Assembly: GCF_015350805.1 (NCBI RefSeq)
Contig: NZ_JADKSG010000001.1
Span: forward strand, 1,908,513 to 1,972,512
DNA: 64,000 nucleotides
Direction: 5' to 3'
DNA from: Herbiconiux sp. VKM Ac-1786
GTDB lineage: Bacteria > Actinomycetota > Actinomycetes > Actinomycetales > Microbacteriaceae
A program made the position numbers and the translations under genes. Shown one piece after another: positions 1 through 64,000 of the stretch. Below the pieces are notes generated by a model. That model was not told where the DNA came from. It was given only the letters and a program-made list of their open reading frames with translations, and did no database searches. The number at the start of each line of letters is the position of its first letter. Position 1 is the first letter of the stretch.

Positions 1-444
1 GGCACCAGTTCCTCCATCTTCCAGATCGCGGCCGTGGTGGGGGCCCTCGGCGTGCCCCTGCTCGCCCAGCGGCTGGGCATCCCGCGCACGTTCATCGGGG
101 TGGCGGTGCTCTGGGTGACGTTCCCGCTCGGGCTGATGCTGGCCCCCGAGGCGTGGCTCGCCTGGGGCTTCCTCGGCGGCGTCGCGCAGGGCGGCGGCAT
201 CACGATCGTGTTCATGCTCGTCGTGCAGCTCTCGCTGACCGGCACGCACGCGCGTCGGCTCTCGGCGATGGTGCAGGGCGTCGGCTACGCGCTCGGCGCG
301 ACGGCGCCGGCCCTCGTCGGAGCGGTGCACGACGCGACGGGCGCCTGGACGTTGCCGATCGCGGTCGTGCTGGGCGCCACCCTCGTGTTCGCGGTCGCCG
401 GCCTGCTCGGGGCCCTGCGGGCGACGGGTCCGCGGCGACGCTGA
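1..444 (+). CDS. MFS transporter, C-terminal fragment (CynX/NimT-like)
   Basis: This is the last 147 residues of a membrane transporter whose start lies left of the window; the frame is open from base 1 to the TGA at 442-444. Four or five hydrophobic helices are visible. Cytoplasmic Arg-rich loops and the Gly-rich stretch GGVAQGGGITIVF resemble the C-terminal half of cyanate/nitroimidazole-type (CynX/NimT) MFS exporters. The protein ends in a basic tail (ATGPRRR). The substrate cannot be inferred. It is followed 73 bases later by a separately promoted oxidoreductase gene. The MFS call is firm and the subfamily is an inference. Confidence 0.7.
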   Translation, partial: GTSSSIFQIAAVVGALGVPLLAQRLGIPRTFIGVAVLWVTFPLGLMLAPEAWLAWGFLGGVAQGGGITIVFMLVVQLSLTGTHARRLSAMVQGVGYALGATAPALVGAVHDATGAWTLPIAVVLGATLVFAVAGLLGALRATGPRRR

Positions 445-505
445 CGGGGGCGGCGACGGGCTGCGCGGCGACGGGCTGCGCGATCCAGGGCGACGGATGC
501 GCGCC

Positions 506-517
506 TAGGCTGGTTCC
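506..517 (+). promoter_or_regulatory. Leaderless -10 box for the LLM oxidoreductase
   Basis: TAGGCT at 506-511 is followed by exactly six bases and then the GTG at 518. There is no Shine-Dalgarno sequence, so transcription probably starts at or next to the start codon. Confidence 0.6.
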
Positions 518-1441
518 GTGGACTTCAGAATCTTCACCGAACCGCAGCAGGGTGCGAGCTACGACGAGCTGCTCGCCGTCGCGAAGGCGACGGAGGAGCT
601 CGGCTTCGACGCGTTCTTCCGCTCCGACCACTACCTCCGGATGGGCGACGGCGACCCCGGCTACGGGCCGACCGATGCGTGGACGACGCTGGCCGGGCTC
701 GCCCGCGAGACCAGCCGCATCCGGCTCGGCACGATGGTGTCGAGCGTCACGTACCGGTACCCGGGCATCCTCGCGATCCAGGTCGCGCAGGTCGACGCGA
801 TGTCGGGCGGGCGCGCCGAGCTGGGGCTCGGCACCGGATGGTTCGAGCAGGAGCACCGGGCGTACGGCATCCCGTTCCCGCCGAAGCGGTTCGACCTGCT
901 CGAGGAGCAGCTCGAGATCGTGACCGGGCTCTGGTCGACGCCGGCCGGTTCCACCTACTCCTTCGACGGTGCTCACTACACGCTCGAGGACTCGCCGGCG
1001 CTGCCGAAGCCCGTGCAGTCGCCGGTGCCCGTGATCGTCGGCGGCAAGGGCGCGAAGCGCACGCCGCTGCTCGCGGCCCGGTTCGCGACCGAGTTCAACA
1101 TCCCGTTCCCCGACCCGGGCACGACGCCCGGGCTGATCGCGGGCGTGCGGTCGGCCTGCGAATCGGTCGGGCGCGACCCCGACTCGCTCACGTACTCGGC
1201 GGCGCTCGTGGTGGCGACGGGGTCGTCGGAGGCGTCGTTCCAGGCGCGGGCCGCGGCGATCGGGCGCGAGCCGGCCGAGCTGCGGACGAACGGGCTGGCC
1301 GGGTCGGCCGCCGAGGTCGTCGACACGCTCGGCGCGCTTCGCGAGGAGGGGGTGACCCGGGTGTACCTGCAGGTTCTCGACCTGGGCGACCTCGACCACC
1401 TCGACTTCATCGCGCGGGAGATCGTGCCGCAGCTGGGCTGA
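518..1441 (+). CDS. LLM-class flavin/F420-dependent oxidoreductase
   Basis: A 307-residue luciferase-like monooxygenase-fold protein. It starts MDFRIFTEPQQGASYDE, and the phrase FDAFFRSDHYLRMGDGDPG is typical of the F420-dependent LLM oxidoreductases annotated in actinobacteria. The conserved middle segment with LGLGTGWFEQEHRAYGIPF and the barrel strand SPVPVIVGGKGAKRTP are present. Family members use reduced F420 or FMN in redox steps of secondary metabolism or detoxification. The substrate here is unknown. The GTG start at 518 is chosen because a -10 box sits six bases upstream. The gene stands alone and converges with the thioesterase gene. Confidence 0.85.
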   Translation: MDFRIFTEPQQGASYDELLAVAKATEELGFDAFFRSDHYLRMGDGDPGYGPTDAWTTLAGLARETSRIRLGTMVSSVTYRYPGILAIQVAQVDAMSGGRAELGLGTGWFEQEHRAYGIPFPPKRFDLLEEQLEIVTGLWSTPAGSTYSFDGAHYTLEDSPALPKPVQSPVPVIVGGKGAKRTPLLAARFATEFNIPFPDPGTTPGLIAGVRSACESVGRDPDSLTYSAALVVATGSSEASFQARAAAIGREPAELRTNGLAGSAAEVVDTLGALREEGVTRVYLQVLDLGDLDHLDFIAREIVPQLG

Positions 1442-1487
1442 GCCGCCTCGATCGGCTCGGCCCCGCAGTCCGCGCTCGGTGCGCGGG

Positions 1488-2441
1488 TCAGACCGGGAGC
1501 GCCTCGAGGGAGTCGCGGAGCCGGGTGAGCTCGGCGGCGTGCTCCGCGAGCCGGCGGTCCTCGTCGGAGCGCGCCGGAAGCGCCTCGACCGCCCGGGCCC
1601 GCCCGTCGGGGCCGAGGTCGACGAAGATCGTCATGCAGTGCGTCGTCAGCCGCAGCTCCTGCGGCGTGCGCGGCGACGCCGCCCGCACGTGCACCGCGAT
1701 GTGCAGGCTCCGCCCGCCCGTGCGGATCAGCCGCGCCTCCACCTCCACGAGGTCCCCGATCCGGATCGGGCTGAAGAAGTGGATCCCGCCCGAGTACACC
1801 GCCACCGCCTGCTCCGACGTCCAGGAGGCGGCGCAGGCGTAGGCCGCCTCGTCGATCCAGCGCAGCACCGTTCCGCCGTGGGCGTTGCCGCCGAAGTTCG
1901 CGTCCTGCGGCGCGGCGAGGAAGCGGAAGACCGTGCGCGGGGTCGTTCCCTCGGCGGTGAACCGCTGGGCGAGCATCGCGTCGCGGATGGCCCGGCGCGG
2001 GGCGAGCCTCTCCGCGGCGCGTTCGTGGAGCATCCGCTCGTCGTCGTCGGCCGGCACCCACTCGGGCACCGGCTGCGGGGAACCGGTGGCGTCGACCGCC
2101 ACGAAGACGAGCAGGCAATGGGTGGCGGGTGTGAAGCGGCGGCTCCGTGCATCCGCCGACCCGATCTGCACGAGCACCTGCATGCTCGTGCGCCCCGTGT
2201 GGATGATGCGCGCGCGGGCCTCGATCAGCTCGCCCGGCTGCACGCGGCGGGTGAAGTGCACGTTGCCGACGTAGGCGGTGACGCAGTAGGCGCCGCTCCA
2301 GCCGACGGCGCACGCGTAGCCGGCCTTGTCGATCCACTCGAGCACGCGGCCGGCGGCGACGGTGCGGCCGTCGGCGGCCGCGTCCTGCGGGGCGGCGAGG
2401 AAGCGCAGGGTGATGCGGTCGTTCGAGGTCACCTTGGTCAC
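1488..2441 (-). CDS. Acyl-CoA thioesterase with two hotdog domains
   Basis: 317 residues made of two similar hotdog halves, at about residues 8-135 and 165-290. Both contain FRFLAAPQDA or RFLAAPQDA followed by a WID motif. The second half keeps the full N-F-G-G-N-A-H-G-G signature before WIDEAAYACA. The first half reads DGRTVAAGRVLEWIDKAG, keeping the Asp but lacking the Asn/His-Gly-Gly part, so the two sites may not be equivalent. The family hydrolyses acyl-CoA to free acid and CoA in the cytoplasm. The start is GTG at 2441, with GAATCT six bases upstream as a degenerate leaderless -10. Confidence 0.85.
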   Translation of the reverse strand: MTKVTSNDRITLRFLAAPQDAAADGRTVAAGRVLEWIDKAGYACAVGWSGAYCVTAYVGNVHFTRRVQPGELIEARARIIHTGRTSMQVLVQIGSADARSRRFTPATHCLLVFVAVDATGSPQPVPEWVPADDDERMLHERAAERLAPRRAIRDAMLAQRFTAEGTTPRTVFRFLAAPQDANFGGNAHGGTVLRWIDEAAYACAASWTSEQAVAVYSGGIHFFSPIRIGDLVEVEARLIRTGGRSLHIAVHVRAASPRTPQELRLTTHCMTIFVDLGPDGRARAVEALPARSDEDRRLAEHAAELTRLRDSLEALPV

Positions 2442-2572
2442 ACTGGCAGATTCCGGATGCCCGTTCCGGGCGCCCGGGCGGAAAGATCGGCCGTTCTTGC
2501 GAACCGGGCAAGGCGCGGCAGGGTCGGCGGGCGGCGCGCAACCCGGGGCGCGGCGGTGTCGGCGGGCGGGCG

Positions 2573-2584
2573 TACTGTGGGCGC
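2573..2584 (+). promoter_or_regulatory. Leaderless -10 box for the small monooxygenase
   Basis: TACTGT at 2573-2578, six bases, then ATG at 2585. No Shine-Dalgarno sequence is visible. Confidence 0.55.
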
Positions 2585-2878
2585 ATGACCGTGATCTCGC
2601 TGCTCGACCTGCGCATCAAGCCCGACCTGCTCGACTCCGCGCCGGAGGTGATCCACTCGGTGCTCGCCGCCACCCGCGCCCGCGAGGGCAGCCTCGGTGT
2701 CGAGGTGACCGTCGACGCCGACGACCGCGAGCACTTCATCGTGGTCGAGAAGTGGGAGTCGATGGAGGCCGACGACGCGTACCGCGAGTGGCGGTCGACG
2801 CCCGAGGGCGTGTCCGACCTGGGGTCGCTGCTGGCGGCGCCGCCGGTGCTGACGCGCACGGTCGTCACCGACATCTGA
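2585..2878 (+). CDS. Antibiotic-biosynthesis monooxygenase (ABM) domain protein
   Basis: A 97-residue single-domain protein of the dimeric ferredoxin-like ABM fold. The core signature is REGSLGVEVTVDADD followed by HFIVVEKWESMEADDAYREW, where family members show E-x-W-x-(S/D)xxAxxxH. The usual His of that last motif is replaced by Tyr-Arg. Members act as cofactor-free quinol monooxygenases, haem-degrading enzymes or general oxygenases; which applies here is not visible. The gene is leaderless. The next gene downstream, the helicase, has its own promoter. Confidence 0.75.
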   Translation: MTVISLLDLRIKPDLLDSAPEVIHSVLAATRAREGSLGVEVTVDADDREHFIVVEKWESMEADDAYREWRSTPEGVSDLGSLLAAPPVLTRTVVTDI

Positions 2879-2909
2879 GGGCTCGCCGCCCGGGCTCGGG
2901 CGGTGGCAC

Positions 2910-2938
2910 TCGACAGGGGTCGGCCGATCGTGTAGTGT
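2910..2938 (+). promoter_or_regulatory. Sigma-70-type promoter of the RNA helicase
   Basis: TCGACA at 2910-2915, a 17-base spacer, and TAGTGT at 2933-2938. A start near 2945 would leave an untranslated leader of about 200 bases. Confidence 0.6.
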
Positions 2939-2944
2939 CGGTTG

Positions 2945-3144
2945 GTCGGCTCTGGACACCGTGGGGTTCCCTGCGGTTGGGTTTGTAAGTCTGGTGGGCC
3001 GGTTTCCCAGTCAGCGCATGGAAGCGCTGGTCACTGGTGAATGTCGCGTACGACACGGCCCCCGCTACTCCCGGGGATCTAGTTAGCACTGCCAACACGT
3101 TCGGTGTTGAGGTGTGCGCAATTCGAGATAACCCAGGAAGAATC
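2945..3144 (+). promoter_or_regulatory. Hairpin-rich 5' leader of the DEAD-box helicase
   Basis: About 200 untranslated bases contain a series of strong stems. These are GGAcACC/GGTTCC (2954-2970), CCAGT-CAGCGC/GCGCTG-GTC-ACTGG (3007-3037), TGTCG/CGACA with loop CGTA (3042-3055), a CCCCG/CGGGG stem near 3060-3077, and CAACAC/GTGTTG with loop GTTCG (3093-3109) enclosed by GCAC/GTGC. The stems stop about 25 bases before the ATG at 3145, just ahead of the likely ribosome site CCAGGAAG. Helicase mRNAs of this class are often cold- or self-regulated through their leaders. A specific RNA family was not recognised. Confidence 0.55.
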
Positions 3145-5340
3145 ATGCCCAAATCCAACAAGTCCGGTGGCTTCAAAGCCGCCAAGAACTACGAGCCCCG
3201 CACCCCCGGCAAGGGCGGCCCCAAGGCCGGCAGCCGCAGCCCCTCGCACCGTGGCTTCAAGCCCGCCGACGAGTCGGCGCCGCGCAAGCAGCGCTGGAAC
3301 GCCGACGAGCGCAGCGCCCGCGGCGCGGCCCCGAGCTCGCGCGGCGAGCGTCCCTCGTACGGCGACCGTCCCGAGCGTCCCGCCTACGGTGACCGTCCCG
3401 AGCGCGGCGGCTACAGCCGCGGTGAGCGGTCGGAGCGTCCGTCGTACGGTGACCGTCCTGAGCGCGGCGGCTACAGCCGCGGTGAGCGGTCGGAGCGTCC
3501 GTCGTACGGTGACCGTCCCGAGCGCGGCGGCTACAGCCGCCCGAGCCGCGAGAACGGCTTCAACAAGTCCGGCACCGGCACCGGTCGCAGCGAGCGTCCG
3601 GCGTACGGCCGCGACGAGCGCCCCGCCCACAACCGCGACGAGCGTCCCTCGTACGACCGCGACGAGCGTCGCGTGCCGCAGCGCACCGACCGCCAGAAGT
3701 GGAACGACGCCCGCAACGAGGAGCGCCGCGCCGAGGCCGCCAAGGCCCGCGAGGACGCGCCCAAGAGGACGTGGGAAGAGCGCCCCAAGCGCTCCTTCGA
3801 CCGCGCTGACCGCCCGGCGCGCAGCTTCGACGACCGCCCGAAGCGCTCGTTCGACCGCGACGACCGTCCGGCTCGCACCGAGCGTCCCGCCTACAACGAC
3901 CGTCCGGCTCGCACCGAGCGTCCGGCGTACAACGACCGTCCGGCGCGCAGCTTCGACGACCGCCCCAAGCGCTCGTTCGACCGCGACGACCGCCCGGCCC
4001 GCAGCTTCGACCGCGACAGCCGCCCGGCCCGCGCCGAGCGCAGCGACCGCGGCAGCGACTTCTACCCGAACCGCGACAGCAAGCCCGCCTTCAACCAGGC
4101 CGACGACGTCGTGCTCGAGCGCCTCGAGGCCCAGGCCACCCTCGCCGGAGACGTCGACGGCGTGACCTTCGCCGACCTCGGCATCGGCGGCAACATCACC
4201 CGCGTGCTCAAGGAGCTCGGCGCCGAGAGCCCGTTCCCGATCCAGGCGGCCACCATCCCGATGGTGCTCGAGGGTCGCGACGTGCTCGGCCGTGGCCGCA
4301 CCGGTTCCGGCAAGACCATCGCCTTCGGCGCCCCCCTCGTGGAGCGCCTGATGGAGAACGGCGGCGGCGCGAACCGCAAGCCGGGCCGCAAGCCCCGGGC
4401 GCTCATCCTGGCCCCGACCCGCGAGCTGGCCCTGCAGATCGACCGCACCGTGCAGCCCATCGCGCGCGCCGTCGGCCTGTTCACCACCCAGATCTACGGC
4501 GGCGTGCCCCAGGCCCGCCAGGTGGGCGCGCTGCAGCGCGGCGTCGACATCATCATCGGCACCCCCGGCCGCATCGAGGACCTGATCGAGCAGCGTCGTC
4601 TCGACCTCAGCGACGTCACCATCACGGTGCTCGACGAGGCCGACCACATGTGCGACCTGGGCTTCCTCGAGCCGGTGCAGCGCATCCTGCGTCACACCAA
4701 GGACGGCGGCCAGAAGCTGCTCTTCTCCGCCACCCTCGACAAGGGTGTCGCCACCCTGGTCGAGGAGTTCCTCGTCAACCCGAGCGTGCACGAGGTCGCC
4801 GGTGAGGACCAGGCGTCCAGCACCATCGACCACCGCGTGCTCGTCGTCGAGAGCCGCGACAAGAGCGAGATCATCAAGCAGCTCGCCGACCGCGAGGGCA
4901 AGACGCTGATCTTCAGCCGCACCCGCGCCTACGCCGAGATGCTGGCCGAGCAGCTGGAGGACGCCGGCTTCCCGGCCACCAGCCTGCACGGCGACCTCAA
5001 CCAGTCGCGCCGCACACGCAACCTGCAGCAGCTCACCAGCGGGCGGGTCAACGTGCTCGTGGCGACCGACGTGGCGGCCCGCGGCATCCACGTCGACGAC
5101 ATCGACCTGGTCATCCAGGCCGACGCGCCCGACGAGTACAAGACGTACCTGCACCGCGCCGGCCGCACCGGCCGTGCCGGCAAGAAGGGCACCGTGGTCA
5201 CCCTGATCCCGCGCGCCCGTCGTCGCCGCATGGACGAGCTGCTCGACCGCGCCGAGATCGAGGCCGAGATGGTCGACGCCTTCCCCGGCGACGCCCTGCT
5301 CGGTGAGATCGCGGCCGACAGCCCGGTCGCACCCCGCTAG
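3145..5340 (+). CDS. DEAD-box ATP-dependent RNA helicase with long disordered N-terminus
   Basis: 731 residues. Residues 1 to about 320 are low-complexity and charged (Arg, Asp, Glu, Gly, Ser, Tyr), built from repeats such as RPERGGYSRGERSERPSYGD and TERPAYNDRPAR. The helicase core follows: GRTGSGKT (Walker A, about residue 385), APTRELALQ, TPGR, DEAD (497-500), FSATLDKG, then in the second lobe VATDVAARGIH and HRAGRTGRAG. The core unwinds RNA duplexes using ATP, probably for ribosome assembly or mRNA turnover in the cold. The long tail is N-terminal, whereas many bacterial homologues carry theirs at the C-terminus. ATG 3145 is chosen over an in-frame GTG at 3037 because the latter lies among leader hairpins. 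Confidence 0.95.
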   Translation: MPKSNKSGGFKAAKNYEPRTPGKGGPKAGSRSPSHRGFKPADESAPRKQRWNADERSARGAAPSSRGERPSYGDRPERPAYGDRPERGGYSRGERSERPSYGDRPERGGYSRGERSERPSYGDRPERGGYSRPSRENGFNKSGTGTGRSERPAYGRDERPAHNRDERPSYDRDERRVPQRTDRQKWNDARNEERRAEAAKAREDAPKRTWEERPKRSFDRADRPARSFDDRPKRSFDRDDRPARTERPAYNDRPARTERPAYNDRPARSFDDRPKRSFDRDDRPARSFDRDSRPARAERSDRGSDFYPNRDSKPAFNQADDVVLERLEAQATLAGDVDGVTFADLGIGGNITRVLKELGAESPFPIQAATIPMVLEGRDVLGRGRTGSGKTIAFGAPLVERLMENGGGANRKPGRKPRALILAPTRELALQIDRTVQPIARAVGLFTTQIYGGVPQARQVGALQRGVDIIIGTPGRIEDLIEQRRLDLSDVTITVLDEADHMCDLGFLEPVQRILRHTKDGGQKLLFSATLDKGVATLVEEFLVNPSVHEVAGEDQASSTIDHRVLVVESRDKSEIIKQLADREGKTLIFSRTRAYAEMLAEQLEDAGFPATSLHGDLNQSRRTRNLQQLTSGRVNVLVATDVAARGIHVDDIDLVIQADAPDEYKTYLHRAGRTGRAGKKGTVVTLIPRARRRRMDELLDRAEIEAEMVDAFPGDALLGEIAADSPVAPR
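3388..3540 (+). repeat. 60-bp tandem repeat inside the helicase gene
   Basis: A 60-base unit recurs in frame: 3421-3480 and 3481-3540 differ at one base, and 3388-3420 matches the second half. It encodes repeated Arg/Glu/Gly/Tyr-rich 20-residue blocks. Confidence 0.9.
3867..3944 (+). repeat. 36-bp direct repeat inside the helicase gene
   Basis: Two near-identical in-frame copies encode ARTERPAYNDRP. They lie in the same disordered segment as the 60-bp repeat. Confidence 0.75.
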
Positions 5341-5365
5341 AGCCGAAGCCCGAGCGAGAGCCCGA

Positions 5366-6328
5366 GTGAGCCTCACCCCACCGCCGCACGCCGGCCGTCT
5401 GCCCCTCGGGGCGGCGGTCGGCGTCGCCGTCGTGTGCGGCGTGCTGATGGCGACCCAGTCGCGCATCAACGGCGAGTTCGGACGCCGGCTCGGCGACGGC
5501 TACACGGCCGCGGCAATCAGTTTCGCGGTCGGCCTGCTGATCGTCGTCGTGATCGTCGCGCTGATGCCCTCGGCGCGGGTCGGTGCCCGCCGGGCCGTCG
5601 CCGAGGTGCGCGGCGGCCGGCTTCCGTTCTGGATGCTCTTCGCCGGCGTCGGGGGCGGCATCTTCGTGCTGACGCAGGGCCTCGCCTCCGCCCTCGTGGG
5701 CGTCTCGCTCTTCACCGTGGCCTTCATCGGCGGCCAGACCGTGAGCGGCCTCGTCGTCGACCGCGTCGGGATCGGCCCGGGCGGCCGCCGCTACCTGACT
5801 CTGCGTCGCGTGCTGGGCGCGGGTATCGCGTTCGGCGTGGTGGTCTGGTCGGTGGCCGCGCACATCGACCCCGAGATCCCGTTCTGGCTGCTCCTGCTGC
5901 CGTTCGCGGCCGGCATCGCGCAGGCGGTGCAGCAGGCGGCGAACGGCAGGGTGGCCGCCGCGGCCGGATCGGCCGTGAGCTCGACGCTGTTCAACTTCAT
6001 CGCCGGCACCGCGCTGCTGCTCGTCATCGCCGTCGTGCACGCCCTCGTGGTGGGCGGCCTGCCGACGTCGTTCCCGCCCGAGTGGTGGCTCTACCTCGGC
6101 GGTCCGCTCGGCGTCACCTTCATCTTCGGGCTCGCGACCGCGGTGCGCAGCACCGGCGTGCTGCTGCTCGGCCTCTGCTCCATCTCGGGGCAGCTCCTCG
6201 GCTCGATCGCCATCGACCTGATCGCCCCGGGCGCCGGCCACGGCGTCGACTGGACCACCCCGATCGCCGCGGTGCTCGTCATCGCCGCCGTGCTGATCGT
6301 CTCGCTGCCCTCGCGCCCGCGACTCTAG
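5366..6328 (+). CDS. DMT-superfamily transporter, fused double YdcZ/DUF606
   Basis: 320 residues, about ten transmembrane helices in two homologous halves. The first half opens with GVLMATQSRINGEFGRRLGD and the second with GIAQAVQQAANGRVAAAAGS, both matching the YdcZ (DUF606) signature that usually occurs as separate 150-residue subunits. The gene is therefore the fused form of a small-molecule exporter of the inner membrane. The substrate is unknown. GTG 5366 is preferred because an upstream ATG at 5303 would overlap the helicase gene and add a charged, helix-free leader. It lies 25 bases after the helicase stop and may be co-transcribed with it. Confidence 0.75.
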   Translation: MSLTPPPHAGRLPLGAAVGVAVVCGVLMATQSRINGEFGRRLGDGYTAAAISFAVGLLIVVVIVALMPSARVGARRAVAEVRGGRLPFWMLFAGVGGGIFVLTQGLASALVGVSLFTVAFIGGQTVSGLVVDRVGIGPGGRRYLTLRRVLGAGIAFGVVVWSVAAHIDPEIPFWLLLLPFAAGIAQAVQQAANGRVAAAAGSAVSSTLFNFIAGTALLLVIAVVHALVVGGLPTSFPPEWWLYLGGPLGVTFIFGLATAVRSTGVLLLGLCSISGQLLGSIAIDLIAPGAGHGVDWTTPIAAVLVIAAVLIVSLPSRPRL

Positions 6329-6330
6329 CC

Positions 6331-6416
6331 GCGCCCACCGCGCCCACCGCGCCCCCTGCGCCCACCGCGCCCCCTGCGCCCACCGCGCCCCCTGCGCCCA
6401 CCGCGCCCACCGCGCG
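6331..6416. repeat. Tandem 9/18-bp repeat between convergent genes
   Basis: Units of GCGCCCACC and GCGCCCCCT alternate in an 18-base period, at least three full copies with flanking half units. They fill the gap between the two stop codons. Confidence 0.85.
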
Positions 6417-6430
6417 CAGCGGGAACCGCG

Positions 6431-7591
6431 TCAGGGTCGCTCTGCCCGCGGAACGGTCTCGGGAACGAGCCGCAGGCCTGCCCGCGCCGGCCGCACGTGC
6501 GGCCCCGCCGGGATGCGCCACCCCTCGACCCCGCCGATCGCCGCGATCGCGGCCTCGTCGAGCGTGATGCCGAGTCCCGGCTCGTCGCCGAGGCGGATGC
6601 CGCCGTCGTCGATCGTCTGGTCGACCGTGAGGCCGACGGGCATGCCGAGATCCTGCACCTCCGTGGTGAAGTGGTTCGGCACGGCGGCCGCCGCGTGGGC
6701 GATCGGGTTGGCGTTGTAGCCGACCGGACTGACCGGCAGGTCGCGGGCGTGCGCGATGGCCGACACCCGCAGGAAGTGGGTGATGCCCCAGACCATGCCG
6801 GCCTGCACCACGTCGACGCCGTGCGCGTCGAGCAGCGGTCCGTACTGCTCGAGGCCGACGAGGTTCTCGCCCGTCGCGACGGCGGCCTTGACCGCGCGGC
6901 TCACGGCGGCGTTGCCGGCCGAGTCCCAGCGGCGCACCGGCTCCTCGATCCAGGTCAGCGGCACCTGCGCCTCGACCTCGGCGATGTAGCGCACGGCCTG
7001 CTTGACGTTCCACGACTCGTTCGCGTCGAGCATCAGCGCGGGGCGGGGGGAGTTGCGGCGCAGCGTGTCGGCGACCGCCTTCAGGCGTGCCACGTCGGTG
7101 TCGCTGTCGCGGCCGCCCTTGAGCTTGGCGCTGGCGAAGCCGCGATCGGCGTAGCGCGTGTACAGGGCGACGAGCTCCTCGTCGCCGAGGGCGATGTCCA
7201 GCCCCGAGGCGTAGCCGGGTACGAAGCGGTCGCGGGCGCCGAGCGTGCGCCAGAGGGGTTCGCCGGCCATCTTCGCCTTGAGGTCCCAGAGCGCCATGTC
7301 GACGGCGCCGATGGTGCCGAAGGTGGCACCGGCATGGCCCGTCTTGAAGACGTGGGCGAGCATCCGGTCGTAGAGGGCGACGACCGCCCGCGGGTCCTCG
7401 TTCTCGATCGCCGGGAAGACCCGCGCGATGTCGGTGTGCGCACCGAGACCGATGCCGGTGAGGCCGCCGTCGGTGTGCAGCAGCAGCAGGGGCACCTCGG
7501 TGACGCCACCGGCCACCACGCCGTTGACGTCACCGACGGGGCGGCCCCAGTCGTGCACGGTGGTCAGACTCGTGAAGCCTGTGATTCTCAT
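6431..7591 (-). CDS. Enolase-superfamily (mandelate racemase/MLE-like) enzyme
   Basis: 386 residues with an enolase N-terminal cap and a (beta/alpha)7-beta barrel. The K-x-K base motif is present as SAKLKGG (about 163-170), with metal ligands in LMLDANESW, WIEEPVRRWD and TGENLVGLEQY. The usual QPD and PHG motifs that supply the Asp-His catalytic pair instead read QAGMVWGIT and VSPVGYN, so the pair appears absent. Family members dehydrate or epimerise sugar acids. Its neighbours are a FadR regulator, a lactonase-type amidohydrolase and a sugar importer, which supports a sugar-acid pathway. The start codon ATG 7591 follows AGGAC. The gene is divergent from the regulator. Confidence 0.85.
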   Translation of the reverse strand: MRITGFTSLTTVHDWGRPVGDVNGVVAGGVTEVPLLLLHTDGGLTGIGLGAHTDIARVFPAIENEDPRAVVALYDRMLAHVFKTGHAGATFGTIGAVDMALWDLKAKMAGEPLWRTLGARDRFVPGYASGLDIALGDEELVALYTRYADRGFASAKLKGGRDSDTDVARLKAVADTLRRNSPRPALMLDANESWNVKQAVRYIAEVEAQVPLTWIEEPVRRWDSAGNAAVSRAVKAAVATGENLVGLEQYGPLLDAHGVDVVQAGMVWGITHFLRVSAIAHARDLPVSPVGYNANPIAHAAAAVPNHFTTEVQDLGMPVGLTVDQTIDDGGIRLGDEPGLGITLDEAAIAAIGGVEGWRIPAGPHVRPARAGLRLVPETVPRAERP

Positions 7592-7649
7592 CGTGTCCTG
7601 CTTTTCTCCAGTGAACCGCACGACGCCTCTCGCGAGAGCGTGTGAACAG

Positions 7650-7662
7650 CATACATCATATG
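7650..7662. promoter_or_regulatory. Candidate FadR/GntR operator
   Basis: CATACATCATATG is an inverted repeat, CATA-N5-TATG, in the 135-base gap between the enolase-family gene and its divergent regulator. CATACATCA recurs at 13839-13847 ahead of the ABC importer operon. Confidence 0.5.
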
Positions 7663-7714
7663 TTTGGTTACGCCGCAACGAACAGACGTATGACGAGTGG
7701 CGGATGCTCGCGCC

Positions 7715-7726
7715 TAGACTCGTCGC
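7715..7726 (+). promoter_or_regulatory. Leaderless -10 box for the FadR-type regulator
   Basis: TAGACT at 7715-7720, six bases, then ATG at 7727. Confidence 0.6.
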
Positions 7727-8491
7727 ATGAGCATCGACTCCGCCGACACCGCCGTCGCGCCCGTGCTGCCCACCGTCGGGGTGCGCGCCCCCGCCGCCCG
7801 GCTCGGCGTGGCCGTCGTGCAGCAGCTCGTCGACGTCATCGTCACCGGAGCCCTGAAGCCCGGCGAGCTGCTGCCGCCGGAGGGGCCGCTGACGGCGCAG
7901 TTCGGGGTGAGCCGCACGGTCATCCGCGAGTCGGTCAAGCGGCTGGAGGAGAAGGGCCTGGTGACGGTCGCCCAGGGGCGCGGCACGCAGGTCAATCCGA
8001 CCTCGGAGTGGAACCTGCTCGACCCGGTGGTGCTCGGCGCGATGATCGAGCACGACGACGCCCTCGGCATCCTGGACGAGCTGAGCAGCGTGCGCTCGGG
8101 CCTCGAGTCGTCGATGGCAGCGGATGCGGCCCGGCGCGCCGACCGGGACGCGGTCGACCGGCTGCGGGCCTCGCTGCAGCGCATGCAGGACGTCATCGAC
8201 GACCCGCCCGCCTTCCGGCAGGCCGACATCGACTTCCATCACCTGGTGATGCGGCTCTCGGGCTCGCGACTCGCCTCGAGCCTCGCCCGTACCCTGTTCG
8301 ACCGGGCGCTGGAGAGCAGCCGCTACCACGGCCGCGACCCCGAGCACGCCTTCGAGCTCACGATCGACGAGCACGCGGCGGTGCTCGACGCGATCTCCTC
8401 CGGCGAGCCGGAGGCCGCGGAGAAGGCCATGCGGGCGCACATCGACGGGTCGTGGAGCCGTCGCCGCCTGCCGGTGCGCGGGCGGGACTGA
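7727..8491 (+). CDS. FadR-subfamily GntR transcriptional regulator
   Basis: 254 residues. The N-terminal winged helix-turn-helix (about 25-90) contains GELLPPEGPLTAQFGVSRTVIRESVKRLEEKGLV and ends in the GRGTQV wing. The C-terminal all-helical FCD ligand domain (about 110-235) has the expected metal-site pattern, with DIDFHHLVMRLSG, a Glu/His-rich TIDEHAAVLDAI and a final EKAMRAHI. FCD proteins sense small acids, often sugar acids, and repress adjacent catabolic genes. This one is divergent from the enolase-family enzyme and likely controls it and the ABC operon. The gene appears leaderless. Confidence 0.9.
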   Translation: MSIDSADTAVAPVLPTVGVRAPAARLGVAVVQQLVDVIVTGALKPGELLPPEGPLTAQFGVSRTVIRESVKRLEEKGLVTVAQGRGTQVNPTSEWNLLDPVVLGAMIEHDDALGILDELSSVRSGLESSMAADAARRADRDAVDRLRASLQRMQDVIDDPPAFRQADIDFHHLVMRLSGSRLASSLARTLFDRALESSRYHGRDPEHAFELTIDEHAAVLDAISSGEPEAAEKAMRAHIDGSWSRRRLPVRGRD

Positions 8492-8591
8492 GTCGTGCCC
8501 TACCCCGAACGAGTGATAGCGGAGACTGCTGAGACTTCCTAGGCTTCGTATGCCGCTCGACTGATCGACCGGCGTCGAACAGGGGGATCCG

Positions 8592-9554
8592 GTGGCCGGC
8601 AGGCATGGGAGCGCGCGGGGGCGCGACGAGGCACCGGCTCCCCGGCACGCCCGCGGTCGCTCATCCCACCAGGCGGCGGAGGGCGGGGTCGACCGCCGCG
8701 TGTTCCTCGGGGTGCTCGGCGTCGGCGCCGTCGCCGGGGTGTCGGGGTTCCTCGCGCTGACGGGGGCGGCGACACCACCCGTGGCCGGCGGGCGGTCGGC
8801 GTCCGGGCTGTCGATGCACACGCCGTCGCCGACGCCGACGACCGCTCCCACCGCGCAGCCCGACGCCGTCGAGCCCGTCCCCGCGGCCGAGCCGGTCGCG
8901 ACCGAGCCCGCGCTGCCGCCGATCCAGAAGGTGCCGCTGCCCTCGGGGCCCATCACGGCCCTCCCGGGCGAGGGCGCCCTGCTCGCCTGGACGGTCGACG
9001 ACGGCTCAGACGCCGAGGTCGTGCGGCTCTACACCGAGTTCGCCGCGGCCACGGGAACCCGCCTCACCTTCTTCCTCAACGGCTGCTACGAGGGCTGGAC
9101 GCAGCACGCCGAGCTCCTGCGACCCCTCGTGCAGTCGGGCCAGATCCAGCTCGGCAACCACACCTTCGACCACGTCGATCTGACGAGCCTGTCCGACGCC
9201 CAGGTGATCGCGCAGCTGCAGCAGAACCACGACTTCATCCAGAGCACCTACGGCGTCGACGCCCGCCCCTACTACCGTCCGCCCTACGGCTACCGGGATG
9301 CGCGCACCGACCGGCTCGCGGCGAGCATCGGCTACACCTGCCCCGTGCTCTGGTACGGCTCGCTCTCCGACTCCGGCCTCATCACCGAGCAGCAGGTCGT
9401 CGACTTCGCGACGCAGTGGTTCCTGCCGCAGCACATCGTGATCGGGCACCTCAACTACCTGCCGGTGACGAACGTCTTCCCGCAGCTGTCGGCGATCGTG
9501 GCGGAGCGGGGGCTCCGCACGGTGACGCTGGACGACGTGTTCGTGACGGCCTGA
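8592..9554 (+). CDS. Secreted polysaccharide deacetylase (NodB domain, CE4)
   Basis: 320 residues. The N-terminus has a twin-arginine-like signal, DRRVFLGVLGVGAVAG, followed by a Thr/Pro/Ala linker to about residue 110. The NodB domain then shows its motifs in order: TVDDG (canonical TFDDG), NHTFDH (H-x4-H metal site) and RPPYG. CE4 enzymes remove acetyl groups from peptidoglycan, chitin-like or plant polysaccharides outside the cell. GTG 8592 is used because AGGGGG lies just upstream. The gene converges with the amidohydrolase operon. Whether it serves the neighbouring sugar pathway or wall modification is open. Confidence 0.85.
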   Translation: MAGRHGSARGRDEAPAPRHARGRSSHQAAEGGVDRRVFLGVLGVGAVAGVSGFLALTGAATPPVAGGRSASGLSMHTPSPTPTTAPTAQPDAVEPVPAAEPVATEPALPPIQKVPLPSGPITALPGEGALLAWTVDDGSDAEVVRLYTEFAAATGTRLTFFLNGCYEGWTQHAELLRPLVQSGQIQLGNHTFDHVDLTSLSDAQVIAQLQQNHDFIQSTYGVDARPYYRPPYGYRDARTDRLAASIGYTCPVLWYGSLSDSGLITEQQVVDFATQWFLPQHIVIGHLNYLPVTNVFPQLSAIVAERGLRTVTLDDVFVTA

Positions 9555-9564
9555 CGACGCGCGG

Positions 9565-10464
9565 TCAGTCGGCCGGCCGGTAGCTCGCGAGCGCGGTGCC
9601 GCGGTCGAGCGCGTGCTGCTCGCCGGCCGAGAGCGCGCGGGTCGCGGCGAGGTAGTCCTGCACCCAGCTGCCGTACCCGTCGGCGAGGTCGACGAGCGGC
9701 CAGTCCGAGCCGACCATCAGGCGGCGGGGACCGAAGGCGTCCAGTGCGACCTCCAGCACGCGGTCGAGACGCCGCCGGGCGGCCGCCGACGTCCTGCGTT
9801 CGGCGATGCCCGACACCTTGGCCACCACGTTCGGCCGCCGCGCGAGCTCACGGAGGCCCCGCTCCCAGACGTCGAACGAGGGCGTCGCGGCGTCGGCCGG
9901 CGGCTGTCCGAGGTGATCGAGCACGAAGAGCAGCCCCTCGTGCGCGTCGGCCGCCCGGGCCGCGAGGGGGAGCTGCCCCGCCCGCAGCACCAGGTCGACG
10001 GCGAGCCCCGCGCGGGCCACGGCGTCGAGGCCGTGCGCGGTGGCCGCCCGCACCAGCCACTCCGGGTCGGGGTCGATGTGCGCCAGGTGACGGATGCCCG
10101 CCAGCCGCTCCCCGCCGGGCGACGCCGCGAGGGCGGCGAGCTGCTCCGCCGCATCCTCGGCCGCGAGGTCGACCCAGCCGACGACCGCCACCACCCCGGA
10201 TGCCGACGACGCCGCCGTGGCCGACCCCGCCGCCGCAGCCAGCAGCTCCACCGACTCCGCGGCATCATTCACCGCCTGCACCAGCACGAACCCTCCGACG
10301 CTCGCCGGAGCAGCCGCCCGCAGCGCCGCGAGGTCGGCGTCGCGATCCACCTCGGGCACCTCGGCGAGCCACTCGAGCCCGGGCCGGGAGCGTCGCCAGA
10401 TGTGGGCGTGGGCGTCGACGAGCTGGCGGCCCGCGTCGGCCGACGCGGAACCGGGGCCGGGCAT
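9565..10464 (-). CDS. Amidohydrolase-superfamily lactonase-like enzyme (COG3618)
   Basis: 299 residues. The N-terminal VDAHAHIW carries the H-x-H metal site, the central strand has FVLDHLGQPP, and the C-terminal GSDWPL gives the catalytic Asp. This layout is that of the COG3618 group, which includes L-fuconolactonase and 4-sulfomuconolactone hydrolase. The gene is the last of the importer operon, three bases after the permease stop. With the enolase-family enzyme across the locus, a sugar lactone to sugar acid to keto-deoxy acid route is a reasonable inference. The exact sugar is unknown. Confidence 0.8.
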   Translation of the reverse strand: MPGPGSASADAGRQLVDAHAHIWRRSRPGLEWLAEVPEVDRDADLAALRAAAPASVGGFVLVQAVNDAAESVELLAAAAGSATAASSASGVVAVVGWVDLAAEDAAEQLAALAASPGGERLAGIRHLAHIDPDPEWLVRAATAHGLDAVARAGLAVDLVLRAGQLPLAARAADAHEGLLFVLDHLGQPPADAATPSFDVWERGLRELARRPNVVAKVSGIAERRTSAAARRRLDRVLEVALDAFGPRRLMVGSDWPLVDLADGYGSWVQDYLAATRALSAGEQHALDRGTALASYRPAD

Positions 10465-10467
10465 CCG

Positions 10468-11424
10468 CTACTCCTTCGTGCCGCCGGCGGTCATCCCCGA
10501 GACGAGGAAGCGCTGCGAGAAGAGGAAGACGATGAGCACCGGGAGCACCGACATGATCGTGGCGAGCGCGAGGGTCGGCAGCTGCACCGAGGCGGCGCCG
10601 GCCGAGGACGGGTTGAACGCGGGCGTCGAGGCGAGCAGCGAGGTCAGGCCGACCTGCATCGGGTACTGGTCGCTCGCCGGCAGCATCACGAAGGGCAGGA
10701 AGTAGTTGTTCCAGTTCTGCACGAAGCTGAAGAACGCCACGAGCGCCACCACGGGGGTCGCCAGCGGCAGCGCGATGCGGGTGAAGACGCCGAACTCGGT
10801 GCAGCCGTCGATGCGGGCGGCGGCCAGCAGGTCGCGCGGGATGGACGTGTTGAAGTAGATGTACGTCAGGTACACGCCGAACGGGAAGAACGAGAACGGC
10901 AGGATGACCGCCAGCGGCGAGCCGATCAGCCCCACCGTGTTGAGCTCGAGGAACACCGGCAGCACGAGCGCGGTGTTCGGGATGAGCATCACCACGAGGG
11001 TCGTCACGAGCAGCGCCCGACGCAGCCGGAACTCCGTCAGCGCCAGCGCATAGCCGGCCGGCACGCTCACCACGAGCGTGATGGCGAGCGCCACCACCGA
11101 GTAGAGCGCCGAGTTGCCGAGCCACCCGACGACCGCGCCGTCCTGGAAGGCGAACAGGGCGTTCCAGTTCACCGCGAAGCCGTCGAGCGAGCCGAACGAG
11201 AACGGGTTGTTCTGGATCAGATCGGTGGGCGACTTGGTCGTGGCCAGCAGCAGCCAGACGATCGGGATGGCGAAGAACAGCCCGAAGGCCAGCAGCACCA
11301 GCGCCACCACGAAGCGGCCCGACCACTGACCGGGCGTGCCGCGGAGGCCGGCGGGGGAGCGCTTGGCGGGGCGGGCGGCGGCGCGGTCGGCGACGTGGCC
11401 GGGGGCGGTCGAGAGCGCGGTCAT
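10468..11424 (-). CDS. Carbohydrate ABC transporter permease (MalG-type)
   Basis: 318 residues, six transmembrane helices after a short basic N-terminus. The EAA loop reads AARIDGCTEFGVFTRIALPLATP, the signature of MalG-type permeases that contact the ATPase. It pairs with the upstream MalF-type permease and the binding protein to import a sugar. No ATPase gene is in the operon, so a shared MsiK-like ATPase elsewhere probably energises it, as is common in actinobacteria. ATG 11424 lies two bases after the preceding stop codon. Confidence 0.9.
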   Translation of the reverse strand: MTALSTAPGHVADRAAARPAKRSPAGLRGTPGQWSGRFVVALVLLAFGLFFAIPIVWLLLATTKSPTDLIQNNPFSFGSLDGFAVNWNALFAFQDGAVVGWLGNSALYSVVALAITLVVSVPAGYALALTEFRLRRALLVTTLVVMLIPNTALVLPVFLELNTVGLIGSPLAVILPFSFFPFGVYLTYIYFNTSIPRDLLAAARIDGCTEFGVFTRIALPLATPVVALVAFFSFVQNWNNYFLPFVMLPASDQYPMQVGLTSLLASTPAFNPSSAGAASVQLPTLALATIMSVLPVLIVFLFSQRFLVSGMTAGGTKE

Positions 11425-11426
11425 CG

Positions 11427-12392
11427 TCAGTCCTTCTCGAAGAGTCCGCCGCGGGCGACGAAGAATGCGGACAGTGCCAGGGCGATCACGAGCAGGAGGA
11501 TCGAGATCGCGGCCGAGCCGTTGAAGTCGTTCTGCTGGAACGCGTAGAGGTAGGCGAGCTGGTTCAGCGAGTAGTCGTTGGCGACGACGGCGTTGGAGGC
11601 CTGCGAGAGCAGCTGCGGTTCGACGAAGAGCTGGGTGCCGGCGGCGAGCGACATGATGCCCATGTAGGCGATCCACTTCTTCATCATCGGCAGCTGGATG
11701 CGCACCGCCGTCTGCACGGCGTTCGCCCCGTCGATCTTCGCGGCCTCCATCACCTCCTCGGGGATGTTGTTGAGGGCGCCGTACATGATGACGATCCACC
11801 CGCCGGCTCCGGTCCAGAACGCGATGACGGTGAACACGACCGGCAGGTTCGCCGGGTTGATCGTCTGCACGAACGACTCGAAGCCGAAGGCCTCGAGCAG
11901 CCAGCCGACCGGGCTGACCGAGGGGTCGAGCACGAACAGCCACAGCATCACGCTCGAGGCGCCGGCGAGGGCGCCCGGGATGTAGAAGATGAACCGCGAG
12001 GCGTTCGAGAGCCAGCGGATGCGGATGGCGTGCACGACGAGGGCCAGCAGCACCACCAGCACGAGCAGGCTGACCAGCCAGATCACGAGGTACACCGCGA
12101 CGTGGCCGACCGCGGGCAGGAAGCGGTAGTCGCCGAGCACCTTCGCGAAGTTGTCGAACCCGGCGAACGAGCCGTCGATCGTGGTGACCGAGAGCACCAG
12201 GGCGTACAGCGCCGGGAAGACGCCGAACACCAGCATGAGCACCGTGTACCCCGACACGAACACGTAGCCCATGCGGTTCTTCACCGGGCTCCGCCGAACG
12301 GATGCGCGGCCCGCACGCCGGGGCGACCGGCCGAGGCGGGGGGTGACCCCCGCGGCGGCGGTCGCCTCGACGTCGGGAACGGTGGCGGTCAT
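11427..12392 (-). CDS. Carbohydrate ABC transporter permease (MalF-type)
   Basis: 321 residues. A basic, Ala/Arg-rich N-terminal tail of about 45 residues precedes six helices. The EAA motif is EAAKIDGANAVQTAVRIQLPMMK. This is the MalF-type partner of the MalG-type permease directly downstream. Its ATG overlaps the stop codon of the binding-protein gene (TGATG), which fixes the start at 12392 and indicates translational coupling. Confidence 0.9.
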   Translation of the reverse strand: MTATVPDVEATAAAGVTPRLGRSPRRAGRASVRRSPVKNRMGYVFVSGYTVLMLVFGVFPALYALVLSVTTIDGSFAGFDNFAKVLGDYRFLPAVGHVAVYLVIWLVSLLVLVVLLALVVHAIRIRWLSNASRFIFYIPGALAGASSVMLWLFVLDPSVSPVGWLLEAFGFESFVQTINPANLPVVFTVIAFWTGAGGWIVIMYGALNNIPEEVMEAAKIDGANAVQTAVRIQLPMMKKWIAYMGIMSLAAGTQLFVEPQLLSQASNAVVANDYSLNQLAYLYAFQQNDFNGSAAISILLLVIALALSAFFVARGGLFEKD

Positions 12393-13768
12393 CAGCCGAC
12401 CTTGTACCCGTTGACCTGCGCCTGGTCCTTGATGGCCTGACCCCACTCCTCGAGGGTGTCGGAGACGGTGCCGCCCGAGGTGATCACGGGGGTCACGGTC
12501 TTGGCCCAGACGGCCTCCTGGCTGAAGGTCGGCGAACCCCAGCCCGACCAGACGAGCGAGGCCGAGTCGGTCAGGGCGCTCAGGTCGCCGGCGAAGTAGC
12601 CGCTGTCGGCCTGCTTGGCGACCCACTTCTCACCGGCGGCGGCGAAGGCGGGCAGGCCCGGGTTCAGCTCGACCTGGTACTCGTCGCTGGTCGCCGCGAA
12701 CTCCACGAACTTCTTCGCCGAGGCGAGGTTGGCCGAGTGGCTGGAGATGTACCAGGTGCCGCCGCCGACGTTGCCGGTGACGACGTCCTCGCCGTCCCAG
12801 GTGAGCGGGGTGGCGGCGCCGATCTGGCCGGCCGGCACGTTCAGCGAGTCGGGGCTGTTGAAGATGGCCCCGGAGTACCAGACCGGGCCGGGCATCGCGA
12901 GCACCTTGCCGGCGTACTTCTGCACGAACGAGGGGCTGAAGACGCTCTCGGTGGTGACCGAGCCGTTGGCGATCGTGGTGTCGAGCAGGTCGGCCATCCG
13001 CTGGCACTCCTCGCTCGTGGTGTCGACGGTGATCTCGCGCACGGCGGTCACGTCGCCGGCCTGGCACTTCGAGGCCCACATGTAGATCTCGGGGGTCCAG
13101 GCGTCACCGGCGGCGCCGATGATGTAGCCCGGATGCTCGGACGCGACCTTCTCGCCGAGCTCCTGGTACTCCTCCCACGTGGTGGGCAGCGTGTAGCCGA
13201 ACTGGTCGAAGAGCGTCTTGTCGTACCAGAGCACGTTCTGGGCGAGGTCGTTGCGCAGGCAGTAGACCTTGCCGTCGACGGTGCACGGGTCGAGGGATCC
13301 GGGGGTGAAGCCGTCGATCAGCTCGGAGTCGACGAGGCCGCCGTCGAGCTGCGCGGCGAACGGCTGCGAGCCGGGAGTGGTCTGGCTGGCCCAGGCCGCG
13401 TCGTTCGTCTGCGTCGACCAGACCACGTCGGGCCATCCCTTCTTCGCCTTGTCGAAGAGCTGGATCTTCGTCTGGAAGCTGTTGCTGCCGTTAGCGCTGC
13501 CATCGTACGTCACGACGTCGATCGGCACATCGGGATTGGCCGCCTTGAAGGCGTCGGCCGCAGCCACGCGGGTGTTGTCCACCCAGACCGTGATGGTGCT
13601 GTCGGCCTGCTGCTCGGTCTCGGGGAAGCCGAACTCGCCGTTCGAGGCCGAGGAGGAGCCGCCCGCGCAGCCGGCGGCCAGCAGCGCGATGGCGGCAGCA
13701 CCGGAGAGGAGGGCGAGCGAGCGGAACCGGCGGCGGGGGGAGTGCGTGCGCTCGGGGGCTTGAACCAT
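12392..13768 (-). CDS. Sugar ABC transporter substrate-binding lipoprotein
   Basis: 458 residues. The N-terminal signal ends in a lipobox, LLAAGC, followed by a Gly/Ser tether, so the mature protein is anchored to the outer face of the membrane. The body is a family 1 (MalE-like) solute-binding protein: TITVWVDNTRVAAADAFKAANPD at the start and FVEFAATSDEYQVEL near the end. It captures a sugar or oligosaccharide for the two permeases that follow. The start ATG 13768 is preceded by AAAGGA at a normal distance. A copy of the CATACATCA motif lies about 70 bases upstream. Confidence 0.92.
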   Translation of the reverse strand: MVQAPERTHSPRRRFRSLALLSGAAAIALLAAGCAGGSSSASNGEFGFPETEQQADSTITVWVDNTRVAAADAFKAANPDVPIDVVTYDGSANGSNSFQTKIQLFDKAKKGWPDVVWSTQTNDAAWASQTTPGSQPFAAQLDGGLVDSELIDGFTPGSLDPCTVDGKVYCLRNDLAQNVLWYDKTLFDQFGYTLPTTWEEYQELGEKVASEHPGYIIGAAGDAWTPEIYMWASKCQAGDVTAVREITVDTTSEECQRMADLLDTTIANGSVTTESVFSPSFVQKYAGKVLAMPGPVWYSGAIFNSPDSLNVPAGQIGAATPLTWDGEDVVTGNVGGGTWYISSHSANLASAKKFVEFAATSDEYQVELNPGLPAFAAAGEKWVAKQADSGYFAGDLSALTDSASLVWSGWGSPTFSQEAVWAKTVTPVITSGGTVSDTLEEWGQAIKDQAQVNGYKVG

Positions 13769-13838
13769 GAGCCATGTCCTTTTCTGGTCGACGTCATTGA
13801 CGACTTGCGCTGCCGGATGGCGAGCGAATTCAGTAGAT

Positions 13839-13847
13839 CATACATCA
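13839..13847. promoter_or_regulatory. Second copy of the CATACATCA element
   Basis: CATACATCA precedes the binding-protein operon and matches the core of the palindrome at 7650-7662. It may be the second operator of the FadR-type regulator. Confidence 0.45.
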
Positions 13848-14654
13848 CACCTTTAGCGCAATGAGGATGGCCGAGGCCGTCAGCAGCCAGCTGAGCAGCA
13901 CGAACGCGGTGTCGCGGACGCGCCAGGGGACGAGGTGCCGCTCGGTGCGGGTGGGGTGGGCGCCGAAGGCCCGCGAGTCCATCGCGAGGGCCACCCGTTC
14001 GGCGTGCCGCAGTGCTCCGGCCAGGAGCGGCACGAGGTAGCCGACCCGCCGGCGCACGGCGGCGACCGGACCGCGCCCGGGCGTCATACCGCGCACCCGG
14101 TGCGCCTGCCGGATCACGTCGAGCTCGTGCCCGAACCGCGGCACGAAGCGGTAGGCGGCCAGGGCCGTGTAGCCGACGCGGTAGGGCACCCGCAGCTGCT
14201 GCACGAGCGACCGGGCGAGGTCGGGGCCGGTCGTCGTGAGCCCGCCGATCAGCGAGAGCAGCACGATCGCGGCCAGCCGCAGCGCGGTGGCGGCGCCCGC
14301 GAGCAGGGCGCCCTCGTGCAGCCGCACCGGCCCGAGGGCGATCACGAGGGGGGTGACGGATGCGCGGCCCGCGTCGCTCCAGAACGCGAAGCTCAGCGTC
14401 AGCACGGCCGTCGCCGCGGGCAGCGCCACCAGCAGTCCGAGCAGCGCGCGGGGCGAGAGGCGTGCGCCCACGAGCACCAGGAGCAGCGTCGCCGCCGCCA
14501 GGGCGGCCGGCAGCGCGGATCCGTGCGCGAAGAGCACCGCGACGATCGCGGGAAGCGGGCCGGCGATCTTCGCGAGGGGGTTCAGGGCGTGCAGGAAGCG
14601 GCCGCGCGGTGGCGGTGCGGGCGCGAACGGATCGGGCGTCGGCGGCGCGCTCAT
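13845..14654 (-). CDS. ECF transporter transmembrane T component (CbiQ/YkoC-like)
   Basis: 269 residues with five or six membrane helices. FLHALNPLAKIAG opens the domain as in all EcfT proteins, and AYRFVPRFGHELDVIRQAHRVRGM carries the coupling-helix region that docks onto the ATPase. It is the membrane-embedded coupling subunit of an energy-coupling-factor importer. It overlaps the ATPase gene by four bases (ATGA), fixing the start at 14654. The matching S component is most likely the YkoE-like gene at 18440-18985. Confidence 0.88.
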   Translation of the reverse strand: MSAPPTPDPFAPAPPPRGRFLHALNPLAKIAGPLPAIVAVLFAHGSALPAALAAATLLLVLVGARLSPRALLGLLVALPAATAVLTLSFAFWSDAGRASVTPLVIALGPVRLHEGALLAGAATALRLAAIVLLSLIGGLTTTGPDLARSLVQQLRVPYRVGYTALAAYRFVPRFGHELDVIRQAHRVRGMTPGRGPVAAVRRRVGYLVPLLAGALRHAERVALAMDSRAFGAHPTRTERHLVPWRVRDTAFVLLSWLLTASAILIALKV

Positions 14655-16405
14655 TCGGCGGCCCCGGCCCCGGCTCCGGACCCGGCGTCGGTCTCGTCGC
14701 CTGCGGGGCGCAGCGACGCCAGGTCGGCGAGGCGGGTCACGCCGTGCCACGCGGGATCGGCCGCCGCGCGGAAGGCGCGGGCGAGCGGCGGCGCGATGAG
14801 TCCGGCGGCCTCGAGCGCGCCCGAGCCCAGCACCTCGGCGGTCGGGCCGTGGGCGGCGACGCGGCCGCCGTCGAGCACGAGCACGTGCGTGGCGTGCTCG
14901 GCCACCAGCTGCAGGTCGTGGGTCACCGCGAGCACTGTCGTGCCGGCCCGGTTCAGCTCGGCGAGGAGGTCGAGCAGCTCGCGGGCGCGGGCGCGGTCCT
15001 GGCCGAAGGTCGGCTCGTCCAGCGCGAGCACGGGGGCGCCGGCGAGCAGGGCGGTGCCCACCGAGAGGCGCCGCTTCTGCCCGCCCGAGAGGAGGAACGG
15101 ATGCGCGTCGCGCTGCTCGACGAGACCGAAGCGCTCGAGCATCCGTTCGACCTGCTCGTCGATCGCCGGTCGCGCGACCCGCTGCAGCTCGAGGGTGTGG
15201 GCGAGCTCGTCGGCGACCGTGCTGCGGATGAACTGGTGCTCGGGGTTCTGGAACACGAAGCCGATGGTGCGCGCGAGGCGGCGCGGGTCGGCGCGGGCGG
15301 GGTCGACCCCGAGCACGTCGACCGTGCCGCGCGGCGGGGGGACGACGCAGGCGAGGGCGTGCAGGAGGGTGGTCTTGCCCGCGCCGTTGACGCCGACGAC
15401 GGCGGTGAAGGAGCCGGCGGGGACGTCCAGATCGAGGTCGTGCAGCACGGGTGTGCGGCCCCGGGAGACCGAGAGGCCGCGCACGGTGACGGCGGGGCGG
15501 GCCGGCGGGGCCGGCGTCTGCTCGCGCGGAGCGGGCGGCCGCGCATCCGTCGCCGGCCGGAGAGAGTCGAGGAGCGTCGTCAGGGCGGACGGGGTGAGGG
15601 GCGGAACGGGCACCGGGAAGCCCTGCGCACGGAGGCGGAGGCCCGCGAGGAGGGCCGTCGGAAGCCAGACCCCGAGGGCGAGCAGCTCGTCGGCGTGCTC
15701 GCGGAGCAGCCCGACCGTGCCGTCGAGGACCAGGCGGCCCGTGCCGTCGAGCACCACGACGCGGTCGATCACCGCGAGGGCCGCGTCGAGGGCGTGCTCG
15801 ATCAGCACGAGGGTGCGGCCGCCCTCGGCCACGAGCTCGCCGAGCACCGCGAAGACCTCCTCGGCGCCCACCGGATCGAGGTTCGCCGTGGGTTCGTCGA
15901 GCACGATCACGGGGGAGCGCAGGGCGAGCGCGCAGGCGATGGCGAGGCGCTGCCGACCGCCGCCGGAGAGGCGGTCGGGGTTCTCGTGGCGCCGCTCCCA
16001 GAGCCCGACGCGGCGGAGGGCGTGCTCGGCCCGGTCGAGCACCTCGGCGACCGGCACGAGCAGGTTCTCGGGGCCGAAGCAGACCTCGTCGAGCACGGTG
16101 GCGGTGACGATCTGGGCGTCCGGGTCCTGGAAGACCATCGCGACGTGCGCGCTCAGGTGGGCGACCGGTGTGCCGGACGTCGGCAGACCGTCGACGGTCA
16201 CGGTGCCCTGCAGCTCGGCCGGCACCTCCTGGGGCACGAGGCCGTTCAGTGCGAGCGCCAGCGTGGACTTGCCGCTGCCGGAGGGCCCGAGCACGAGCAC
16301 CGCCTCGCCCGGATGCACGAGCAGATCGATCCCGTCGGGCGTGAAGCGCTCGGCGCCCTCGTGGCGGATGCGCACACCGCGGAGCTCGAGGGCGGGGTCG
16401 GTCAC
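14651..16405 (-). CDS. ECF transporter duplicated ATPase (YkoD-like)
   Basis: 584 residues with two ABC domains in one chain. Domain 1 (about 1-240) has GPSGSGKST, the signature LSGGGRQRLAIA and the Walker B stretch VIVLDEPTANLD. Domain 2 (about 310-540) has GVNGAGKTT, LSGGQKRRLSVG and VLALDEPTFGQD. A Pro/Ala linker joins them. Fused A-A' ATPases are typical of YkoEDC-type vitamin-precursor importers. A GTG start at 16405 follows TAGGCT by six bases (leaderless). The T component overlaps downstream. Confidence 0.9.
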   Translation of the reverse strand: MTDPALELRGVRIRHEGAERFTPDGIDLLVHPGEAVLVLGPSGSGKSTLALALNGLVPQEVPAELQGTVTVDGLPTSGTPVAHLSAHVAMVFQDPDAQIVTATVLDEVCFGPENLLVPVAEVLDRAEHALRRVGLWERRHENPDRLSGGGRQRLAIACALALRSPVIVLDEPTANLDPVGAEEVFAVLGELVAEGGRTLVLIEHALDAALAVIDRVVVLDGTGRLVLDGTVGLLREHADELLALGVWLPTALLAGLRLRAQGFPVPVPPLTPSALTTLLDSLRPATDARPPAPREQTPAPPARPAVTVRGLSVSRGRTPVLHDLDLDVPAGSFTAVVGVNGAGKTTLLHALACVVPPPRGTVDVLGVDPARADPRRLARTIGFVFQNPEHQFIRSTVADELAHTLELQRVARPAIDEQVERMLERFGLVEQRDAHPFLLSGGQKRRLSVGTALLAGAPVLALDEPTFGQDRARARELLDLLAELNRAGTTVLAVTHDLQLVAEHATHVLVLDGGRVAAHGPTAEVLGSGALEAAGLIAPPLARAFRAAADPAWHGVTRLADLASLRPAGDETDAGSGAGAGAAE

Positions 16406-16411
16406 GGCACC

Positions 16412-16433
16412 AGCCTAGGTTAGGGTCGGCTAA
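16412..16433 (-). promoter_or_regulatory. Promoter and candidate operator of the ECF ATPase-T operon
   Basis: On the minus strand, TAGGCT at 16417-16412 is the leaderless -10. The element TTAGGGTCGGCTAA (16420-16433, plus-strand reading) fills most of the -10/-35 spacer, a repressor-like position. A near-identical element precedes the S-component gene. Confidence 0.55.
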
Positions 16434-16443
16434 GTCGCGGCCG

Positions 16444-16459
16444 GGAGAGCGCGCTCTCC
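16444..16459. promoter_or_regulatory. 16-bp perfect palindrome in a divergent intergenic region
   Basis: GGAGAGCGCGCTCTCC reads the same on both strands. It lies between the ECF ATPase gene and the modular wall-enzyme gene. It could be a dimeric regulator site for either. Confidence 0.4.
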
Positions 16460-16588
16460 GATTCCTGGTGCGCCGGCATTTTTCACCCGTTCTGGGTTTT
16501 TTCAGGCGTGGCCGCTATCGTTGAGGAGCCCTGGTCGTGCCGGCCCCGAAGCCGCATCGCCTCCCGCTCCATCCGAAAGACCTCACGT

Positions 16589-18280
16589 TTGCCGAATCCC
16601 GACTCGCGTCCACGCGCTGCTGCGCCGACCACTGCGACCTCCGGAACCGAGCACACCCCTCCTCTCACCCGCCGCCAGCTGCGCGAGCTCGAGCAGCAGG
16701 CCGCTGTCGCCGCGCCGGCCGAGGACGTGCCGGTCGCGCCGCTGACCCGGCGGGCCCGTCGGGCCGTCGAGACGGTGGTCGGCACGGGCGCCGGCACCGG
16801 CACTGGCACTGGCACTGGCACTGGCACTGGCACTGGCATCGACGCCGCTGACGCTGACGCTGCCGCCGCGCTTCGTGAGGCGGAGCAGCGTGCGGCCGAG
16901 CTGCGGGAGACCGAGCTGCGCGACGCCGAGATCGCCGACCTCGAGGTCGCGCCCCTCGGCTCTGGGCTCCTCGAGCCCGATGTCGAGCTGACGCTCGAGC
17001 CGGCTCGACCGTCCAACACGTCGTCGCCCTCCTCTTCGTCTTCGTCTTCGTCCTCGTCCGAGTCGACCGGGCCTGAGTCGGCCGAGAGCGGCTCCGGTCC
17101 CGAGGTCGAGCCCCAGGCGCCCACCTCGCGCCGCGCCCGCCGGGCCGCCGAGGCGCCCCGCACCGAGATCGTCTCCACCGGCTCCATCGCCGTCGTCGTG
17201 CCCGCCGGCACGGCCTCGGGGGGCGCCGCCACCGCCGCCGACCGCGCCGGGCTCGACGAGCTGGAGGCCGCGGCCGCCCTCGTCACCACCGGGCCGATCG
17301 CCGTCGTCTCCCGCCGGGCCGCCCGCGAGGCCGCCGTCCCCGCCGCTCCCGCCGTTTCAGCCAAGGGGTCCGGGAGCCGCCGCGCCGCGGCCGCCCGCAC
17401 CCCCGCCCGCGCCTCGGGCCGCCGCATCGCCGAGCCGCGCCCGCGCGCCGGACGCCAGGGCGGCACCCGTGCCGGGGGCGCTCGCAGTGCATCCGCTCGT
17501 CGTCGCGGCTGGGCCAAGGCCGGGCTCTCGGCCATCGCCATGGCCTTCGTCGTCGGCATGACCGCGGTCACCGCCATCCCCACCACCGTCTCGGCCAGCC
17601 CCGTCGACTCGAACCTGGTGAACCTCAGCCTGAACGCGAAGTCGACCGCCGAGACGCAGCAGCTCATCACCGCGAACGGATCGACCGCCGAGGTCGTCGA
17701 CCGCGACGGCTACTCGGTGTCCGACGCCGGCGAGCTGCAGGCGGCCGGCTACTCCAGCGCGCAGATGCTCGTGGGCCGCTCGCTCGCCCAGGAGCTCGTC
17801 GACGCCATGGACTCGGGCAAGCTCGTGGGGTCGGTGCCCGACCACATGAAGGAGATCCGCTGGATCGCCCAGGGCGTCACGGTGCCCGACTGCGGTGTCG
17901 ACTACCGCATCCTCGAGATCATCGCGATCGCGGTGCGCAACTTCGACCAGGTCGGCGTCAGCGACATCAACCGCAAGTGCACCGGCCAGATCGAGGGCGC
18001 GGGCACGAGCTCGTCGCACTACATCGACGGCGGCGGCCACGCGGTCGACTTCTACCTCCTCGACAACAAGAGCCTGAACGGGGCGGATGCGGGCACGCTC
18101 AAGCTCATCAGCATCCTCGACCCGGTCATGCCGGTCGGTGCCCGCGTCGGCCAGGCCGGCTGCCGCGCCTCGGCGGGCGTCAAGGTGAACCTCACCAACT
18201 GGACCGAGTTCGACGACTCGTGCACGCACATGCACGTCGACGTCCCGGTCACCGACGCGCCGCTCCTGCTCGCGCAGTAA
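16589..18280 (+). CDS. Modular secreted protein with M15-peptidase-like C-terminus
   Basis: 563 residues if started at TTG 16589; an in-frame GTG at 16508 overlaps a possible -10 (TATCGT, 16516-16521) and is less likely. Residues 1 to about 305 are low complexity, with repeated R-R-A-R-R blocks, a GTGTGT tract and poly-Ser. A membrane helix (about 309-335) follows. The export domain contains RDGYSVSDAGELQAAGY (about 371-387), shared with the M23 gene at 40104. The last 100 residues have SSHYIDGGGHAVDFY (His 477, Asp 487) and a terminal HMHVD (547-551), suggesting an M15-type zinc peptidase fold. Function is probably wall remodelling. The domain assignment is tentative. Confidence 0.6.
   Translation: MPNPDSRPRAAAPTTATSGTEHTPPLTRRQLRELEQQAAVAAPAEDVPVAPLTRRARRAVETVVGTGAGTGTGTGTGTGTGTGIDAADADAAAALREAEQRAAELRETELRDAEIADLEVAPLGSGLLEPDVELTLEPARPSNTSSPSSSSSSSSSSESTGPESAESGSGPEVEPQAPTSRRARRAAEAPRTEIVSTGSIAVVVPAGTASGGAATAADRAGLDELEAAAALVTTGPIAVVSRRAAREAAVPAAPAVSAKGSGSRRAAAARTPARASGRRIAEPRPRAGRQGGTRAGGARSASARRRGWAKAGLSAIAMAFVVGMTAVTAIPTTVSASPVDSNLVNLSLNAKSTAETQQLITANGSTAEVVDRDGYSVSDAGELQAAGYSSAQMLVGRSLAQELVDAMDSGKLVGSVPDHMKEIRWIAQGVTVPDCGVDYRILEIIAIAVRNFDQVGVSDINRKCTGQIEGAGTSSSHYIDGGGHAVDFYLLDNKSLNGADAGTLKLISILDPVMPVGARVGQAGCRASAGVKVNLTNWTEFDDSCTHMHVDVPVTDAPLLLAQ
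16799..16839 (+). repeat. GGCACT hexanucleotide repeat
   Basis: About six or seven in-frame GGCACT units encode alternating Gly-Thr in the wall-enzyme gene. Length changes would keep the frame. Confidence 0.85.
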
Positions 18281-18327
18281 CGCCGCGCTTTCCCTCCCCC
18301 TCACCGCCCCGCCCCGCCCCCACCCAC

Positions 18328-18399
18328 CGCTTTCGCGAGTGGTCACTGTTGGCGCGAAACACGGCGCGTTGGCGCCGAAAGTGACCACTCGCGAAAGCG
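18328..18399. repeat. Nested intergenic palindrome, copy 1
   Basis: The arms 18328-18347 and 18380-18399 are perfect 20-base complements (CGCTTTCGCGAGTGGTCACT on the left). The interior holds a second, weaker stem around a CGGCGC-containing centre. It sits between convergent genes and has the same layout as 46489-46550. It may act as a two-way terminator. No long T run follows on either side. Confidence 0.8.
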
Positions 18400-18439
18400 A
18401 TGGGGTGGGGTGGGGTGGCGCGGGGGCGCGCGCCCGGGG

Positions 18440-18985
18440 TCAGGGGCGCGGGGCGAGGCCGCGGGTGACGCCCGTGGCCGCCAGGGGGCGGGCCAGCGCG
18501 AGCGCGAGCAGCGTGAAGACGACGGGGGAGAGCAGCGAGCCCGCGACCAGCACGAGGGCTCCGACGGGATCGAGGTCGCGGGCGCCGACCAGCCGGTACA
18601 TGCCCGCCGCGAGCACCGCGCCCGAGACGAGGGCGCTCACGAGGAACAGCCCGACGCCCCAGCGGCGGTAGCGCGCGACGAGGAATGGCAGCTCCTGCAG
18701 GGCGCCGATCCCGACCGAGATCAGGGCGGCCCCGAAGCCCAGCGGGTTGAACGCGGCGGCGACGAGCCCCGAGAGCACCGCGACGAGCAGCGCCACCCCG
18801 CCGCGGCGGAAGAGCCGCTGAGCGAGGGCTCCGGGAACGAAGTACACCCCGAGGGTGAGGCCGTAGAGCATCGGGGCGACGGCGTTCACCGTGCCTCCGA
18901 GGTAGGAGTTGACGATGAAGACGATCCCGCCCACGACGCCGATCGCGGCGCAGCTCAGCAGCAGTCGTGTGCTCGTGTTCCTCAT
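18440..18985 (-). CDS. ECF transporter S component, YkoE-like
   Basis: 181 residues, five or six hydrophobic helices with no soluble domain. GGTVNAVAPMLYGLTLGVYF, followed by a GVALLVAVLSGLVAAAFNP helix pair and GIGALQELPFLVARYRRWG, matches YkoE-family substrate-binding subunits for thiamine-precursor (HMP-type) uptake. The matching ATPase and T subunits are at 13845-16405, with an unrelated gene between. Start ATG 18985 follows GGGGAGG. The ligand is inferred from the family only; no TPP riboswitch was seen. Confidence 0.75.
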   Translation of the reverse strand: MRNTSTRLLLSCAAIGVVGGIVFIVNSYLGGTVNAVAPMLYGLTLGVYFVPGALAQRLFRRGGVALLVAVLSGLVAAAFNPLGFGAALISVGIGALQELPFLVARYRRWGVGLFLVSALVSGAVLAAGMYRLVGARDLDPVGALVLVAGSLLSPVVFTLLALALARPLAATGVTRGLAPRP

Positions 18986-19003
18986 GGCGCCTCCCCGTCC
19001 AGC

Positions 19004-19017
19004 TTAGGGTGCACTAA
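19004..19017 (-). promoter_or_regulatory. Candidate operator of the YkoE-like gene
   Basis: TTAGGGTGCACTAA differs from the element at 16420-16433 only in its three central bases. On the minus strand it runs directly into TAAGCT, a plausible -10. Confidence 0.55.
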
Positions 19018-19123
19018 CCCCGGTGACGGTCCGAGGGCGGCACGGGCATCCGCTCTCACCGCCACGGATGTGGGATAGTCGCTAGAGGGCGCTGAGCCCC
19101 CCTGCCACGACCACGGAGGACGG

Positions 19124-19678
19124 ATGATGTCAGAGCCGCTCGCCGAGGCGTCCGACCGCATCCTCGCCGGTCGTGCCGCCGACGGAGACCTGCGGGCGTT
19201 CGAGGTGCTGGTGCGACGCCACGGTCCGCTGATGCGCGCTTATGCGACGCGGGTGCTGGGGTCGAACTCCGAGGTCGACGACGTGGTGCAGGAGACCTTC
19301 ATCACGGCGTGGACGAAGATGCCGACCCTCGACGACCTCTCGGTGGTCAAGTCGTGGCTGATGCGGATCGTGAACCGCAAGGCGATCGACCGCATCCGCG
19401 CGCGGCACGACGACCGGCCGCTGCTCGACTGGGACGACGAGACCCCGCCCGAGCAGGGCCCCGAGAAGCAGGCCGAGGCGCAGTCGCAGCGCGAGCAGCT
19501 GAAGAGCGCACTCGACCGGCTGCCCGAGGCGCAACGGCAGTGCTGGGTGATGAAAGAGGTAGGAGGCTTCTCCTACGAGGAGATCTCCGAGGAGCTCGGG
19601 GTACCGCCGTCGACGGTGCGAGGACTTCTGGCCCGCGCACGCAAGACACTGATCAGAGAGATGGAGGAGTGGCGATGA
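19124..19678 (+). CDS. RNA polymerase sigma-70 factor, ECF group
   Basis: 184 residues. Region 2 (about 15-85) reads AFEVLVRRHGPLMRAYATRVLG then DVVQETFITAWTKM, and region 4 (about 125-180) has LPEAQRQCWVMKEVGGFSYEEISEELGVP with STVRGLLARARKTL as the DNA-reading helix. Such factors respond to envelope or oxidative stress. A strong ribosome site, CGGAGGA, precedes ATG 19124 (an ATG at 19127 is also possible). The gene overlaps the next by four bases. No zinc-binding anti-sigma protein is recognisable nearby. Confidence 0.93.
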   Translation: MMSEPLAEASDRILAGRAADGDLRAFEVLVRRHGPLMRAYATRVLGSNSEVDDVVQETFITAWTKMPTLDDLSVVKSWLMRIVNRKAIDRIRARHDDRPLLDWDDETPPEQGPEKQAEAQSQREQLKSALDRLPEAQRQCWVMKEVGGFSYEEISEELGVPPSTVRGLLARARKTLIREMEEWR

Positions 19679-20502
19679 CCGACATCACGGGCGACGACCG
19701 CCACGACGACATCCCGCGCGGGGTTCCGGGTGCGCGCGACGCCGCCGAGGCCCCGGAGACGCTCGACGCCGCTGGGGTCCCGGATGCGCGCGACGCCGCC
19801 GCGGCCCCGGAGACGCTCGACGCCGCCGCGGCCCCGGAGACGCTCGACGCCGAGCCCGACATCCTCGACGTGTACGCCGACTACCTCGACCGCGGTGAGC
19901 AGCCGCCGGCCGAGCTGATCGACGCGAGTCCTGAGAACCAGCTCGCCTGGGCCGCGCTGCTCAGGGTGCGGGACGCGGCCGGGTCGCTCGTCGACCTCGA
20001 GGCCGAGGCGGCCGAGAACCCGTTCGCGACGGGGTGGGTCGAGAGCATCCTCGCCAACGTGCAGCGGGAGGTGCGGTCGGGGCGGTCCATCCCGCTGACG
20101 CATCCGTCACCGCGGGCGAAGCTGACGGTCACCGAGGCCGCCGTGCTGGGGCTCGTGCGGGCCGCGGGCGACTCGGTCGACGGGGTGCTGATCGGACGCT
20201 GCGTGCTCGACGGCGACGTCGAGCAGCCCGGCGCTCCGGTGCGGGTGCGGGTCGAGGCGAGCGTGTTCTGGGGCGAGAGCATCCCCGAGCGGGCCGAGGT
20301 GCTGCGCGCCGCGATCGCGCACACGCTGCTCGAGCACACCGAGCTCACGGTCGAGTCGATCGACGTCACGGTGACCGACGTGCATCTGCGGCGCCAGACC
20401 CCGTCCGACGGGGACGGGCTCGCCGCGACCGCCGGTGCGCCCGCCGGCCCGGGCGACGACGGGCCGAGCAGTGACCAGGTCGACGACGGGAGCGCACGAT
20501 GA
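19675..20502 (+). CDS. Asp23/Gls24-like protein with repeat-rich N-terminus
   Basis: 275 residues. The first 60 are built of repeats such as ARDAAAAPETLDA. A helical segment follows (DILDVYADYLDRGEQPPAELID), and the second half resembles an Asp23/Gls24 domain: KLTVTEAAVLGLVRAAGDSVDGV, then VRVRVEASVFWGESIPE and VESIDVTVTDVHL. Asp23-family proteins are envelope-stress proteins that sit under the membrane. The ATG at 19675 overlaps the sigma stop codon. The N-terminal helical part could bind the sigma factor, but nothing in the sequence proves that. Confidence 0.6.
   Translation: MTDITGDDRHDDIPRGVPGARDAAEAPETLDAAGVPDARDAAAAPETLDAAAAPETLDAEPDILDVYADYLDRGEQPPAELIDASPENQLAWAALLRVRDAAGSLVDLEAEAAENPFATGWVESILANVQREVRSGRSIPLTHPSPRAKLTVTEAAVLGLVRAAGDSVDGVLIGRCVLDGDVEQPGAPVRVRVEASVFWGESIPERAEVLRAAIAHTLLEHTELTVESIDVTVTDVHLRRQTPSDGDGLAATAGAPAGPGDDGPSSDQVDDGSAR
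19729..19851 (+). repeat. Imperfect tandem repeat at the start of the Asp23-like gene
   Basis: Blocks encoding ARDAA(A/E)APETLDAA recur three times in frame with few base changes. Confidence 0.75.
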
Positions 20503-21065
20503 CCGACGGCGATGTGACGGCGGGCCTCAGCGGCGGCGGCGCCGGCCCGACCGGCGGTGGCGCCAGCGGCGCGGCGGCGGGCTCCGGCTCCGGAGCTGGG
20601 GCGGCAGCGAGCGGTGCGGCGGCGGGCTCCGAGGGCGGGGCGGTGGCGAGCAAGGCGGCGGCGGGCTCCCAGGGTGGGGCGGCAGCGAGCGGGACGGCGG
20701 CCGGGGACGACGCGCTCGCGCGCAGCCTCGCGATCGCGGTGCTCGCCGTGCCCGGCGTGCTGCAGACCTACGACGCCCGACACGTGGTCGCGGCCGTCGT
20801 GGCGGATGCCGCCACCGCCCTCCGCGCCGGCCTCGGCGCCGGGCTCCCGGTGATCGCGCCCGCGCCGCTCACCGCGTCGTCCCCGATCGCCGTCTCGCGC
20901 GGCTCGGCCGGCCTGAGCGTCACGGTGAAGATCGCGGTCAGCGAGGAGCGCCCCGCCGCCGCGACCTGCCGCGACGTCTACGCCGTCGTCGCCGACGCGG
21001 TGGCCGCGCTGCCCGACGGCGGAGACCTCGACACGATCTCGGTGCAGATCTCCCGCATCGGCTGA
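20499..21065 (+). CDS. Second Asp23/Gls24-like protein
   Basis: 188 residues. Residues 1 to about 65 are a Gly/Ala/Ser-rich low-complexity tail with near-repeats of AAGSxGGAAASG. The folded part begins at DDALARSLAIAVLAVPGVLQTY and continues through LSVTVKIAVSEERPAAATCRDVY to DTISVQISRIG. That is the short alternating alpha-beta pattern of Asp23 domains. The gene overlaps the previous one by four bases, giving a three-gene unit of sigma factor and two Asp23-like proteins. Its role is probably envelope homeostasis under control of that sigma factor. Confidence 0.6.
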   Translation: MTDGDVTAGLSGGGAGPTGGGASGAAAGSGSGAGAAASGAAAGSEGGAVASKAAAGSQGGAAASGTAAGDDALARSLAIAVLAVPGVLQTYDARHVVAAVVADAATALRAGLGAGLPVIAPAPLTASSPIAVSRGSAGLSVTVKIAVSEERPAAATCRDVYAVVADAVAALPDGGDLDTISVQISRIG

Positions 21066-21206
21066 CCGGAACGCCACCGCCCGCCGGCGGGAACGCCGCC
21101 ACCAGCAGTCGAGAATGCGGCCATCGGCGGGCCAGATCGCGCCATCGGCCGACGAGAACGCCGCCGCCGGCTGACAAGCGCGCCCGGACGCGCTAGCGTT
21201 CCCTTA

Positions 21207-21222
21207 TTGATCGCTGAATCAA
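21207..21222. promoter_or_regulatory. Inverted repeat ahead of the agmatine deiminase gene
   Basis: TTGAT-N6-ATCAA lies just before the ribosome site AAGGAG (21225-21229). It could be a regulator half-site pair or a small hairpin. Confidence 0.35.
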
Positions 21223-21233
21223 CAAGGAGCGCC

Positions 21234-22274
21234 ATGACCTGGCTGATGCCCGCCGAGACCCACCCGCACGAGCGCACCTGGATGGCGTTCCCGCGCCCGA
21301 ACGCCTCCCTCGGCGACACGACGTCCGAGCGGGAGGCCGCGTACGCCGCCTGGACGGCGGTCGCGCACGCGGTGGCCGAGTTCGAGCCGGTGACGATGAT
21401 CGTCGACCCCGAGGAGTCGGCGCGGGCCGCCTCGATGCTCGGGGGCGGGATCGAGCGCATCGCGCATCCGCTCGACGACTACTGGGTGCGTGACACCGGC
21501 CCCAGCTTCGTGCTCGGCGACGACGGCCGGCTCGGCGCGGTCGACTGGGTGTTCAACGGCTGGGGCGGGCAGAGCGACTGGGCGCGTTGGGACCACGACG
21601 AGTCGCTCGCGCGGTTCGTGGCCGAAGCGGCCGGGGCCGAGCTCGTGTCGTCGGGGCTCGTGAACGAGGGCGGGGCGATCCACGTCGACGGCGCGGGCAC
21701 CGTGCTCGTGACCGAGACCGTGCAGCTCGACCCGGGCCGCAACCCCGGGCTCGACCGTGCCGCCGTCGAGGCCGAGCTCGCCCGCACGATCGGGGCGACC
21801 GCGATCGTCTGGCTGCCGCGCGGCCTCACCCGCGACTACGAGCCGTTCGGCACCCGCGGCCACGTCGACATGATCGCGACGATGCCCGCGCCCGGCACGG
21901 TGCTGCTGCACTCCCAGCCCGACCCGGCGCATCCCGACTACGCCGTCACGCGGATGCTCCGCGGCGTGCTCGAGGCCGCCACCGACGCGAGCGGCCACCC
22001 GTTCACGGTCGTCGACCTGCCGGGCCCGTCGACCCTCCGCGACGCCGACGGCTTCGTCGACTGGAACTACGTCAACCACCTCGTGGTCAATGGCGGCGTC
22101 ATCGCTTGCGGGTACGGCGACGGGCGAGCGGATGCGCGTGCCCGCGACATCCTCGCCGAGGCGTACCCCGGCCGCCGTGTGGTCACGGTCGAGGCGCGGG
22201 AGATCCTGGCGCGCGGCGGTGGCATCCACTGCATCACGCAGCAGCAGCCCGCGACCCCGCGGACGAGCGCGTGA
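21234..22274 (+). CDS. Agmatine deiminase family protein
   Basis: 346 residues of the peptidyl-arginine deiminase fold (PF04371). Expected sites are visible: WVRDTGPSFV near residue 85, NEGGAIHVDG, GHVDM with the catalytic His, and near the end GGGIHCITQQQP with the catalytic Cys. The enzyme converts agmatine to N-carbamoylputrescine and ammonia in the cytoplasm. The start ATG 21234 has AAGGAG at ideal spacing. An amidase gene overlaps its end (GTGA), suggesting that the two act in one route for guanidino or carbamoyl compounds. Confidence 0.9.
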   Translation: MTWLMPAETHPHERTWMAFPRPNASLGDTTSEREAAYAAWTAVAHAVAEFEPVTMIVDPEESARAASMLGGGIERIAHPLDDYWVRDTGPSFVLGDDGRLGAVDWVFNGWGGQSDWARWDHDESLARFVAEAAGAELVSSGLVNEGGAIHVDGAGTVLVTETVQLDPGRNPGLDRAAVEAELARTIGATAIVWLPRGLTRDYEPFGTRGHVDMIATMPAPGTVLLHSQPDPAHPDYAVTRMLRGVLEAATDASGHPFTVVDLPGPSTLRDADGFVDWNYVNHLVVNGGVIACGYGDGRADARARDILAEAYPGRRVVTVEAREILARGGGIHCITQQQPATPRTSA

Positions 22275-24631
22275 CCGCTCCCGGCACCGCCCCGGCCGGC
22301 GCCGCCCCTGACGCCCCTCCCACTGCTCCCGCTCCGACGACCACCGCCGGCGCGGCCGACACCGCTGCTACCGCGGCGACCAGCGCCGCCGCGGTGACCA
22401 CCGCCGCCGACACAGCCGCCGCCACCCCCGACCTCGCGACCGCGGGCATCGCCGAGCTGCGCGACGCCCTCGAGCGCGGCACCACCACGAGCGTCGAGCT
22501 CGTCGCCCGCAGCCTCGAGCGCATCGCCCACTACGACCGCCACGGCATCGCCCTGAACGCCGTGCCCGTGCTGAACCCCGATGCGTTCGCCGACGCCCGT
22601 GCCTCCGACGCCCGCCGCGCGCGCGGCGAGACGCTGGGCCCCCTCGACGGCATCCCGTACACCGCGAAGGACAGCTACTGCGTCCAGGGCCTGACCGTCG
22701 CCGCCGGGTCACCGGCCTTCGAGCACCTCGTCGCCGCCGCCGACGCCTTCGCGATCGAGCGTCTGCGCGCCGCCGGCGCCGTGCTGATCGGCCTCACCAC
22801 CATGCCGCCCATGGCCAACGGCGGCATGCAGCGCGGTCTCCACGGCCGCGCCGAGAGCCCCTACGACGCCCGCTACCTCCCGGCCGCCTATGCCTCCGGA
22901 TCCTCCAACGGCTCCGGCGTCGCCACCGCCGCCGGCTTCGCCGCGTTCGGCCTCGCCGAGGAGACCTGGTCCTCCGGCCGCTCGCCCGCCTCGAACAACG
23001 CCCTCGTCGCCTACACCCCCTCGCGCGGCGTCATCTCGGTGCGCGGCAACTGGCCGCTCGTCCCGACCATGGACGTCGTCGTACCCCACACCCGCTCCGT
23101 CGCCGACCTGCTCGAGCTGCTCGACGTGCTCGTCGCCGACGACCCCGAGACCCGGGGCGACTTCTGGCGCGTGCAGCCCTGGGTGAGCCTGCCGGCGGCG
23201 TCGAGCATCCGCCCCTCGTCGTACCTCGACCTCGCCGAGGGGGTGACGGATGCGCGCACGCAGCCGCTCGCCGGCCGCCGCCTCGGGGTGCCCCGCCGCT
23301 ACATCGCCCGCGACACCGGGGCCGTGGCGCCGATCGAGACCCGCGCGTCGGTGCTCGCGCTGTGGGAGGCGGCCCGGCGGGACCTCGAGGCGCTCGGCGC
23401 GGAGGTGGTCGAGGTCGACTTCCCGGCGGTGGAGAACTACGAGGAAGACCGCCCGGGACGACACTCGATGTCGTCACGCGGGCTCGTGCCCGCCGACTTC
23501 GCGGAGCGCGAGCTCTGGGAGCTGTCGATCTGGGCCTGGAACGACTTCCTCGACGCGCAGTCGGCGGCGAACGACGACCCGGCGCTGCGCTCGCTCGCGG
23601 GGGTGGACGGCGCCCTGATCTTTCCGCGACCGACCGGACAGCTGCCCGACCGCTGGGGCGACCTCGACTACGACCTGGCCGAGTACGCCGAGCGCGCGCG
23701 ACGACACGGGGTGCCGTCGCTGACGGAGATCCCGTCGATCGCCGAGGGCGTGCGCGGCCTCGAGGAGACCCGCCGCCTCGATCTCGAGCAGTGGATGGAC
23801 GAGCTCGGCCTCGACGCCCTCGTCTTCCCGGCGGCCGCCGACGTCGGGCCGGCCGATGCCGACACGAACGAGGCCTCGGCGGCGCTGGCGTGGCGCGACG
23901 GCGTCTGGGTCTCGAACGGCAACCTGGTGCCGCGGCACCTCGGCATCCCGACGGTGACGGTGCCGATGGGGCTGATGAGCGACACGCGGATGCCCGTGGG
24001 GCTCACCCTCGCCGGGCGCGCGTACTCCGACAGCACGCTGCTCCGCCTCGCGGCGGCATTCGAGGCGCAGCGCCCCCGCCGCGTCCCGCCGCCGCGGACG
24101 CCGCCGCTCCCCGCCCCGCCGCTGGCCGCCCCGCCGCTCCCCGCCCCGCCGCTGGCCCCTCCGCCGCTGGCCGCTCCGCCGGTGACGCCGGCGCCGGCGG
24201 CAGGGCCGGTGGGTGCGTTGCAGCTCTCCGCCGCGCCGGCCGCGGCCGCGCCGGTGGGTCTGCCGTCACTCGCGACCGCACCGTCCGCGCGCGAGCCGGT
24301 TGGTGTGTCGAGGGCCGTCGCCGGAGGGCCGGAGCCGCGGCTCGTGCTGACGGCGGAGTGCCGGGCGGGGGCCGAGGGTGGCGGATCCGACGCGGTGCTC
24401 GTGCACGGCGAGTGCGACGTGGGCGCCGCGGTGAGCGTGACGCTGAACGGGGTGGCGCTCGAGGTGGAGCGGGCGGGCATCCGCTTCTCGGCCCGCGGTG
24501 AGGTGCCGGCCGCCGAGCACGCGCGGCGCGTCAGCGAGTGGCGGGAGCCGTTCGGCTCGCTCGTCGTCGCTACCGCGCGCACCGCGGCCGGTACGGTCGG
24601 CGCCGTTGCGGTGGCCGGCGGCATCGCTTGA
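22271..24631 (+). CDS. Amidase-signature enzyme with extra C-terminal domain
   Basis: 786 residues, well above the usual 450-520. An Ala/Thr-rich lead of about 55 residues is followed by the amidase domain: TAKDSYCVQG (Lys 133), YASGSSNGSG (the cis-Ser region) and ETWSSGRSPAS with the nucleophile Ser. After about residue 600 come a Pro-rich hinge (repeats of PPLPAPPLAAPPL) and a beta-rich region of about 110 residues, ending near VVATARTAAGTVGAVAVAG. Amidases cleave C-N bonds in amides or carbamoyl compounds. Translational overlap with the agmatine deiminase suggests N-carbamoylputrescine or a related amide as a candidate substrate (inference). Confidence 0.8.
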   Translation: MTAPGTAPAGAAPDAPPTAPAPTTTAGAADTAATAATSAAAVTTAADTAAATPDLATAGIAELRDALERGTTTSVELVARSLERIAHYDRHGIALNAVPVLNPDAFADARASDARRARGETLGPLDGIPYTAKDSYCVQGLTVAAGSPAFEHLVAAADAFAIERLRAAGAVLIGLTTMPPMANGGMQRGLHGRAESPYDARYLPAAYASGSSNGSGVATAAGFAAFGLAEETWSSGRSPASNNALVAYTPSRGVISVRGNWPLVPTMDVVVPHTRSVADLLELLDVLVADDPETRGDFWRVQPWVSLPAASSIRPSSYLDLAEGVTDARTQPLAGRRLGVPRRYIARDTGAVAPIETRASVLALWEAARRDLEALGAEVVEVDFPAVENYEEDRPGRHSMSSRGLVPADFAERELWELSIWAWNDFLDAQSAANDDPALRSLAGVDGALIFPRPTGQLPDRWGDLDYDLAEYAERARRHGVPSLTEIPSIAEGVRGLEETRRLDLEQWMDELGLDALVFPAAADVGPADADTNEASAALAWRDGVWVSNGNLVPRHLGIPTVTVPMGLMSDTRMPVGLTLAGRAYSDSTLLRLAAAFEAQRPRRVPPPRTPPLPAPPLAAPPLPAPPLAPPPLAAPPVTPAPAAGPVGALQLSAAPAAAAPVGLPSLATAPSAREPVGVSRAVAGGPEPRLVLTAECRAGAEGGGSDAVLVHGECDVGAAVSVTLNGVALEVERAGIRFSARGEVPAAEHARRVSEWREPFGSLVVATARTAAGTVGAVAVAGGIA

Positions 24632-24784
24632 GCTGGATCGCCTGAGCGGCTTCGCGTACGTATCGGTGACACCGAGCGCGTGAGGGGGGCGGTAGTCGCC
24701 GGGCGTGCGTGAGGACCGAGCGCGTGAGGGGAGCGGTGGTCGCCGGGCGTGCGTGTGGACCGAGCGTAGGGCGGGGCGGCGGGG

Positions 24785-25402
24785 TCAGGCCAGGGCGTCG
24801 GGCGGGAGGCCGAGCTCGCGGGCGACCGCGCGCTGCACCAGGCGGGCCTTCGCCGCGTCGTGGCGGTCGTGCACGGCCGACTGCGCGTTCAGACCGTCGA
24901 CGATCGCCACCACGAGCCACGCCAGCCCGTCGCGGTCGGCCACGGTGAACTCGCCGGCGGTCGCCCCCTGCTCCAGGATGCCCGCCACCACCGACTCCCA
25001 GCGCCCCCCGAGCTCGTGCACGGCGCTCGCGAGCGGCTCGTTGCGGCGGCCGAGGCTCCAGGCGTCGACCCACACCGCGGTGACGGGGTCGCGCGACGGA
25101 TCCAGCGTCGTGGCCAGCAGCGCCCGCAGCCGCCCGACGGCGGTGCGCTCGCGGTGGGCCACCGCCGTCACCTCGTCGAGCTCGGCCGAGGCGATGGCGC
25201 GGAACGTCTCCGCCACCAGCACGTCGGTGCTCGGCTCGTAGTGCGCCACGAGCGCCGGCACCACGCCGACCCGCGTGCCGACCGAGCGCAGGGTGATGCC
25301 CACGAGGCCGTCGGCGCGGGCGATGGCGCAGGCCGCGTCGCGGATCTCGGCCGATCGCTCGGCGGCGGACTTGCGCACCGAGCGCTGCGGGGAGGAAACC
25401 AT
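24785..25402 (-). CDS. TetR-family transcriptional regulator
   Basis: 205 residues. The N-terminal helix-turn-helix runs RSAEIRDAACAIARADGLVGITLRSVGTRVGVVPALVAHYEPS, with the BetI-like ALVAHYF signature altered to ALVAHYEPS. The C-terminal part is an all-helical ligand domain with WVDAWSLGRRNEPL. BetI-like regulators often control choline, polyamine or amine metabolism, and the gene converges with the agmatine deiminase and amidase pair. Start ATG 25402 is seven bases after a minus-strand TACATT box. Target genes are an inference. Confidence 0.85.
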   Translation of the reverse strand: MVSSPQRSVRKSAAERSAEIRDAACAIARADGLVGITLRSVGTRVGVVPALVAHYEPSTDVLVAETFRAIASAELDEVTAVAHRERTAVGRLRALLATTLDPSRDPVTAVWVDAWSLGRRNEPLASAVHELGGRWESVVAGILEQGATAGEFTVADRDGLAWLVVAIVDGLNAQSAVHDRHDAAKARLVQRAVARELGLPPDALA

Positions 25403-25424
25403 GGTCCCTAATGTAACGAGAGCG

Positions 25425-25727
25425 TCAGAACAGGATGAGCAGCGCCAGCACCCCGCCGAGCACCGCCGTGGCGCCGATCAGCAGAGAGATGCGGGTGAGC
25501 GGCGTCCAGGGGGACACGCCCTCGCGGCGGGCGGCCCGCCCGCGGGCGCCGAACAGCACGACGACGGCGCCGACCGCGACGAGGGCGGCGATTCCGGTGC
25601 CGATTGGGAAGTTGCCCTTGAGGCACGCGAACGCGAGCAGCAGCGCGACGAGGGCCGTCGACAGCGCGGTGCGCTGCCAGGACAGCGCCGTGCGCTCGGG
25701 CTGGAGACCCGGGTCGCGGCGGGCCAT
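25425..25727 (-). CDS. DUF202 small membrane protein (short form)
   Basis: 100 residues. After a cytoplasmic lead with the family signature PERTALSWQRTALS come three membrane helices. DUF202 (YidH-like) proteins occur in pairs in bacteria and their biochemical role is unsettled. The ATG at 25727 overlaps the stop codon of the longer DUF202 gene (TGATG), so both are made from one transcript and probably form a hetero-oligomer. Confidence 0.8.
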   Translation of the reverse strand: MARRDPGLQPERTALSWQRTALSTALVALLLAFACLKGNFPIGTGIAALVAVGAVVVLFGARGRAARREGVSPWTPLTRISLLIGATAVLGGVLALLILF

Positions 25728-26149
25728 CAGAGGTCGCCCGCCAGCTCGAACACGGCGTAGCCGGCGAGCACCAGCGCCAGCACGACGACCCCGATCACGA
25801 GCCACGGCAGCGCGACCGGCGCGGGCAGCGGCAGGTCGAGCCGCAGCGCGCGCTCGGCCCGGCGCCAGGAGAACAGGGCCGAGAGCGCGAGCGCGCCTCC
25901 GGCGAGGCAGGCGACCAGGGCGATGACGTCGATCACCCAGGGCAGATCGGCGAACGACGCCAGCGTGGTCAGCGCGACCCCGCCGGCGACCAGCGACAGC
26001 CCGGTGCGCACCCAGGCGAGCGCCGTGCGCTCGTTGGCTAGGCTGAACCGCACGTCGGGGTCGCTGCCGACGCCGTACACGGCCCGCGGCCGGCGCTCGT
26101 CGTCTCCGGGCTCCCCGCTCGACCCGGGTCCCGCGCTCGACTCGCTCAC
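25727..26149 (-). CDS. DUF202 membrane protein (YidH-like)
   Basis: 140 residues. An acidic N-terminal tail leads to VRFSLANERTALAWVRTGLSLVAG, the DUF202 signature, and then three hydrophobic helices. It is the first gene of the two-gene DUF202 unit. GTG 26149 is preceded on the minus strand by TAGAGT and exactly six bases, so the mRNA is probably leaderless. Function is unknown; the family is membrane-embedded and widespread. Confidence 0.8.
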   Translation of the reverse strand: MSESSAGPGSSGEPGDDERRPRAVYGVGSDPDVRFSLANERTALAWVRTGLSLVAGGVALTTLASFADLPWVIDVIALVACLAGGALALSALFSWRRAERALRLDLPLPAPVALPWLVIGVVVLALVLAGYAVFELAGDL

Positions 26150-26155
26150 CCTCGA

Positions 26156-26161
26156 ACTCTA
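26156..26161 (-). promoter_or_regulatory. Leaderless -10 box for the DUF202 pair
   Basis: TAGAGT on the minus strand, six bases before GTG 26149. Confidence 0.5.
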
Positions 26162-26211
26162 ACGCCCGTCGCGCGCCCCGGGCCGCCCGCCGCCGCCCGC
26201 GGTCGAAGGCG

Positions 26212-27129
26212 TCACGCCAGCGCGAGCATCCCCGCCGCCACGAACGCGAGCACCAGCCCCACCACCTGCACCGGCGCCACCCGCTCGCGCAGCAGCACCG
26301 CGGCCAGGATGACCGTGCCGGCCGGGTACAGCGCCGTCAGCACCGACACCACGGTCAGCTCCCCGGCCCGCAGCGCGAGCAGCAGCAGCACGTTAGCGAT
26401 CGCGTCGACCACCCCGCAGGCGATCGCCAGCAGCACCGCGCGCTCGGCCCAGGCCGGCAGCACGCCGGGCCCGTGCCCGGCGGCCCCGGCAGCCCCGGCG
26501 GCCGCCGTCTCCGTCGATCGCGCGCCCCGGAGCCGCGTGACGACCACCAGCACCACCACCGCCGACACCATGATCACCGCGCTCGTCGCCCGGTTCAGCA
26601 GCAGCGGCACCAGCCCCGAGTCGTCGGGCGTGCGGTCGATGATCACGAGGAACAGCCCGATCATCGCCCCGGCCCCCACCGCCATCCCCAGCCCGAGCAG
26701 CCGCGGTCGCGCGGCCCCCTTCTCGGGTACGAAACCGACCAGGACCACCGCGACCAGCGCGATCCCGATCGCGATCCAGCCCACGATCGACAGCCGCTCG
26801 CCGCCGACGAGCCCCACGGTCAGCGGCACCAGCGCCGACACCACCGCGGTCACCGGCGACAGGATGCTCATCGGCCCGATCGCGAGACAGCCGTACAGGA
26901 GCGACAGTGCGATCGCCCCCGTCACCCCCGACAGGATGCCCAGCTGCACCGCCTCGGCCGAGAACGTCCCGCCGATCAGCGGCAGCGCCACCGCGATCAG
27001 CGCGAGTCCGGCGACGGCCGACAGCGCGGTCACCCGCACGGCGCCCAGCCGACGCGACGCGAGCCCGCCGAGGAAGTCGGCACCGCCGTAGACGATGGCA
27101 CCGATCAGGCCGAGCGTGGCGGAGAGCAT
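26212..27129 (-). CDS. EamA-family DMT transporter
   Basis: 305 residues with ten transmembrane helices in two EamA halves. The first begins with GAIVYGGADFLGGLASRR and the second around AVLLAIACGVVDAIANVLLLLALR. The last helix carries LLRERVAPVQVVGLVLAFVAAG, typical for these exporters. They move amino acids, nucleosides or drugs across the inner membrane; the substrate here is unknown. ATG 27129 follows GGGAGG at normal spacing. Confidence 0.88.
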   Translation of the reverse strand: MLSATLGLIGAIVYGGADFLGGLASRRLGAVRVTALSAVAGLALIAVALPLIGGTFSAEAVQLGILSGVTGAIALSLLYGCLAIGPMSILSPVTAVVSALVPLTVGLVGGERLSIVGWIAIGIALVAVVLVGFVPEKGAARPRLLGLGMAVGAGAMIGLFLVIIDRTPDDSGLVPLLLNRATSAVIMVSAVVVLVVVTRLRGARSTETAAAGAAGAAGHGPGVLPAWAERAVLLAIACGVVDAIANVLLLLALRAGELTVVSVLTALYPAGTVILAAVLLRERVAPVQVVGLVLAFVAAGMLALA

Positions 27130-27164
27130 GGTCCTCCCACCCTATGAGGATCAGAGACGTGCAC

Positions 27165-27210
27165 ATTAAACGCCGAATGACCGGCCGCCTAGGCGACCGG
27201 TCACTCGGCG
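27165..27210 (-). terminator. Terminator of the fasciclin gene
   Basis: Arms CGCCGA-A-TGACCGG and CCGGTCA-C-TCGGCG form a 13-bp stem with one mismatch. On the minus strand it is followed by TTTAAT, directly after the fasciclin stop codon. Confidence 0.6.
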
Positions 27211-27225
27211 TATCCGAGAAGGGGA

Positions 27226-27900
27226 TTACATGGGGGGCATCAGCACCGAGTCGATGAGGTACACGGTCGCGTTGGCGGTCTGGACGCCACCGCAGATGAC
27301 GTTGGTCGAGCCGTTGACGGTCAGCGCGTCTCCGCTGCCGGCCACGGTGACCTCGCCACCCTGGACGGTCTTGTGGGTTCCGACGATCTCGTCAGGGGTG
27401 AGCTGGCCGGGGATCACGTGGTAGGTGAGGATCGAGGTCAGCGTCGCGGCGCCTTCCGGGGTCTTCAGCGTGTCGAGGGTCGCGGCATCGATCTTGGCGA
27501 ACGCGTCGTCGACGGGGGCGAAGACGGTGAACTCACCGGAGTTCAGGGTGTCGACCAGGTTGACGTCGGGGTTCACTCCACCGGAGACCGCAGCGGTGAG
27601 GGTCTTCAGGAGCGGGTTGTTCGACGCGGCGGTGGCCACGGGGTCGAGCGACATGCCCTCGACCGAGCCGGCGCCGTCCGGAACGGCCTCGGCGTAGGCG
27701 GCGCAGCCGGAGCCGACGAGGTTCGCAGCGGGGTCCATCGACTCCATGGAGGGCGAGGGGGTCGAGGCGGCCGACGACGGGGCGCTGGACTCCTCGGTGG
27801 TGGCGGTGGTGCTCGAGCCGCCCGAACAACCGGCGAGGCCGAAGGTGGCGACGGCGGCGATGGCGAGTGCGGCGAGGGTGGAGCGCTTGGTGATACGCAT
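27226..27900 (-). CDS. Fasciclin (FAS1) domain lipoprotein
   Basis: 224 residues. The signal peptide ends in the lipobox FGLAGC, followed by a Ser/Thr-rich tether of about 35 residues with [11 protein letters not shown]. One FAS1 domain fills the rest: [23 protein letters not shown], then [16 protein letters not shown] and [29 protein letters not shown]. This is the MPT70/MPT83 type of surface-anchored adhesion-like protein. The start ATG 27900 has AAGGAGAAC upstream. It is divergent from the Tat-exported gene and ends at a hairpin terminator. Confidence 0.9.
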
Positions 27901-28093
27901 GACTGTTCTCCTTTGAGGAATGGGAAAAAACGGGCGCTGACCTTGGTTTTCAGCGGTCCGTGCCTTCAGAAGGTCTTCGGAAGCCCCCCAGAGGCGGATT
28001 GGAAATGATCCGAAATTCTTTTGCGGCCTGCCCCGGTCGAGGGGCACCACAAGGGGGTGGAGGCCCCGGCATCCCCGGAATCACGCGGCGGGT

Positions 28094-28099
28094 TACCGT
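28094..28099 (+). promoter_or_regulatory. Leaderless -10 box for the Tat-exported protein
   Basis: TACCGT, five bases, then ATG 28105. No ribosome site is visible. Confidence 0.45.
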
Positions 28100-28104
28100 C
28101 AGAC

Positions 28105-28797
28105 ATGACCTTCGAGCTCAGTCGCCGCACCGTCGTGGGGATGGCCGCCTGGTCCGTTCCCGTCATCGCCTCCGCCGTCGCTGCCCCCGCTCTCGCGGCG
28201 TCGGGCGACACCGTCGCGTTCGCCCCGTCGGTGGTGTTCGCTCCGTCGGGTGCGCAGGAGTTCACCGTCGCCGGCACCGCGCCGGGCGCCTCGCGGGTCG
28301 CCCTCGTCTACCCGGCCGGATTCGGCGGGCCGTCCGAAGTCGACGTCACGGACGGTGCCTTCGCCCTGCCGCTGCGATGCCCCGTCGGTTCGGCCAGCGG
28401 CGTCGTCACCGCCACGGCGGCCGGCCTCGGCGCCGGCTCGCTCGTGGTCACCGTCCAACCGGGCGGCCAGGACACCGGCAGCATCACCTGGACGAACGAC
28501 AGCGTGACGGGGACGAGCCGTACGCTCCCCGCGCTGACCGGATCGATCAGCACCCGCGGCTCCTTCCTGCCCGACGTGCAGCTGTCCTACCCCGCCGGCT
28601 TCACCGGACCGGCGACCGCCGTGGTCTCGTGGACATCGGGCTCCGGGACGGCGGCGTCCATCGGCACCTTCAGCGTGCGCGGGGTCACGGTCGACGCCGG
28701 AGCGACGTCCGGCACCATCGTGGTGAGTCCGGCCGACTTCCAGGGCCAGGTCGTCTACACCCCCGCCGCGGCGACGCTCGCCGTGACCCAGGTCTAG
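28105..28797 (+). CDS. Tat-exported protein of unknown function, internal duplication
   Basis: 230 residues. The N-terminus is a clear twin-arginine signal: SRRTVVGMAAWSVPVIASAVAAPALAAS. The exported part is Ser/Thr/Gly-rich, predicted all-beta, with two similar halves marked by YPAGFGGPSEVDV (about residue 75) and YPAGFTGPATAVV (about residue 165). No catalytic motif or named family is recognised. It could be a cell-surface or extracellular beta-sandwich protein. Its stop codon shares the bases CTAG with the stop of the convergent isochorismate synthase gene. Confidence 0.6.
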   Translation: MTFELSRRTVVGMAAWSVPVIASAVAAPALAASGDTVAFAPSVVFAPSGAQEFTVAGTAPGASRVALVYPAGFGGPSEVDVTDGAFALPLRCPVGSASGVVTATAAGLGAGSLVVTVQPGGQDTGSITWTNDSVTGTSRTLPALTGSISTRGSFLPDVQLSYPAGFTGPATAVVSWTSGSGTAASIGTFSVRGVTVDAGATSGTIVVSPADFQGQVVYTPAAATLAVTQV

Positions 28798-30044
28798 CCG
28801 AAGGCCTCGACGATCGGCCGGAACTTCATCTTCGTCTCGAGGTACTCCCGCTCCGCATCCGAGTCGGCGACGATGCCGCAGCCCGCGTAGGCGGTGATGT
28901 CGCCCGCCTCGTCGACCTGCGCCGAGCGCAGCGCCACGGCCCACTCGCCGTCGCCGTCGGCACCCACCCAGCCCACAGGCCCGGCGTAGCGGCCGCGATC
29001 GAAGGGCTCGAGCTCGCGGATGACCTGCAGCGCGGTCGCGGTCGGCGTGCCCGCCACGGCGGCCGTGGGGTGCAGCGCCGCGATCAGGTCGAGCGAGGTC
29101 GACCCGTCGGAGAGCACGCCCTCCACGTCGCTCGCCAGGTGCCACAGGTTCGGCAGCTTCAGCGTGAACGGCACCTCGCTCGTGGTGAGGCTGCGGCTGT
29201 GCGGCCGGAGGGCCGCGAGCACGCTGGTGACCGCGAAGCCGTGCTCGTCGAGGTCCTTGGGGGAGGTCGCGAGGGCGACCGCCTGGTCGTGATCGGCCTG
29301 CGCATCCGCCCCTCTCGCCGTGGTGCCCGCGAGCACGCGCGCGCTGACGGTGCCGTGCGAGACCCGCACGAGCGTCTCGGGGCTGGAGCCGACGAAGCCG
29401 TCGACCGCGTAGGTCCAGCAGTCGGGGTAGCCGAGGGCGAGGTCGGTGAGGGGGCGGCGCAGGTCGGCGCCGGCGGGCAGGTGCCCCACGAGGTCGCGGG
29501 CGAGCACCACCTTGTCGAGTTCCTGGGCGGCGATGCGCTCGACGGCGGCGTCGACCGAGGCGCGGAAGCCGTCGGCCGAGACCTCGCCCGGCAGCAGCGT
29601 GAGCCGGTACTCGGGGCCGAGCGGCCGGGTCATCGCGGTGGGCAGGGGCTCGTCCGAGCCCTCGACGCGCACCTTCGTGACCCAGAAGCGGCCGTCGCGC
29701 TTGCCGATCACGACGCGCGGGACGATCAGGGTGCTGGTGGCGGCCGAGTCGTCGGCGAAGGCGAAGGTGCCGAAGGCGATCAGGCCCGAGCCGGGCAGCT
29801 TCACGGGGTCGGTGACGCGGGCGGACGCCACGACGTCCTTCCACGCGGCGCAGGCTTCGAGCATCCGGCCCGGCCCGCCGAACTCGAGCCGCAGGGCCTC
29901 GCCGATGCCGGCCATGCCCTGGCCCTTGCGCAGCCAGACGAGCGGATGACGCGGGTCGATCAGCGGGATGAGCAGCTTCACGTCGTCGACCGGGTGGGTC
30001 TCGACGATCAGGCGCGGAACGGTCGGGATTGCGGAATCGCTCAC
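28794..30044 (-). CDS. menF: Isochorismate synthase
   Basis: 416 residues of the chorismate-binding (anthranilate synthase I-like) fold. The C-terminal half shows AALHPTAAVAGTP, EPFDRGRYAGPVGWVGADG, EWAVALRSAQV and GCGIVADSDAEREYLETKMK, the conserved catalytic and magnesium region. It converts chorismate to isochorismate, the first step towards menaquinone. It is divergent from the UbiE/MenG gene, consistent with a menaquinone locus. GTG 30044 sits six bases after TAGGGT on the minus strand, so the mRNA is probably leaderless. EntC-type siderophore use is possible but no siderophore genes are near. Confidence 0.88.
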   Translation of the reverse strand: MSDSAIPTVPRLIVETHPVDDVKLLIPLIDPRHPLVWLRKGQGMAGIGEALRLEFGGPGRMLEACAAWKDVVASARVTDPVKLPGSGLIAFGTFAFADDSAATSTLIVPRVVIGKRDGRFWVTKVRVEGSDEPLPTAMTRPLGPEYRLTLLPGEVSADGFRASVDAAVERIAAQELDKVVLARDLVGHLPAGADLRRPLTDLALGYPDCWTYAVDGFVGSSPETLVRVSHGTVSARVLAGTTARGADAQADHDQAVALATSPKDLDEHGFAVTSVLAALRPHSRSLTTSEVPFTLKLPNLWHLASDVEGVLSDGSTSLDLIAALHPTAAVAGTPTATALQVIRELEPFDRGRYAGPVGWVGADGDGEWAVALRSAQVDEAGDITAYAGCGIVADSDAEREYLETKMKFRPIVEAFG

Positions 30045-30050
30045 GTTGCC

Positions 30051-30108
30051 ACCCTACGCCTGGCAATTACCCGCCCGGCCGCCGCTCCGAGCCAACTGAA
30101 TCTAGACT
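30051..30108. promoter_or_regulatory. Paired leaderless promoters between menF and the UbiE gene
   Basis: Minus-strand TAGGGT (30056-30051) is six bases before GTG 30044, and plus-strand TAGACT (30103-30108) is six bases before GTG 30115. The shared 70-base gap would allow coordinated control. Confidence 0.6.
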
Positions 30109-30114
30109 GGGAGC

Positions 30115-30828
30115 GTGACTAAGGCAGACCTCACCAAACGACCCGAGCAGGTCTCCGCCATGTTCGACCAGGTGGCGGCCGGCTACGACCGCAGCAACAA
30201 CGTGCTCTCCGTCGGCAACGCGGCGCTCTGGCGGGTGGCGACCACCCGTGCGGTGAACCCGCGACCGGGGGAGCGCATCCTCGACCTGGCCGCCGGCACC
30301 GGCACCTCGAGCGCCTCGCTCGCCGCGAGCGGCGCCCACGTGACCGCCGCCGACTTCTCGCCCGGCATGATCGAGGTCGGAAAGCGCAGGCAGGCCCGCG
30401 TCCCGAACATCGACTTCGTCGTGGCCGACGGCATGGACCTGCCGTTCGAGGACGACTCGTTCGACGCCGTCACCATCTCGTTCGGCCTGCGCAACATCGT
30501 CGACCCGAAGGTGGCGCTCGCCGAGCTGTACCGGGTCACCGCCCCCGGCGGCCGCATCGTGGTCTGCGAGTTCTCGCGCCCGGTGAAGCCCCTGCGCGGC
30601 GCCTACTACTGGTACCTCAAGAACGTCATGCCCGCGGTCGCCAAGGCCGTCTCCTCGAACGATGCCGCCTACGACTACCTCTTCGAGTCGATCGCCAACT
30701 GGCCCGACCAGAAGTCGCTCGCGGCCTGGCTGCGCGAGACCGGCTTCGTCGACGTCGGCTACCGCGACTTGAGCGCCGGCATCGTGGCGCTGCACCGCGG
30801 CACCAAGCCGCTACCCGGAAATAAGTAG
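30115..30828 (+). CDS. menG: Demethylmenaquinone methyltransferase (UbiE/MenG)
   Basis: 237 residues, class I SAM methyltransferase. FDQVAAGYDRSNNVLSVG and the SAM loop LDLAAGTGTSS are followed by the UbiE signature SFGLRNIVDPKVALAELYRV and the C-terminal YDYLFESIANWPDQ. It performs the last step of menaquinone synthesis by C-methylating demethylmenaquinone. The gene lies between menF and the polyprenyl synthase that makes the side chain. GTG 30115 follows TAGACT by six bases. Confidence 0.93.
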   Translation: MTKADLTKRPEQVSAMFDQVAAGYDRSNNVLSVGNAALWRVATTRAVNPRPGERILDLAAGTGTSSASLAASGAHVTAADFSPGMIEVGKRRQARVPNIDFVVADGMDLPFEDDSFDAVTISFGLRNIVDPKVALAELYRVTAPGGRIVVCEFSRPVKPLRGAYYWYLKNVMPAVAKAVSSNDAAYDYLFESIANWPDQKSLAAWLRETGFVDVGYRDLSAGIVALHRGTKPLPGNK

Positions 30829-30831
30829 GCT
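30826..30831 (+). promoter_or_regulatory. Leaderless -10 box that decides the prenyl synthase start
   Basis: TAGGCT is six bases before GTG 30838. The nearer GTG at 30832 directly abuts the box, so 30838 is the better start. Confidence 0.55.
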
Positions 30832-30837
30832 GTGTCC

Positions 30838-31893
30838 GTGACCTCCAGTCTTCGCCGCGCCACCGGCCGGTCGACCCCGCTCTCGCTCGCCGACCGCCTG
30901 TTCTCCACCGGCGAGGATCGGCGCACCGCGCGGGTGATCGAAGAGGGCATCGAGACCCTCGAGGCGCGCCTGGGCGCCGAGACCCACTTCTCCGGTGGCC
31001 TGGTCGACGTCGTCGCCCGCTACCTGCTCGAGGCGGGCGGCAAGCGCGTGCGCCCCATCCTCGCCTTCCTCACCGCCCAGCTCGGCGACGGCATCACCGA
31101 CGAGGTCATCACCGCGGCCGCCTCGATCGAGCTCACCCACCTCGCGTCGCTCTACCACGACGACGTGATGGACGACGCCGACCAGCGCCGCGGGGTGCCG
31201 AGCGCCCAGTACGTCTGGGGCAACTCGATCGCGATCCTCACCGGCGACCTGCTCTTCGCGCGGGCCAGTGCGCTGCTCGCACTGCTCGGGGAGCGGGCCA
31301 TCCGCCTGCAGGCCGACACTTTCGAGCGGCTCTGCCTCGGCCAGCTGAAGGAGACCCTCGGCCCGGCCGAGGGCGAGAACCAGGTCGACCACTACATCGC
31401 GGTGCTCGCCGACAAGACGGGGTCGCTGATCGCAGCCTCGGCGCAGCTCGGCATCATCTTCTCCAACGCCCCCGCCGCCTTCGAGGAGCCGGTGCGGGTG
31501 TTCGGCGAGAAGGTCGGCATCGCCTTCCAGCTCGTCGACGACGTGCTCGACATCGCGCCGTCGGCCGACGACACGGGCAAGACTCCGGGCACCGACATCC
31601 GCGCCGGTGTCGCCACGCTGCCGGTGCTGTACCTGCGTCAGCTCGCCGCGACCGATCCGGACGCGGCCGCGCTGCTCGCGCGCATCCAGCCCGACGAGCT
31701 GGCGAGCGCCGCGCCCGACGACTCCGACGAGGCGATCCGGCTGCTGCGCGAGCATCCGGTCACCCGTCGCACTGTCGAGGAGGCGCACCGCTACGCCCGC
31801 GAGGCCATCGCCGCGCTCGACCCGCTGCCCTCGGGCACCGTGAAGAAGACCCTCGTGCGGTTCGCCGAGACCGTGGTGGAGCGCACGAGCTGA
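30838..31893 (+). CDS. Long-chain polyprenyl diphosphate synthase
   Basis: 351 residues, all-helical isoprenoid synthase. First Asp-rich motif: LYHDDVMDDADQRRG. Second: FQLVDDVLDIAPS, followed by GKTPGTDIRAGVATLPVLYL. It elongates farnesyl or geranylgeranyl diphosphate with IPP to the chain used for menaquinone. It follows the UbiE/MenG gene by nine bases but has its own -10 box within that gene's end. HepT/IspB-type naming is avoided because chain length is not readable from sequence. Confidence 0.92.
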   Translation: MTSSLRRATGRSTPLSLADRLFSTGEDRRTARVIEEGIETLEARLGAETHFSGGLVDVVARYLLEAGGKRVRPILAFLTAQLGDGITDEVITAAASIELTHLASLYHDDVMDDADQRRGVPSAQYVWGNSIAILTGDLLFARASALLALLGERAIRLQADTFERLCLGQLKETLGPAEGENQVDHYIAVLADKTGSLIAASAQLGIIFSNAPAAFEEPVRVFGEKVGIAFQLVDDVLDIAPSADDTGKTPGTDIRAGVATLPVLYLRQLAATDPDAAALLARIQPDELASAAPDDSDEAIRLLREHPVTRRTVEEAHRYAREAIAALDPLPSGTVKKTLVRFAETVVERTS

Positions 31894-31984
31894 GGCTCGG
31901 GCATCCGCCACCCCCGTTTCAGCCGCACAGTTTCACCTGCACACCCGGCCGGCCCCGCCGCCCGACCACCGATAGGAACTCACC

Positions 31985-33343
31985 GTGACCAAGCTCCGTT
32001 TGGCCATCGTCGGAGCCGGCCCCGCCGGCATCTACGCCGCCGACCTCCTCGTGAAGGCCGAGCGTCACTTCGACGTCTCGATCGACCTGTTCGAGCAGCT
32101 GCCCGCCCCCTACGGCCTCGTGCGCTACGGCGTCGCCCCCGACCACCCGCGCATCAAGGGCATCATCAACGCGTTGCGCGAGGTGCTCGACTCGGGCGTC
32201 ATCCGCTTCTTCGGCAACGTGCGCTACGGCGTCGACATCACCCTCGACGACCTGAAGAAGCACTACAACGCCGTGATCTTCTCGACCGGCGCCATCCGCG
32301 ACGCCTCGCTCGAGATCCCCGGCATCGACCTGGCCGGATCCTATGGGGCCGCCGACTTCGTGAGCTGGTTCGACGGCCACCCCGACGTGCCCCGCACCTG
32401 GCCGCTCGAGGCGCAGTCGGTCGCCGTGATCGGCAACGGCAACGTGGCGCTCGACGTCTCGCGCATCCTGGCCAAGCACGCCGACGACCTGCTCGTCACC
32501 GAGATCCCCACCAACGTCTACGAGGGGCTCAAGGCCTCGCCCGTCACCGACGTGCACGTGTTCGGCCGCCGCGGGCCGGCGCAGGTGAAGTTCACGCCGC
32601 TGGAGCTGCGCGAGCTCGGCGAGATGAACGACGTCGACATGATCGTGCACGACGAGGACTTCGAGCTCGACGAGGCGTCCAAGGCCGCGATCGAGACCAA
32701 CAAGCAGGTCTTCGTGATCAACAAGGTACTGAACCAGTGGCGCGAGCGCCCGGTCGGGCAGGCGTCGCGCCGGCTGCACCTGCACTTCTGGGCGAAGCCG
32801 CTGTCGGTCGAGTCCGACGGGGCCGGCCGGGTCGCCGCGCTGCGCTACGAGCGCACCCGCCCTGACGGCGCCGGCGGCGTGGTCGGCACGGGTGAGATCC
32901 GCGAGGTGCCGATCCAGGCGCTGTACCGTGCGGTCGGCTACTTCGGCTCGCCGCTGGACGAGATCCCGTTCGACGAGCAGCACGGCGTCATCCCGAACCA
33001 CGAGGGCCAGGTGCTCGACGAGCACAACGAGATCGTGCCCGGCGTCTACGCCACGGGCTGGATCAAGCGCGGCCCGGTCGGCCTGATCGGGCACACCAAG
33101 TCCGACGCCATGGAGACGCTCTCGCACCTCGTGCGCGACCAGGCCAACTGGTGGACCCCGGCCGAGCCCGGCGAAGAGGCGATTCCGGCCCTGCTCGAGT
33201 CGCGCGGGATCGAGTACACCGACCTCGACGGCTGGCACAAGCTCGACGAGCACGAGCTGGCGCTCGGGGCGGCGGATGCGCACCAGCGCCTGCGCGTCAA
33301 GGTCGTGCCGCGCGACGAGATGGTCGCGATCTCGCGGGCGTAG
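31985..33343 (+). CDS. Ferredoxin/adrenodoxin-type NADP reductase (FprA-like)
   Basis: 452 residues, two-nucleotide-binding flavoprotein. FAD site VGAGPAGIYAADLL at the N-terminus, then APYGLVRYGVAPDHPRIKGI, the FprA/adrenodoxin reductase hallmark. The NADP site is AVIGNGNVALDVSRIL. ATGWIKRGPVGLIGHTKSDA near the C-terminus is likewise conserved. It passes electrons from NADPH to ferredoxin for P450s or other oxygenases. GTG 31985 is preceded by AGGAAC. The gene appears monocistronic. Confidence 0.93.
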   Translation: MTKLRLAIVGAGPAGIYAADLLVKAERHFDVSIDLFEQLPAPYGLVRYGVAPDHPRIKGIINALREVLDSGVIRFFGNVRYGVDITLDDLKKHYNAVIFSTGAIRDASLEIPGIDLAGSYGAADFVSWFDGHPDVPRTWPLEAQSVAVIGNGNVALDVSRILAKHADDLLVTEIPTNVYEGLKASPVTDVHVFGRRGPAQVKFTPLELRELGEMNDVDMIVHDEDFELDEASKAAIETNKQVFVINKVLNQWRERPVGQASRRLHLHFWAKPLSVESDGAGRVAALRYERTRPDGAGGVVGTGEIREVPIQALYRAVGYFGSPLDEIPFDEQHGVIPNHEGQVLDEHNEIVPGVYATGWIKRGPVGLIGHTKSDAMETLSHLVRDQANWWTPAEPGEEAIPALLESRGIEYTDLDGWHKLDEHELALGAADAHQRLRVKVVPRDEMVAISRA

Positions 33344-33374
33344 CGGGTGGTGCGGGTGTGGCGGGCGTAGCCGT

Positions 33375-34463
33375 TCAGGCGGGTGCGCGCCGCACCCGGG
33401 AGCGCACCGCCAGCGCCGCGCACGCCACCACGACGGCCGCGCCGCCCAGCGTCACGGCGGTGAGCGGTTCGCCGAGCAGCAGCGCTGCCCAGACGATGGT
33501 CAGCACGGGCTGCACCAGCTGCATCTGGCTGACCGACGCGATCGGGCCGATGCCGAGGCCGCGGTACCAGGCGAAGAACCCCAGGAACATGCTGATCGCG
33601 CTGACATAGGCGAAGGCGAGCCACGCGTCGGCGCCCACCGCGGCCGGGTCGAGCGGATGCGCGACCAGCGACACCCCCGTCAGCACCACCATCAGCGGTG
33701 CCGCGATCACGAGCGCCCAGCAGATCACCTGCCACGACCCGATCTCGCGAGCCAGCAGCCCGCCCTCGGCGTACCCGACGGACGCGGCGACCACCGCCCC
33801 GAACAGCAGCAGATCGCTGACATGGAGGCCGCCGAACCCGCCCGACGACACGACGGTGAAGCCGATCACGGCCACCGCGCCCGCGACCGACGCCACCCAG
33901 AACAGCCGGCTCGGGCGCTCCCGCCCGCGCAGTACGGCGACGGCGGCGGTCGCGGCCGGCAGCAGCCCGATCACCACCGCGCCGTGTGCGGCGGGCGAGG
34001 TCTGCAGCGCGAACGACGTCAGGAACGGGAACCCGACCACGACGCCGGCCGCGACCACCGCGATGCGCGGCCAGAGCCGCCGGGCAGGAGGCCGGGTGCG
34101 GGTCGCGAGCAGCACCGCGGCGGCGAGGAGCGCCGCGACGACGGCGCGGCCGGCTCCGACGAACAACGGATCGAGCGCCGCCACCGCCACCCGGGTGAAC
34201 GGGAGGGTGAAGGAGAAGGCGAGCACGCCGAGGAAGCCCCAGACGAGGCCGGGTGCGAGGGACGGCCGATCAGTGCCACGTGGCGGTGCCGGGTCGGCGG
34301 TCGGTGTCGCCGTGGCGGGACGGGCGGCCGGGTCGGCGCCGGGTGTCACCGTGGCGGGGCGGGCTGCGGCGTCAGCGCGGGGCGTCGCCGCGGCGGGACG
34401 GGCGGGGCGCGCATCCGGTAGCACCGTCAGCGGCGGGGGAGTAGCGCTATCATCAGCCTTCAT
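33375..34463 (-). CDS. EamA-family DMT transporter
   Basis: 362 residues. The first 55 residues are a Pro/Ala/Thr-rich tail with imperfect repeats (ARPATVTPGADPA type) before ten transmembrane helices, from GLVWGFLGVLAFSFTLPFTRVA to the C-terminal GEPLTAVTLGGAAVVVACAALA. Such exporters move amino acids, vitamins or drugs. The ATG at 34463 overlaps the ATG of the divergent MocR-type gene (shared CATG). MocR regulators commonly control the neighbouring divergent transporter, which suggests a vitamin B6- or amino-acid-related substrate (inference). Confidence 0.82.
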   Translation of the reverse strand: MKADDSATPPPLTVLPDARPARPAAATPRADAAARPATVTPGADPAARPATATPTADPAPPRGTDRPSLAPGLVWGFLGVLAFSFTLPFTRVAVAALDPLFVGAGRAVVAALLAAAVLLATRTRPPARRLWPRIAVVAAGVVVGFPFLTSFALQTSPAAHGAVVIGLLPAATAAVAVLRGRERPSRLFWVASVAGAVAVIGFTVVSSGGFGGLHVSDLLLFGAVVAASVGYAEGGLLAREIGSWQVICWALVIAAPLMVVLTGVSLVAHPLDPAAVGADAWLAFAYVSAISMFLGFFAWYRGLGIGPIASVSQMQLVQPVLTIVWAALLLGEPLTAVTLGGAAVVVACAALAVRSRVRRAPA

Positions 34464-34474
34464 GAGTGACAGTA
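34448..34474. promoter_or_regulatory. Overlapping divergent promoters with shared start codons
   Basis: Plus strand: TATCAT (34448-34453) eight bases before ATG 34462. Minus strand: TACTGT (34474-34469) five bases before ATG 34463. Each -10 box lies inside the other gene's coding sequence. Confidence 0.5.
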
Positions 34475-35865
34475 GCAGTTCGGCGCGGATCGCGGCAGCC
34501 CTCCGCACCGAGCTCGGCGGCCTGCGCGCGGGCGCCCGCCTGCCCTCGACCCGGGCGCTCACGGCGCGCTTCGCCGCGAGCCCCGTCACCGTGCAGCAGG
34601 CGGTGCGGATGCTCGTGCGGGAGGGCCTCGTCGAGTCGCGCCCGGGCGACGGGACCTTCGTGCGGCCCGCCCGCCCGGCCCCGCGCGCGGACCACTCCTG
34701 GCAGACCGCCGCGCTCGGCCCGGCGCGCGCCGACGGCGGCTTCGTCGGCTCGACGATGCAGACGCCGGGCGAGGACGTGATCGCGCTGCACAGCGGCTAC
34801 CCCGTCGACGACCTGCTGCCCGTGCGCGCGGTGCAGACCGCGCTCGGCCGGGCGGCCCGCTCGCGCTCGGCGCTCGACCGTCCGCCCGCGGCGGGGCTGC
34901 CCGAGCTGCGCTCGTGGTTCGCCGCCGACCTCGCCGACGCGGCGCCCGCCGGCGGCTCGGCCCCCACCGCCGCCGACGTGCTCGTGATGCCCGGCGGACA
35001 GAGCGCACTGTCGTCGGTGTTCCGGGCGCTCGGCCGGCCCGGCGACCCGATCGTGATGGAGTCGCCCGGCTACTGGGGCGCGATCGCCGCCGCCCGCCAG
35101 GCCGGGCTCGTCATCGTGCCGGTGCCGCGCGACGGCGACGCGGTCGACGCCGTCGTGCTCGCCGAGGCCTTCGAGCGCACCCGCGCACGGCTGTTCTACG
35201 CGATGCCGCACTTCGCCAACCCAACCGGGTCGACGTGGTCGCCGGCGTCGGCCGCGGCCATCCTCGACGTCGTCCGCTCGAACGGCGCGTTCCTCGTCGA
35301 GGACGACTGGGCGCACGACCTCGCGCTCGACGCCCCCGTCCGACCGCTCGCGGCGTCCGACCCCGACGGGCACGTGGTCGCGGTGCGCTCGCTGACGAAG
35401 AGCGTGTCGCCGAGCATCCGGGTCGCCGCGGTGGTCGCGCGCGGGCCGGCGCGCTCGCGCATCCACACCGACCGCGTGGTCGACGGGCTCTACGTCAGCG
35501 GCGTGCTGCAGACGGCGGCGCTCGAGGTCGTCACCGCGCCCGGCTGGCAGCCGCATCTGCACCGGATGCGCGACCAGCTGCGCACCCGCCGCGACGCCCT
35601 GGCGGCCCTCGTGACCGAGCTGCTCCCGGCCGGCACGCTCACCGCGCTGCCGCGCGGCGGGCTCAACCTGTGGCTGCAGCTGCCTCCCGGAGTCGAGTCG
35701 CCCGCCTTCGTCGCGGCCTCCGCGGCGTCCGGCGTGCTGATCTCGCCGGGGGAGGAGTGGTTCCCGGCCGAGCCGACGGGGGCATTCGTGCGGCTGAACT
35801 ACTCGGGGCCCGACCCGTCGCGTTTCGAGGAGGCCGTGCGCACGCTGGCGCGGCTGCTGCCCTGA
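34462..35865 (+). CDS. MocR-type GntR regulator with aminotransferase domain
   Basis: 467 residues. The N-terminal winged helix (about 1-72) reads LPSTRALTARFAASPVTVQQAVRMLVREGLVESRPGDGTFV. The rest is a fold-type I PLP aminotransferase-like domain with MPGGQSALSSVF, DDWAHDLAL and the Lys motif VRSLTKSVSPSIRVAAV. MocR proteins bind PLP and an effector amine and regulate adjacent genes rather than catalyse. It is divergent from the EamA transporter, with overlapping starts and no untranslated leaders. Control of that transporter is likely. Confidence 0.9.
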   Translation: MSDSSSSARIAAALRTELGGLRAGARLPSTRALTARFAASPVTVQQAVRMLVREGLVESRPGDGTFVRPARPAPRADHSWQTAALGPARADGGFVGSTMQTPGEDVIALHSGYPVDDLLPVRAVQTALGRAARSRSALDRPPAAGLPELRSWFAADLADAAPAGGSAPTAADVLVMPGGQSALSSVFRALGRPGDPIVMESPGYWGAIAAARQAGLVIVPVPRDGDAVDAVVLAEAFERTRARLFYAMPHFANPTGSTWSPASAAAILDVVRSNGAFLVEDDWAHDLALDAPVRPLAASDPDGHVVAVRSLTKSVSPSIRVAAVVARGPARSRIHTDRVVDGLYVSGVLQTAALEVVTAPGWQPHLHRMRDQLRTRRDALAALVTELLPAGTLTALPRGGLNLWLQLPPGVESPAFVAASAASGVLISPGEEWFPAEPTGAFVRLNYSGPDPSRFEEAVRTLARLLP

Positions 35866-35993
35866 CGGGCCAGGCGCACCTCAGCCGCCCGCCGAGTCCG
35901 TCACGGCCTCGGCATCGGCCTGGGGTGCGCGAGGGGCGCGCGCCCACACCTGCCGCGCCGGGCCCGGGCCGGGCCGGGGTGGGCTGCGCCGCG

Positions 35994-36731
35994 TCAGCGC
36001 GCGAAGGGGCCGCGGAGCGCCGCCCACTGCAGCAGCATGATCGTCTTCGCGTCGACGATGTCGTCGCCGACGCGCGCGAGCGCCGCGTCGATGCCCAGCT
36101 CGACCAGCTCGATGTCCTCGCCCTCGTCGGCGAGGCCGCCCCCCGCATCCGCTCGGTTCGTGGCGTCGTAGGGCGCGGCGAAGAAGAAGAGCTTCTCGGT
36201 GATCGAGCCCGGGCTCATGTAGGCGTCGAAGACGCGGGTGACCTCGCCGATGGCGTAGCCCGTCTCCTCGCGGGCCTCGCGGCGGATGGCGGTCTCGGGG
36301 TCGTCCTCGTCGAGCAGCCCCGCCGGGGTCTCGAGCAGCATGCCGTCGGGGTGCCCGTTCACGTAGGCCGGATACCGGAACTGCCTGATCAGCAGCACCG
36401 TTCGCCGCGCCGCATCGAACAGCAGGATCGTGGCGCCGTTGCCGCGATCGTAGGTCTCCCGTTCCTCGACCGACCAGTGCCCGTCGCGGTGCTGGTACTC
36501 GATCTCGGTCGTGCGGGTGATGTACCAGTTCGACGTGAGCAGCCGCACGTCCCGCACCCGCACGCGCGGGTTGCCGGTGAGGTCGCGACCGGTGAGGTGC
36601 AGGCCGGTGCGCCCGCGGCGGTCGGGCGTGTCGACTCCCGGCACGCCCGGCGTCGCGGTCGGGGCGACGGATGCTCGCGCATCCGCTCGCCCGTCGGAGC
36701 CGACGTCGCCCCCGCCCCCCGCGTCGCTCAC
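35994..36731 (-). CDS. Nudix hydrolase (ADP-sugar/NDP-sugar pyrophosphatase type)
   Basis: 245 residues. A Gly/Asp/Ala-rich N-terminal lead of about 45 residues precedes the domain. The Nudix box is recognisable as [20 protein letters not shown], with REAREE intact but one residue fewer than the canonical spacing and Asp where the first Glu is expected. MLLETPAG before the box matches ADP-ribose/GDP-mannose pyrophosphatases. It probably cleaves nucleoside diphosphate sugars. GTG 36731 overlaps the stop codon of the YajQ gene, so the pair is co-translated. Confidence 0.88.
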
Positions 36732-37216
36732 CGGAAGTTGATGAACTGCAGCGCCACGTCGAGGTCGGCGCCCTTCAGCAGCGCCATGGTCGCCTGCAGG
36801 TCGTCGCGGCTCTTGGACGAGACGCGCAGCTCGTCGCCCTGGATCTGCGACTTGACGCTCTTCGGGGCCTCGTCGCGGATGAGCTTGTTGATCTTCTTCG
36901 CGTCGTCCTGGGCGATGCCCTCCTTCATGGAGGCCTCGAGGCGGTACTCCTTGCCGGAGGCGAAGGGCTCGCCGGCGTCGAGCGAGCGCAGCGAGATGCC
37001 GCGCTTGATGAGCTTCGACTCGAACACCTCGAGGATCGCCTTCACGCGCTCCTCGGAGTTGGCCTTCATCAGCACCTTCTCGCCGCTCCACTCGATGGAG
37101 GCGCCGATGTTCTTGAAGTCGTAGCGCTGGGCGACCTCTTTCTGAGCCTGGTTGAGGGCGTTGTCCGCCTCCATCTTGTCGACCTTGCTGACCACGTCAA
37201 ACGATGAATCTGCCAT
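36728..37216 (-). CDS. yajQ: YajQ-family nucleotide-binding protein
   Basis: 162 residues, the standard family length, starting [20 protein letters not shown] and ending [12 protein letters not shown]. The repeated ferredoxin-like halves contain [21 protein letters not shown] and [23 protein letters not shown]. Family members bind cyclic di-GMP or nucleic acid in other bacteria. ATG 37216 is favoured over an upstream in-frame ATG because TAAAAT lies seven bases before it (leaderless). It is the first gene of a two-gene unit with the Nudix hydrolase. Confidence 0.92.
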
Positions 37217-37242
37217 GCCGCTCATTTTACGCCGCCCGGGCA

Positions 37243-37280
37243 TTGTGACGATGCCTCGACATGGCTAGGCTCGCTAGCCA
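37243..37280 (+). promoter_or_regulatory. Promoter and operator of the toxin-antitoxin module
   Basis: TTGTGA (37243-37248), a 17-base spacer, TAGGCT (37266-37271). The perfect inverted repeat TGGCTAG-N5-CTAGCCA (37262-37280) spans the -10, as expected for an autorepressing antitoxin. Confidence 0.65.
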
Positions 37281-37294
37281 GGTGGGAGATGACC

Positions 37295-37555
37295 ATGGAG
37301 CGATACGACGTGCTGTACACGCGCAACAACCTGTCCCGGCTGATCAGCCGCGTCGAGGCCGGTGAGGAGATCGAGATCTCGCGGCGGGGCAAGCCGGTGG
37401 CGCGGCTCGTGCCCATCGAGCCGGAGGCCAAGAAGTTCTGGAGCGGCAAGGAGATCGTCGCCTGGCTGCGCGAGAACCCGCTGCCCGCCTCCTCGCGGAG
37501 GACGCCCGAGGAGATCGACGCGTGGGTGCAGGAACTCCGCGGCGACGACGAATGA
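37295..37555 (+). CDS. Phd/YefM-type antitoxin
   Basis: 86 residues. The N-terminal half, ERYDVLYTRNNLSRLISRVEAGEEIEISRRGKPVARLVPI, is the Phd/YefM DNA-binding and dimer domain. The C-terminal half is charged and likely wraps the toxin. It should neutralise the PIN RNase encoded next and repress the shared promoter. ATG 37295 is chosen because GGGAG lies six bases upstream; an ATG at 37289 directly abuts that site. It overlaps the toxin start by four bases. Confidence 0.88.
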   Translation: MERYDVLYTRNNLSRLISRVEAGEEIEISRRGKPVARLVPIEPEAKKFWSGKEIVAWLRENPLPASSRRTPEEIDAWVQELRGDDE

Positions 37556-37935
37556 TCTACGCCGACTCGAACATCCTCATCTACCTGATCGAAGACCCGG
37601 GCGAGCGCGGCGATCGTGTGCGCCGCCGCTTCGACGAGATCGACGACGAGCTCGTCGTGAGCCCGCTGGTGATCATGGAGTGCCGGGTGAAACCCCTGCA
37701 GCTCGGCGACCTGGTCACCGTGCGTCGCTTCGACCGCCTGTTCGATCATCTGCCCCATCTCGACATGCCCGAAGAGGTCTACCTGCTCGCGGCGGACACC
37801 CGCGCCCGGCACGGTCTGAAGACGATGGATGCGCTGCACCTCGCCACCGCGCAGTTCCACACCTGCGACGGCTTCTGGACTCAGGACGATCGCTTGAAGG
37901 CTGCCGCGGGCGGATTGGCCATCGAGACCTTCTGA
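37552..37935 (+). CDS. PIN-domain (VapC-type) toxin RNase
   Basis: 127 residues. The four acidic PIN residues are visible: Asp in MIYADSNILIYL, Glu in VSPLVIMECR, Asp in KTMDALHLATA and Asp in TQDDRLKAA. VapC toxins cut specific RNAs, often initiator tRNA or rRNA, when the antitoxin is degraded. The ATG at 37552 overlaps the antitoxin stop codon. The pairing of a Phd-type antitoxin with a PIN toxin is a common variant of type II modules. Confidence 0.92.
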   Translation: MIYADSNILIYLIEDPGERGDRVRRRFDEIDDELVVSPLVIMECRVKPLQLGDLVTVRRFDRLFDHLPHLDMPEEVYLLAADTRARHGLKTMDALHLATAQFHTCDGFWTQDDRLKAAAGGLAIETF

Positions 37936-37970
37936 GGGCGGGTGTCAGGGGGGTCTGGTTGAGTGGGGGC

Positions 37971-38804
37971 ATGCGTCTTCGAGTCCCGTCCGTCGTCCGC
38001 GCGGTGGTGGCGGGGGCCGCGGTGGTGGTGCTGGGCGGGGCGATGGGCGGATGCTCGGCCGGCAGTGAGGGCGCCACCGTCGATCCCGGGCCGACGTATG
38101 CGGCCCAGGCGGAGGTGCGGGCATCCGGAGCCGGCAGCTACCGCGACGGAACGCCGACCGCCGAACTGCCCGACCCCGCGTGGCTCGACACGGTCGCGTC
38201 GGCGACCGGGATTCCGCGGCGGGCGCTGCAGGGCTACGCCGGCGCCGCGATCGCGAGCAACGAGGTGCGGCCCGAGTGCCACGTGGGCTGGAACACGCTG
38301 GCCGGCATCGGCTGGGTGGAGTCGCACCACGGCACGATCTTCGGCGGGAGCATCCTGGACTCGGGGGTGACGAGCGCGCCGATCGTCGGGGTGCCGTTGG
38401 ACGGGAACGGGTTCCAGGAGATCCCCGACACCGACAAGGGCGCGGTCGACGGCGACACCGAGTGGGACCGGGCCGTGGGGCCGATGCAGTTCGTGCCCGC
38501 GACGTGGGCGGCGTGGGCGAGCGAGGCGAACGGGGACGGGGTGCCCGACATCAACAACATCGACGACTCGTCGTTGTCTGCGGCCGAGTACCTGTGCTTC
38601 TCGGCGGGGCGGGTGGGGTCGGGCACTGACGGCGGCTCGGGCGGTGACGGCGGCGACGCGGCCCCCGGCGACCTCGGCACCGAGGCCGGCTGGCGCGCCG
38701 CGATCGCGGGCTACAACGAGTCCCCGGCGTACCTCGACGAGGTGCTCGACTACGCGAACCGGTACGCGGCAGAGGCCGCGCAGGCGCTCGACGCCGAGGG
38801 CTGA
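37971..38804 (+). CDS. Lipoprotein lytic transglycosylase (SLT/MltB-like)
   Basis: 277 residues. The signal ends with a lipobox-like GGAMGGC, so the enzyme is probably membrane-anchored outside the cell. The transglycosylase domain contains LAGIGWVESHHGTIFGG with the catalytic Glu, AVGPMQFVPATWAAWASEANGDG and the C-terminal AIAGYNESPAYLDEVLDYANRY. It cleaves peptidoglycan glycan strands to anhydro-muropeptides. A Gly-rich loop precedes the last helices. The start ATG 37971 follows GTGGGGG. Confidence 0.88.
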   Translation: MRLRVPSVVRAVVAGAAVVVLGGAMGGCSAGSEGATVDPGPTYAAQAEVRASGAGSYRDGTPTAELPDPAWLDTVASATGIPRRALQGYAGAAIASNEVRPECHVGWNTLAGIGWVESHHGTIFGGSILDSGVTSAPIVGVPLDGNGFQEIPDTDKGAVDGDTEWDRAVGPMQFVPATWAAWASEANGDGVPDINNIDDSSLSAAEYLCFSAGRVGSGTDGGSGGDGGDAAPGDLGTEAGWRAAIAGYNESPAYLDEVLDYANRYAAEAAQALDAEG

Positions 38805-38898
38805 GGCCGCGCATCCGCCCCGATTTCGCCGAACGGGGCTTGCTGGGTATCCTTGATCAGCGCCTTCGGTTGTGTGATGAACGTGGTCGGGTGCGCCT

Positions 38899-38983
38899 GG
38901 CGAGTTACCCAAGCGGCCAAAGGGATCTGACTGTAAATCAGACTGCTCAGCATTCGGGGGTTCGAATCCCTCACTCGCCACCA
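38899..38983 (+). tRNA. tRNA-Tyr (GTA)
   Basis: The acceptor arms GGCGAGT (38899-38905) and ACTCGCC (38973-38979) pair fully. The anticodon loop is CTGTAAA and there is a long variable arm as in class II tRNAs. CCA is encoded. Confidence 0.95.
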
Positions 38984-39000
38984 GAACACGGAGCACCGCG

Positions 39001-39891
39001 ATGACCGCCACTTCTCCCGCCTCCTTCGCCGCCGATCCGGCCGAACTGCTCGCGATCGCCCGCGACATCGCCCTCGAGGCCGGTGAGCTCGTGCGCCGCC
39101 GCCGCGCCGAGGGCGTCGAGGTCGCCGCCACCAAGTCGTCGATCGCCGACGTCGTGACGTTCGCCGACCGCGAGTCCGAAGACCTCATCCGCGCCCGGCT
39201 CGCCGCGGCCCGCCCCGACGACGGCTTCCTCGGCGAGGAGTCGGCCGGCGAGCCCACCCCCGGCACGTCGGGCGTCGTCTGGGTCGTCGACCCCATCGAC
39301 GGCACCGTCAACTACCTCTACGACATCCCCGCCTACGCCGTCAGCATCGCCGCCGTGCAGGTCACCGACGGCGTCGCCGACCCCGCCCGCTGGACCGCGC
39401 TCGCCGGCGTCGTCGTCAACCCCGTCCTCGGCGAGGTCTTCACGGCGACCAACGGCGGTGGCGCGTTCCTCACCTGGCTCCAGGCTCCGGATGCTCAGCC
39501 CCGACGCCTCGCCGTGAACACCGACGTCGACCTGGCCCGCGCCCTGGTCGGCACCGGTTTCTCCTACAGCGCCGAGACCCGCGTGAAGCAGGGCCGGTTC
39601 ATCACGGGCCTGGTCGAGAAGGTGCGCGACATCCGCCGCGCCGGATCCGCGGCGCTCGACCTCTGCTCGGTCGCCGCCGGCCGTCTCGACGCCTACGCCG
39701 AGCGGGGGCTGAACCCCTGGGACCACGCCGCCGCCGCCCTCATCGCCCGTGAGGCCGGTGCCCGCGTCGGCGGCTTCGGCGACGCCGCCGAGTCCGACGT
39801 GATGACGCTCGCGGGGCCGCCGGCGCTGCTCGACGAGCTCGAGCCGCTGCTGTTCGCCCTGCACCGCGACGCGGGCCTGCCGCTGGAGTAG
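39001..39891 (+). CDS. Inositol monophosphatase family protein
   Basis: 296 residues. Metal sites are clear: GFLGEESAGE, WVVDPIDGTVNYLYDIP (the D-P-I-D-G-T-x-N motif) and, near the C-terminus, LNPWDHAAAALIAREAGARVGGF. The family hydrolyses inositol phosphates and related sugar or nucleotide phosphates, and in actinobacteria supplies inositol for phosphatidylinositol and mycothiol. It begins 18 bases after the tRNA-Tyr gene, whose transcript probably feeds into it. The substrate is not determined from sequence. Confidence 0.9.
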   Translation: MTATSPASFAADPAELLAIARDIALEAGELVRRRRAEGVEVAATKSSIADVVTFADRESEDLIRARLAAARPDDGFLGEESAGEPTPGTSGVVWVVDPIDGTVNYLYDIPAYAVSIAAVQVTDGVADPARWTALAGVVVNPVLGEVFTATNGGGAFLTWLQAPDAQPRRLAVNTDVDLARALVGTGFSYSAETRVKQGRFITGLVEKVRDIRRAGSAALDLCSVAAGRLDAYAERGLNPWDHAAAALIAREAGARVGGFGDAAESDVMTLAGPPALLDELEPLLFALHRDAGLPLE

Positions 39892-39911
39892 CGGGGCTCG
39901 TCGCGCTGTGC

Positions 39912-39965
39912 GACGCGGGCTGCCCGTTCGGTTCGCGTTGACGCGGGCTGCCCGTTCGGTTCGCG
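39912..39965. repeat. 26-bp tandem direct repeat
   Basis: Identical 26-base copies at 39912-39937 and 39940-39965 lie two bases apart downstream of the inositol phosphatase gene. The 212-base gap holds nothing else recognisable except the promoter region of the next gene. Confidence 0.9.
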
Positions 39966-40017
39966 CGCCATTCGCGGGGCGGCTGCCGGGGTCGGGCCGT
40001 GGCGGGGGCTGCTCAAT

Positions 40018-40045
40018 GGAGTTTCACATGACTCCTCGTTAGCCT
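40018..40045 (+). promoter_or_regulatory. Promoter region of the M23 wall peptidase gene
   Basis: TAGCCT (40040-40045) is a plausible -10, preceded by the inverted repeat GGAGT-N8-ACTCC (40018-40035), which may be an operator. Confidence 0.35.
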
Positions 40046-40103
40046 TGTCGGATCTTCTCGCCCCGACGAGACCTCCCCCGCCCCACCCGGAGACACCCGA
40101 ACT

Positions 40104-42224
40104 TTGGCACGCACGACCCCCCGCCCGGATGACGACGCCTCCGTCGGAGACGCCCGCACCCGGCCCGAACCCGCCGCCGCCGATGCCTCCTCCGGGCGGA
40201 CGTTCCCCTCCCGCCGATCGCTCCGCGTTCGCGTGCCGGTGTCCGACCCGACCGCGTCGTCCTCGTCGCCGTCGCCGTCGTCGTCCGACGGGCTCGCTGA
40301 CTCGGCGTCCCCGGATGCCTCCACTCCGCCGCGGACCCGCCGGGAAGCGCGCCGCGCCACCTCCGAGGTGGTCACCGCGGCAGCCGATCGACCCGTGGTC
40401 GTCGACATCACCGTGGAGACAACCTCTCTCCCGATCGTGCCGCGCCCGGTCGCGACTCCGGCGGACGACGTCGTCCACCACGTGACCGAAGCCGCCGCCC
40501 CGGCGCCGACCCCGAGCCCGGTGTCGGAGACCTCCTCGAACCCGGCTGAGGCAGCTGCCCGTCGCGGGCGGCGGGCCTCGGCCGCTCCCGCCGACGAGGC
40601 GACGCGGTCGCCGCGAGCTCCGGGGGCAGGTCCGCGCCGGGCGCGCCGCGCGTCGGGGCCGGCCACCGGCGACGGTGCTCCCGCGACCGAGGCCACCGCG
40701 GTCGTCGGCGCCTCGACCACCGCTCCGGCCGCCGACGAGAATCGATCCTCCGCCGATGTCGATCTCGATGCCGTGGCCGAGGCGGATCCGGCCGCCCAGA
40801 CGACCGGCAACGCCTCGCCTCCGCGCGCGGCGGGCCCCGGCCGCCGCGCCGGGTCGAGCTTCTCCGACAGCATCGAGCGCCCCGCGTCGGGCCGCCGCGC
40901 GCGGGTGACTGTGCCGACGACGGTGGAGCTCCCGGCCCCCGAGGCCAAGGCCGATGGCGGCGTCGGGGTCGACGTCGAGACGCACGAGGGCGGATCCGGC
41001 CCCGAGACCGCCGTCGTCCCGATCAGCGCTCCCGTGGTGCGGGCCGTGTCTCGCCGCACCCTCCGTGCCGCGACGACCGGCGGCCCCGAGGCGATCACCG
41101 GCGGCGCCCACGGTGCCACCCGCTCGACCGGTTCGACCGGCGGATCGCGCCGCGCCCTCACGGCGGAGCGGATCCCGGGCGAGGGTGGGTCAAGCATCCG
41201 CCCGCCGCGTGAGACGGGGAGCACCCCGAGCGGCACCGCCCCGACGGGCACCACCCCGAGCGGCACCACCCCGCGCGGCACGGCCCCGACCCGCCGGGAC
41301 CAGGCCGGAGCCGTTCGGCGCCGGAACGAGCCCGGGAACACCGACCGGCTGCCGGACCAGGCCGCCCAGCGCCCCGCGCGCGGAGCCCACACCGCCGGTA
41401 CCGCCGCTGACCGCGACGCCGCGAAGAACGGCGAAGCCGAGCCCGACCAGCGCAGCGCCGCCGGCGCGTCAGCCGACCGTCGCCGGCGCCGCCGACGTGG
41501 AGGCGGCGGCGACATCGCCAAGGGCACCTTCAGCGTGATCGCGATGCTGTTCGCCGCCGGGATCGCCGTCGCGACCACGCTGCCCGCCGAAGCCCTGCAC
41601 GCCGCGAGCGGCGGTCCGGCCCAGCAGCTCTACGCCGACGTCGCCCCGCTCACCCCCGAGCTCGCCGCCCAGCAGCTGACCACGAGCGCCGACGCGGCCG
41701 GGGTGGGCGTCACCCGCGACGGATACGGCGTCCGCGACGTCGCCGCCCTCCGCGCCGCGGGCATGCGCATCGCCGACACCTTCACCAACAACCCGGGCCG
41801 CCCCGTGCAGTGGCCGTTCCCGGTCGGTGTGCCGATCAGCGACGGCTTCGGCCCCCGCGAGTCGCCCGGCGGCATCGGCAGCACCGACCACAAGGGCGTG
41901 GACTTCACGCCCGGCCAGGGCACGAGCATCCAGTCGGTGGCCGACGGCGTGGTGCGCACGGTCGTGCCGAGCGACGGCGGCGGCCTCGGCGTCTACGTCG
42001 TCATCGACCACGTGGTCGACGGGCAGCCGGTCTCGAGCACTTACGGCCACATGCTCCCCGGCTCGACGGCGGTGACCGAGGGCCAGCTCGTCAAGGTCGG
42101 CCAGCCGGTCGGCCGCGTCGGCAACACGGGCACCTCGACGGGCGCGCACCTCCACCTCGAGATCCGCCTCGACGGCGTCACCCCGGTCGACCCCTTCGCC
42201 TGGCTCACCCTCCACAACGCCTGA
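40104..42224 (+). CDS. Modular secreted M23 zinc metallopeptidase
   Basis: 706 residues from a TTG start with GGAGA ten bases upstream. Residues 1 to about 470 are low complexity, rich in Arg, Ala, Thr and Pro, with R-R-x-R-R blocks and a TPSGTAPTGTTPSGTTP repeat. A membrane helix (about 475-500) follows. The exported part carries TRDGYGVRDVAALRAAGMR (about 537-555), matching the gene at 16589. An M23 (LytM/lysostaphin) domain ends the protein: HKGVDF (about 596-601) and HLHLE (682-686) give the zinc ligands. It likely cuts peptidoglycan cross-bridges. The long tail before the helix would be cytoplasmic. Confidence 0.88.
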   Translation: MARTTPRPDDDASVGDARTRPEPAAADASSGRTFPSRRSLRVRVPVSDPTASSSSPSPSSSDGLADSASPDASTPPRTRREARRATSEVVTAAADRPVVVDITVETTSLPIVPRPVATPADDVVHHVTEAAAPAPTPSPVSETSSNPAEAAARRGRRASAAPADEATRSPRAPGAGPRRARRASGPATGDGAPATEATAVVGASTTAPAADENRSSADVDLDAVAEADPAAQTTGNASPPRAAGPGRRAGSSFSDSIERPASGRRARVTVPTTVELPAPEAKADGGVGVDVETHEGGSGPETAVVPISAPVVRAVSRRTLRAATTGGPEAITGGAHGATRSTGSTGGSRRALTAERIPGEGGSSIRPPRETGSTPSGTAPTGTTPSGTTPRGTAPTRRDQAGAVRRRNEPGNTDRLPDQAAQRPARGAHTAGTAADRDAAKNGEAEPDQRSAAGASADRRRRRRRGGGGDIAKGTFSVIAMLFAAGIAVATTLPAEALHAASGGPAQQLYADVAPLTPELAAQQLTTSADAAGVGVTRDGYGVRDVAALRAAGMRIADTFTNNPGRPVQWPFPVGVPISDGFGPRESPGGIGSTDHKGVDFTPGQGTSIQSVADGVVRTVVPSDGGGLGVYVVIDHVVDGQPVSSTYGHMLPGSTAVTEGQLVKVGQPVGRVGNTGTSTGAHLHLEIRLDGVTPVDPFAWLTLHNA

Positions 42225-42305
42225 CCTCGACGACCGCGGCGGCGACGGATGCCCGCCGGCACACCCCCCGAGCAGACCCACCCGCGCGAACCTCCCCGCC
42301 GGCAG

Positions 42306-44078
42306 CTACCCCAGCAACCACACCGCCGCATCCGGCGCCAACGCCGCCTCCCCGAGATCTTCGCTGGCGACGAGCACCTGCCCCGGCAGCTCCGCCGGCA
42401 GCTCGACCGGAGTCGTCCCCGTGTTCGCGATCACCACGACCCCGTTGTTCCGGAACGCGATCACGTCCGGCCCGTACCCCGGCAGCCACTCGAGCGTGCC
42501 GGTGCCGAGGGCGTACTGCGACCGCAGAGCGAGCAGCGCGGTGTAGAGCGACAGCGTCGACCCGGGCACGCCCTCCTGCGAGTCGCGGGCGTAGGCGTCC
42601 CAGTCGCCGGGCTGCGGCAGCCAGCTGGCGGTCGAGCCCGCGGGGCCGAAGCCGTAGGTGGTCGCGCCGGCCTGCCACGGGATCGGCACCCGGCAGCCGT
42701 CGCGCCCGAAGCGGGCGCCGTGGGTGCGGAACCAGGTCGGGTCCTGCCGGGCGTCGTCGGGCAGGTCGATGACCTCGGGCAGCCCGAGCTCCTCGCCCTG
42801 GTAGACGTAAGCGCTGCCGGGCAGGGCGAGCATCACCGCGGTCGCGGCGCGCGCACGGCGCAGGCCTGCGGCCCGGTCGGGCAGCCCGGGGGAGTTCGGG
42901 CCGAGCCCGTCGCCCTGCGGGTTCTCGGCGGTGAGGGCGAGTCGCGTGGCGTGCCGCACGACGTCGTGGTTCGACAGCACCCAGGTCGACGGCGCCCCGA
43001 CGGTGGCGAAGGCCGAGATCGAGGTGTCGATGACGCCGCGCAGCTGCGAGGCCGACCAGCCCGCCTCGAGGTAGGTGAAGTTGAACGCCTGCTGCATCTC
43101 GTCGGGACGCACCCAGCGCGCCAGCTTCGTCAGCGGCTCCACCCAGGCCTCGGCGCAGAGCACGCGGTCGCCCTCGTACTCCTCGAGCACGGCGTGCCAG
43201 CTGCGGTAGATCTCGTGCACGCCGTCCTGCGCCCAGTACGGCGGGGTGGGCGGGTCGAGGGTCGCGTCGGCGAGGATCTCGGGCTCGAGCCCCACGACCC
43301 CGCCGCCCATGCTGCCGCCGCCCTCGGGCGGGGTGTAGTCGGGCAGCCCTGCCTCCTTGATCAGGCCGTGCGCCACGTCGACACGGAACCCGTCGACGCC
43401 CCGGTCGAGCCAGAACCGCAGGATGTCGAGGAACTGCTGCCGCACCCACGGGTTCTCCCAGTCGAGGTCGGGCTGGCTGCGGTCGAACAGGTGCAGGTAC
43501 CACTGGCCGGGCGTGCCGTCGGGGTTCGTGACGCGCTCCCAGGCGGGCCCGCCGAACACCGACTCCCAGTTGTTGGGCGCCTCGTCGCCGTTCGGCCCCT
43601 TGCCGTCGCGGAACATGTACCGCGCGCGCTCGGGGCTCCCCTCCGGCGCGGCGAGGGCCTCCTTGAACCAGACGTGGTCCCACGAGGTGTGGTTGGGCAC
43701 CAGGTCGACGATGACGCGGATGCCGAGGGCATGCGCTCGCTCGAGCATCCGGTCGAAGTCGTCGAGGGTGCCGAAGAGCGGGTCGACGTCGCAGTAGTCG
43801 GCCACGTCGTAGCCCGCGTCGTGCTGCGGGGAGGTCATGAACGGGGAGAGCCAGACGGCGTCGACCCCGAGCGTCGCGAGCGAGTCGAGGCGCGCGGTGA
43901 TGCCCGGCAGGTCACCGACCCCGTCGCCGTCGGAGTCGGCGAACGAGCGCGGATAGATCTGGTAGATCACGGCGGAGCGCCACCATTCGCCCCCCGTTCG
44001 AACGAGGGCGGTCGTGGTCTCGGTCTCCGGCTCGTCGGCAGCGGTGGCGCCGGGCTCGGGCGAGGTCTCGATAGTCAT
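42306..44078 (-). CDS. GH13 alpha-glucosidase/oligo-1,6-glucosidase-type enzyme
   Basis: 590 residues of the alpha-amylase family. VIYQIYPRSFADSDGDGVGDL opens the barrel, then DLVPNHTS, the nucleophile Asp in GVDGFRVDVAHG, the acid Glu in VLCAEAWVEPL and WVLSNHDVVRHATR. The C-terminal beta domain ends LAPDAAVWLLG. No signal peptide is seen, so it acts in the cytoplasm on imported malto- or isomalto-oligosaccharides. ATG 44078 is chosen because TAGAGT lies seven bases before it. A LacI-type operator covers the -35 region. Confidence 0.9.
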   Translation of the reverse strand: MTIETSPEPGATAADEPETETTTALVRTGGEWWRSAVIYQIYPRSFADSDGDGVGDLPGITARLDSLATLGVDAVWLSPFMTSPQHDAGYDVADYCDVDPLFGTLDDFDRMLERAHALGIRVIVDLVPNHTSWDHVWFKEALAAPEGSPERARYMFRDGKGPNGDEAPNNWESVFGGPAWERVTNPDGTPGQWYLHLFDRSQPDLDWENPWVRQQFLDILRFWLDRGVDGFRVDVAHGLIKEAGLPDYTPPEGGGSMGGGVVGLEPEILADATLDPPTPPYWAQDGVHEIYRSWHAVLEEYEGDRVLCAEAWVEPLTKLARWVRPDEMQQAFNFTYLEAGWSASQLRGVIDTSISAFATVGAPSTWVLSNHDVVRHATRLALTAENPQGDGLGPNSPGLPDRAAGLRRARAATAVMLALPGSAYVYQGEELGLPEVIDLPDDARQDPTWFRTHGARFGRDGCRVPIPWQAGATTYGFGPAGSTASWLPQPGDWDAYARDSQEGVPGSTLSLYTALLALRSQYALGTGTLEWLPGYGPDVIAFRNNGVVVIANTGTTPVELPAELPGQVLVASEDLGEAALAPDAAVWLLG

Positions 44079-44085
44079 GGGGAGA

Positions 44086-44114
44086 ACTCTAACGGCGTCT
44101 GGAATCGTTTGCAC
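44086..44114 (-). promoter_or_regulatory. Promoter with LacI-family operator
   Basis: Minus strand: GTGCAA (44114-44109), 17 bases, TAGAGT (44091-44086). TGGAATCGTTTGCA (44100-44113) fits TGNAANCGNTNNCA, the LacI/CcpA-type operator pattern, and overlaps the -35. Confidence 0.65.
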
Positions 44115-44240
44115 ACGACGGGCTCCGGATGCTCGTCGCGGCCCAGAAGGCCTCCACGACGCCCCGCGACGAAACCTGCCCCGCGGGGATGCTATTCTCT
44201 ACTGGTGCCAAAAGCGCCCGGGTTCCGGGCTGCATTGCGC

Positions 44241-44312
<72 letters not shown>

Positions 44313-44345
44313 CCGCTTCCCGGAGGCTGGTCCTCCGGAAGCCGC

Positions 44346-44419
44346 GGCGGGGTAGCTCAGTTGGTTAGAGCACACGGCTCATAATCGTGGGGTCGCGGGT
44401 TCAAGTCCCGCTCCCGCTA
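44346..44419 (+). tRNA. tRNA-Met (CAT), elongator-like
   Basis: Acceptor GGCGGGG pairs with TCCCGCT with two end wobbles. The anticodon stem CACGG/TCGTG carries loop CTCATAA. The initiator hallmark (three G-C pairs below the loop) is absent. An Ile-CAT identity cannot be excluded. Confidence 0.88.
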
Positions 44420-44421
44420 CG

Positions 44422-44456
44422 AAAACCCCCAAGATCTCGCCATCTTGGGGGTTTTT
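44422..44456 (+). terminator. Intrinsic terminator after the tRNA pair
   Basis: Perfect 14-bp stem AAAACCCCCAAGAT / ATCTTGGGGGTTTT with loop CTCGCC and a T tail. Confidence 0.92.
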
Positions 44457-44468
44457 CCGTTCCCGCCC

Positions 44469-44954
44469 TCAGGGCCGGGCGCGCACGTCGGCCAGCACGG
44501 CCGGGTCGGTGCAGCCGCGCGCGAAGCCGCGGAGGCGGCGATCGATGTCGTGCTGCAGCAGCAGCGCGCCGATGCGCTCGGCGAGGGGCGCGAGCCAGCG
44601 CGGGCGGCAGGTGAAGCTGTAGCGCCAGATGGCCAGGGTGCTGTCGGGGTCGCCGTCCACGGGCGAGAAGCGCCAGCCGCCGGCGAGGCGCTCGAAGAAC
44701 CACGAGCCCTTCGTCATGCGCATTCCCACGTTCGAGGGCGGGTTGTACGAGACGTACTCGCTGATCATCCGGAGCCCGAAGCGCTGCACGGTGAAGGTGC
44801 GCACGCCCTTGGCCGGCACGGTCGCGCCGTCGAGGAGCTGTTGGCGGCGGATGAAGGTGTCCCAGCGCATCCGCGTCTCACCCGTCGTCTGCGACACGGC
44901 GAACGCGACCTCGGGGCTGACGGGCACGACGCAGCGCGATTCGATGACGGGCAT
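44469..44954 (-). CDS. SRPBCC/START-like protein
   Basis: 161 residues of the polyketide cyclase/START helix-grip fold. SPEVAFAVSQTTGETRMRWDTFI opens the domain, beta strands follow with MRMTKGSWFFERLAGGWRFSP, and a long C-terminal helix spans LAPLAERIGALLLQHDIDRRLRGFARGC. Such proteins hold small hydrophobic ligands or lipids. Nothing around it indicates its ligand. It converges with the tRNA-Met terminator region. Confidence 0.75.
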   Translation of the reverse strand: MPVIESRCVVPVSPEVAFAVSQTTGETRMRWDTFIRRQQLLDGATVPAKGVRTFTVQRFGLRMISEYVSYNPPSNVGMRMTKGSWFFERLAGGWRFSPVDGDPDSTLAIWRYSFTCRPRWLAPLAERIGALLLQHDIDRRLRGFARGCTDPAVLADVRARP

Positions 44955-45097
44955 GAGCCCACCCTGGCACGCCCGGCCCGGCCCGGCGGGCGGCGCGGCG
45001 CGGCGCGGGGCAGGGGTGCGGGCGACGGGTGTGCGCGCCCGGCGTTCGGTCAGGGCGTGTTCAGGATGCTCGGCGCCGCCTCTGCGAAGGTGGAGCC

Positions 45098-45628
45098 ATG
45101 TTCGGCCTCGCCCTCAACCTGCTCTTCGCCGCAATGCTCGCGACGCTGACGCTGGTGGCGCTGGTGCGGGCCCTCGTGCCGGCGCCGGTGCGGCCGCTGC
45201 CCGTGGTGCTGCTGACCCTGATCTGGGCGGCGGCGGTCGGATTCATGACCCTCCGGCCCGGAACGGGCCTCGGTGTGCGGCTGAACCTCCTGCCCCTGCA
45301 GTTCGACGGGCCGGGCAGCACGGTGGATGCGGTGCTGAACACCTTCGTCTTCCTGCCACTGGGGCTCCTGATGGTGCTCGCGGGGGCGCGGCTGCGCACG
45401 GTGCTCGTCGTGGCGCTGGCGAGCACGCTGACCATCGAGGTGACGCAGTACGTCACCGATCTCGGTCGAACGGCCGACGTCAACGACGTGATCACGAACA
45501 CCGTGGGCGCACTCCTCGGCGCAGCCGTCCTGCTCGGACTCCGACGTCTGGGGCGGGCGCTGAACGCGCCGCCCCGGCCGGCCGCGACGGGGCTGACGCC
45601 CGCCGCGACCGGCCCCCTCCGCCCCTAG
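45098..45628 (+). CDS. VanZ-family membrane protein
   Basis: 176 residues with four or five helices. The family signature runs from PVVLLTLIWAAAVGFMTLRPG through LNLLPLQFDG and AVLNTFVFLPLGLLM to LTIEVTQYVTDLGRTADVNDVITNTVGALLG. VanZ proteins are linked to glycopeptide tolerance, though most members have no proven role. ATG 45098 follows GAAGGTGGAG. It lies 11 bases before the next gene's ATG. Confidence 0.88.
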   Translation: MFGLALNLLFAAMLATLTLVALVRALVPAPVRPLPVVLLTLIWAAAVGFMTLRPGTGLGVRLNLLPLQFDGPGSTVDAVLNTFVFLPLGLLMVLAGARLRTVLVVALASTLTIEVTQYVTDLGRTADVNDVITNTVGALLGAAVLLGLRRLGRALNAPPRPAATGLTPAATGPLRP

Positions 45629-45631
45629 ACT
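45626..45631 (+). promoter_or_regulatory. -10 box of the RNA methyltransferase gene
   Basis: TAGACT at the very end of the VanZ gene, eight bases before ATG 45640. Confidence 0.45.
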
Positions 45632-45639
45632 CTCCTTCC

Positions 45640-46461
45640 ATGCCCGTCGTCCCCGTAGCCGACCTCACCGACCCCCGCCTCACCGACTACGCCCACACGA
45701 CCGACGTCGCCCTGAAGAACTCCCGCCGCGACGAGCGCGGTCGCGAGCACGGCCTCTACCTCGCCGAGTCGCTGCTGGTGCTCGAGCGGGCGCTGGCCGC
45801 CGGGCACGTGCCGCGCTCGGTGCTCGCGCTCGGCACCAGCGCCGACGAGGCGGTCGCCGCGCTGGCCGCCGCCGGGCATCCGGAGACCCCCGTCTTCGTC
45901 GGCCCGGGCGAGCTGCTCGCCGAGCTCACGGGCTACCTGCTGCACCGCGGCCTGGTCGCCTCGATGGCGAGGCCCGCGCTGCCCGACCCGGCGACCCTGC
46001 TGACGGATGCGCGCCGCGTCGTCGTGATCGAGAACGTCGTCGACCCGACGAACGTCGGCGCCATCTTCCGCTCGGCGGGGTCGATCGGGGCCGATGCGGT
46101 GCTGGTGTCGCCGCGCTGCTCGGATCCGTTCTACCGGCGCGCGATCCGCGTGAGCATGGGCACCGTGCTGCAGGTGCCGTGGACGCGCGCGGGCGAGTGG
46201 GACGAGCTGGCGCCGCAGCTGCACGGGCTCGGGTTCCACGTCGCGGCGCTCGCGCTGACGCCCGACGCGGTGAGCCTCCGCGACTTCGAGCGGGCGGTGC
46301 CCGAGCGCGTCGCGCTGGTGCTCGGCGCGGAGGGCGAGGGTCTGACGCCCGAGGCGATCGCGGCGGCGGACACGGTGGTGCGCATCCCGATGCTGCACGG
46401 CATCGACTCGCTCAACGTCGCGGCGGCCAGCGCGGTCGCGCTCTGGGCGGTCGCCCGCTGA
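45640..46461 (+). CDS. TrmH-family (SPOUT) RNA methyltransferase
   Basis: 273 residues. An N-terminal substrate-binding domain (about 1-105, with GLYLAESLLVLERAL) precedes the SPOUT knot: motif 1 VVVIENVVDPTNVGAIFRSA, motif 2 ALVLGAEGEGL, motif 3 IPMLHGIDSLNVAAASAVALW. It 2'-O-methylates ribose in rRNA or tRNA, and the exact nucleotide is unknown. The start ATG 45640 follows the VanZ stop by 11 bases and has its own -10 box. A nested palindrome lies after the stop. Confidence 0.9.
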   Translation: MPVVPVADLTDPRLTDYAHTTDVALKNSRRDERGREHGLYLAESLLVLERALAAGHVPRSVLALGTSADEAVAALAAAGHPETPVFVGPGELLAELTGYLLHRGLVASMARPALPDPATLLTDARRVVVIENVVDPTNVGAIFRSAGSIGADAVLVSPRCSDPFYRRAIRVSMGTVLQVPWTRAGEWDELAPQLHGLGFHVAALALTPDAVSLRDFERAVPERVALVLGAEGEGLTPEAIAAADTVVRIPMLHGIDSLNVAAASAVALWAVAR

Positions 46462-46488
46462 CCCCGCCCCGCACCCGCCCCGCTCCCC

Positions 46489-46550
46489 GATCGAGTTGCC
46501 ACTTTCCGCCCCAAAACGGCGCTTTTAGGGCGGATTTCGGCAACTCGATC
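46489..46550. repeat. Nested intergenic palindrome, copy 2
   Basis: Outer arms GATCGAGTTGCC (46489-46500) and its complement (46539-46550) enclose an inner stem CCGCCC-C-AAAA/TTTT-A-GGGCGG around a CGGCGC loop. It lies between convergent genes, as copy 1 does at 18328-18399. Confidence 0.85.
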
Positions 46551-46558
46551 GCGGAGGC

Positions 46559-47485
46559 TCAGCCCAGGCCGTCGAGGTAGCGCAGCAGGATGCCCTCGCG
46601 GAGCGCCCAGGGCGAGACCTCGAGCTCCTCGACGTCGTAGAGCTTCATCACCGAGTGCAGCACGATGGCGCCGGCGACGATCTGGAAGGTGCGGTCGGGC
46701 GTGATCCCGGGCAGCGCCTGCCGCGCCTCCGCGGGCAGCTGGCCGAGGCGCGGGATCCAGTCCTTCAGCTCCGAGCGCCGCAGCGTGACGATGTCGCCGG
46801 TGGCGCCCGGGCGCGTGGAGCCCGCGAGGCGTGCGAGAGAGCGGATCGTCTTCGACGAGCCGACGACGTGGTCGAACGGGGGCTGTCCGGCGAACAGGGG
46901 CAGGGCATCCGCTCGCATGACCTGACGCGAGTGCGCCCGCAGCTCGAGCATCTGGGCAGGCGTCGGCGGGTCGCTCGGGAAGAACTGCACGGTCGTGCGC
47001 CCGGCCCCGAGCGGCAGCGACACCGCGACCTCGGGGTACTCGTCGCTGCCGGCCGCGATCTCGAGCGAGCCGCCGCCGATGTCGAAGAGCAGGATGTTGC
47101 CGGACGACCAGCCGTACCAGCGCCGGATCGCGAGGAACGTCAGCCGCCCCTCGTCCTCCCCGCTGAGCACGCGCAGCGCGACCCCGGTGGACGCCTCGAT
47201 GCGCGCCAGCACCTCCTCGCCGTTCCGCGCCTCGCGGAGGGCCGAGGTGGCCATCGGCAGCAGCTCCTCGATGCCCTCGCGGCGGGCGACCGCCATGGCC
47301 GAGGCGATGGCGGCGACGATCGCCTCGACGCCCTCGGCGCTGATCGCCCCGTCGGGCTCGAGGTAGCGCATGAGTCGCAGCACCGACTTGTGCGAGGCCT
47401 GCGGCACGGGGCGGGCACCCGGATGCGCGTCCACGACGATCAGGTGGACGGTGTTCGATCCCACATCCAGCACTCCGAGTCGCAC
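46559..47485 (-). CDS. Ppx/GppA phosphatase family protein
   Basis: 308 residues of the ASKHA fold. LGVLDVGSNTVHLIVVDAHPG is the first phosphate loop, LLFDIGGGSLEIAAGSDEYP the second, and DHVVGSSKTIRSLARLAG the adenosine/adapter segment. Members hydrolyse polyphosphate or (p)ppGpp, and the actinobacterial short forms mostly act on polyphosphate. GTG 47485 is six bases after minus-strand TAGGGT. The gene is divergent from the HadA-like gene, and that intergenic region holds two leaderless promoters. Confidence 0.9.
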   Translation of the reverse strand: MRLGVLDVGSNTVHLIVVDAHPGARPVPQASHKSVLRLMRYLEPDGAISAEGVEAIVAAIASAMAVARREGIEELLPMATSALREARNGEEVLARIEASTGVALRVLSGEDEGRLTFLAIRRWYGWSSGNILLFDIGGGSLEIAAGSDEYPEVAVSLPLGAGRTTVQFFPSDPPTPAQMLELRAHSRQVMRADALPLFAGQPPFDHVVGSSKTIRSLARLAGSTRPGATGDIVTLRRSELKDWIPRLGQLPAEARQALPGITPDRTFQIVAGAIVLHSVMKLYDVEELEVSPWALREGILLRYLDGLG

Positions 47486-47491
47486 ACCCCG

Positions 47492-47572
47492 ACCCTAGCG
47501 GAGCAGCGGGGGCCGCCCGGCCGGCGCCCGGCACGAGCATCCGGATGCCCGCCCCCGCCCCGCCCGTAGACT
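47492..47572. promoter_or_regulatory. Divergent leaderless promoters of ppx/gppA and hadA-like genes
   Basis: Minus-strand TAGGGT (47497-47492) is six bases before GTG 47485, and plus-strand TAGACT (47567-47572) is six bases before GTG 47579. Confidence 0.6.
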
Positions 47573-47578
47573 GGACGC

Positions 47579-48025
47579 GTGCCAGTCAACCCAGCCCTGA
47601 CCGACCGCGCGTTCCCCGCGACCGGGTCGTACCTGGTGGGCCGCGAGAAGGTGCGCGAGTTCGCCCGCGCCGTCTTCTCGACGAACCCCCTCAACTTCAG
47701 CGTCGAGGCCGCGCAGGCCGCCGGCTACGCCGACGTCGTCGCGCCGCCGACCTTCGCGATCGTGGTGCAGGAGCTCACGCTCTCCCAGCTGCTCGCCGAG
47801 GAGGACGCCGGCATCGAGCTCACCCACGTGGTGCACGGCGAGCAGCGCTTCGACCACAGCCGGCCGATCGTCGCCGGCGACGAGCTGACCGCGCAGCTGC
47901 GCGTCACGAGCATCAAGACCCTGGGCGGCAACGCGATGGTGGTGGCCGAGACGAGCATCACGGATGCGGCGGGGGAGCACGTGGCCACCGCGGTCTCCAC
48001 GCTCGTGGTGAGGGGAGACGCATGA
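47579..48025 (+). CDS. MaoC-like N-terminal dehydratase (HadA/UPF0336-like)
   Basis: 148 residues with a single hotdog fold. It starts PVNPALTDRAFPATGSYLVGREKVREFARAV and has ADVVAPPTFAIVVQE in the central helix, as in the actinobacterial FAS1-dehydratase/UPF0336 group (HadA or HadC of mycobacteria). It lacks the full D-x-N-x-x-H motif and would be the non-catalytic partner of the MaoC protein encoded next. The two genes overlap by four bases. Expected role: 3-hydroxyacyl thioester dehydration. Confidence 0.85.
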   Translation: MPVNPALTDRAFPATGSYLVGREKVREFARAVFSTNPLNFSVEAAQAAGYADVVAPPTFAIVVQELTLSQLLAEEDAGIELTHVVHGEQRFDHSRPIVAGDELTAQLRVTSIKTLGGNAMVVAETSITDAAGEHVATAVSTLVVRGDA

Positions 48026-48447
48026 GCGCCGAGATCGTGCACCGCTACGAGAAGGGCGACGAGGTCGCTCGCGCCACCTACCCGATCACGCGCGAGTCGC
48101 TCGTGCGCTACGCGGGGGCGTCGGGGGACTTCAACGCCATCCACTACCGCGACGACGTCGCCGCGAGCGTCGGCCTGCCCGGCGTGCTCGCGCACGGCAT
48201 GCTCACCATGGGCCTCGCGGTGCAGCCCGTCGTCGACTGGGTCGGCGACCCGGCCCGCATCGGCGCCTACCAGGTGCGGTTCACCCGCCCCGTGGTGGTC
48301 GACCCGGCCTCGGGCGCGACGATCGAGGTCGTCGCGAAGATCGGCGCCCTCGACGAGGAGGCCGGCACCGCCCGCATCGACCTGACCGTCACGGTCGACG
48401 GGCAGACGGTGCTCGGCAAGGCGCAGGTGAGCGTCACCCTGCCATGA
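48022..48447 (+). CDS. MaoC-family dehydratase (HadB-like)
   Basis: 141 residues. The hydratase 2 motif is intact in YAGASGDFNAIHYRDDVAASVGLPGVLAHGMLTMGL, where Asp and His form the catalytic pair. It should dehydrate 3-hydroxyacyl thioesters together with the HadA-like subunit. In mycobacteria the homologous pair lies next to tRNA-Trp, secE and nusG; here those genes are 12 kb away. Start ATG 48022 overlaps the previous stop codon, and the stop codon overlaps the MurB start. Confidence 0.88.
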   Translation: MSAEIVHRYEKGDEVARATYPITRESLVRYAGASGDFNAIHYRDDVAASVGLPGVLAHGMLTMGLAVQPVVDWVGDPARIGAYQVRFTRPVVVDPASGATIEVVAKIGALDEEAGTARIDLTVTVDGQTVLGKAQVSVTLP

Positions 48448-49586
48448 GCCTGGCCCGCTTCACCACCCTGCAGGTCGGCGGCCCCGCCGCCTCGCTCGAG
48501 ACCGCGACCACCGAGCCCGAGCTGCTGGCGCTCGCCGAGGGGCTCGACCCCGACGAGGAGTGGCTGGTGCTCGGGGGCGGCTCCAACGTCCTGGTCTCGG
48601 ACGAGGGGTTCGACGGCACGGTCGTGCGGGTGGCCACCCGCGGGATCGTGCAGCTTCCGGCGCCTGCGGGGTCGGTGCGGCTCAGGGTGCAGGCCGGGCA
48701 TCCGTGGGACGAGCTCGTCGCGCACACCGTCGCCGAGGGATTCAGCGGCATCGAGGCGCTCTCGGGCATCCCCGGGTCGACCGGGGCGGCACCCATCCAG
48801 AACATCGGCGCCTACGGCCAGGAGGTCGGCGCGTCGATCGAGTCGCTCGACTTCTACGACGTCGAGGCGGGGCGGGTGAGGCGGATGCCCGTGGCCGAGC
48901 TGGGGCTCGGCTACCGCACCTCGGTGTTCAAGCGGGGGCTGCGGGGGGTGGTGCTGTCGGTGACGTTCGTGCTGGCTGCTTCGTCTTCGTCTGCTTCTTC
49001 CTCGGGGCTCAGTGCGCCCGTGGCGTACGGGCAGCTGGCGACGGCGCTCGGGGTGGCGGTGGGCGAGCGGATGCCGCTGCAGCAGGTGCGCGACACGGTG
49101 CTGCGGCTGCGGGCCTCGAAGGGCATGGTCCTCGACCCGGCCGACCCCGATTCGGTCAGTGCCGGCTCGTTCTTCACCAACCCGATCGTCACCGAGCGGG
49201 CCGCCCGGGCGCTGCCGTCGTCGGCACCGCGCTGGCAGGTCGAGCCGGATGCGCCCGACCTCGTGATTCCGCTCGACCCCGCTGCGCTCGCGCAGGAGGG
49301 CGCCGACGCCGGCACCGGCGTGTACTCGCGGGGTCCGGCCCCGGCGGAGTACCACGTGAAGCTCAGCGCGGCGTGGCTGATCGAGCAGGCGGGCGTGCGG
49401 CGCGGGTTCTCGCTGCCCGGGTCGACCGCCGCGATCTCGTCGAAGCACACGCTCGCGATCGTGAACCGGGCGGGGACGTCGGGGCGGGCATCCGATGTGG
49501 CCGAGCTGGCGCGGTTCGTGCAGGGGCGGGTGCTCGCGGAGTTCGGCGTGCAGCTGCACCCGGAGCCGGTGTACGTGGGGTTCTGA
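48444..49586 (+). CDS. murB: UDP-N-acetylenolpyruvoylglucosamine reductase
   Basis: 380 residues. FAD-binding pieces: LQVGGPAASLETA, VLGGGSNVLVSDEGFDGTVV and IEALSGIPGSTGAAPIQNIGAYGQEV. The catalytic Ser-containing segment SVSAGSFFTNPIV and the C-terminal KHTLAIVNRAGTSGRASDV complete the type I MurB. It reduces UDP-GlcNAc-enolpyruvate to UDP-MurNAc in peptidoglycan synthesis. A Ser/Ala-rich insert (AASSSSASSSG, about residue 175) uses T-ending codons unlike the rest. ATG 48444 overlaps the HadB-like stop codon. Confidence 0.95.
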   Translation: MSLARFTTLQVGGPAASLETATTEPELLALAEGLDPDEEWLVLGGGSNVLVSDEGFDGTVVRVATRGIVQLPAPAGSVRLRVQAGHPWDELVAHTVAEGFSGIEALSGIPGSTGAAPIQNIGAYGQEVGASIESLDFYDVEAGRVRRMPVAELGLGYRTSVFKRGLRGVVLSVTFVLAASSSSASSSGLSAPVAYGQLATALGVAVGERMPLQQVRDTVLRLRASKGMVLDPADPDSVSAGSFFTNPIVTERAARALPSSAPRWQVEPDAPDLVIPLDPAALAQEGADAGTGVYSRGPAPAEYHVKLSAAWLIEQAGVRRGFSLPGSTAAISSKHTLAIVNRAGTSGRASDVAELARFVQGRVLAEFGVQLHPEPVYVGF

Positions 49587-49616
49587 GGCTGTCATCCCGA
49601 TGTCGGGGGTGCCCTC

Positions 49617-49622
49617 TAGGGT
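49617..49622 (+). promoter_or_regulatory. Leaderless -10 box for the SRPBCC-like protein
   Basis: TAGGGT, six bases, then ATG 49629. Confidence 0.55.
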
Positions 49623-49628
49623 CTGAGC

Positions 49629-50024
49629 ATGACCTGGCCAGCCACGCACCTCTCCGTCTCGATCGACCGCACGCCCGCCGACGTGGCGGCCTTCGCCGGC
49701 GACCCCGCCAACCTGCCGCTCTGGGCGGCGGGGCTCGGCTCGGGGCTGCGCTCCGAGGGGGAGCGCTGGTTCGCCGATCTCGACGGCGGCACCATCGAGA
49801 TCCGGTTCACCGGGCCGGTCGAGGCGGGGGTGCTCGACCACGACGTCGTGCCCGAGACGGGTGAGACGGTGCACAACCCGCTGCGGGTGCTGGCGAACGA
49901 CCGGGGGAGCGAGGTCGTCTTCACGCTCTTCCGCCGGCCGGGGCTGAGCGACGCCGATCTCGCGGCCGATTCCGACGCGATCGCGGCCGATCTCGTCACC
50001 CTCAAACGCCTCCTCGAGGGGTGA
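49629..50024 (+). CDS. Small SRPBCC-like protein
   Basis: 131 residues. ATHLSVSIDRTPADVAAFAGDPANLPLWAAGLGSGLR matches the start of polyketide cyclase/SRPBCC domains, followed by alternating beta strands (GTIEIRFTG, SEVVFTLFRRPGLSD) and a C-terminal helix DSDAIAADLVTLKRLLEG. A bound small ligand is expected but none can be named. The gene is leaderless and stands alone between murB and the ABC exporter, with its own promoter. Confidence 0.7.
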   Translation: MTWPATHLSVSIDRTPADVAAFAGDPANLPLWAAGLGSGLRSEGERWFADLDGGTIEIRFTGPVEAGVLDHDVVPETGETVHNPLRVLANDRGSEVVFTLFRRPGLSDADLAADSDAIAADLVTLKRLLEG

Positions 50025-50037
50025 TCGCCCGTGGGTC

Positions 50038-50081
50038 TTGTGCTCGCCGCTGAACTCGGGCAATGTGTACGCCGTTCACAT
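50038..50081 (+). promoter_or_regulatory. Exporter promoter with TetR-type operator
   Basis: TTGTGC (50038-50043), 17 bases, CAATGT (50061-50066). ATGTGTACGCCGTTCACAT (50063-50081) is a 19-bp palindrome with one mismatched pair over the -10 and start site, as TetR-family operators typically are. No tetR gene is adjacent. Confidence 0.65.
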
Positions 50082-50098
50082 AGATGCAGGGAGAGCCG

Positions 50099-51064
50099 AT
50101 GATCCACGCGCGAGGTCTCGCGCGCACCTTCGCGGGGCGCGGAAGAGGGGCCGAGAAGGTCGAGGTGAAAGCCGTCGCGGGCGTCGACATCGACGTCGAC
50201 GAGGGCGAGATCGTCGGCTTCCTGGGGCCGAACGGCGCCGGCAAGACCACGACGCTCCGGATGCTGACCACGCTGCTGACGCCCACGGCGGGTACCGCGA
50301 CCGTCGCTGGGTACGACGTCGTGACCGAGTCGCAGAAGGTCAGGCGCAGCATCGGCTACGTCTCGCAGAGCGGCTCCACCTCGCCCGAGGCGCGCGCCGG
50401 CGAGGAGATCGTCGACCACGGCATGCTCTACGGCATCAGCAAGGCGCAGGCCACCGCGCGCGGCAAGGAGCTGTTCGAGCAGCTCGACCTCGAGGGGCTG
50501 TGGACGCGGGAGCCCAAGGCCATGTCGGGCGGCCAGCGCCGGCGCCTCGACATCGCGATGGGGCTGGTGCACGACCCGACGCTGGTGTTCCTCGACGAGC
50601 CGACCACCGGCCTCGATCCGCAGGCGCGCGCCAACCTCTGGACGCACATCAGCGACCTCCGCACCCGCCGCGGCGCCACGATCTTCCTCACCACGCACTA
50701 CCTCGACGAGGCCGACGCGCTGTGCGACCGCATCCTCGTCATCGACCACGGAACGATCGTGGCGAGCGACACCCCAGATGCGCTGAAGCGCCAGGTCTCG
50801 GGTGACCTGGTCGAGCTGGTGCTGTCCGACGCGTCGCGCGCCTCTGAGGCGGCCTCGGTGCTGTCGCGCGTCGCCGACGACGATCTCGCGGTCTCCGGCG
50901 CCACGGTGAGCGCGCGGGTGCGGGGCGCCGGCCACGAGGTGGCCGGGCTCATCCGCTCGCTCGACGCGGCGGGCATCGCGCTGGAGTCGCTCGAGGTGCG
51001 GCGGCCGACGCTCGACGACGTGTTCCTCACGCTGACCGGTCGGTCGCTGCGGGAGGACGCGTGA
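50099..51064 (+). CDS. ABC-type drug exporter ATPase (DrrA-like)
   Basis: 321 residues. Walker A GPNGAGKTT, signature MSGGQRRRLDIAMG, Walker B LVFLDEPTTGLDPQARANLW, switch His in TTHYLDEAD. The C-terminal DrrA-type extension ends SLEVRRPTLDDVFLTLTGRSL. It powers export through the ABC-2 permease that follows 34 bases later. ATG 50099 has GGGAGA at the right spacing; an ATG at 50084 lies in the ribosome-site region and is unlikely. The upstream TetR-type palindrome points to ligand-inducible expression. Confidence 0.93.
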   Translation: MIHARGLARTFAGRGRGAEKVEVKAVAGVDIDVDEGEIVGFLGPNGAGKTTTLRMLTTLLTPTAGTATVAGYDVVTESQKVRRSIGYVSQSGSTSPEARAGEEIVDHGMLYGISKAQATARGKELFEQLDLEGLWTREPKAMSGGQRRRLDIAMGLVHDPTLVFLDEPTTGLDPQARANLWTHISDLRTRRGATIFLTTHYLDEADALCDRILVIDHGTIVASDTPDALKRQVSGDLVELVLSDASRASEAASVLSRVADDDLAVSGATVSARVRGAGHEVAGLIRSLDAAGIALESLEVRRPTLDDVFLTLTGRSLREDA

Positions 51065-51098
51065 TGTCCTTTATTCCCACCCTCCGAGAGGCGTTCTG

Positions 51099-51851
51099 AT
51101 GTTCTGGCGCGAGACCTTCATCGTGTTTCGGCGACAGCTGCGGCTGGCGCTGCGCAACCCGGCCTGGGTGATCATCGGGCTGATCCAGCCCATCCTGTAT
51201 CTGGTGCTCTTCGGCCCGCTGCTCGAGCCGATCGCCGGTCAGCTCGGGGCGCAGAACGCGTACACGCTGTTCGTGCCCGGCCTGCTGGTGCAGCTCGGCT
51301 TGTTCGGCGCGCTGTTCGCCGGGTTCGGCCTGATCGCCGAGTGGCGGGCCGGGGTGATCGAGGCCGAGCGCGTGACGCCGGCGAGCCGCACCGCGCTGCT
51401 GCTCGGGCGCATCCTGCGCGACGTGCTGCAGCTCGTGGTGCAGGGGGCCGTGCTGATCGGGCTGGCCTTCTTCTTCGGGCTGACCGGGTCGATCCCGGGC
51501 ATGTTCCTCGGCCTGCTGCTCACGGTGCTGCTCGGTGCCGCGTGCGCCGCCGCCTCGAACGCCCTGGCTCTTACCACGAAGAGCGAGGACGTGATGGCGC
51601 CGCTGATCAACAGCGTGGCGCTGCCGGTGCTGCTGCTGTCGGGCATCCTGCTGCCGATGACCATCGGGCCGCAGTGGCTGCAGGTCGTCAGCGACTTCAT
51701 CCCGACGAAGTACATCGTGAACGCCATCCGCGAGCTGTTCACGGGGGAGTTCCTGACGATCACGGTGTTCTGGGGCGTGCTGTGGACCCTCGTGCTGTTC
51801 GCGGCCGGACTGTGGGTGGGCACGCGGACGTTCCGGAAGGAGAACGCGTAG
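51099..51851 (+). CDS. ABC-2 type exporter permease (DrrB-like)
   Basis: 250 residues with six helices. The N-terminal amphipathic FRRQLRLALRNPAWVIIGLIQPILYLVLFGPL, a central GLIAEWRAGVIEAERVTPASRTALLLGRILRD and SGILLPMTIGPQWLQVVSDFIPTKYIVNAIRELF are the hallmarks of DrrB-like permeases. It forms an exporter with the preceding ATPase. The substrate is unknown but drug or lipid export is usual. It ends 21 bases from the stop codon of the opposite exporter permease. Confidence 0.9.
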   Translation: MFWRETFIVFRRQLRLALRNPAWVIIGLIQPILYLVLFGPLLEPIAGQLGAQNAYTLFVPGLLVQLGLFGALFAGFGLIAEWRAGVIEAERVTPASRTALLLGRILRDVLQLVVQGAVLIGLAFFFGLTGSIPGMFLGLLLTVLLGAACAAASNALALTTKSEDVMAPLINSVALPVLLLSGILLPMTIGPQWLQVVSDFIPTKYIVNAIRELFTGEFLTITVFWGVLWTLVLFAAGLWVGTRTFRKENA

Positions 51852-51872
51852 CCCCTGCTCGGCGCGGCGTGC

Positions 51873-52772
51873 TCAGCTGTCCTTGCGGATCCAGCGGAAC
51901 GTGAGACGGCAGACCACGAGCCCCACGACGAGCCAGATGCCGAGCACGATCGCCACGCCGGCGAGGTCCCAGCTGCCGCCGGTCTCGGCCGAGGCGAACG
52001 ACTCGGGCAGCAACGCGGCGCGCATCCCCTGCGCGATCCACTTCAGCGGGAAGACGCTGGCGATGTTCTGCAGCCACTCGGGCAGCAGGCTGAACGACAG
52101 GTACACGCCCGAGATGAACTGCAGGATCAGCAGCGGCGGGATGATCACCGCCGCCGCGCTCTTCCCGCTGCGCGGCAGCCGCGAGATCGCGATGCCGAGC
52201 ACGGCCGCGGTGACGATCCCGAGCAGGTAGACCCAGAGGAACGTCAGCCACTTCTCGGGCTCGCTCGGCAGCTCGACCCCGAAGGCGAGCTTCGCCAGCA
52301 GCATCAGGATGATCACCTGCGCCGCCGAAGTCACCAGCACCTGGCCCATCTTGCCGATGAAGTAGGACATGACGGGCAGCGGCGTCCCGGCGAGGCGCTT
52401 GAGCGTGCCGTCGCCGCGCTCCATGGCGATGTCGACGCCGAGGTTCTGCATGCCGCTGAGCAGGATGCCCGCCGCGATCATCCCGGGCAGGTAGTACGAC
52501 GCCTGACTGATGCCGCCGCTCCCGTCGGGGTTCGTGCCGACGTTCCCCATGCCCTGGAACGCCACGGAGAAGATCCCGAGCAGCACCACCGGGAACAGGA
52601 ACGTGAAGAACACGGTGTCGCCGGCGCGGAAGTACACCCGCGTCTCGTACACGACCCGCGCGGCCCCGAGCCGCAGCGTGCGGCCGAGCCCGAACCGGGC
52701 CGGGCGGCTGGCGGTGCCCGTGGCGGTGCTGGTGTCGGCGCCGCTGGCGGTTCCGGTGGGGGTGGCGGTCAT
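51873..52772 (-). CDS. ABC-2 type exporter permease
   Basis: 299 residues. A Thr/Ala/Gly-rich lead of about 25 residues precedes six helices. GLGRTLRLGAARVVYETRVYFRAGDTVFFTFLFPVVLLGIF is the first helix region, and EWLQNIASVFPLKWIAQGMRAALLPESF the conserved periplasmic loop. The ATG at 52772 overlaps the stop codon of the ATPase gene (ATGA). The DrrB-like exporter faces it from the other strand. Confidence 0.88.
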   Translation of the reverse strand: MTATPTGTASGADTSTATGTASRPARFGLGRTLRLGAARVVYETRVYFRAGDTVFFTFLFPVVLLGIFSVAFQGMGNVGTNPDGSGGISQASYYLPGMIAAGILLSGMQNLGVDIAMERGDGTLKRLAGTPLPVMSYFIGKMGQVLVTSAAQVIILMLLAKLAFGVELPSEPEKWLTFLWVYLLGIVTAAVLGIAISRLPRSGKSAAAVIIPPLLILQFISGVYLSFSLLPEWLQNIASVFPLKWIAQGMRAALLPESFASAETGGSWDLAGVAIVLGIWLVVGLVVCRLTFRWIRKDS

Positions 52773-53725
52773 GACCGGGCTCCGTTCGTGGTGGCGGACG
52801 ACTCGGCGGGAACGCGGGTGCCGGTGACCGACTCGGCTGGGGGCCGGGTGCCGGCGGTCGGGTCGGTCGAGGCGGCGGTTGCGCCGGCGGCCTCGACCAG
52901 GCCGAGGTAGATGTCCTCGAGGGAGGGACGGATGACCTCGAGCTCCGCGACCTCGCCGTCGCGCGCCACGAGGTCGGCGACGAAGCGGCCGGGCTCGGTG
53001 GTGCGCTGCCGGCGCAGCACGCCGGAGTCGCGCCACTGCACGATGGGCACGCGCGCATCCGCTGTGCCGAGCTCGCCGACGGGGCCGATGTCGATCAGCC
53101 GGCCGCCCGCGATGACCGCGGCGCGGTCGCTCAGCTGCGCGGCCTCGTCGAGGTAGTGGGTGGTGAGCACGATCGTGGTGCCCTCGCGCGACAGCGAGCG
53201 GATCAGCTCCCAGAACTGCCGCCGCGCCTCGGGGTCGAAGCCCGTCGTCGGTTCGTCGAGGAAGAGCAGCTCGGGCCGCCCGATCACCCCGAGCGCCACA
53301 TCGACGCGGCGCCGCTGCCCGCCCGAGAGCGACTTGATGCGGGTCTTCGCCTTGTCCTCGAGGCCGACGGCGGCGAGCACCTCGTCGACTGGCCGCGGGT
53401 TCGGGTAGAGCGCGGCGAAGTGCGTCAGCTGCTCGCGCACGGTGACGTTGCCGCTCTCGCCGGTCTGCTGCAGCACGATGCCGATGCGGGCCTTCCACTC
53501 GAGGCTCGCGTGCCGCGGGTCGGCGCCGAGCACCTCGACCTCCCCGCCGCTGCGCTCCCGATAGCCCTCGAGGATCTCCACCGTCGTGCTCTTGCCCGCC
53601 CCGTTCGGCCCGAGCAGGGCGAAGGTCTCGCCGCGCTCGATCTCGAAGCTGACGCCGTCGACGGCGGTGAAGTGTCCGTAGCTCTTGCGCAGCTCGGCGA
53701 CGCGCACGGCGGAGGAGGAGGTCAT
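52769..53725 (-). CDS. ABC-type exporter ATPase
   Basis: 318 residues. GPNGAGKST, LSGGQRRRVDVALG, LLFLDEPTTGFDPEARRQFW and TTHYLDEAAQLSDR are complete. The C-terminal region after the ATPase domain ends with EVIRPSLEDIYLGLVEAAG and a Thr/Ala-rich tail. It serves the following permease. ATG 53725 is chosen after a GGAG-like site; the intergenic gap of 116 bases also holds the divergent hydrolase promoter. Confidence 0.92.
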   Translation of the reverse strand: MTSSSAVRVAELRKSYGHFTAVDGVSFEIERGETFALLGPNGAGKSTTVEILEGYRERSGGEVEVLGADPRHASLEWKARIGIVLQQTGESGNVTVREQLTHFAALYPNPRPVDEVLAAVGLEDKAKTRIKSLSGGQRRRVDVALGVIGRPELLFLDEPTTGFDPEARRQFWELIRSLSREGTTIVLTTHYLDEAAQLSDRAAVIAGGRLIDIGPVGELGTADARVPIVQWRDSGVLRRQRTTEPGRFVADLVARDGEVAELEVIRPSLEDIYLGLVEAAGATAASTDPTAGTRPPAESVTGTRVPAESSATTNGARS

Positions 53726-53787
53726 GGCTCCATCGTGGGGGCCGTGGGCGTCGGGCGCCAGCGGCCGCGCCCGTCGCACAGCAACTC

Positions 53788-53816
53788 TTCCACTCCGAAG
53801 GTCGCTGATGTATTCT
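53788..53816 (+). promoter_or_regulatory. Promoter of the alpha/beta hydrolase gene
   Basis: TTCCAC (53788-53793), 17 bases, TATTCT (53811-53816). ATCGGGGGG serves as the ribosome site. Confidence 0.55.
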
Positions 53817-53841
53817 CAACTATGGAGATCGGGGGGCCGCG

Positions 53842-54627
53842 ATGAGCATGCTCGAGCGGGTGCGGCGCACGCAGGAGCCGCCGCTGCTGAACGTGGCGGT
53901 CGACGTCGGCGAGGGCCCGGTCGTGGTGCTGCTGCACGGCATCGCGTCGTCGTCGGCGAGCTGGCGCCAGCTCGTGCCGCTGCTGTCGCCGCTCTACCGC
54001 GTGATCGCGATCGACGTGCTCGGCTTCGGCGGCTCGCAGGCGCCGGCGGGCAGCACCTTCACGCTCGACGAGCACGTCGAGGCGCTGCACCGCACCCTCC
54101 GCTCGCTGCGGCTCCGCCGCCGCTACACGCTCATCGGCCACAGCCTCGGCGCGCTGATCAGCAGCCGCTACGCCGCCGTGCACCGCCGCGAAGTGTCGCA
54201 CCTCGTGCTGGTGGCGCCGCCCATCTACGGCCACCGCCGCTACATCGACGCCCTCGGCCACCGGATGCGCGTCGGCGGCTACCTCTGGTTCTACCGCTTC
54301 GTCCGAGACAACCGCCTCACGATCGTGGGCAACGCCGGCCGCCTCTCGCGCTGGATGCCGGGCGTCGCCACCGCCGTCGACGACCGCGCGTGGGAGGCCT
54401 TCTCGAAGACCATGCAGAACTGCATCGAGGCGCAGACCACCACGACCGACATCGCGCAGGTGCCGGTGCCGATCGACGTCGTCTGGGGCACCCGCGACCA
54501 GGTCATCGTGCCGGCGGCCCTCGAGGCGCTCGGCACCATGCACCACGTCACCCTGCACGAGGTCCCCCGCAGCGACCACTTCCTCCGCCCACCCCTGGCC
54601 CGCGAGGTAGCCCGCCTCCTCCGCTGA
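53842..54627 (+). CDS. Alpha/beta hydrolase
   Basis: 261 residues. VVLLHGIASSSASW contains the oxyanion H-G motif, YTLIGHSLGALISSRYA the nucleophile elbow (Ser), and a late Asp in VVWGTRDQVI with catalytic His in PRSDHFLRPP. The fold is that of small-ester or epoxide hydrolases. No specific substrate is indicated by neighbours. ATG 53842 follows a clear ribosome site. The 341 bases after it contain only degenerate tandem repeats. Confidence 0.88.
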   Translation: MSMLERVRRTQEPPLLNVAVDVGEGPVVVLLHGIASSSASWRQLVPLLSPLYRVIAIDVLGFGGSQAPAGSTFTLDEHVEALHRTLRSLRLRRRYTLIGHSLGALISSRYAAVHRREVSHLVLVAPPIYGHRRYIDALGHRMRVGGYLWFYRFVRDNRLTIVGNAGRLSRWMPGVATAVDDRAWEAFSKTMQNCIEAQTTTTDIAQVPVPIDVVWGTRDQVIVPAALEALGTMHHVTLHEVPRSDHFLRPPLAREVARLLR

Positions 54628-54691
54628 CCCCGCCGCCGTCCGCGCCGACGGCTTCCGCGGAACAGGAGTCGGCGCGGGGCCATCGTGCGCC

Positions 54692-54819
54692 CGCCGGGCA
54701 GTGGGCGGTCACCGGACAGTGGGCGCTCGCCGGGCGGTGGGCGCTGGGTCGGCAGTGGGCGCGCGCCGGGCAGTGGGCGTTTGCCGGGCCAGTGGGCGCC
54801 CGCCGGGCAGTTGCGCTGT
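54692..54819. repeat. Degenerate 18-bp tandem repeat
   Basis: Six imperfect units of GGGCAGTGGGCGCNCGCC fill most of the gap after the hydrolase. No gene is seen in the remaining sequence up to 54968. Confidence 0.8.
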
Positions 54820-54950
54820 GTGGCACGCCATGATGCAGCCACCTTCCTGTGCCGCGGTGGCGGTGTGATCAGTCGGCGGATGGTCTGGCGAGGGTGGTCG
54901 TCGGTGTGGGGGTCGGCGCGAGAGGGTCTGTGGTGGGCGCGAGGCTGTCG

Positions 54951-55080
54951 GGGGTGGGCGCCACAGGGTCACCGGCGGGCGATAGGCGGTCGGGGAGTGG
55001 GCGAGACAGGGTCACCGGCGGGCGATAGGCGGCCGGGGGCGGGCGCGACGGGGTCGCCGGCGGGCGAAAGGTGGTCGGGG
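54951..55080. repeat. 42-43-bp repeat crossing the 3' end of the membrane protein gene
   Basis: Three units sharing GGGTCACCGGCGGGCGATAG (last copy diverged) start at about 54951, 54994 and 55037. The gene's stop codon lies in the first unit. Copies inside the gene encode LSPAGDPVxPxP. Confidence 0.8.
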
Positions 55081-57182
55081 CTGGAGGCGAAGCGGCGGGG
55101 CGCGGGGACGAGGCGGAAGTAGAGCCAGACGGCGGCCGTGAGGGCCGAGACTGCCGCGAGGCAGGCCAGCCACCAGGCGAGGTCGGTCGCCACCGGCGAC
55201 CAGGCGTCGGCGAGGGGCACGAGTACGAGGCCGAAGGTGGCGAGGGCCACCGCGTAGAGGGCGGCCCACGCGGGGCGCGAGACCTGGAACAGGGTGTGGC
55301 CCTCGAGGAAGCGCAGGGGGAGGAGGGCCACGACGGGCCCGCTCAGGGTGCAGACCGTGATCGCGGTGAGGGTGTCGAGCAGCAGGGTGTCGCCCGCGCC
55401 GCTGCCCGGGGAGGTGCGGAGGGCGCTCGCCGCCGTCCAGCTGCCGAGGCCGAGGAGCAGGGCGGCGAGGGTGCCCACCACGACGGTGCGGGCTCCGGAT
55501 GCGCGTTCCAGCGCGATCCCGAACACCAGACCGATCGAGGCGCCGAACACGAAACCCGGCTCGAGCCCCGCGACCCTCGACAGCAGCACGGTCGCGGCGG
55601 TCAGCAGCAACGTGGACGGCCGCACCAGCAGCCGCGCCCGCCGACGCAGTCGCGCCCACGCATACCCGCTGGTCGCCCCCAGCGGCACCGCGTTCGTCAC
55701 CACGAGCGCCACGGCGAACGGGACGACCAGCGCGACAAGCTCGGGCCAGGCCGACGCCGAGGAGGTCGGCGCGACGAACACCGACGCCAGGGTGCCAACA
55801 GCGATCGTCGCGGCCGCCCAGACCCACGACGAGGCCGGGCTCGGCCGACGCCGGTCGCGCACCGCCGAGAACCAGGTGAAGGGCCAGGCACGGGTGATCC
55901 GCGTCCAGTTGGCGCTGACGGTCGACTCCAGGATGCCGCCCGGCACCATCACGAGCAGCAGCATCCCCACGACGAGGAGTCCGAGCCGCACGACGCCGGG
56001 TGCGCCGAGCGCCAAGGCCTCGCCGACTGTGCGGAGGCTCCCGCTGAACTCCGACACGGACCCCTCGCCCGGCCCGTCAGCCGACGCGGCGGCGCCGAGG
56101 ACCGCATCGCCGACGTTTTCGGCGGCCTCGGACGGCGCGTCGGCAGGGGCGACGGGCTGAGCGCGCGGCGGCTCGGGCCCGAGTGGAAGAGGTGCGAGCG
56201 GGAGAGGTTCGACGAGCGATCCGTCGGTCGGCGGCGGCTCCTCGGCGAGCACCGGCGCGAAGGCATCGCCTGGCACGTCGTTGACGGTGATCGGAGCTGC
56301 CGGCTCCCACGGTGAAGCAGGTGCAGGTGCAGGTGCAGGCGCCGGATCTGCGGGCGCTGGAGTGACCGACGGGTCCTCCGCACCGGGTGATCCGCCGCCC
56401 CCGCCACCACCCGACCCCGGCCCACCCGAGCCGGGATCACCCGACCCCGGGTCGCCCGAACCCGGGACCCCCGACCCGTCCCCCGATCCGGTCCCCGGCC
56501 CCACGACCCCCGGAGCCTCGTACGCGTACTCCGCCCCGTCCCCCGCCACGACGACCCCCGGCGCCCACGGGTACGCCTGCGACACCGCCACCGAGTACGG
56601 CCCCGCGCCCGGAGGCGGTGCGGGCACGGTGCACGACCAGGTGCCCGTCGGGGTGACGAGGGCCGAGCATCCGTCACCCGCCCCGTCGATGTCGAGAAGC
56701 GACACCGTCACCGACGCGCCGGGCGCCCCCGTGCCCGCGACCGGCTGCGTCAGGTCGTCGACCGTGACCGTCGACGCGAGCGTGCCCGGCGGATCGGTGG
56801 CGAGCACGGGCGGGCCGAGCACCGAGAAGTCGAGGAGCACGACCTCGCCCCCGCTCGAGACGCTGACGGGCCCGACCAGGTCGGGAGCCGAGGCGACGGG
56901 GCACGACCAGCTGCCGTCGGCGAGAGCGACCGTCGCGCACAGGACCGCCGCGGACGCGCCGGCCGAGACGGTCACGGCCGCGTCATGGGTCGCGGTGCCC
57001 GACAGCGCCGCCGGCCCACCGACCAGAGCGCGCGAGGTGTCGGCCACGAGCACACTGCCGGCCGGGGGCGCCGAGACGACCGTGAGATCGAGCGGAGCCG
57101 CCAGCGCGAGCGTGGCGTTCGAGGTGCCGAGGAGCGCGAGCACGCCGAACAAGACAACGCTGAGGATCGCTCGGGACTTCAT
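54969..57182 (-). CDS. Large membrane protein with Ig-like exterior, FGLLP-like
   Basis: 737 residues. A signal segment (ILSVVLFGVLALLGTSNATLALA) is followed by two or three bacterial Ig-like beta modules (about 30-210) and a Gly/Ser/Pro stalk with repeated GSGDPGSGDPGSGGPGSGGG. From about residue 375 there are nine or ten helices, with ALLPLRFLEGHTLFQVSRPAW recalling FGLLP-motif actinobacterial membrane proteins. The tail repeats LSPAGDPV. Function is unknown; a surface-exposed sensor or anchoring protein is possible. ATG 57182 is seven bases after TAGAGT. The frame and codon use look genuine. Confidence 0.65.
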   Translation of the reverse strand: MKSRAILSVVLFGVLALLGTSNATLALAAPLDLTVVSAPPAGSVLVADTSRALVGGPAALSGTATHDAAVTVSAGASAAVLCATVALADGSWSCPVASAPDLVGPVSVSSGGEVVLLDFSVLGPPVLATDPPGTLASTVTVDDLTQPVAGTGAPGASVTVSLLDIDGAGDGCSALVTPTGTWSCTVPAPPPGAGPYSVAVSQAYPWAPGVVVAGDGAEYAYEAPGVVGPGTGSGDGSGVPGSGDPGSGDPGSGGPGSGGGGGGGSPGAEDPSVTPAPADPAPAPAPAPASPWEPAAPITVNDVPGDAFAPVLAEEPPPTDGSLVEPLPLAPLPLGPEPPRAQPVAPADAPSEAAENVGDAVLGAAASADGPGEGSVSEFSGSLRTVGEALALGAPGVVRLGLLVVGMLLLVMVPGGILESTVSANWTRITRAWPFTWFSAVRDRRRPSPASSWVWAAATIAVGTLASVFVAPTSSASAWPELVALVVPFAVALVVTNAVPLGATSGYAWARLRRRARLLVRPSTLLLTAATVLLSRVAGLEPGFVFGASIGLVFGIALERASGARTVVVGTLAALLLGLGSWTAASALRTSPGSGAGDTLLLDTLTAITVCTLSGPVVALLPLRFLEGHTLFQVSRPAWAALYAVALATFGLVLVPLADAWSPVATDLAWWLACLAAVSALTAAVWLYFRLVPAPRRFASSPDHLSPAGDPVAPAPGRLSPAGDPVSPTPRPPIARR

Positions 57183-57189
57183 GAGCGAA

Positions 57190-57195
57190 ACTCTA
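57190..57195 (-). promoter_or_regulatory. Leaderless -10 box of the large membrane protein gene
   Basis: Minus-strand TAGAGT, seven bases before ATG 57182. Confidence 0.45.
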
Positions 57196-57262
57196 CATCC
57201 GACCCCCGACGCCGGGCTAGACCACCGGTACGAAAGGCACGAAAGGCAGGATCAGTGCAGGA

Positions 57263-58453
57263 TCACCCGAACAGCCGCTGCAGCCGCCTCACACCCTCCA
57301 CCAGCGCCTCGTCGCCGAGCGCGTACGACAGCCGCAGGAACCCGCTCGGCCCGAACGCCTCGCCGGGAACGGTGGCGACCTCGACCTGCTCGAGGATGAG
57401 GTCGGCCAGCTCGAGCGAGCTCGTCGGTGTGACGCCGCCCCACTCGCGGCCGAGCAGCCCCGAGACGTCGGGGTAGACGTAGAACGCGCCCTGCGGCATG
57501 GGGGTGACGACGCCGGGGATCTCGTTCAGCGCGTCGACGATGGTGCGGCGGCGGCGCTCGTAGGTGGTGCGCATGGTCTCGACGGCGTCCTGCGGGCCGG
57601 TGAGGGCCGCGATCGCGGCGCGCTGCGAGATGTTCGCGACGTTCGACGAGAGGTGCGACTGCAGGTTGCCGGCGGCCTTGATGGCATCGGCGGGGCCGAC
57701 CATCCACCCGACCCGCCAGCCGGTCATCGCGTAGGTCTTCGCGACGCCGTTGACGAGCAGCGTGCGGTCGGCGAGGGCGGGCACCTCGTTCACGATCGAC
57801 GAGGCGGTGACACCGTCGTAGACCAGGTTCTGGTAGATCTCGTCGCTGATCACCCAGAGGCCGTTGGCCTCGGCCCACTCGCCGATCTCCCTCGTCTGGG
57901 CGGGGGAGTAGACGGCCCCGGTGGGGTTCGACGGGGAGACGAACAGGAGCACCTTGCTGCGCGGGGTGCGCGCGGCCTCGAGCTGCTCGACGGTGACGAG
58001 GTAGTCCTGCGCGCTGCCGGCGAAGACCTGCACGGGAACGCCGCCGGCGAGGGCGATGGCCTCGGGGTAGGTGGTCCAGAACGGGGTCGGCACGAGCACC
58101 TCGTCGCCCGGGTCGAGCAGCGTGGCGAAGGCCTCGTAGACCGCCTGCTTGCCGCCGTTGGTGACGATGACCTGCGACGGCGAGACCTCGAGGCCGCTGT
58201 CGCGGAGCGTCTTCTCGGCGATGGCCTCGCGCAGCTCGGGCAGGCCGGCCGCCGGGGTGTAGCGGTGGTTCTTCGGATCGCGCACGGCCACCGCGGCCGC
58301 CTCGACGATGTGCTCGGGCGTCGGGAAGTCGGGCTCGCCGGCGGCGTAGCTGATGACGGGCCGGCCCGAGGCCTGGAGGCCCTTCGCCTTCGCGTCGACC
58401 TTCAGGGTCGCCGACTCGGCGATGGATGCGATGCGGTTCGAGATGCGTGTCAC
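57263..58453 (-). CDS. Pyridoxal-phosphate aminotransferase, class I/II (AspC-like)
   Basis: 396 residues. [19 protein letters not shown] opens the substrate region, [17 protein letters not shown] follows, [15 protein letters not shown] binds the cofactor, and the Schiff-base Lys lies in [16 protein letters not shown]. It fits aspartate or prephenate aminotransferases (fold type I, subgroup Ib). In actinobacteria this gene commonly precedes tRNA-Trp and secE, as here. GTG 58453 is six bases after TAGGCT on the minus strand. Confidence 0.92.
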
Positions 58454-58459
58454 GGGTTC

Positions 58460-58465
58460 AGCCTA
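58460..58465 (-). promoter_or_regulatory. Leaderless -10 box of the aminotransferase gene
   Basis: Minus-strand TAGGCT, six bases before GTG 58453. Confidence 0.55.
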
Positions 58466-58565
58466 TCCGCCGACACATCCTCAGAACAGGATGCGCGGCC
58501 TGCGACGAAGGCCTGGTCGAACATCCGGGCGGATGCACGCCCCGCGCCGATCGCGCGTGCCGGAC

Positions 58566-59183
58566 CTACTTCACCAGCACCGGGAACGCGTCCCCCAGCG
58601 CCCCGAGGATCGACTGCACCGCGATCGCCAGCAGCAGCAGCCCGAAGATGCGCGTCACGATGCTCATCCCGGTCGGCTTCACCAGGCGCGCGACCTGCGG
58701 GGCGAAGAACAGCGCGACCCCGATCACGATCGACACCGCGAGGATCATCACCCCGCCCGCGAGGTAGTCGACGAGGCTCGAATAGGTCTCCTGGAACGTG
58801 ATGATCAGGCTGATGGCCCCCGGCCCGGCGATCACGGGGATGGCCAGCGGCACCACGACGGGGGACTGCGCATCCGTCACCGTCACGATGTTCGCCTTGG
58901 CCGTCAGCATCGCCCAGCCGATGCTCGCCACCAACAGGTTGCCCGCGATGCGGAACGAGGTCAGGTCGATGCCGAACGCCTGCAGCACCCAGCTGCCGGC
59001 CACGAGCGACACGGTCAGCACGGCGAACACCGCGAGCCCCACCAGCAGCCCCAGCCGCTTCTGGCGTGCGACCTCGAGGTCCTTGGTGAGGTTGAGGAAG
59101 ATGGGCAGGCTGCCGATCGGGTTCGTGATCGTGAGCAGGCCGATCGCGCTCGTGACGAGCGTCGGCGTCGTGATGTCGGTCAC
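58566..59183 (-). CDS. MarC-family membrane protein
   Basis: 205 residues with six helices. LTITNPIGSLPIFLNLT is the first family block and VVVPLAIPVIAGPGAISLII the second, both with the N-P-x-G and P-x-x-A-G-P patterns of MarC/UPF0056. The family was once tied to multiple antibiotic resistance but its role is unresolved. GTG 59183 overlaps the stop of the AI-2E-type gene by four bases, so the two are co-translated. Confidence 0.9.
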   Translation of the reverse strand: MTDITTPTLVTSAIGLLTITNPIGSLPIFLNLTKDLEVARQKRLGLLVGLAVFAVLTVSLVAGSWVLQAFGIDLTSFRIAGNLLVASIGWAMLTAKANIVTVTDAQSPVVVPLAIPVIAGPGAISLIITFQETYSSLVDYLAGGVMILAVSIVIGVALFFAPQVARLVKPTGMSIVTRIFGLLLLAIAVQSILGALGDAFPVLVK

Positions 59184-60214
59184 TTCAGGGCCTGCCGGGG
59201 CACCACGACCTGCTTGACGACGATCAGCACGGAGGCGACGACCGGCACGGCGATCAGCGCCCCGAGCACCCCGAGCAGCGTTCCCCCGACCAGGGCTCCG
59301 ATGACCACGAGGATGCCCGGGACATCCACCGCCTTGTTCATCACCCTCGGGCTCAGCACGTACGCCTCGACCTGCATGTAGATCAAGAAGTAGATGCCGA
59401 TGATCAGCGCGGTGACCGGCGACACCGTGAGCGCGACGAAGGTCACCAGCACCGCGCTGATCACGGTGCCGACCAGGGGGATCAGCGCGAGCAGGAACGC
59501 CACGACCGCCAGCGCGCCGGCGTAGGGCACGCCCGCGAGCACCATCGCGATGAAGCCGAAGACGCCGTTGGTGCCGGCGAGCAGCACCTGACCGCTGACG
59601 TACTTGCCGATCGACACGACGATCTGGTCGGTGATGTCGACGACCGAGGCGCGCGTCGACAGGGGTACGAGCACGTAGAAGCTGTTCTTCACCGCGTCGA
59701 GCGAGCCGAGGAAGAACAGGGTGAGCACGACGACCAGGATGCCCCCCGAGACGCCGTTCGCGACGGCGGTGCCGACCTTCAGCACGCCGCCACCGAGCGA
59801 GATGAGGTTGACCGGGTCGGAGAGGAAGGTCGCGAGGTCCTTCTCGAGCTGCTGGCTGCCGGCGGCGTCGCCGAACACGCGGGTGAACCAGGGCTCCTTC
59901 GTGACCGCGGCGATGGCGCCGGGCAGGTTCTGCACCAGCTCGGCCACCTGGTCGACCACCGCGGGGATAACGAGGAGGAACACGGCGGCCGCGAACGCGA
60001 TCACCAGCACGAACACGATCAGGATGGAGAAGCCGCGCGGGATGCCCCGCCGCGTCAGCCAGCGCACCAGCGGGTCGAGCCCGAGGGCGAGGAACAGGGC
60101 CCCGATGATGCAGATGACGACCGTCGAGAGCTGCGTGAACGCGAAGCCCACCGCGATCGCCACCAGCCCGCCGAGGGTCGCCACGAACCCGATCCTGAAT
60201 GCGTTGCCGTGCAC
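59180..60214 (-). CDS. AI-2E family (PerM/TqsA-like) transporter
   Basis: 344 residues, eight helices. GALFLALGLDPLVRWLTRRGIPRGFSILIVF is the first conserved block; the region LLALIPLVGTVISAVLVTFVAL and the GNAFRIGFVATLGG N-terminal helix fit the family. Members export autoinducer-2 or act as sodium/proton antiporters. GTG 60214 has GGGGG upstream. A longer reading from a minus-strand ATG near 60358 would run into the tRNA-Trp region and is not supported. It is co-translated with MarC. Confidence 0.88.
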   Translation of the reverse strand: MHGNAFRIGFVATLGGLVAIAVGFAFTQLSTVVICIIGALFLALGLDPLVRWLTRRGIPRGFSILIVFVLVIAFAAAVFLLVIPAVVDQVAELVQNLPGAIAAVTKEPWFTRVFGDAAGSQQLEKDLATFLSDPVNLISLGGGVLKVGTAVANGVSGGILVVVLTLFFLGSLDAVKNSFYVLVPLSTRASVVDITDQIVVSIGKYVSGQVLLAGTNGVFGFIAMVLAGVPYAGALAVVAFLLALIPLVGTVISAVLVTFVALTVSPVTALIIGIYFLIYMQVEAYVLSPRVMNKAVDVPGILVVIGALVGGTLLGVLGALIAVPVVASVLIVVKQVVVPRQALK

Positions 60215-60368
60215 GCGTGCCCCCGTCTGCTCGCCTTTGCATGGCCGCTCGATCTGACCTACACTTACTGTCGGTAGTCGAAATCTGCCAAGCTTTTCTA
60301 TGCCTTTTTTCGTGGCCGTCTCTGCGGTCCCGGGGCCAGCGTAGCGAAGCGGCGGCACTTCGACGCTT

Positions 60369-60441
60369 AGGGCGGTGGCTCAATTGGTAGAGCAGCGGTC
60401 TCCAAAACCGCAGGTTGCAGGTTCGAGTCCTGTCCGCCCTG
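60369..60441 (+). tRNA. tRNA-Trp (CCA)
   Basis: AGGGCGG (60369-60375) pairs with CCGCCCT (60434-60440). The anticodon loop is CTCCAAA. It immediately precedes secE, as in other actinobacteria. Confidence 0.95.
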
Positions 60442-60496
60442 CACCGGCTTGCTGAAGGCGCGCTTTCAGCGAGAAATAGGAAACAAAGGTGAAACG

Positions 60497-60769
60497 GTGG
60501 CACGAAAAGTAATCGACGAACCCTCCGAGGACGTCGTCGAGAACGCCAAGAAGGAGCGGGCTGCTCGACGCAACCCCTTCGCCCGCATCATCCTGTTCAT
60601 CAAGCAGGTGTTCACCGAGCTGAAGAAGGTCGTCACGCCGACCCGGCGCGAGCTGCTGAACTACACGCTCGTCGTGCTGGTCTTCGTGGTCATCATGATG
60701 GCGATCGTGGTCGGCCTCGACCAGCTGTTCGGCTGGCTGGCGATCATCGTCTTCGGAGACCCGGCCTAA
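60497..60769 (+). CDS. secE: Preprotein translocase subunit SecE
   Basis: 90 residues. A charged N-terminus is followed by IKQVFTELKKVVTPTRRELLNYTLVVLVFVVIMMAIVVGLDQLF, the amphipathic clamp helix and single membrane helix of SecE. It joins SecY and SecG in the inner-membrane export channel. The GTG at 60497 is preceded by AAAGGTGAAA at correct spacing. NusG follows after 73 bases. Confidence 0.95.
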   Translation: MARKVIDEPSEDVVENAKKERAARRNPFARIILFIKQVFTELKKVVTPTRRELLNYTLVVLVFVVIMMAIVVGLDQLFGWLAIIVFGDPA

Positions 60770-60842
60770 GAATTCCGGATGCCCGTGCCGGCTGTGCGCT
60801 CGTCGCCGTCGGCCTCATCGACAAGAAGTGGAACCGTCACCA

Positions 60843-61760
60843 GTGACAGACTCAAAGCCCGAAGAAGCCGGAGTCCCGGCCGACCTCGATGCCCTCCTCG
60901 AGGCGATCGACGCGCCGGCCGACCCTGAAGCCGATGCGGTGGTCGACGACGCGCTGAACATCGACACCTTCGACGAGGCCGCCGCGGTGCTCGACGTGCT
61001 CGAAGACTCGGAGGCCGACGAGGCCGGGGAGCCCGTCGAGGGTGAGGACGTGGAGGGCGAGGTGGCTCTGGCTGCTGTCGCTTCTGCGCCTGCTTCTTCC
61101 TCCGACGAGGGGTCGGGCGACGTCGAGGACGAGACCGAGGTCGACCCCTACGAGGCCTTCCGTGCCGAGCTGCGCTCGCTGCCGGGCAAGTGGTACGTCA
61201 TCCACTCCTACGCCGGCTTCGAGAAGCGCGTGAAGTCGAACATCGAGAGCCGCAAGACCTCGATGGGCATGGAGGACTTCGTCTTCCAGGTCGAGGTCCC
61301 GATGGAGGACGTCGTCGAGATCAAGAACGGTCAGCGCAAGCTGGTCACCCGCGTGCGCATCCCCGGCTACGTGCTGGTGCGCATGTTCCTCAACGAGGAC
61401 AGCTGGTCCGTCGTGCGTCACACGCCCGGCGTCACCGGCTTCGTCGGCAACTCGCACAACCCGACCCCCCTCCGCTTCGAGGAGGCCTTCAACATGCTGA
61501 AGAGCCTCGTCGAGATCAAGGAGGTGCCGACCGCGAAGAACGCCGGCGGCAAGGGCGGCAAGGCCGTCAGCCGTTCGATCCCGGCCGAGGTCGACTTCGA
61601 GATCGGCGAGACCATCACCATCAAGGAGGGCTCGTTCGCGGGTCTTCCCGGTTCGATCAGCGAGATCAAGCCCGAGAGCGGCAAGCTCACCGTGCTCGTG
61701 TCCCTGTTCGAGCGCGAGACCCCGGTCGAGCTCAGCTTCGACCAGGTCACGAAGCTGTAG
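60843..61760 (+). CDS. nusG: Transcription antitermination factor NusG
   Basis: 305 residues, longer than the 180-residue E. coli protein because of an acidic N-terminal extension of about 110 residues, normal in actinobacteria. The NGN domain (GKWYVIHSYAGFEKRVKSNIESR and VPMEDVVEIKNGQRK, then HTPGVTGFVG) is followed by a KOW domain (GETITIKEGSFAGLPGSISEIKPESGKLTVLVSLFERETPVEL). It couples RNA polymerase with Rho or ribosomes. The extension contains a T-rich Ala/Ser stretch (ASAPASSS). GTG 60843 is preferred over GTG 60828. Confidence 0.95.
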   Translation: MTDSKPEEAGVPADLDALLEAIDAPADPEADAVVDDALNIDTFDEAAAVLDVLEDSEADEAGEPVEGEDVEGEVALAAVASAPASSSDEGSGDVEDETEVDPYEAFRAELRSLPGKWYVIHSYAGFEKRVKSNIESRKTSMGMEDFVFQVEVPMEDVVEIKNGQRKLVTRVRIPGYVLVRMFLNEDSWSVVRHTPGVTGFVGNSHNPTPLRFEEAFNMLKSLVEIKEVPTAKNAGGKGGKAVSRSIPAEVDFEIGETITIKEGSFAGLPGSISEIKPESGKLTVLVSLFERETPVELSFDQVTKL

Positions 61761-61786
61761 AGCCTCTCAGGCTCATCGGCTAAGAT
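61758..61786 (+). promoter_or_regulatory. Possible promoter of the rplK-rplA operon
   Basis: TAGAGC (61758-61763), 17 bases, TAAGAT (61781-61786). The -35 is weak and overlaps the nusG stop codon, so read-through from nusG is equally likely. Confidence 0.4.
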
Positions 61787-61796
61787 TTTCCGGTTG

Positions 61797-61885
61797 CCCT
61801 CCCGGGCATCCGGAACCACCACTGCAGGCAGAAGGCCTGTGGTGGGAGCGCCGCCTGCCAGGCGGCTCGACAGAGAAGAGAAGAA
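61797..61885 (+). promoter_or_regulatory. Structured leader of rplK-rplA
   Basis: Hairpin 1 (61816-61845): CCACCAC/GTGGTGG with inner AGGC/GCCT. Hairpin 2 (61850-61866): GCCGCCT/AGGCGGC. This is the place where L1 binds for feedback control in other bacteria. Confidence 0.5.
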
Positions 61886-62317
61886 ATGGCACCGAAGAAG
61901 AAGGTCACAGGTCTGATCAAGCTTCAGATCAACGCCGGCGCCGCCAACCCCGCACCGCCCATCGGGCCGGCGCTGGGTCAGCACGGCGTGAACATCATGG
62001 AGTTCTGCAAGGCGTACAACGCGGCGACCGAGTCGCAGCGCGGCAACGTCATCCCCGTCGAGATCACGGTCTACGAAGACCGCTCGTTCACCTTCATCCT
62101 GAAGACCCCGCCGGCGGCGGAGCTCATCAAGAAGGCGGCCGGAGTCGCCAAGGGCTCCTCCACCCCGCACACCGTCAAGGTCGCCAAGCTCACCCGTGAG
62201 CAGGTGCGTCAGATCGCCGAGCAGAAGCAGGCCGACCTGAACGCGAACGACGTCGCAGCGGCAGAGAAGATCATCGCCGGCACTGCCCGTTCCATGGGCA
62301 TCACGGTCGAAGCGTAA
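61886..62317 (+). CDS. rplK: 50S ribosomal protein L11
   Basis: 143 residues, normal length. [34 protein letters not shown] is the universally conserved N-terminal domain, and [45 protein letters not shown] the rRNA-binding C-terminal domain. It helps form the GTPase-associated centre and stringent-response sensing. A structured leader precedes it and rplA follows after 13 bases. Confidence 0.98.
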
Positions 62318-62330
62318 GGGCGGCAGGAAC

Positions 62331-63020
62331 ATGGCACAGAAGTCAAAGGCCTACCGGGCCGCGGCCGAGAAGATCGAGGCCGGCAAGTACTACACCCCCA
62401 GCGAGGCCGTGAACCTGGCCCGCGAGACGGGTTCGTCGAAGTTCGACAGCACCGTCGAGGTCGCGCTCAAGCTCGGCGTCGACCCCCGCAAGGCGGACCA
62501 GATGGTGCGCGGCACCGTCATCCTCCCGCACGGCACCGGCAAGACCGCCCGCGTCATCGTGTTCGCGACGGGTCCGGCCGCTGAGGCCGCGATCGCCGCG
62601 GGCGCCGACGAGGTCGGTGGCGACGAGCTGATCGAGAAGGTGGCCGGCGGCTACACCTCGTTCGACTCCGCCGTCGCGACCCCGGAGCTCATGGGCAAGG
62701 TCGGCCGTCTCGGAAAGGTGCTCGGCCCCCGCGGCCTCATGCCCAACCCGAAGACCGGCACCGTGACGCCCGACGTCGCGAAGGCCGTCAACGAGATCAA
62801 GGGCGGAAAGATCGAGTTCCGCGTCGACAAGCACGCCAACGTGCACTTCGTCGTCGGCAAGGCCGCGTTCACCCCCGAGCAGCTCGACGAGAACATCGCC
62901 GCGGCGCTCGAAGAGGTCGTTCGTCTGAAGCCGAGCTCCTCGAAGGGCCGCTACATCCAGAAGGGCGCCGTCTCGACGACCTTCGGCCCGGGCATCCCGC
63001 TCGACGTCAACGCGATCTAG
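62331..63020 (+). CDS. rplA: 50S ribosomal protein L1
   Basis: 229 residues, full length. [32 protein letters not shown], the hinge and [20 protein letters not shown], then [30 protein letters not shown] match L1 throughout. It forms the mobile L1 stalk and in other bacteria represses its own operon mRNA. A strong terminator follows the stop codon. Confidence 0.98.
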
Positions 63021-63041
63021 GTCGCGTCTGCAGCACCCTGG

Positions 63042-63069
63042 AAGGGCCCGCCTCACGGCGGGCCCTTTC
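63042..63069 (+). terminator. Intrinsic terminator of rplK-rplA
   Basis: Stem AAGGGCCCGCC/GGCGGGCCCTT with loop TCAC, followed by TTCT. Confidence 0.9.
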
Positions 63070-63119
63070 TGCGTCTTGGGTAGCAATTACTCATAACCCC
63101 TCCTTGTCGTCTGGCTTCA

Positions 63120-63147
63120 AGATCGCAATGACCCGTTTCTGCGATCT
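63120..63147. promoter_or_regulatory. Inverted repeat upstream of the CWB2 gene
   Basis: AGATCGCA-N12-TGCGATCT, perfect 8-base arms, 11 bases before the ATG at 63159. It could be an operator or a hairpin near the ribosome site. Confidence 0.45.
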
Positions 63148-63158
63148 CGAAGGACCTC

Positions 63159-64000
63159 ATGTCTGCTCTTCCCGTGCCTGCGCGCCCCGCCGTTCTCGGC
63201 GCCCTGTCCGCTGCCGTCGTCCTCGGTCTGCTCGTGTCCGGGGTGCCGGGTAGTGCGTCGGCCGTCGAACCGGTCGAGCCGCCGGAGGTGAACTGTCCCG
63301 CATCGGTGGGTGCGGTCGACTATCCGCTCGCCAGTCCGCGCATCGCCGAGTCGTCCGTCGCGGTCGAAATCATCGCCGGGGCGCTCCCGAAGGGGCTCCG
63401 GCTCGATCCGGGACCCGAGGGTTGGTTCGTCACCGGCAAGCCCGAGGTAGCCGGCGTCAGCACGGTCGCCCTCCAGGGCGTCGTCATGAAGCCCGACGGA
63501 ACGAAGACAACGGGCGAAGCGATCTGCACGATCGAGGTGCGGTCGGCACCGAAGGTCACGCGCATAGCCGGTGCGGACCGGTTCGCCCAGTCCGTGGCGG
63601 TCGCCGAAGGGTTCTTCGAGAGCGCCGAGACGGTCTTCGTCGCGAGCGGCGAGAAGTTCCCCGACGCGCTGAGCGCCACCGCGATCGCCGCGGCGAACAA
63701 GGCGCCCCTGCTGCTCACGACCGCCGCGTCGATGCCGGCCGAGGTGCTCGCCGAGATCGTGAAGCTGGCGCCCAAGAACGTCGTAGTGGTCGGTGGATCC
63801 CTCGCGATCAGCGACGCGGTGGTGGCGCAGATCGACGCCGCTTCGACCGCCACGATCACCCGCGTGGGCGGTGCCGACCGCTTCGAGGTCTCGCGCAACC
63901 TCATCACCCACCCGGTCTTCGGGCTCAAGTCGTCCAAGCGCATCCACCTGGCGACCGGCACGAACTTCCCCGACGCACTCACCGCCTCTCCGCCGGCGGC
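63159..64000 (+). CDS. Exported protein with cell-wall-binding repeats (CWB2), truncated
   Basis: An open frame from ATG 63159 with AAGGACC upstream runs past the window end with no stop codon (280 codons visible). A signal peptide (AVLGALSAAVVLGLLVSGVPGSASA) leads to a region of about 75 residues with one Cys pair, then putative cell-wall-binding repeat 2 units: ITRIAGADRFAQSVAVAE-type and TRVGGADRFEVSRNL, with FVASGEKFPDALSATAIAAANKAPLLLT. CWB2 repeats attach proteins to secondary wall polymers. The function beyond attachment lies outside the window. Confidence 0.85.
   Translation, partial: MSALPVPARPAVLGALSAAVVLGLLVSGVPGSASAVEPVEPPEVNCPASVGAVDYPLASPRIAESSVAVEIIAGALPKGLRLDPGPEGWFVTGKPEVAGVSTVALQGVVMKPDGTKTTGEAICTIEVRSAPKVTRIAGADRFAQSVAVAEGFFESAETVFVASGEKFPDALSATAIAAANKAPLLLTTAASMPAEVLAEIVKLAPKNVVVVGGSLAISDAVVAQIDAASTATITRVGGADRFEVSRNLITHPVFGLKSSKRIHLATGTNFPDALTASPPA

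Follow-up and report, generated by a model that had tools for sequence, protein, structure and literature searches.

A conserved structured leader RNA with two candidate folds precedes a DEAD-box helicase gene in Microbacteriaceae

Why does the mRNA of a DEAD-box RNA helicase begin with about 200 nt of hairpin-rich leader, and what might that leader do? The gene lies at 3145-5340 on the + strand of what we call the window, the whole 64,000-nt stretch of Herbiconiux sp. VKM Ac-1786 DNA that was analysed. It encodes a protein of 731 amino acids with Pfam DEAD and Helicase_C matches. The helicase core begins at about residue 340, after a long, repetitive and charged N-terminal half, and is 99% identical to that of Herbiconiux gentiana, the closest named locus. 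The best NCBIfam match of the helicase is CshA, under its cut-off. The part of the gene that encodes the N-terminal half (3345-4032) holds several short tandem repeats, with periods of 60, 36, 30, 27, 24 and others, and these encode charged units rich in R, D, E and P.

The leader, its promoter and its distribution

The promoter proposed by an earlier, sequence-only reading of the window, TCGACA-N17-TAGTGT, is present at 2910-2938 (+ strand) as a -35-like TCGACA (2910-2915), a 17-nt spacer and an extended -10 element, TGTAGTGT, with the hexamer TAGTGT at 2933-2938. Its -10 element is conserved in relatives, although a generic sigma-70 scan did not call the promoter at 2910-2938. In a profile anchored on GTCGGCTC, with the first leader base as +1, a TAnnnT hexamer occurred at -12 in 87 of 92 distinct relatives (G-13 97%, T-12 96%, A-11 95%, T-7 97%), and a -35-like motif was found at -35 in 40 of the 92. 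Mean information in these relatives was 0.14 bits at -70 to -41 versus 1.73 bits at +1 to +12. The hexamer at -12, the G at -13 and the weak conservation at -70 to -41 together make transcription from 2945, or from one to two bases off, a well-supported prediction. No intrinsic terminator (a stem followed by a T run) was found within window positions 2850-3200.

A DNA search with the leader gave matches in 91 of 199 sampled family genomes. Many of the weaker ones spanned query positions of about 15-80 (window positions of about 2944-3009), mostly 5′ of the first stem named by the sequence-only reading. Iterated nhmmer matched 104 of 110 loci, some of which are one genome taken twice, and yielded 100 leaders with adequate coverage, 92 of them distinct, whose alignment runs from GTCGGCTC as far as the start codon. 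Of the 64 sequences remaining after filtering at 90% identity, 48 joined the window in alignment A1, those omitted being mostly ones with long inserts; the covariance model R1 was built from 49 sequences. The window's structured leader (about 200 nt, 2945-3144, + strand, from the predicted +1 at 2945) scored 109 bits with R1, whose training set included the window sequence.

The leader had been thought likely to be a conserved RNA element, and the model searches bore this out, as did the covariation in its helices described below. R1 matched 210 of 299 Microbacteriaceae genomes at E ≤0.01, covering 68 of 85 genera, with a single leader match in every one of the 210 except G146, a fragmented assembly. 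The helicase gene lay downstream on the same strand in 41 of 42 model-found loci, the remaining locus ending at a contig edge; in these 41 there are 298-1,335 nt from the leader match to the start of the helicase core. All 20 genomes matched among 297 in an order-wide sample belong to Microbacteriaceae. A broader model, R2, matched 19 of 246 genomes in a class-wide sample, 11 within the family and 8 outside it. We rejected these 8, which had E values of 0.006-0.05 and no helicase-core match at any of the loci.

No leader was found upstream of helicase homologues at 30 loci from other families, several of them cut by contig ends and all viewed through a 1,500-nt flank that may fall short. The best helicase homologues in the genomes of these 30 loci were 43-53% identical. 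As identity there is so low, the helicase subfamily and the leader may, on this comparison, be confined together. Among 15 family loci chosen because their genomes gave no clear match, one (L168) has a clear leader, two (L170 and L169) have weak ones and another (L180) has a chance-level hairpin only. Genome-level searches may thus miss divergent copies, as with L168, where a direct look found the leader in an unmatched genome.

Leader size and divergence vary within the family. Three leaders (L021 1516-1797, L017 1516-1815 and L089 2710-2983) are 274-300 nt long including the start codon, compared to about 200 nt. The very divergent leader of L170 (287-471, 21 bits) has GGAGCG..CGCUCC in the P1b region, different yet complementary. 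In four family members with small genomes of 1.4-1.8 Mb (L175, L177, L178 and L179), the helicase is 59-64% identical and the leader is not recognisable.

An open frame from GTG 3037 suggested that the leader could be an N-terminal extension of the helicase. Relatives rule this out: leader lengths fall in all three frames (28, 24 and 21 leaders), and 63 of 73 leaders contain in-frame stops. Some ATG or GTG frame of at least 8 codons, closed by a stop, occurs somewhere in 69 of the 73.

The sequence-only reading had recognised no named RNA family in the leader, in agreement with our searches of Rfam. With Rfam 15, the window gave four tRNAs and no match in the leader, and 20 loci carrying relatives gave no match above the gathering threshold. 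At E values up to 10, the window leader and a second leader (L054) gave chance-level matches only. The literature consulted, motif-discovery papers included, is an incomplete and partial sample; it showed no comparable motif in a helicase leader.

Helices and their covariation

The four stems named by the sequence-only reading can be traced in the letters of the window: 3007-3011/3033-3037 with 3012-3017/3024-3029, 3042-3046/3051-3055, 3060-3064/3072-3076, and 3093-3098/3104-3109, the last enclosed by GCAC (3086-3089) and GTGC (3114-3117) as had been described. Three of them form in the window's minimum-energy fold, together with the GCAC/GTGC pairing. The fourth, at 3060-3077, is absent from that fold, where its strands pair elsewhere; it is backed by relatives in the pair counts of alignment A4. 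The window leader folds mildly more stably than chance (z -1.68; 10 of 200 shuffles equally good), and the mean z over 78 leaders was -1.32. The strong evidence for a structured leader is comparative, not from the folding of single sequences. Two features had been missed, an alternative pairing and a 5′ domain at 2945-3003. This domain, which runs from the predicted +1 and comprises helices P1, P1b and P2, is the most conserved part of the leader.

All 83 rows of A4 were used for the pair counts of the structure, of P1alt and of the pairing between the P5 3′ strand and AACCC. Dropping five partial or weak matches (L157, L159, L161, L162 and L163) left 78 rows, which served for the top-pair test, the standard-pair percentages, the swap tests, and the P6 and leader folds. 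The 73 of these 78 leaders that end in ATG were used for openness, enforced folds and frame counts.

Within the 5′ domain (+ strand, as are all features below), P1 pairs 2945-2952 with 2996-3003, P1b pairs 2953-2957 with 2989-2993 and P2 pairs 2959-2964 with 2971-2976. In A4, 96.1%, 96.3% and 96.3% of their respective cells are paired, and both-side changes were seen in two of eight pairs of P1, all five of P1b and all six of P2. The joining loop, UUGGGUUUGUAA (2977-2988), is variable outside a highly conserved UGU seen in the alignments. The hairpin P3 follows at 3004-3041 (3004-3017/3024-3041 in Herbiconiux), with both-side changes in all eight pairs counted and four pairs at E ≤0.04 against the tree null. 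P4 (3042-3055) is UGUCG-CGUA-CGACA in the window and usually UCAC..GUGA in relatives, and changes on both sides in all four pairs counted (A4). P5 (3060-3076) has 97.9% of cells paired and both-side changes in three of five pairs. P6 (3086-3117), between P5 and the ribosome-binding site, varies in length and sequence among relatives, and its segment on average folds better than shuffles (mean z -1.26, n = 77).

Compensatory changes in the stems, which the sequence-only reading had named as the sign of a conserved element, were found across relatives. The whole structure has 41 pairs, five of which are a pseudoknot, with 92.3% of cells paired, and 31 of the 41 pairs (three pseudoknot pairs among them) change on both sides compared to an average of 18.0 in shuffles, all in A4, which was fitted to most of the proposed helices and so flatters counts made on it. 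Both-side cells in A4 numbered 355, compared to a shuffle mean of 96.7 (none of 500 shuffles reached 355) and to at most 77 in controls with partners slid by 1-3 columns. In the 78-row A4, every one of the ten column pairs that covary best falls within P1b, P2, P3 or P4; six had E ≤0.04 and all ten had E <1 under a tree-preserving null, which was our own implementation of the R-scape idea and not R-scape. When 92 leaders were aligned by sequence only with MAFFT and tested against the same null, the top three pairs fell in P1b/P2 (E 0, 0 and 0.05) and the fourth-ranked pair (E 0.65) is outside the helices. Comparison among relatives shows the RNA family, helices P1b to P5 and the link to the helicase gene; helix P1 is well supported by the same comparison.

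A strand with two candidate partners

The strand GGGCCG (2996-3001) can pair with the 5′ end, as in P1, or with CGGCCC (3056-3061), a conserved stretch 60 nt downstream that overlaps the 5′ strand of P5. We refer to this second pairing as P1alt; it is the one used in the window's minimum-energy fold. Since P1 and the CGGCCC pairing share one strand, two mutually exclusive folds would be available to the leader, a conclusion that is supported but not proven. The six P1alt pairs (columns 51-56) are 97-100% standard in 78 leaders, and over the 83 rows both-side changes were found once each at 51-104, 53-102 and 54-101. Both-side cells total four, including one at a mostly unpaired seventh position, compared to nine in the control slid by +1. 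The percentage paired was matched by 121 of 500 shuffles, and the covariation score by none of 500. In a swap test that keeps relatedness, exchanging strands among species gave poorer pairing than the native strands, for P1 and for P1alt alike (0 of 5000 in each case).

A further sign comes from P1 itself. Three of its eight positions (columns 1-58, 2-57 and 7-52) are U-G or G-U in 63-70 of 78 leaders, which would be odd in a helix that forms only P1 and natural if one strand serves two partners. Compensatory changes for P1alt are few; the leader is probably a switch.

When the pairs were enforced, the P1alt fold was more stable than the P1 fold in 66 of 73 leaders, by a mean of 7.7 kcal/mol, and the gap was within 5 kcal/mol in 13 of 73. 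For the 5′ domain by itself the mean folding energy was -23.6 kcal/mol. With P1alt usually the more stable and the 5′ domain stable on its own, these computed energies make it plausible that the first fold is a trap from which the RNA later passes to P1alt.

How might either fold reach the ribosome-binding site? Here AACCCA (3130-3135), whose AACCC is common among relatives, overlaps a Shine-Dalgarno-like AGGAAG (3135-3140; 3130-3140 together). One candidate partner is the loop sequence UGGGUU (2978-2983), complementary to AACCCA, which would form a pseudoknot. Its cells are 80.2% paired, with 6-18 unpaired rows per pair (83 rows). When loop and start regions were swapped between leaders, their pairing was poorer than in the native combinations (0 of 5000, and 3 of 5000 for the 29 leaders that lack GGGTT, a motif present in 49 of 78 loops). 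As a universal feature, the GGGUU/AACCC pseudoknot was rejected: it fits the core clade, and the loop changes of divergent genera are uncompensated. The GGGUU loop is absent from L056 and L060 (Mycetocola), L144 and L146-L156, most of which retain P1, P1b, P2 and the UGU.

The other candidate partner of AACCC is the GGGUU of the P5 3′ strand, with 72-97% standard pairs in 78 leaders and 86.3% of cells paired, a value reached by 1 of 500 shuffles. Its five both-side cells compare with up to nine in slid controls, and the swap test gave 96 of 5000. The pairing formed in about half of the computed ensembles (means 0.49-0.56), and the window's minimum-energy fold pairs 3073-3075 with 3132-3134 instead of forming P5. 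Covariation is thin for both the P1alt and the P5/AACCC pairings, which we keep as candidates. A third pairing, the long-range helix GUAUGUG/CAUGCAC between P4 and the tail, was rejected, with pairs that are 47-92% standard and a flat swap test (2060 of 5000), which also served as the control for the loop swaps.

Two P5 bases are used by P1alt, which could thus release the P5 3′ strand. Over 73 leaders, P5 had a computed mean of 0.24 when P1 was formed and of 0.01 when P1alt was. A first measure of openness (12 nt before the AUG plus the AUG) was alike in the two folds (0.49 versus 0.48, p = 0.29). A second measure, covering AACCC and the binding site, gave 0.45 in the P1 fold versus 0.39 in the P1alt fold (51 of 73 leaders, p = 4e-5); having been chosen after the first was null, it is a lead and not a result.

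Possible roles of the leader

Structured leaders on helicase mRNAs are a known kind of element, and the present RNA family appears to be new. cspA-type cold-shock leaders combine a long 5′ UTR, competing folds and a cold-related gene; the present leader differs from them in its gene and in having no Rfam match. The Actino-pnp motif, judging by its name, sits on an RNA-turnover gene. It is listed as RF01688 in PMC2864571 and, to the extent of that listing, is like the present leader an actinobacterial structured cis-regulatory RNA. It differs in its gene, and the Rfam scans of the window and of the relatives' loci gave no match to it.

Caulobacter crescentus belongs to another phylum. Its rhlE mRNA has a 186-nt 5′ UTR needed for full expression, and mutation of rhlE raises the activity of rhlE promoter fusions (PMC5472812). 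As described there, rhlE resembles the present case in being a DEAD-box helicase mRNA with a long leader for which several stems are predicted, with evidence of self-regulation for rhlE; unlike the present leader, its 5′ UTR is not assigned to a conserved structural family in the accessible parts of that paper. The crhR gene of Synechocystis, also a helicase gene, is autoregulated and is under the control of temperature as well as of its own product (PMC3485376). This control acts via transcript and protein half-life, and the accessible parts of that source describe no covariation-supported leader (PMC3485376).

Our preferred reading, to which we give a probability of roughly 0.4, is that this cis-acting leader, with its own promoter, controls the expression of its helicase through helicase-aided refolding. 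The 5′ domain (P1, P1b and P2) would be made first and would sequester the mRNA's extreme 5′ end. After transcription of about 117 nt, GGGCCG could quit P1 for CGGCCC. Formation of P1alt would free the 5′ end and deprive P5 of bases, leaving the P5 3′ strand able to pair with AACCC. The helicase might speed the refolding from P1 to P1alt, or unwind P1. With ample free helicase the mRNA would then adopt the fold with less translation or faster decay; in the cold, or when helicase is short, it would stay in the trapped, productive fold. We infer which fold is active, that the helicase is the effector, that cold is a trigger, and whether translation or decay is the output. That the helicase controls its own synthesis, perhaps with a coupling to cold, is favoured by inference from the link to one helicase gene, the usual lower stability of the first fold, and the precedents of rhlE and crhR.

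The two competing folds would also suit a cspA-like cold thermosensor working independently of the helicase, in which temperature shifts the balance between the folds and hence translation. Helicase genes are often cold-induced (PMC5472812, PMC3485376). We nevertheless consider such a sensor unlikely. The leader had no Rfam match whatever, cspA included, and the computed openness of the 14 nt before the AUG drops from 0.44 at 37 °C to 0.39 at 10 °C in 73 leaders, the wrong direction for simple cold induction.

P1 starts at the predicted +1 and is 96% paired, as would be expected if it were a static stem or buffer that stabilises the mRNA and does nothing else, shielding the 5′ terminus from nucleases that depend on the 5′ end. 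Such a stem would leave the conserved CGGCCC, the U-G pairs of P1, the UGU loop and P3 to P5 unexplained, and we regard it as quite unlikely to be the whole function. Binding of some other RNA-binding protein, for example a ribosomal protein, perhaps by a mimic of 23S rRNA that ties the helicase to ribosome assembly, is very doubtful. Two highly conserved strings of the leader, GTCGGCTC (2945-2952) and TGGGTTT (2978-2984), do occur once each in the genome's own 23S rRNA (L184), separated by 75 nt and ordered as in the leader; local alignment of the leader consensus with 23S rRNA is at chance level, however, with 24 of 200 shuffles as good (181 of 200 for the window leader). A metabolite riboswitch is highly improbable, for although the 5′ domain is compact and conserved with an unpaired conserved loop, that loop is variable outside its UGU and the associated gene in the loci checked is a single, non-metabolic helicase.

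Helicase-aided refolding, the reading we prefer, could take a more specific form, in which the leader is a kinetic trap that gauges free helicase, the helicase catalysing on its own mRNA the passage from P1 to the stable P1alt. We hold this form to be doubtful. If true, the RNA would be both the substrate and the feedback sensor of the helicase, and cold, by slowing spontaneous refolding, would be read at the same step.

To our knowledge, how bacteria meter their RNA helicases is poorly understood. The RNA family described here is well supported and, at the loci checked, goes with one gene. The leader makes a compact system for study, with a helicase that may act on a bistable RNA governing that helicase's own synthesis.
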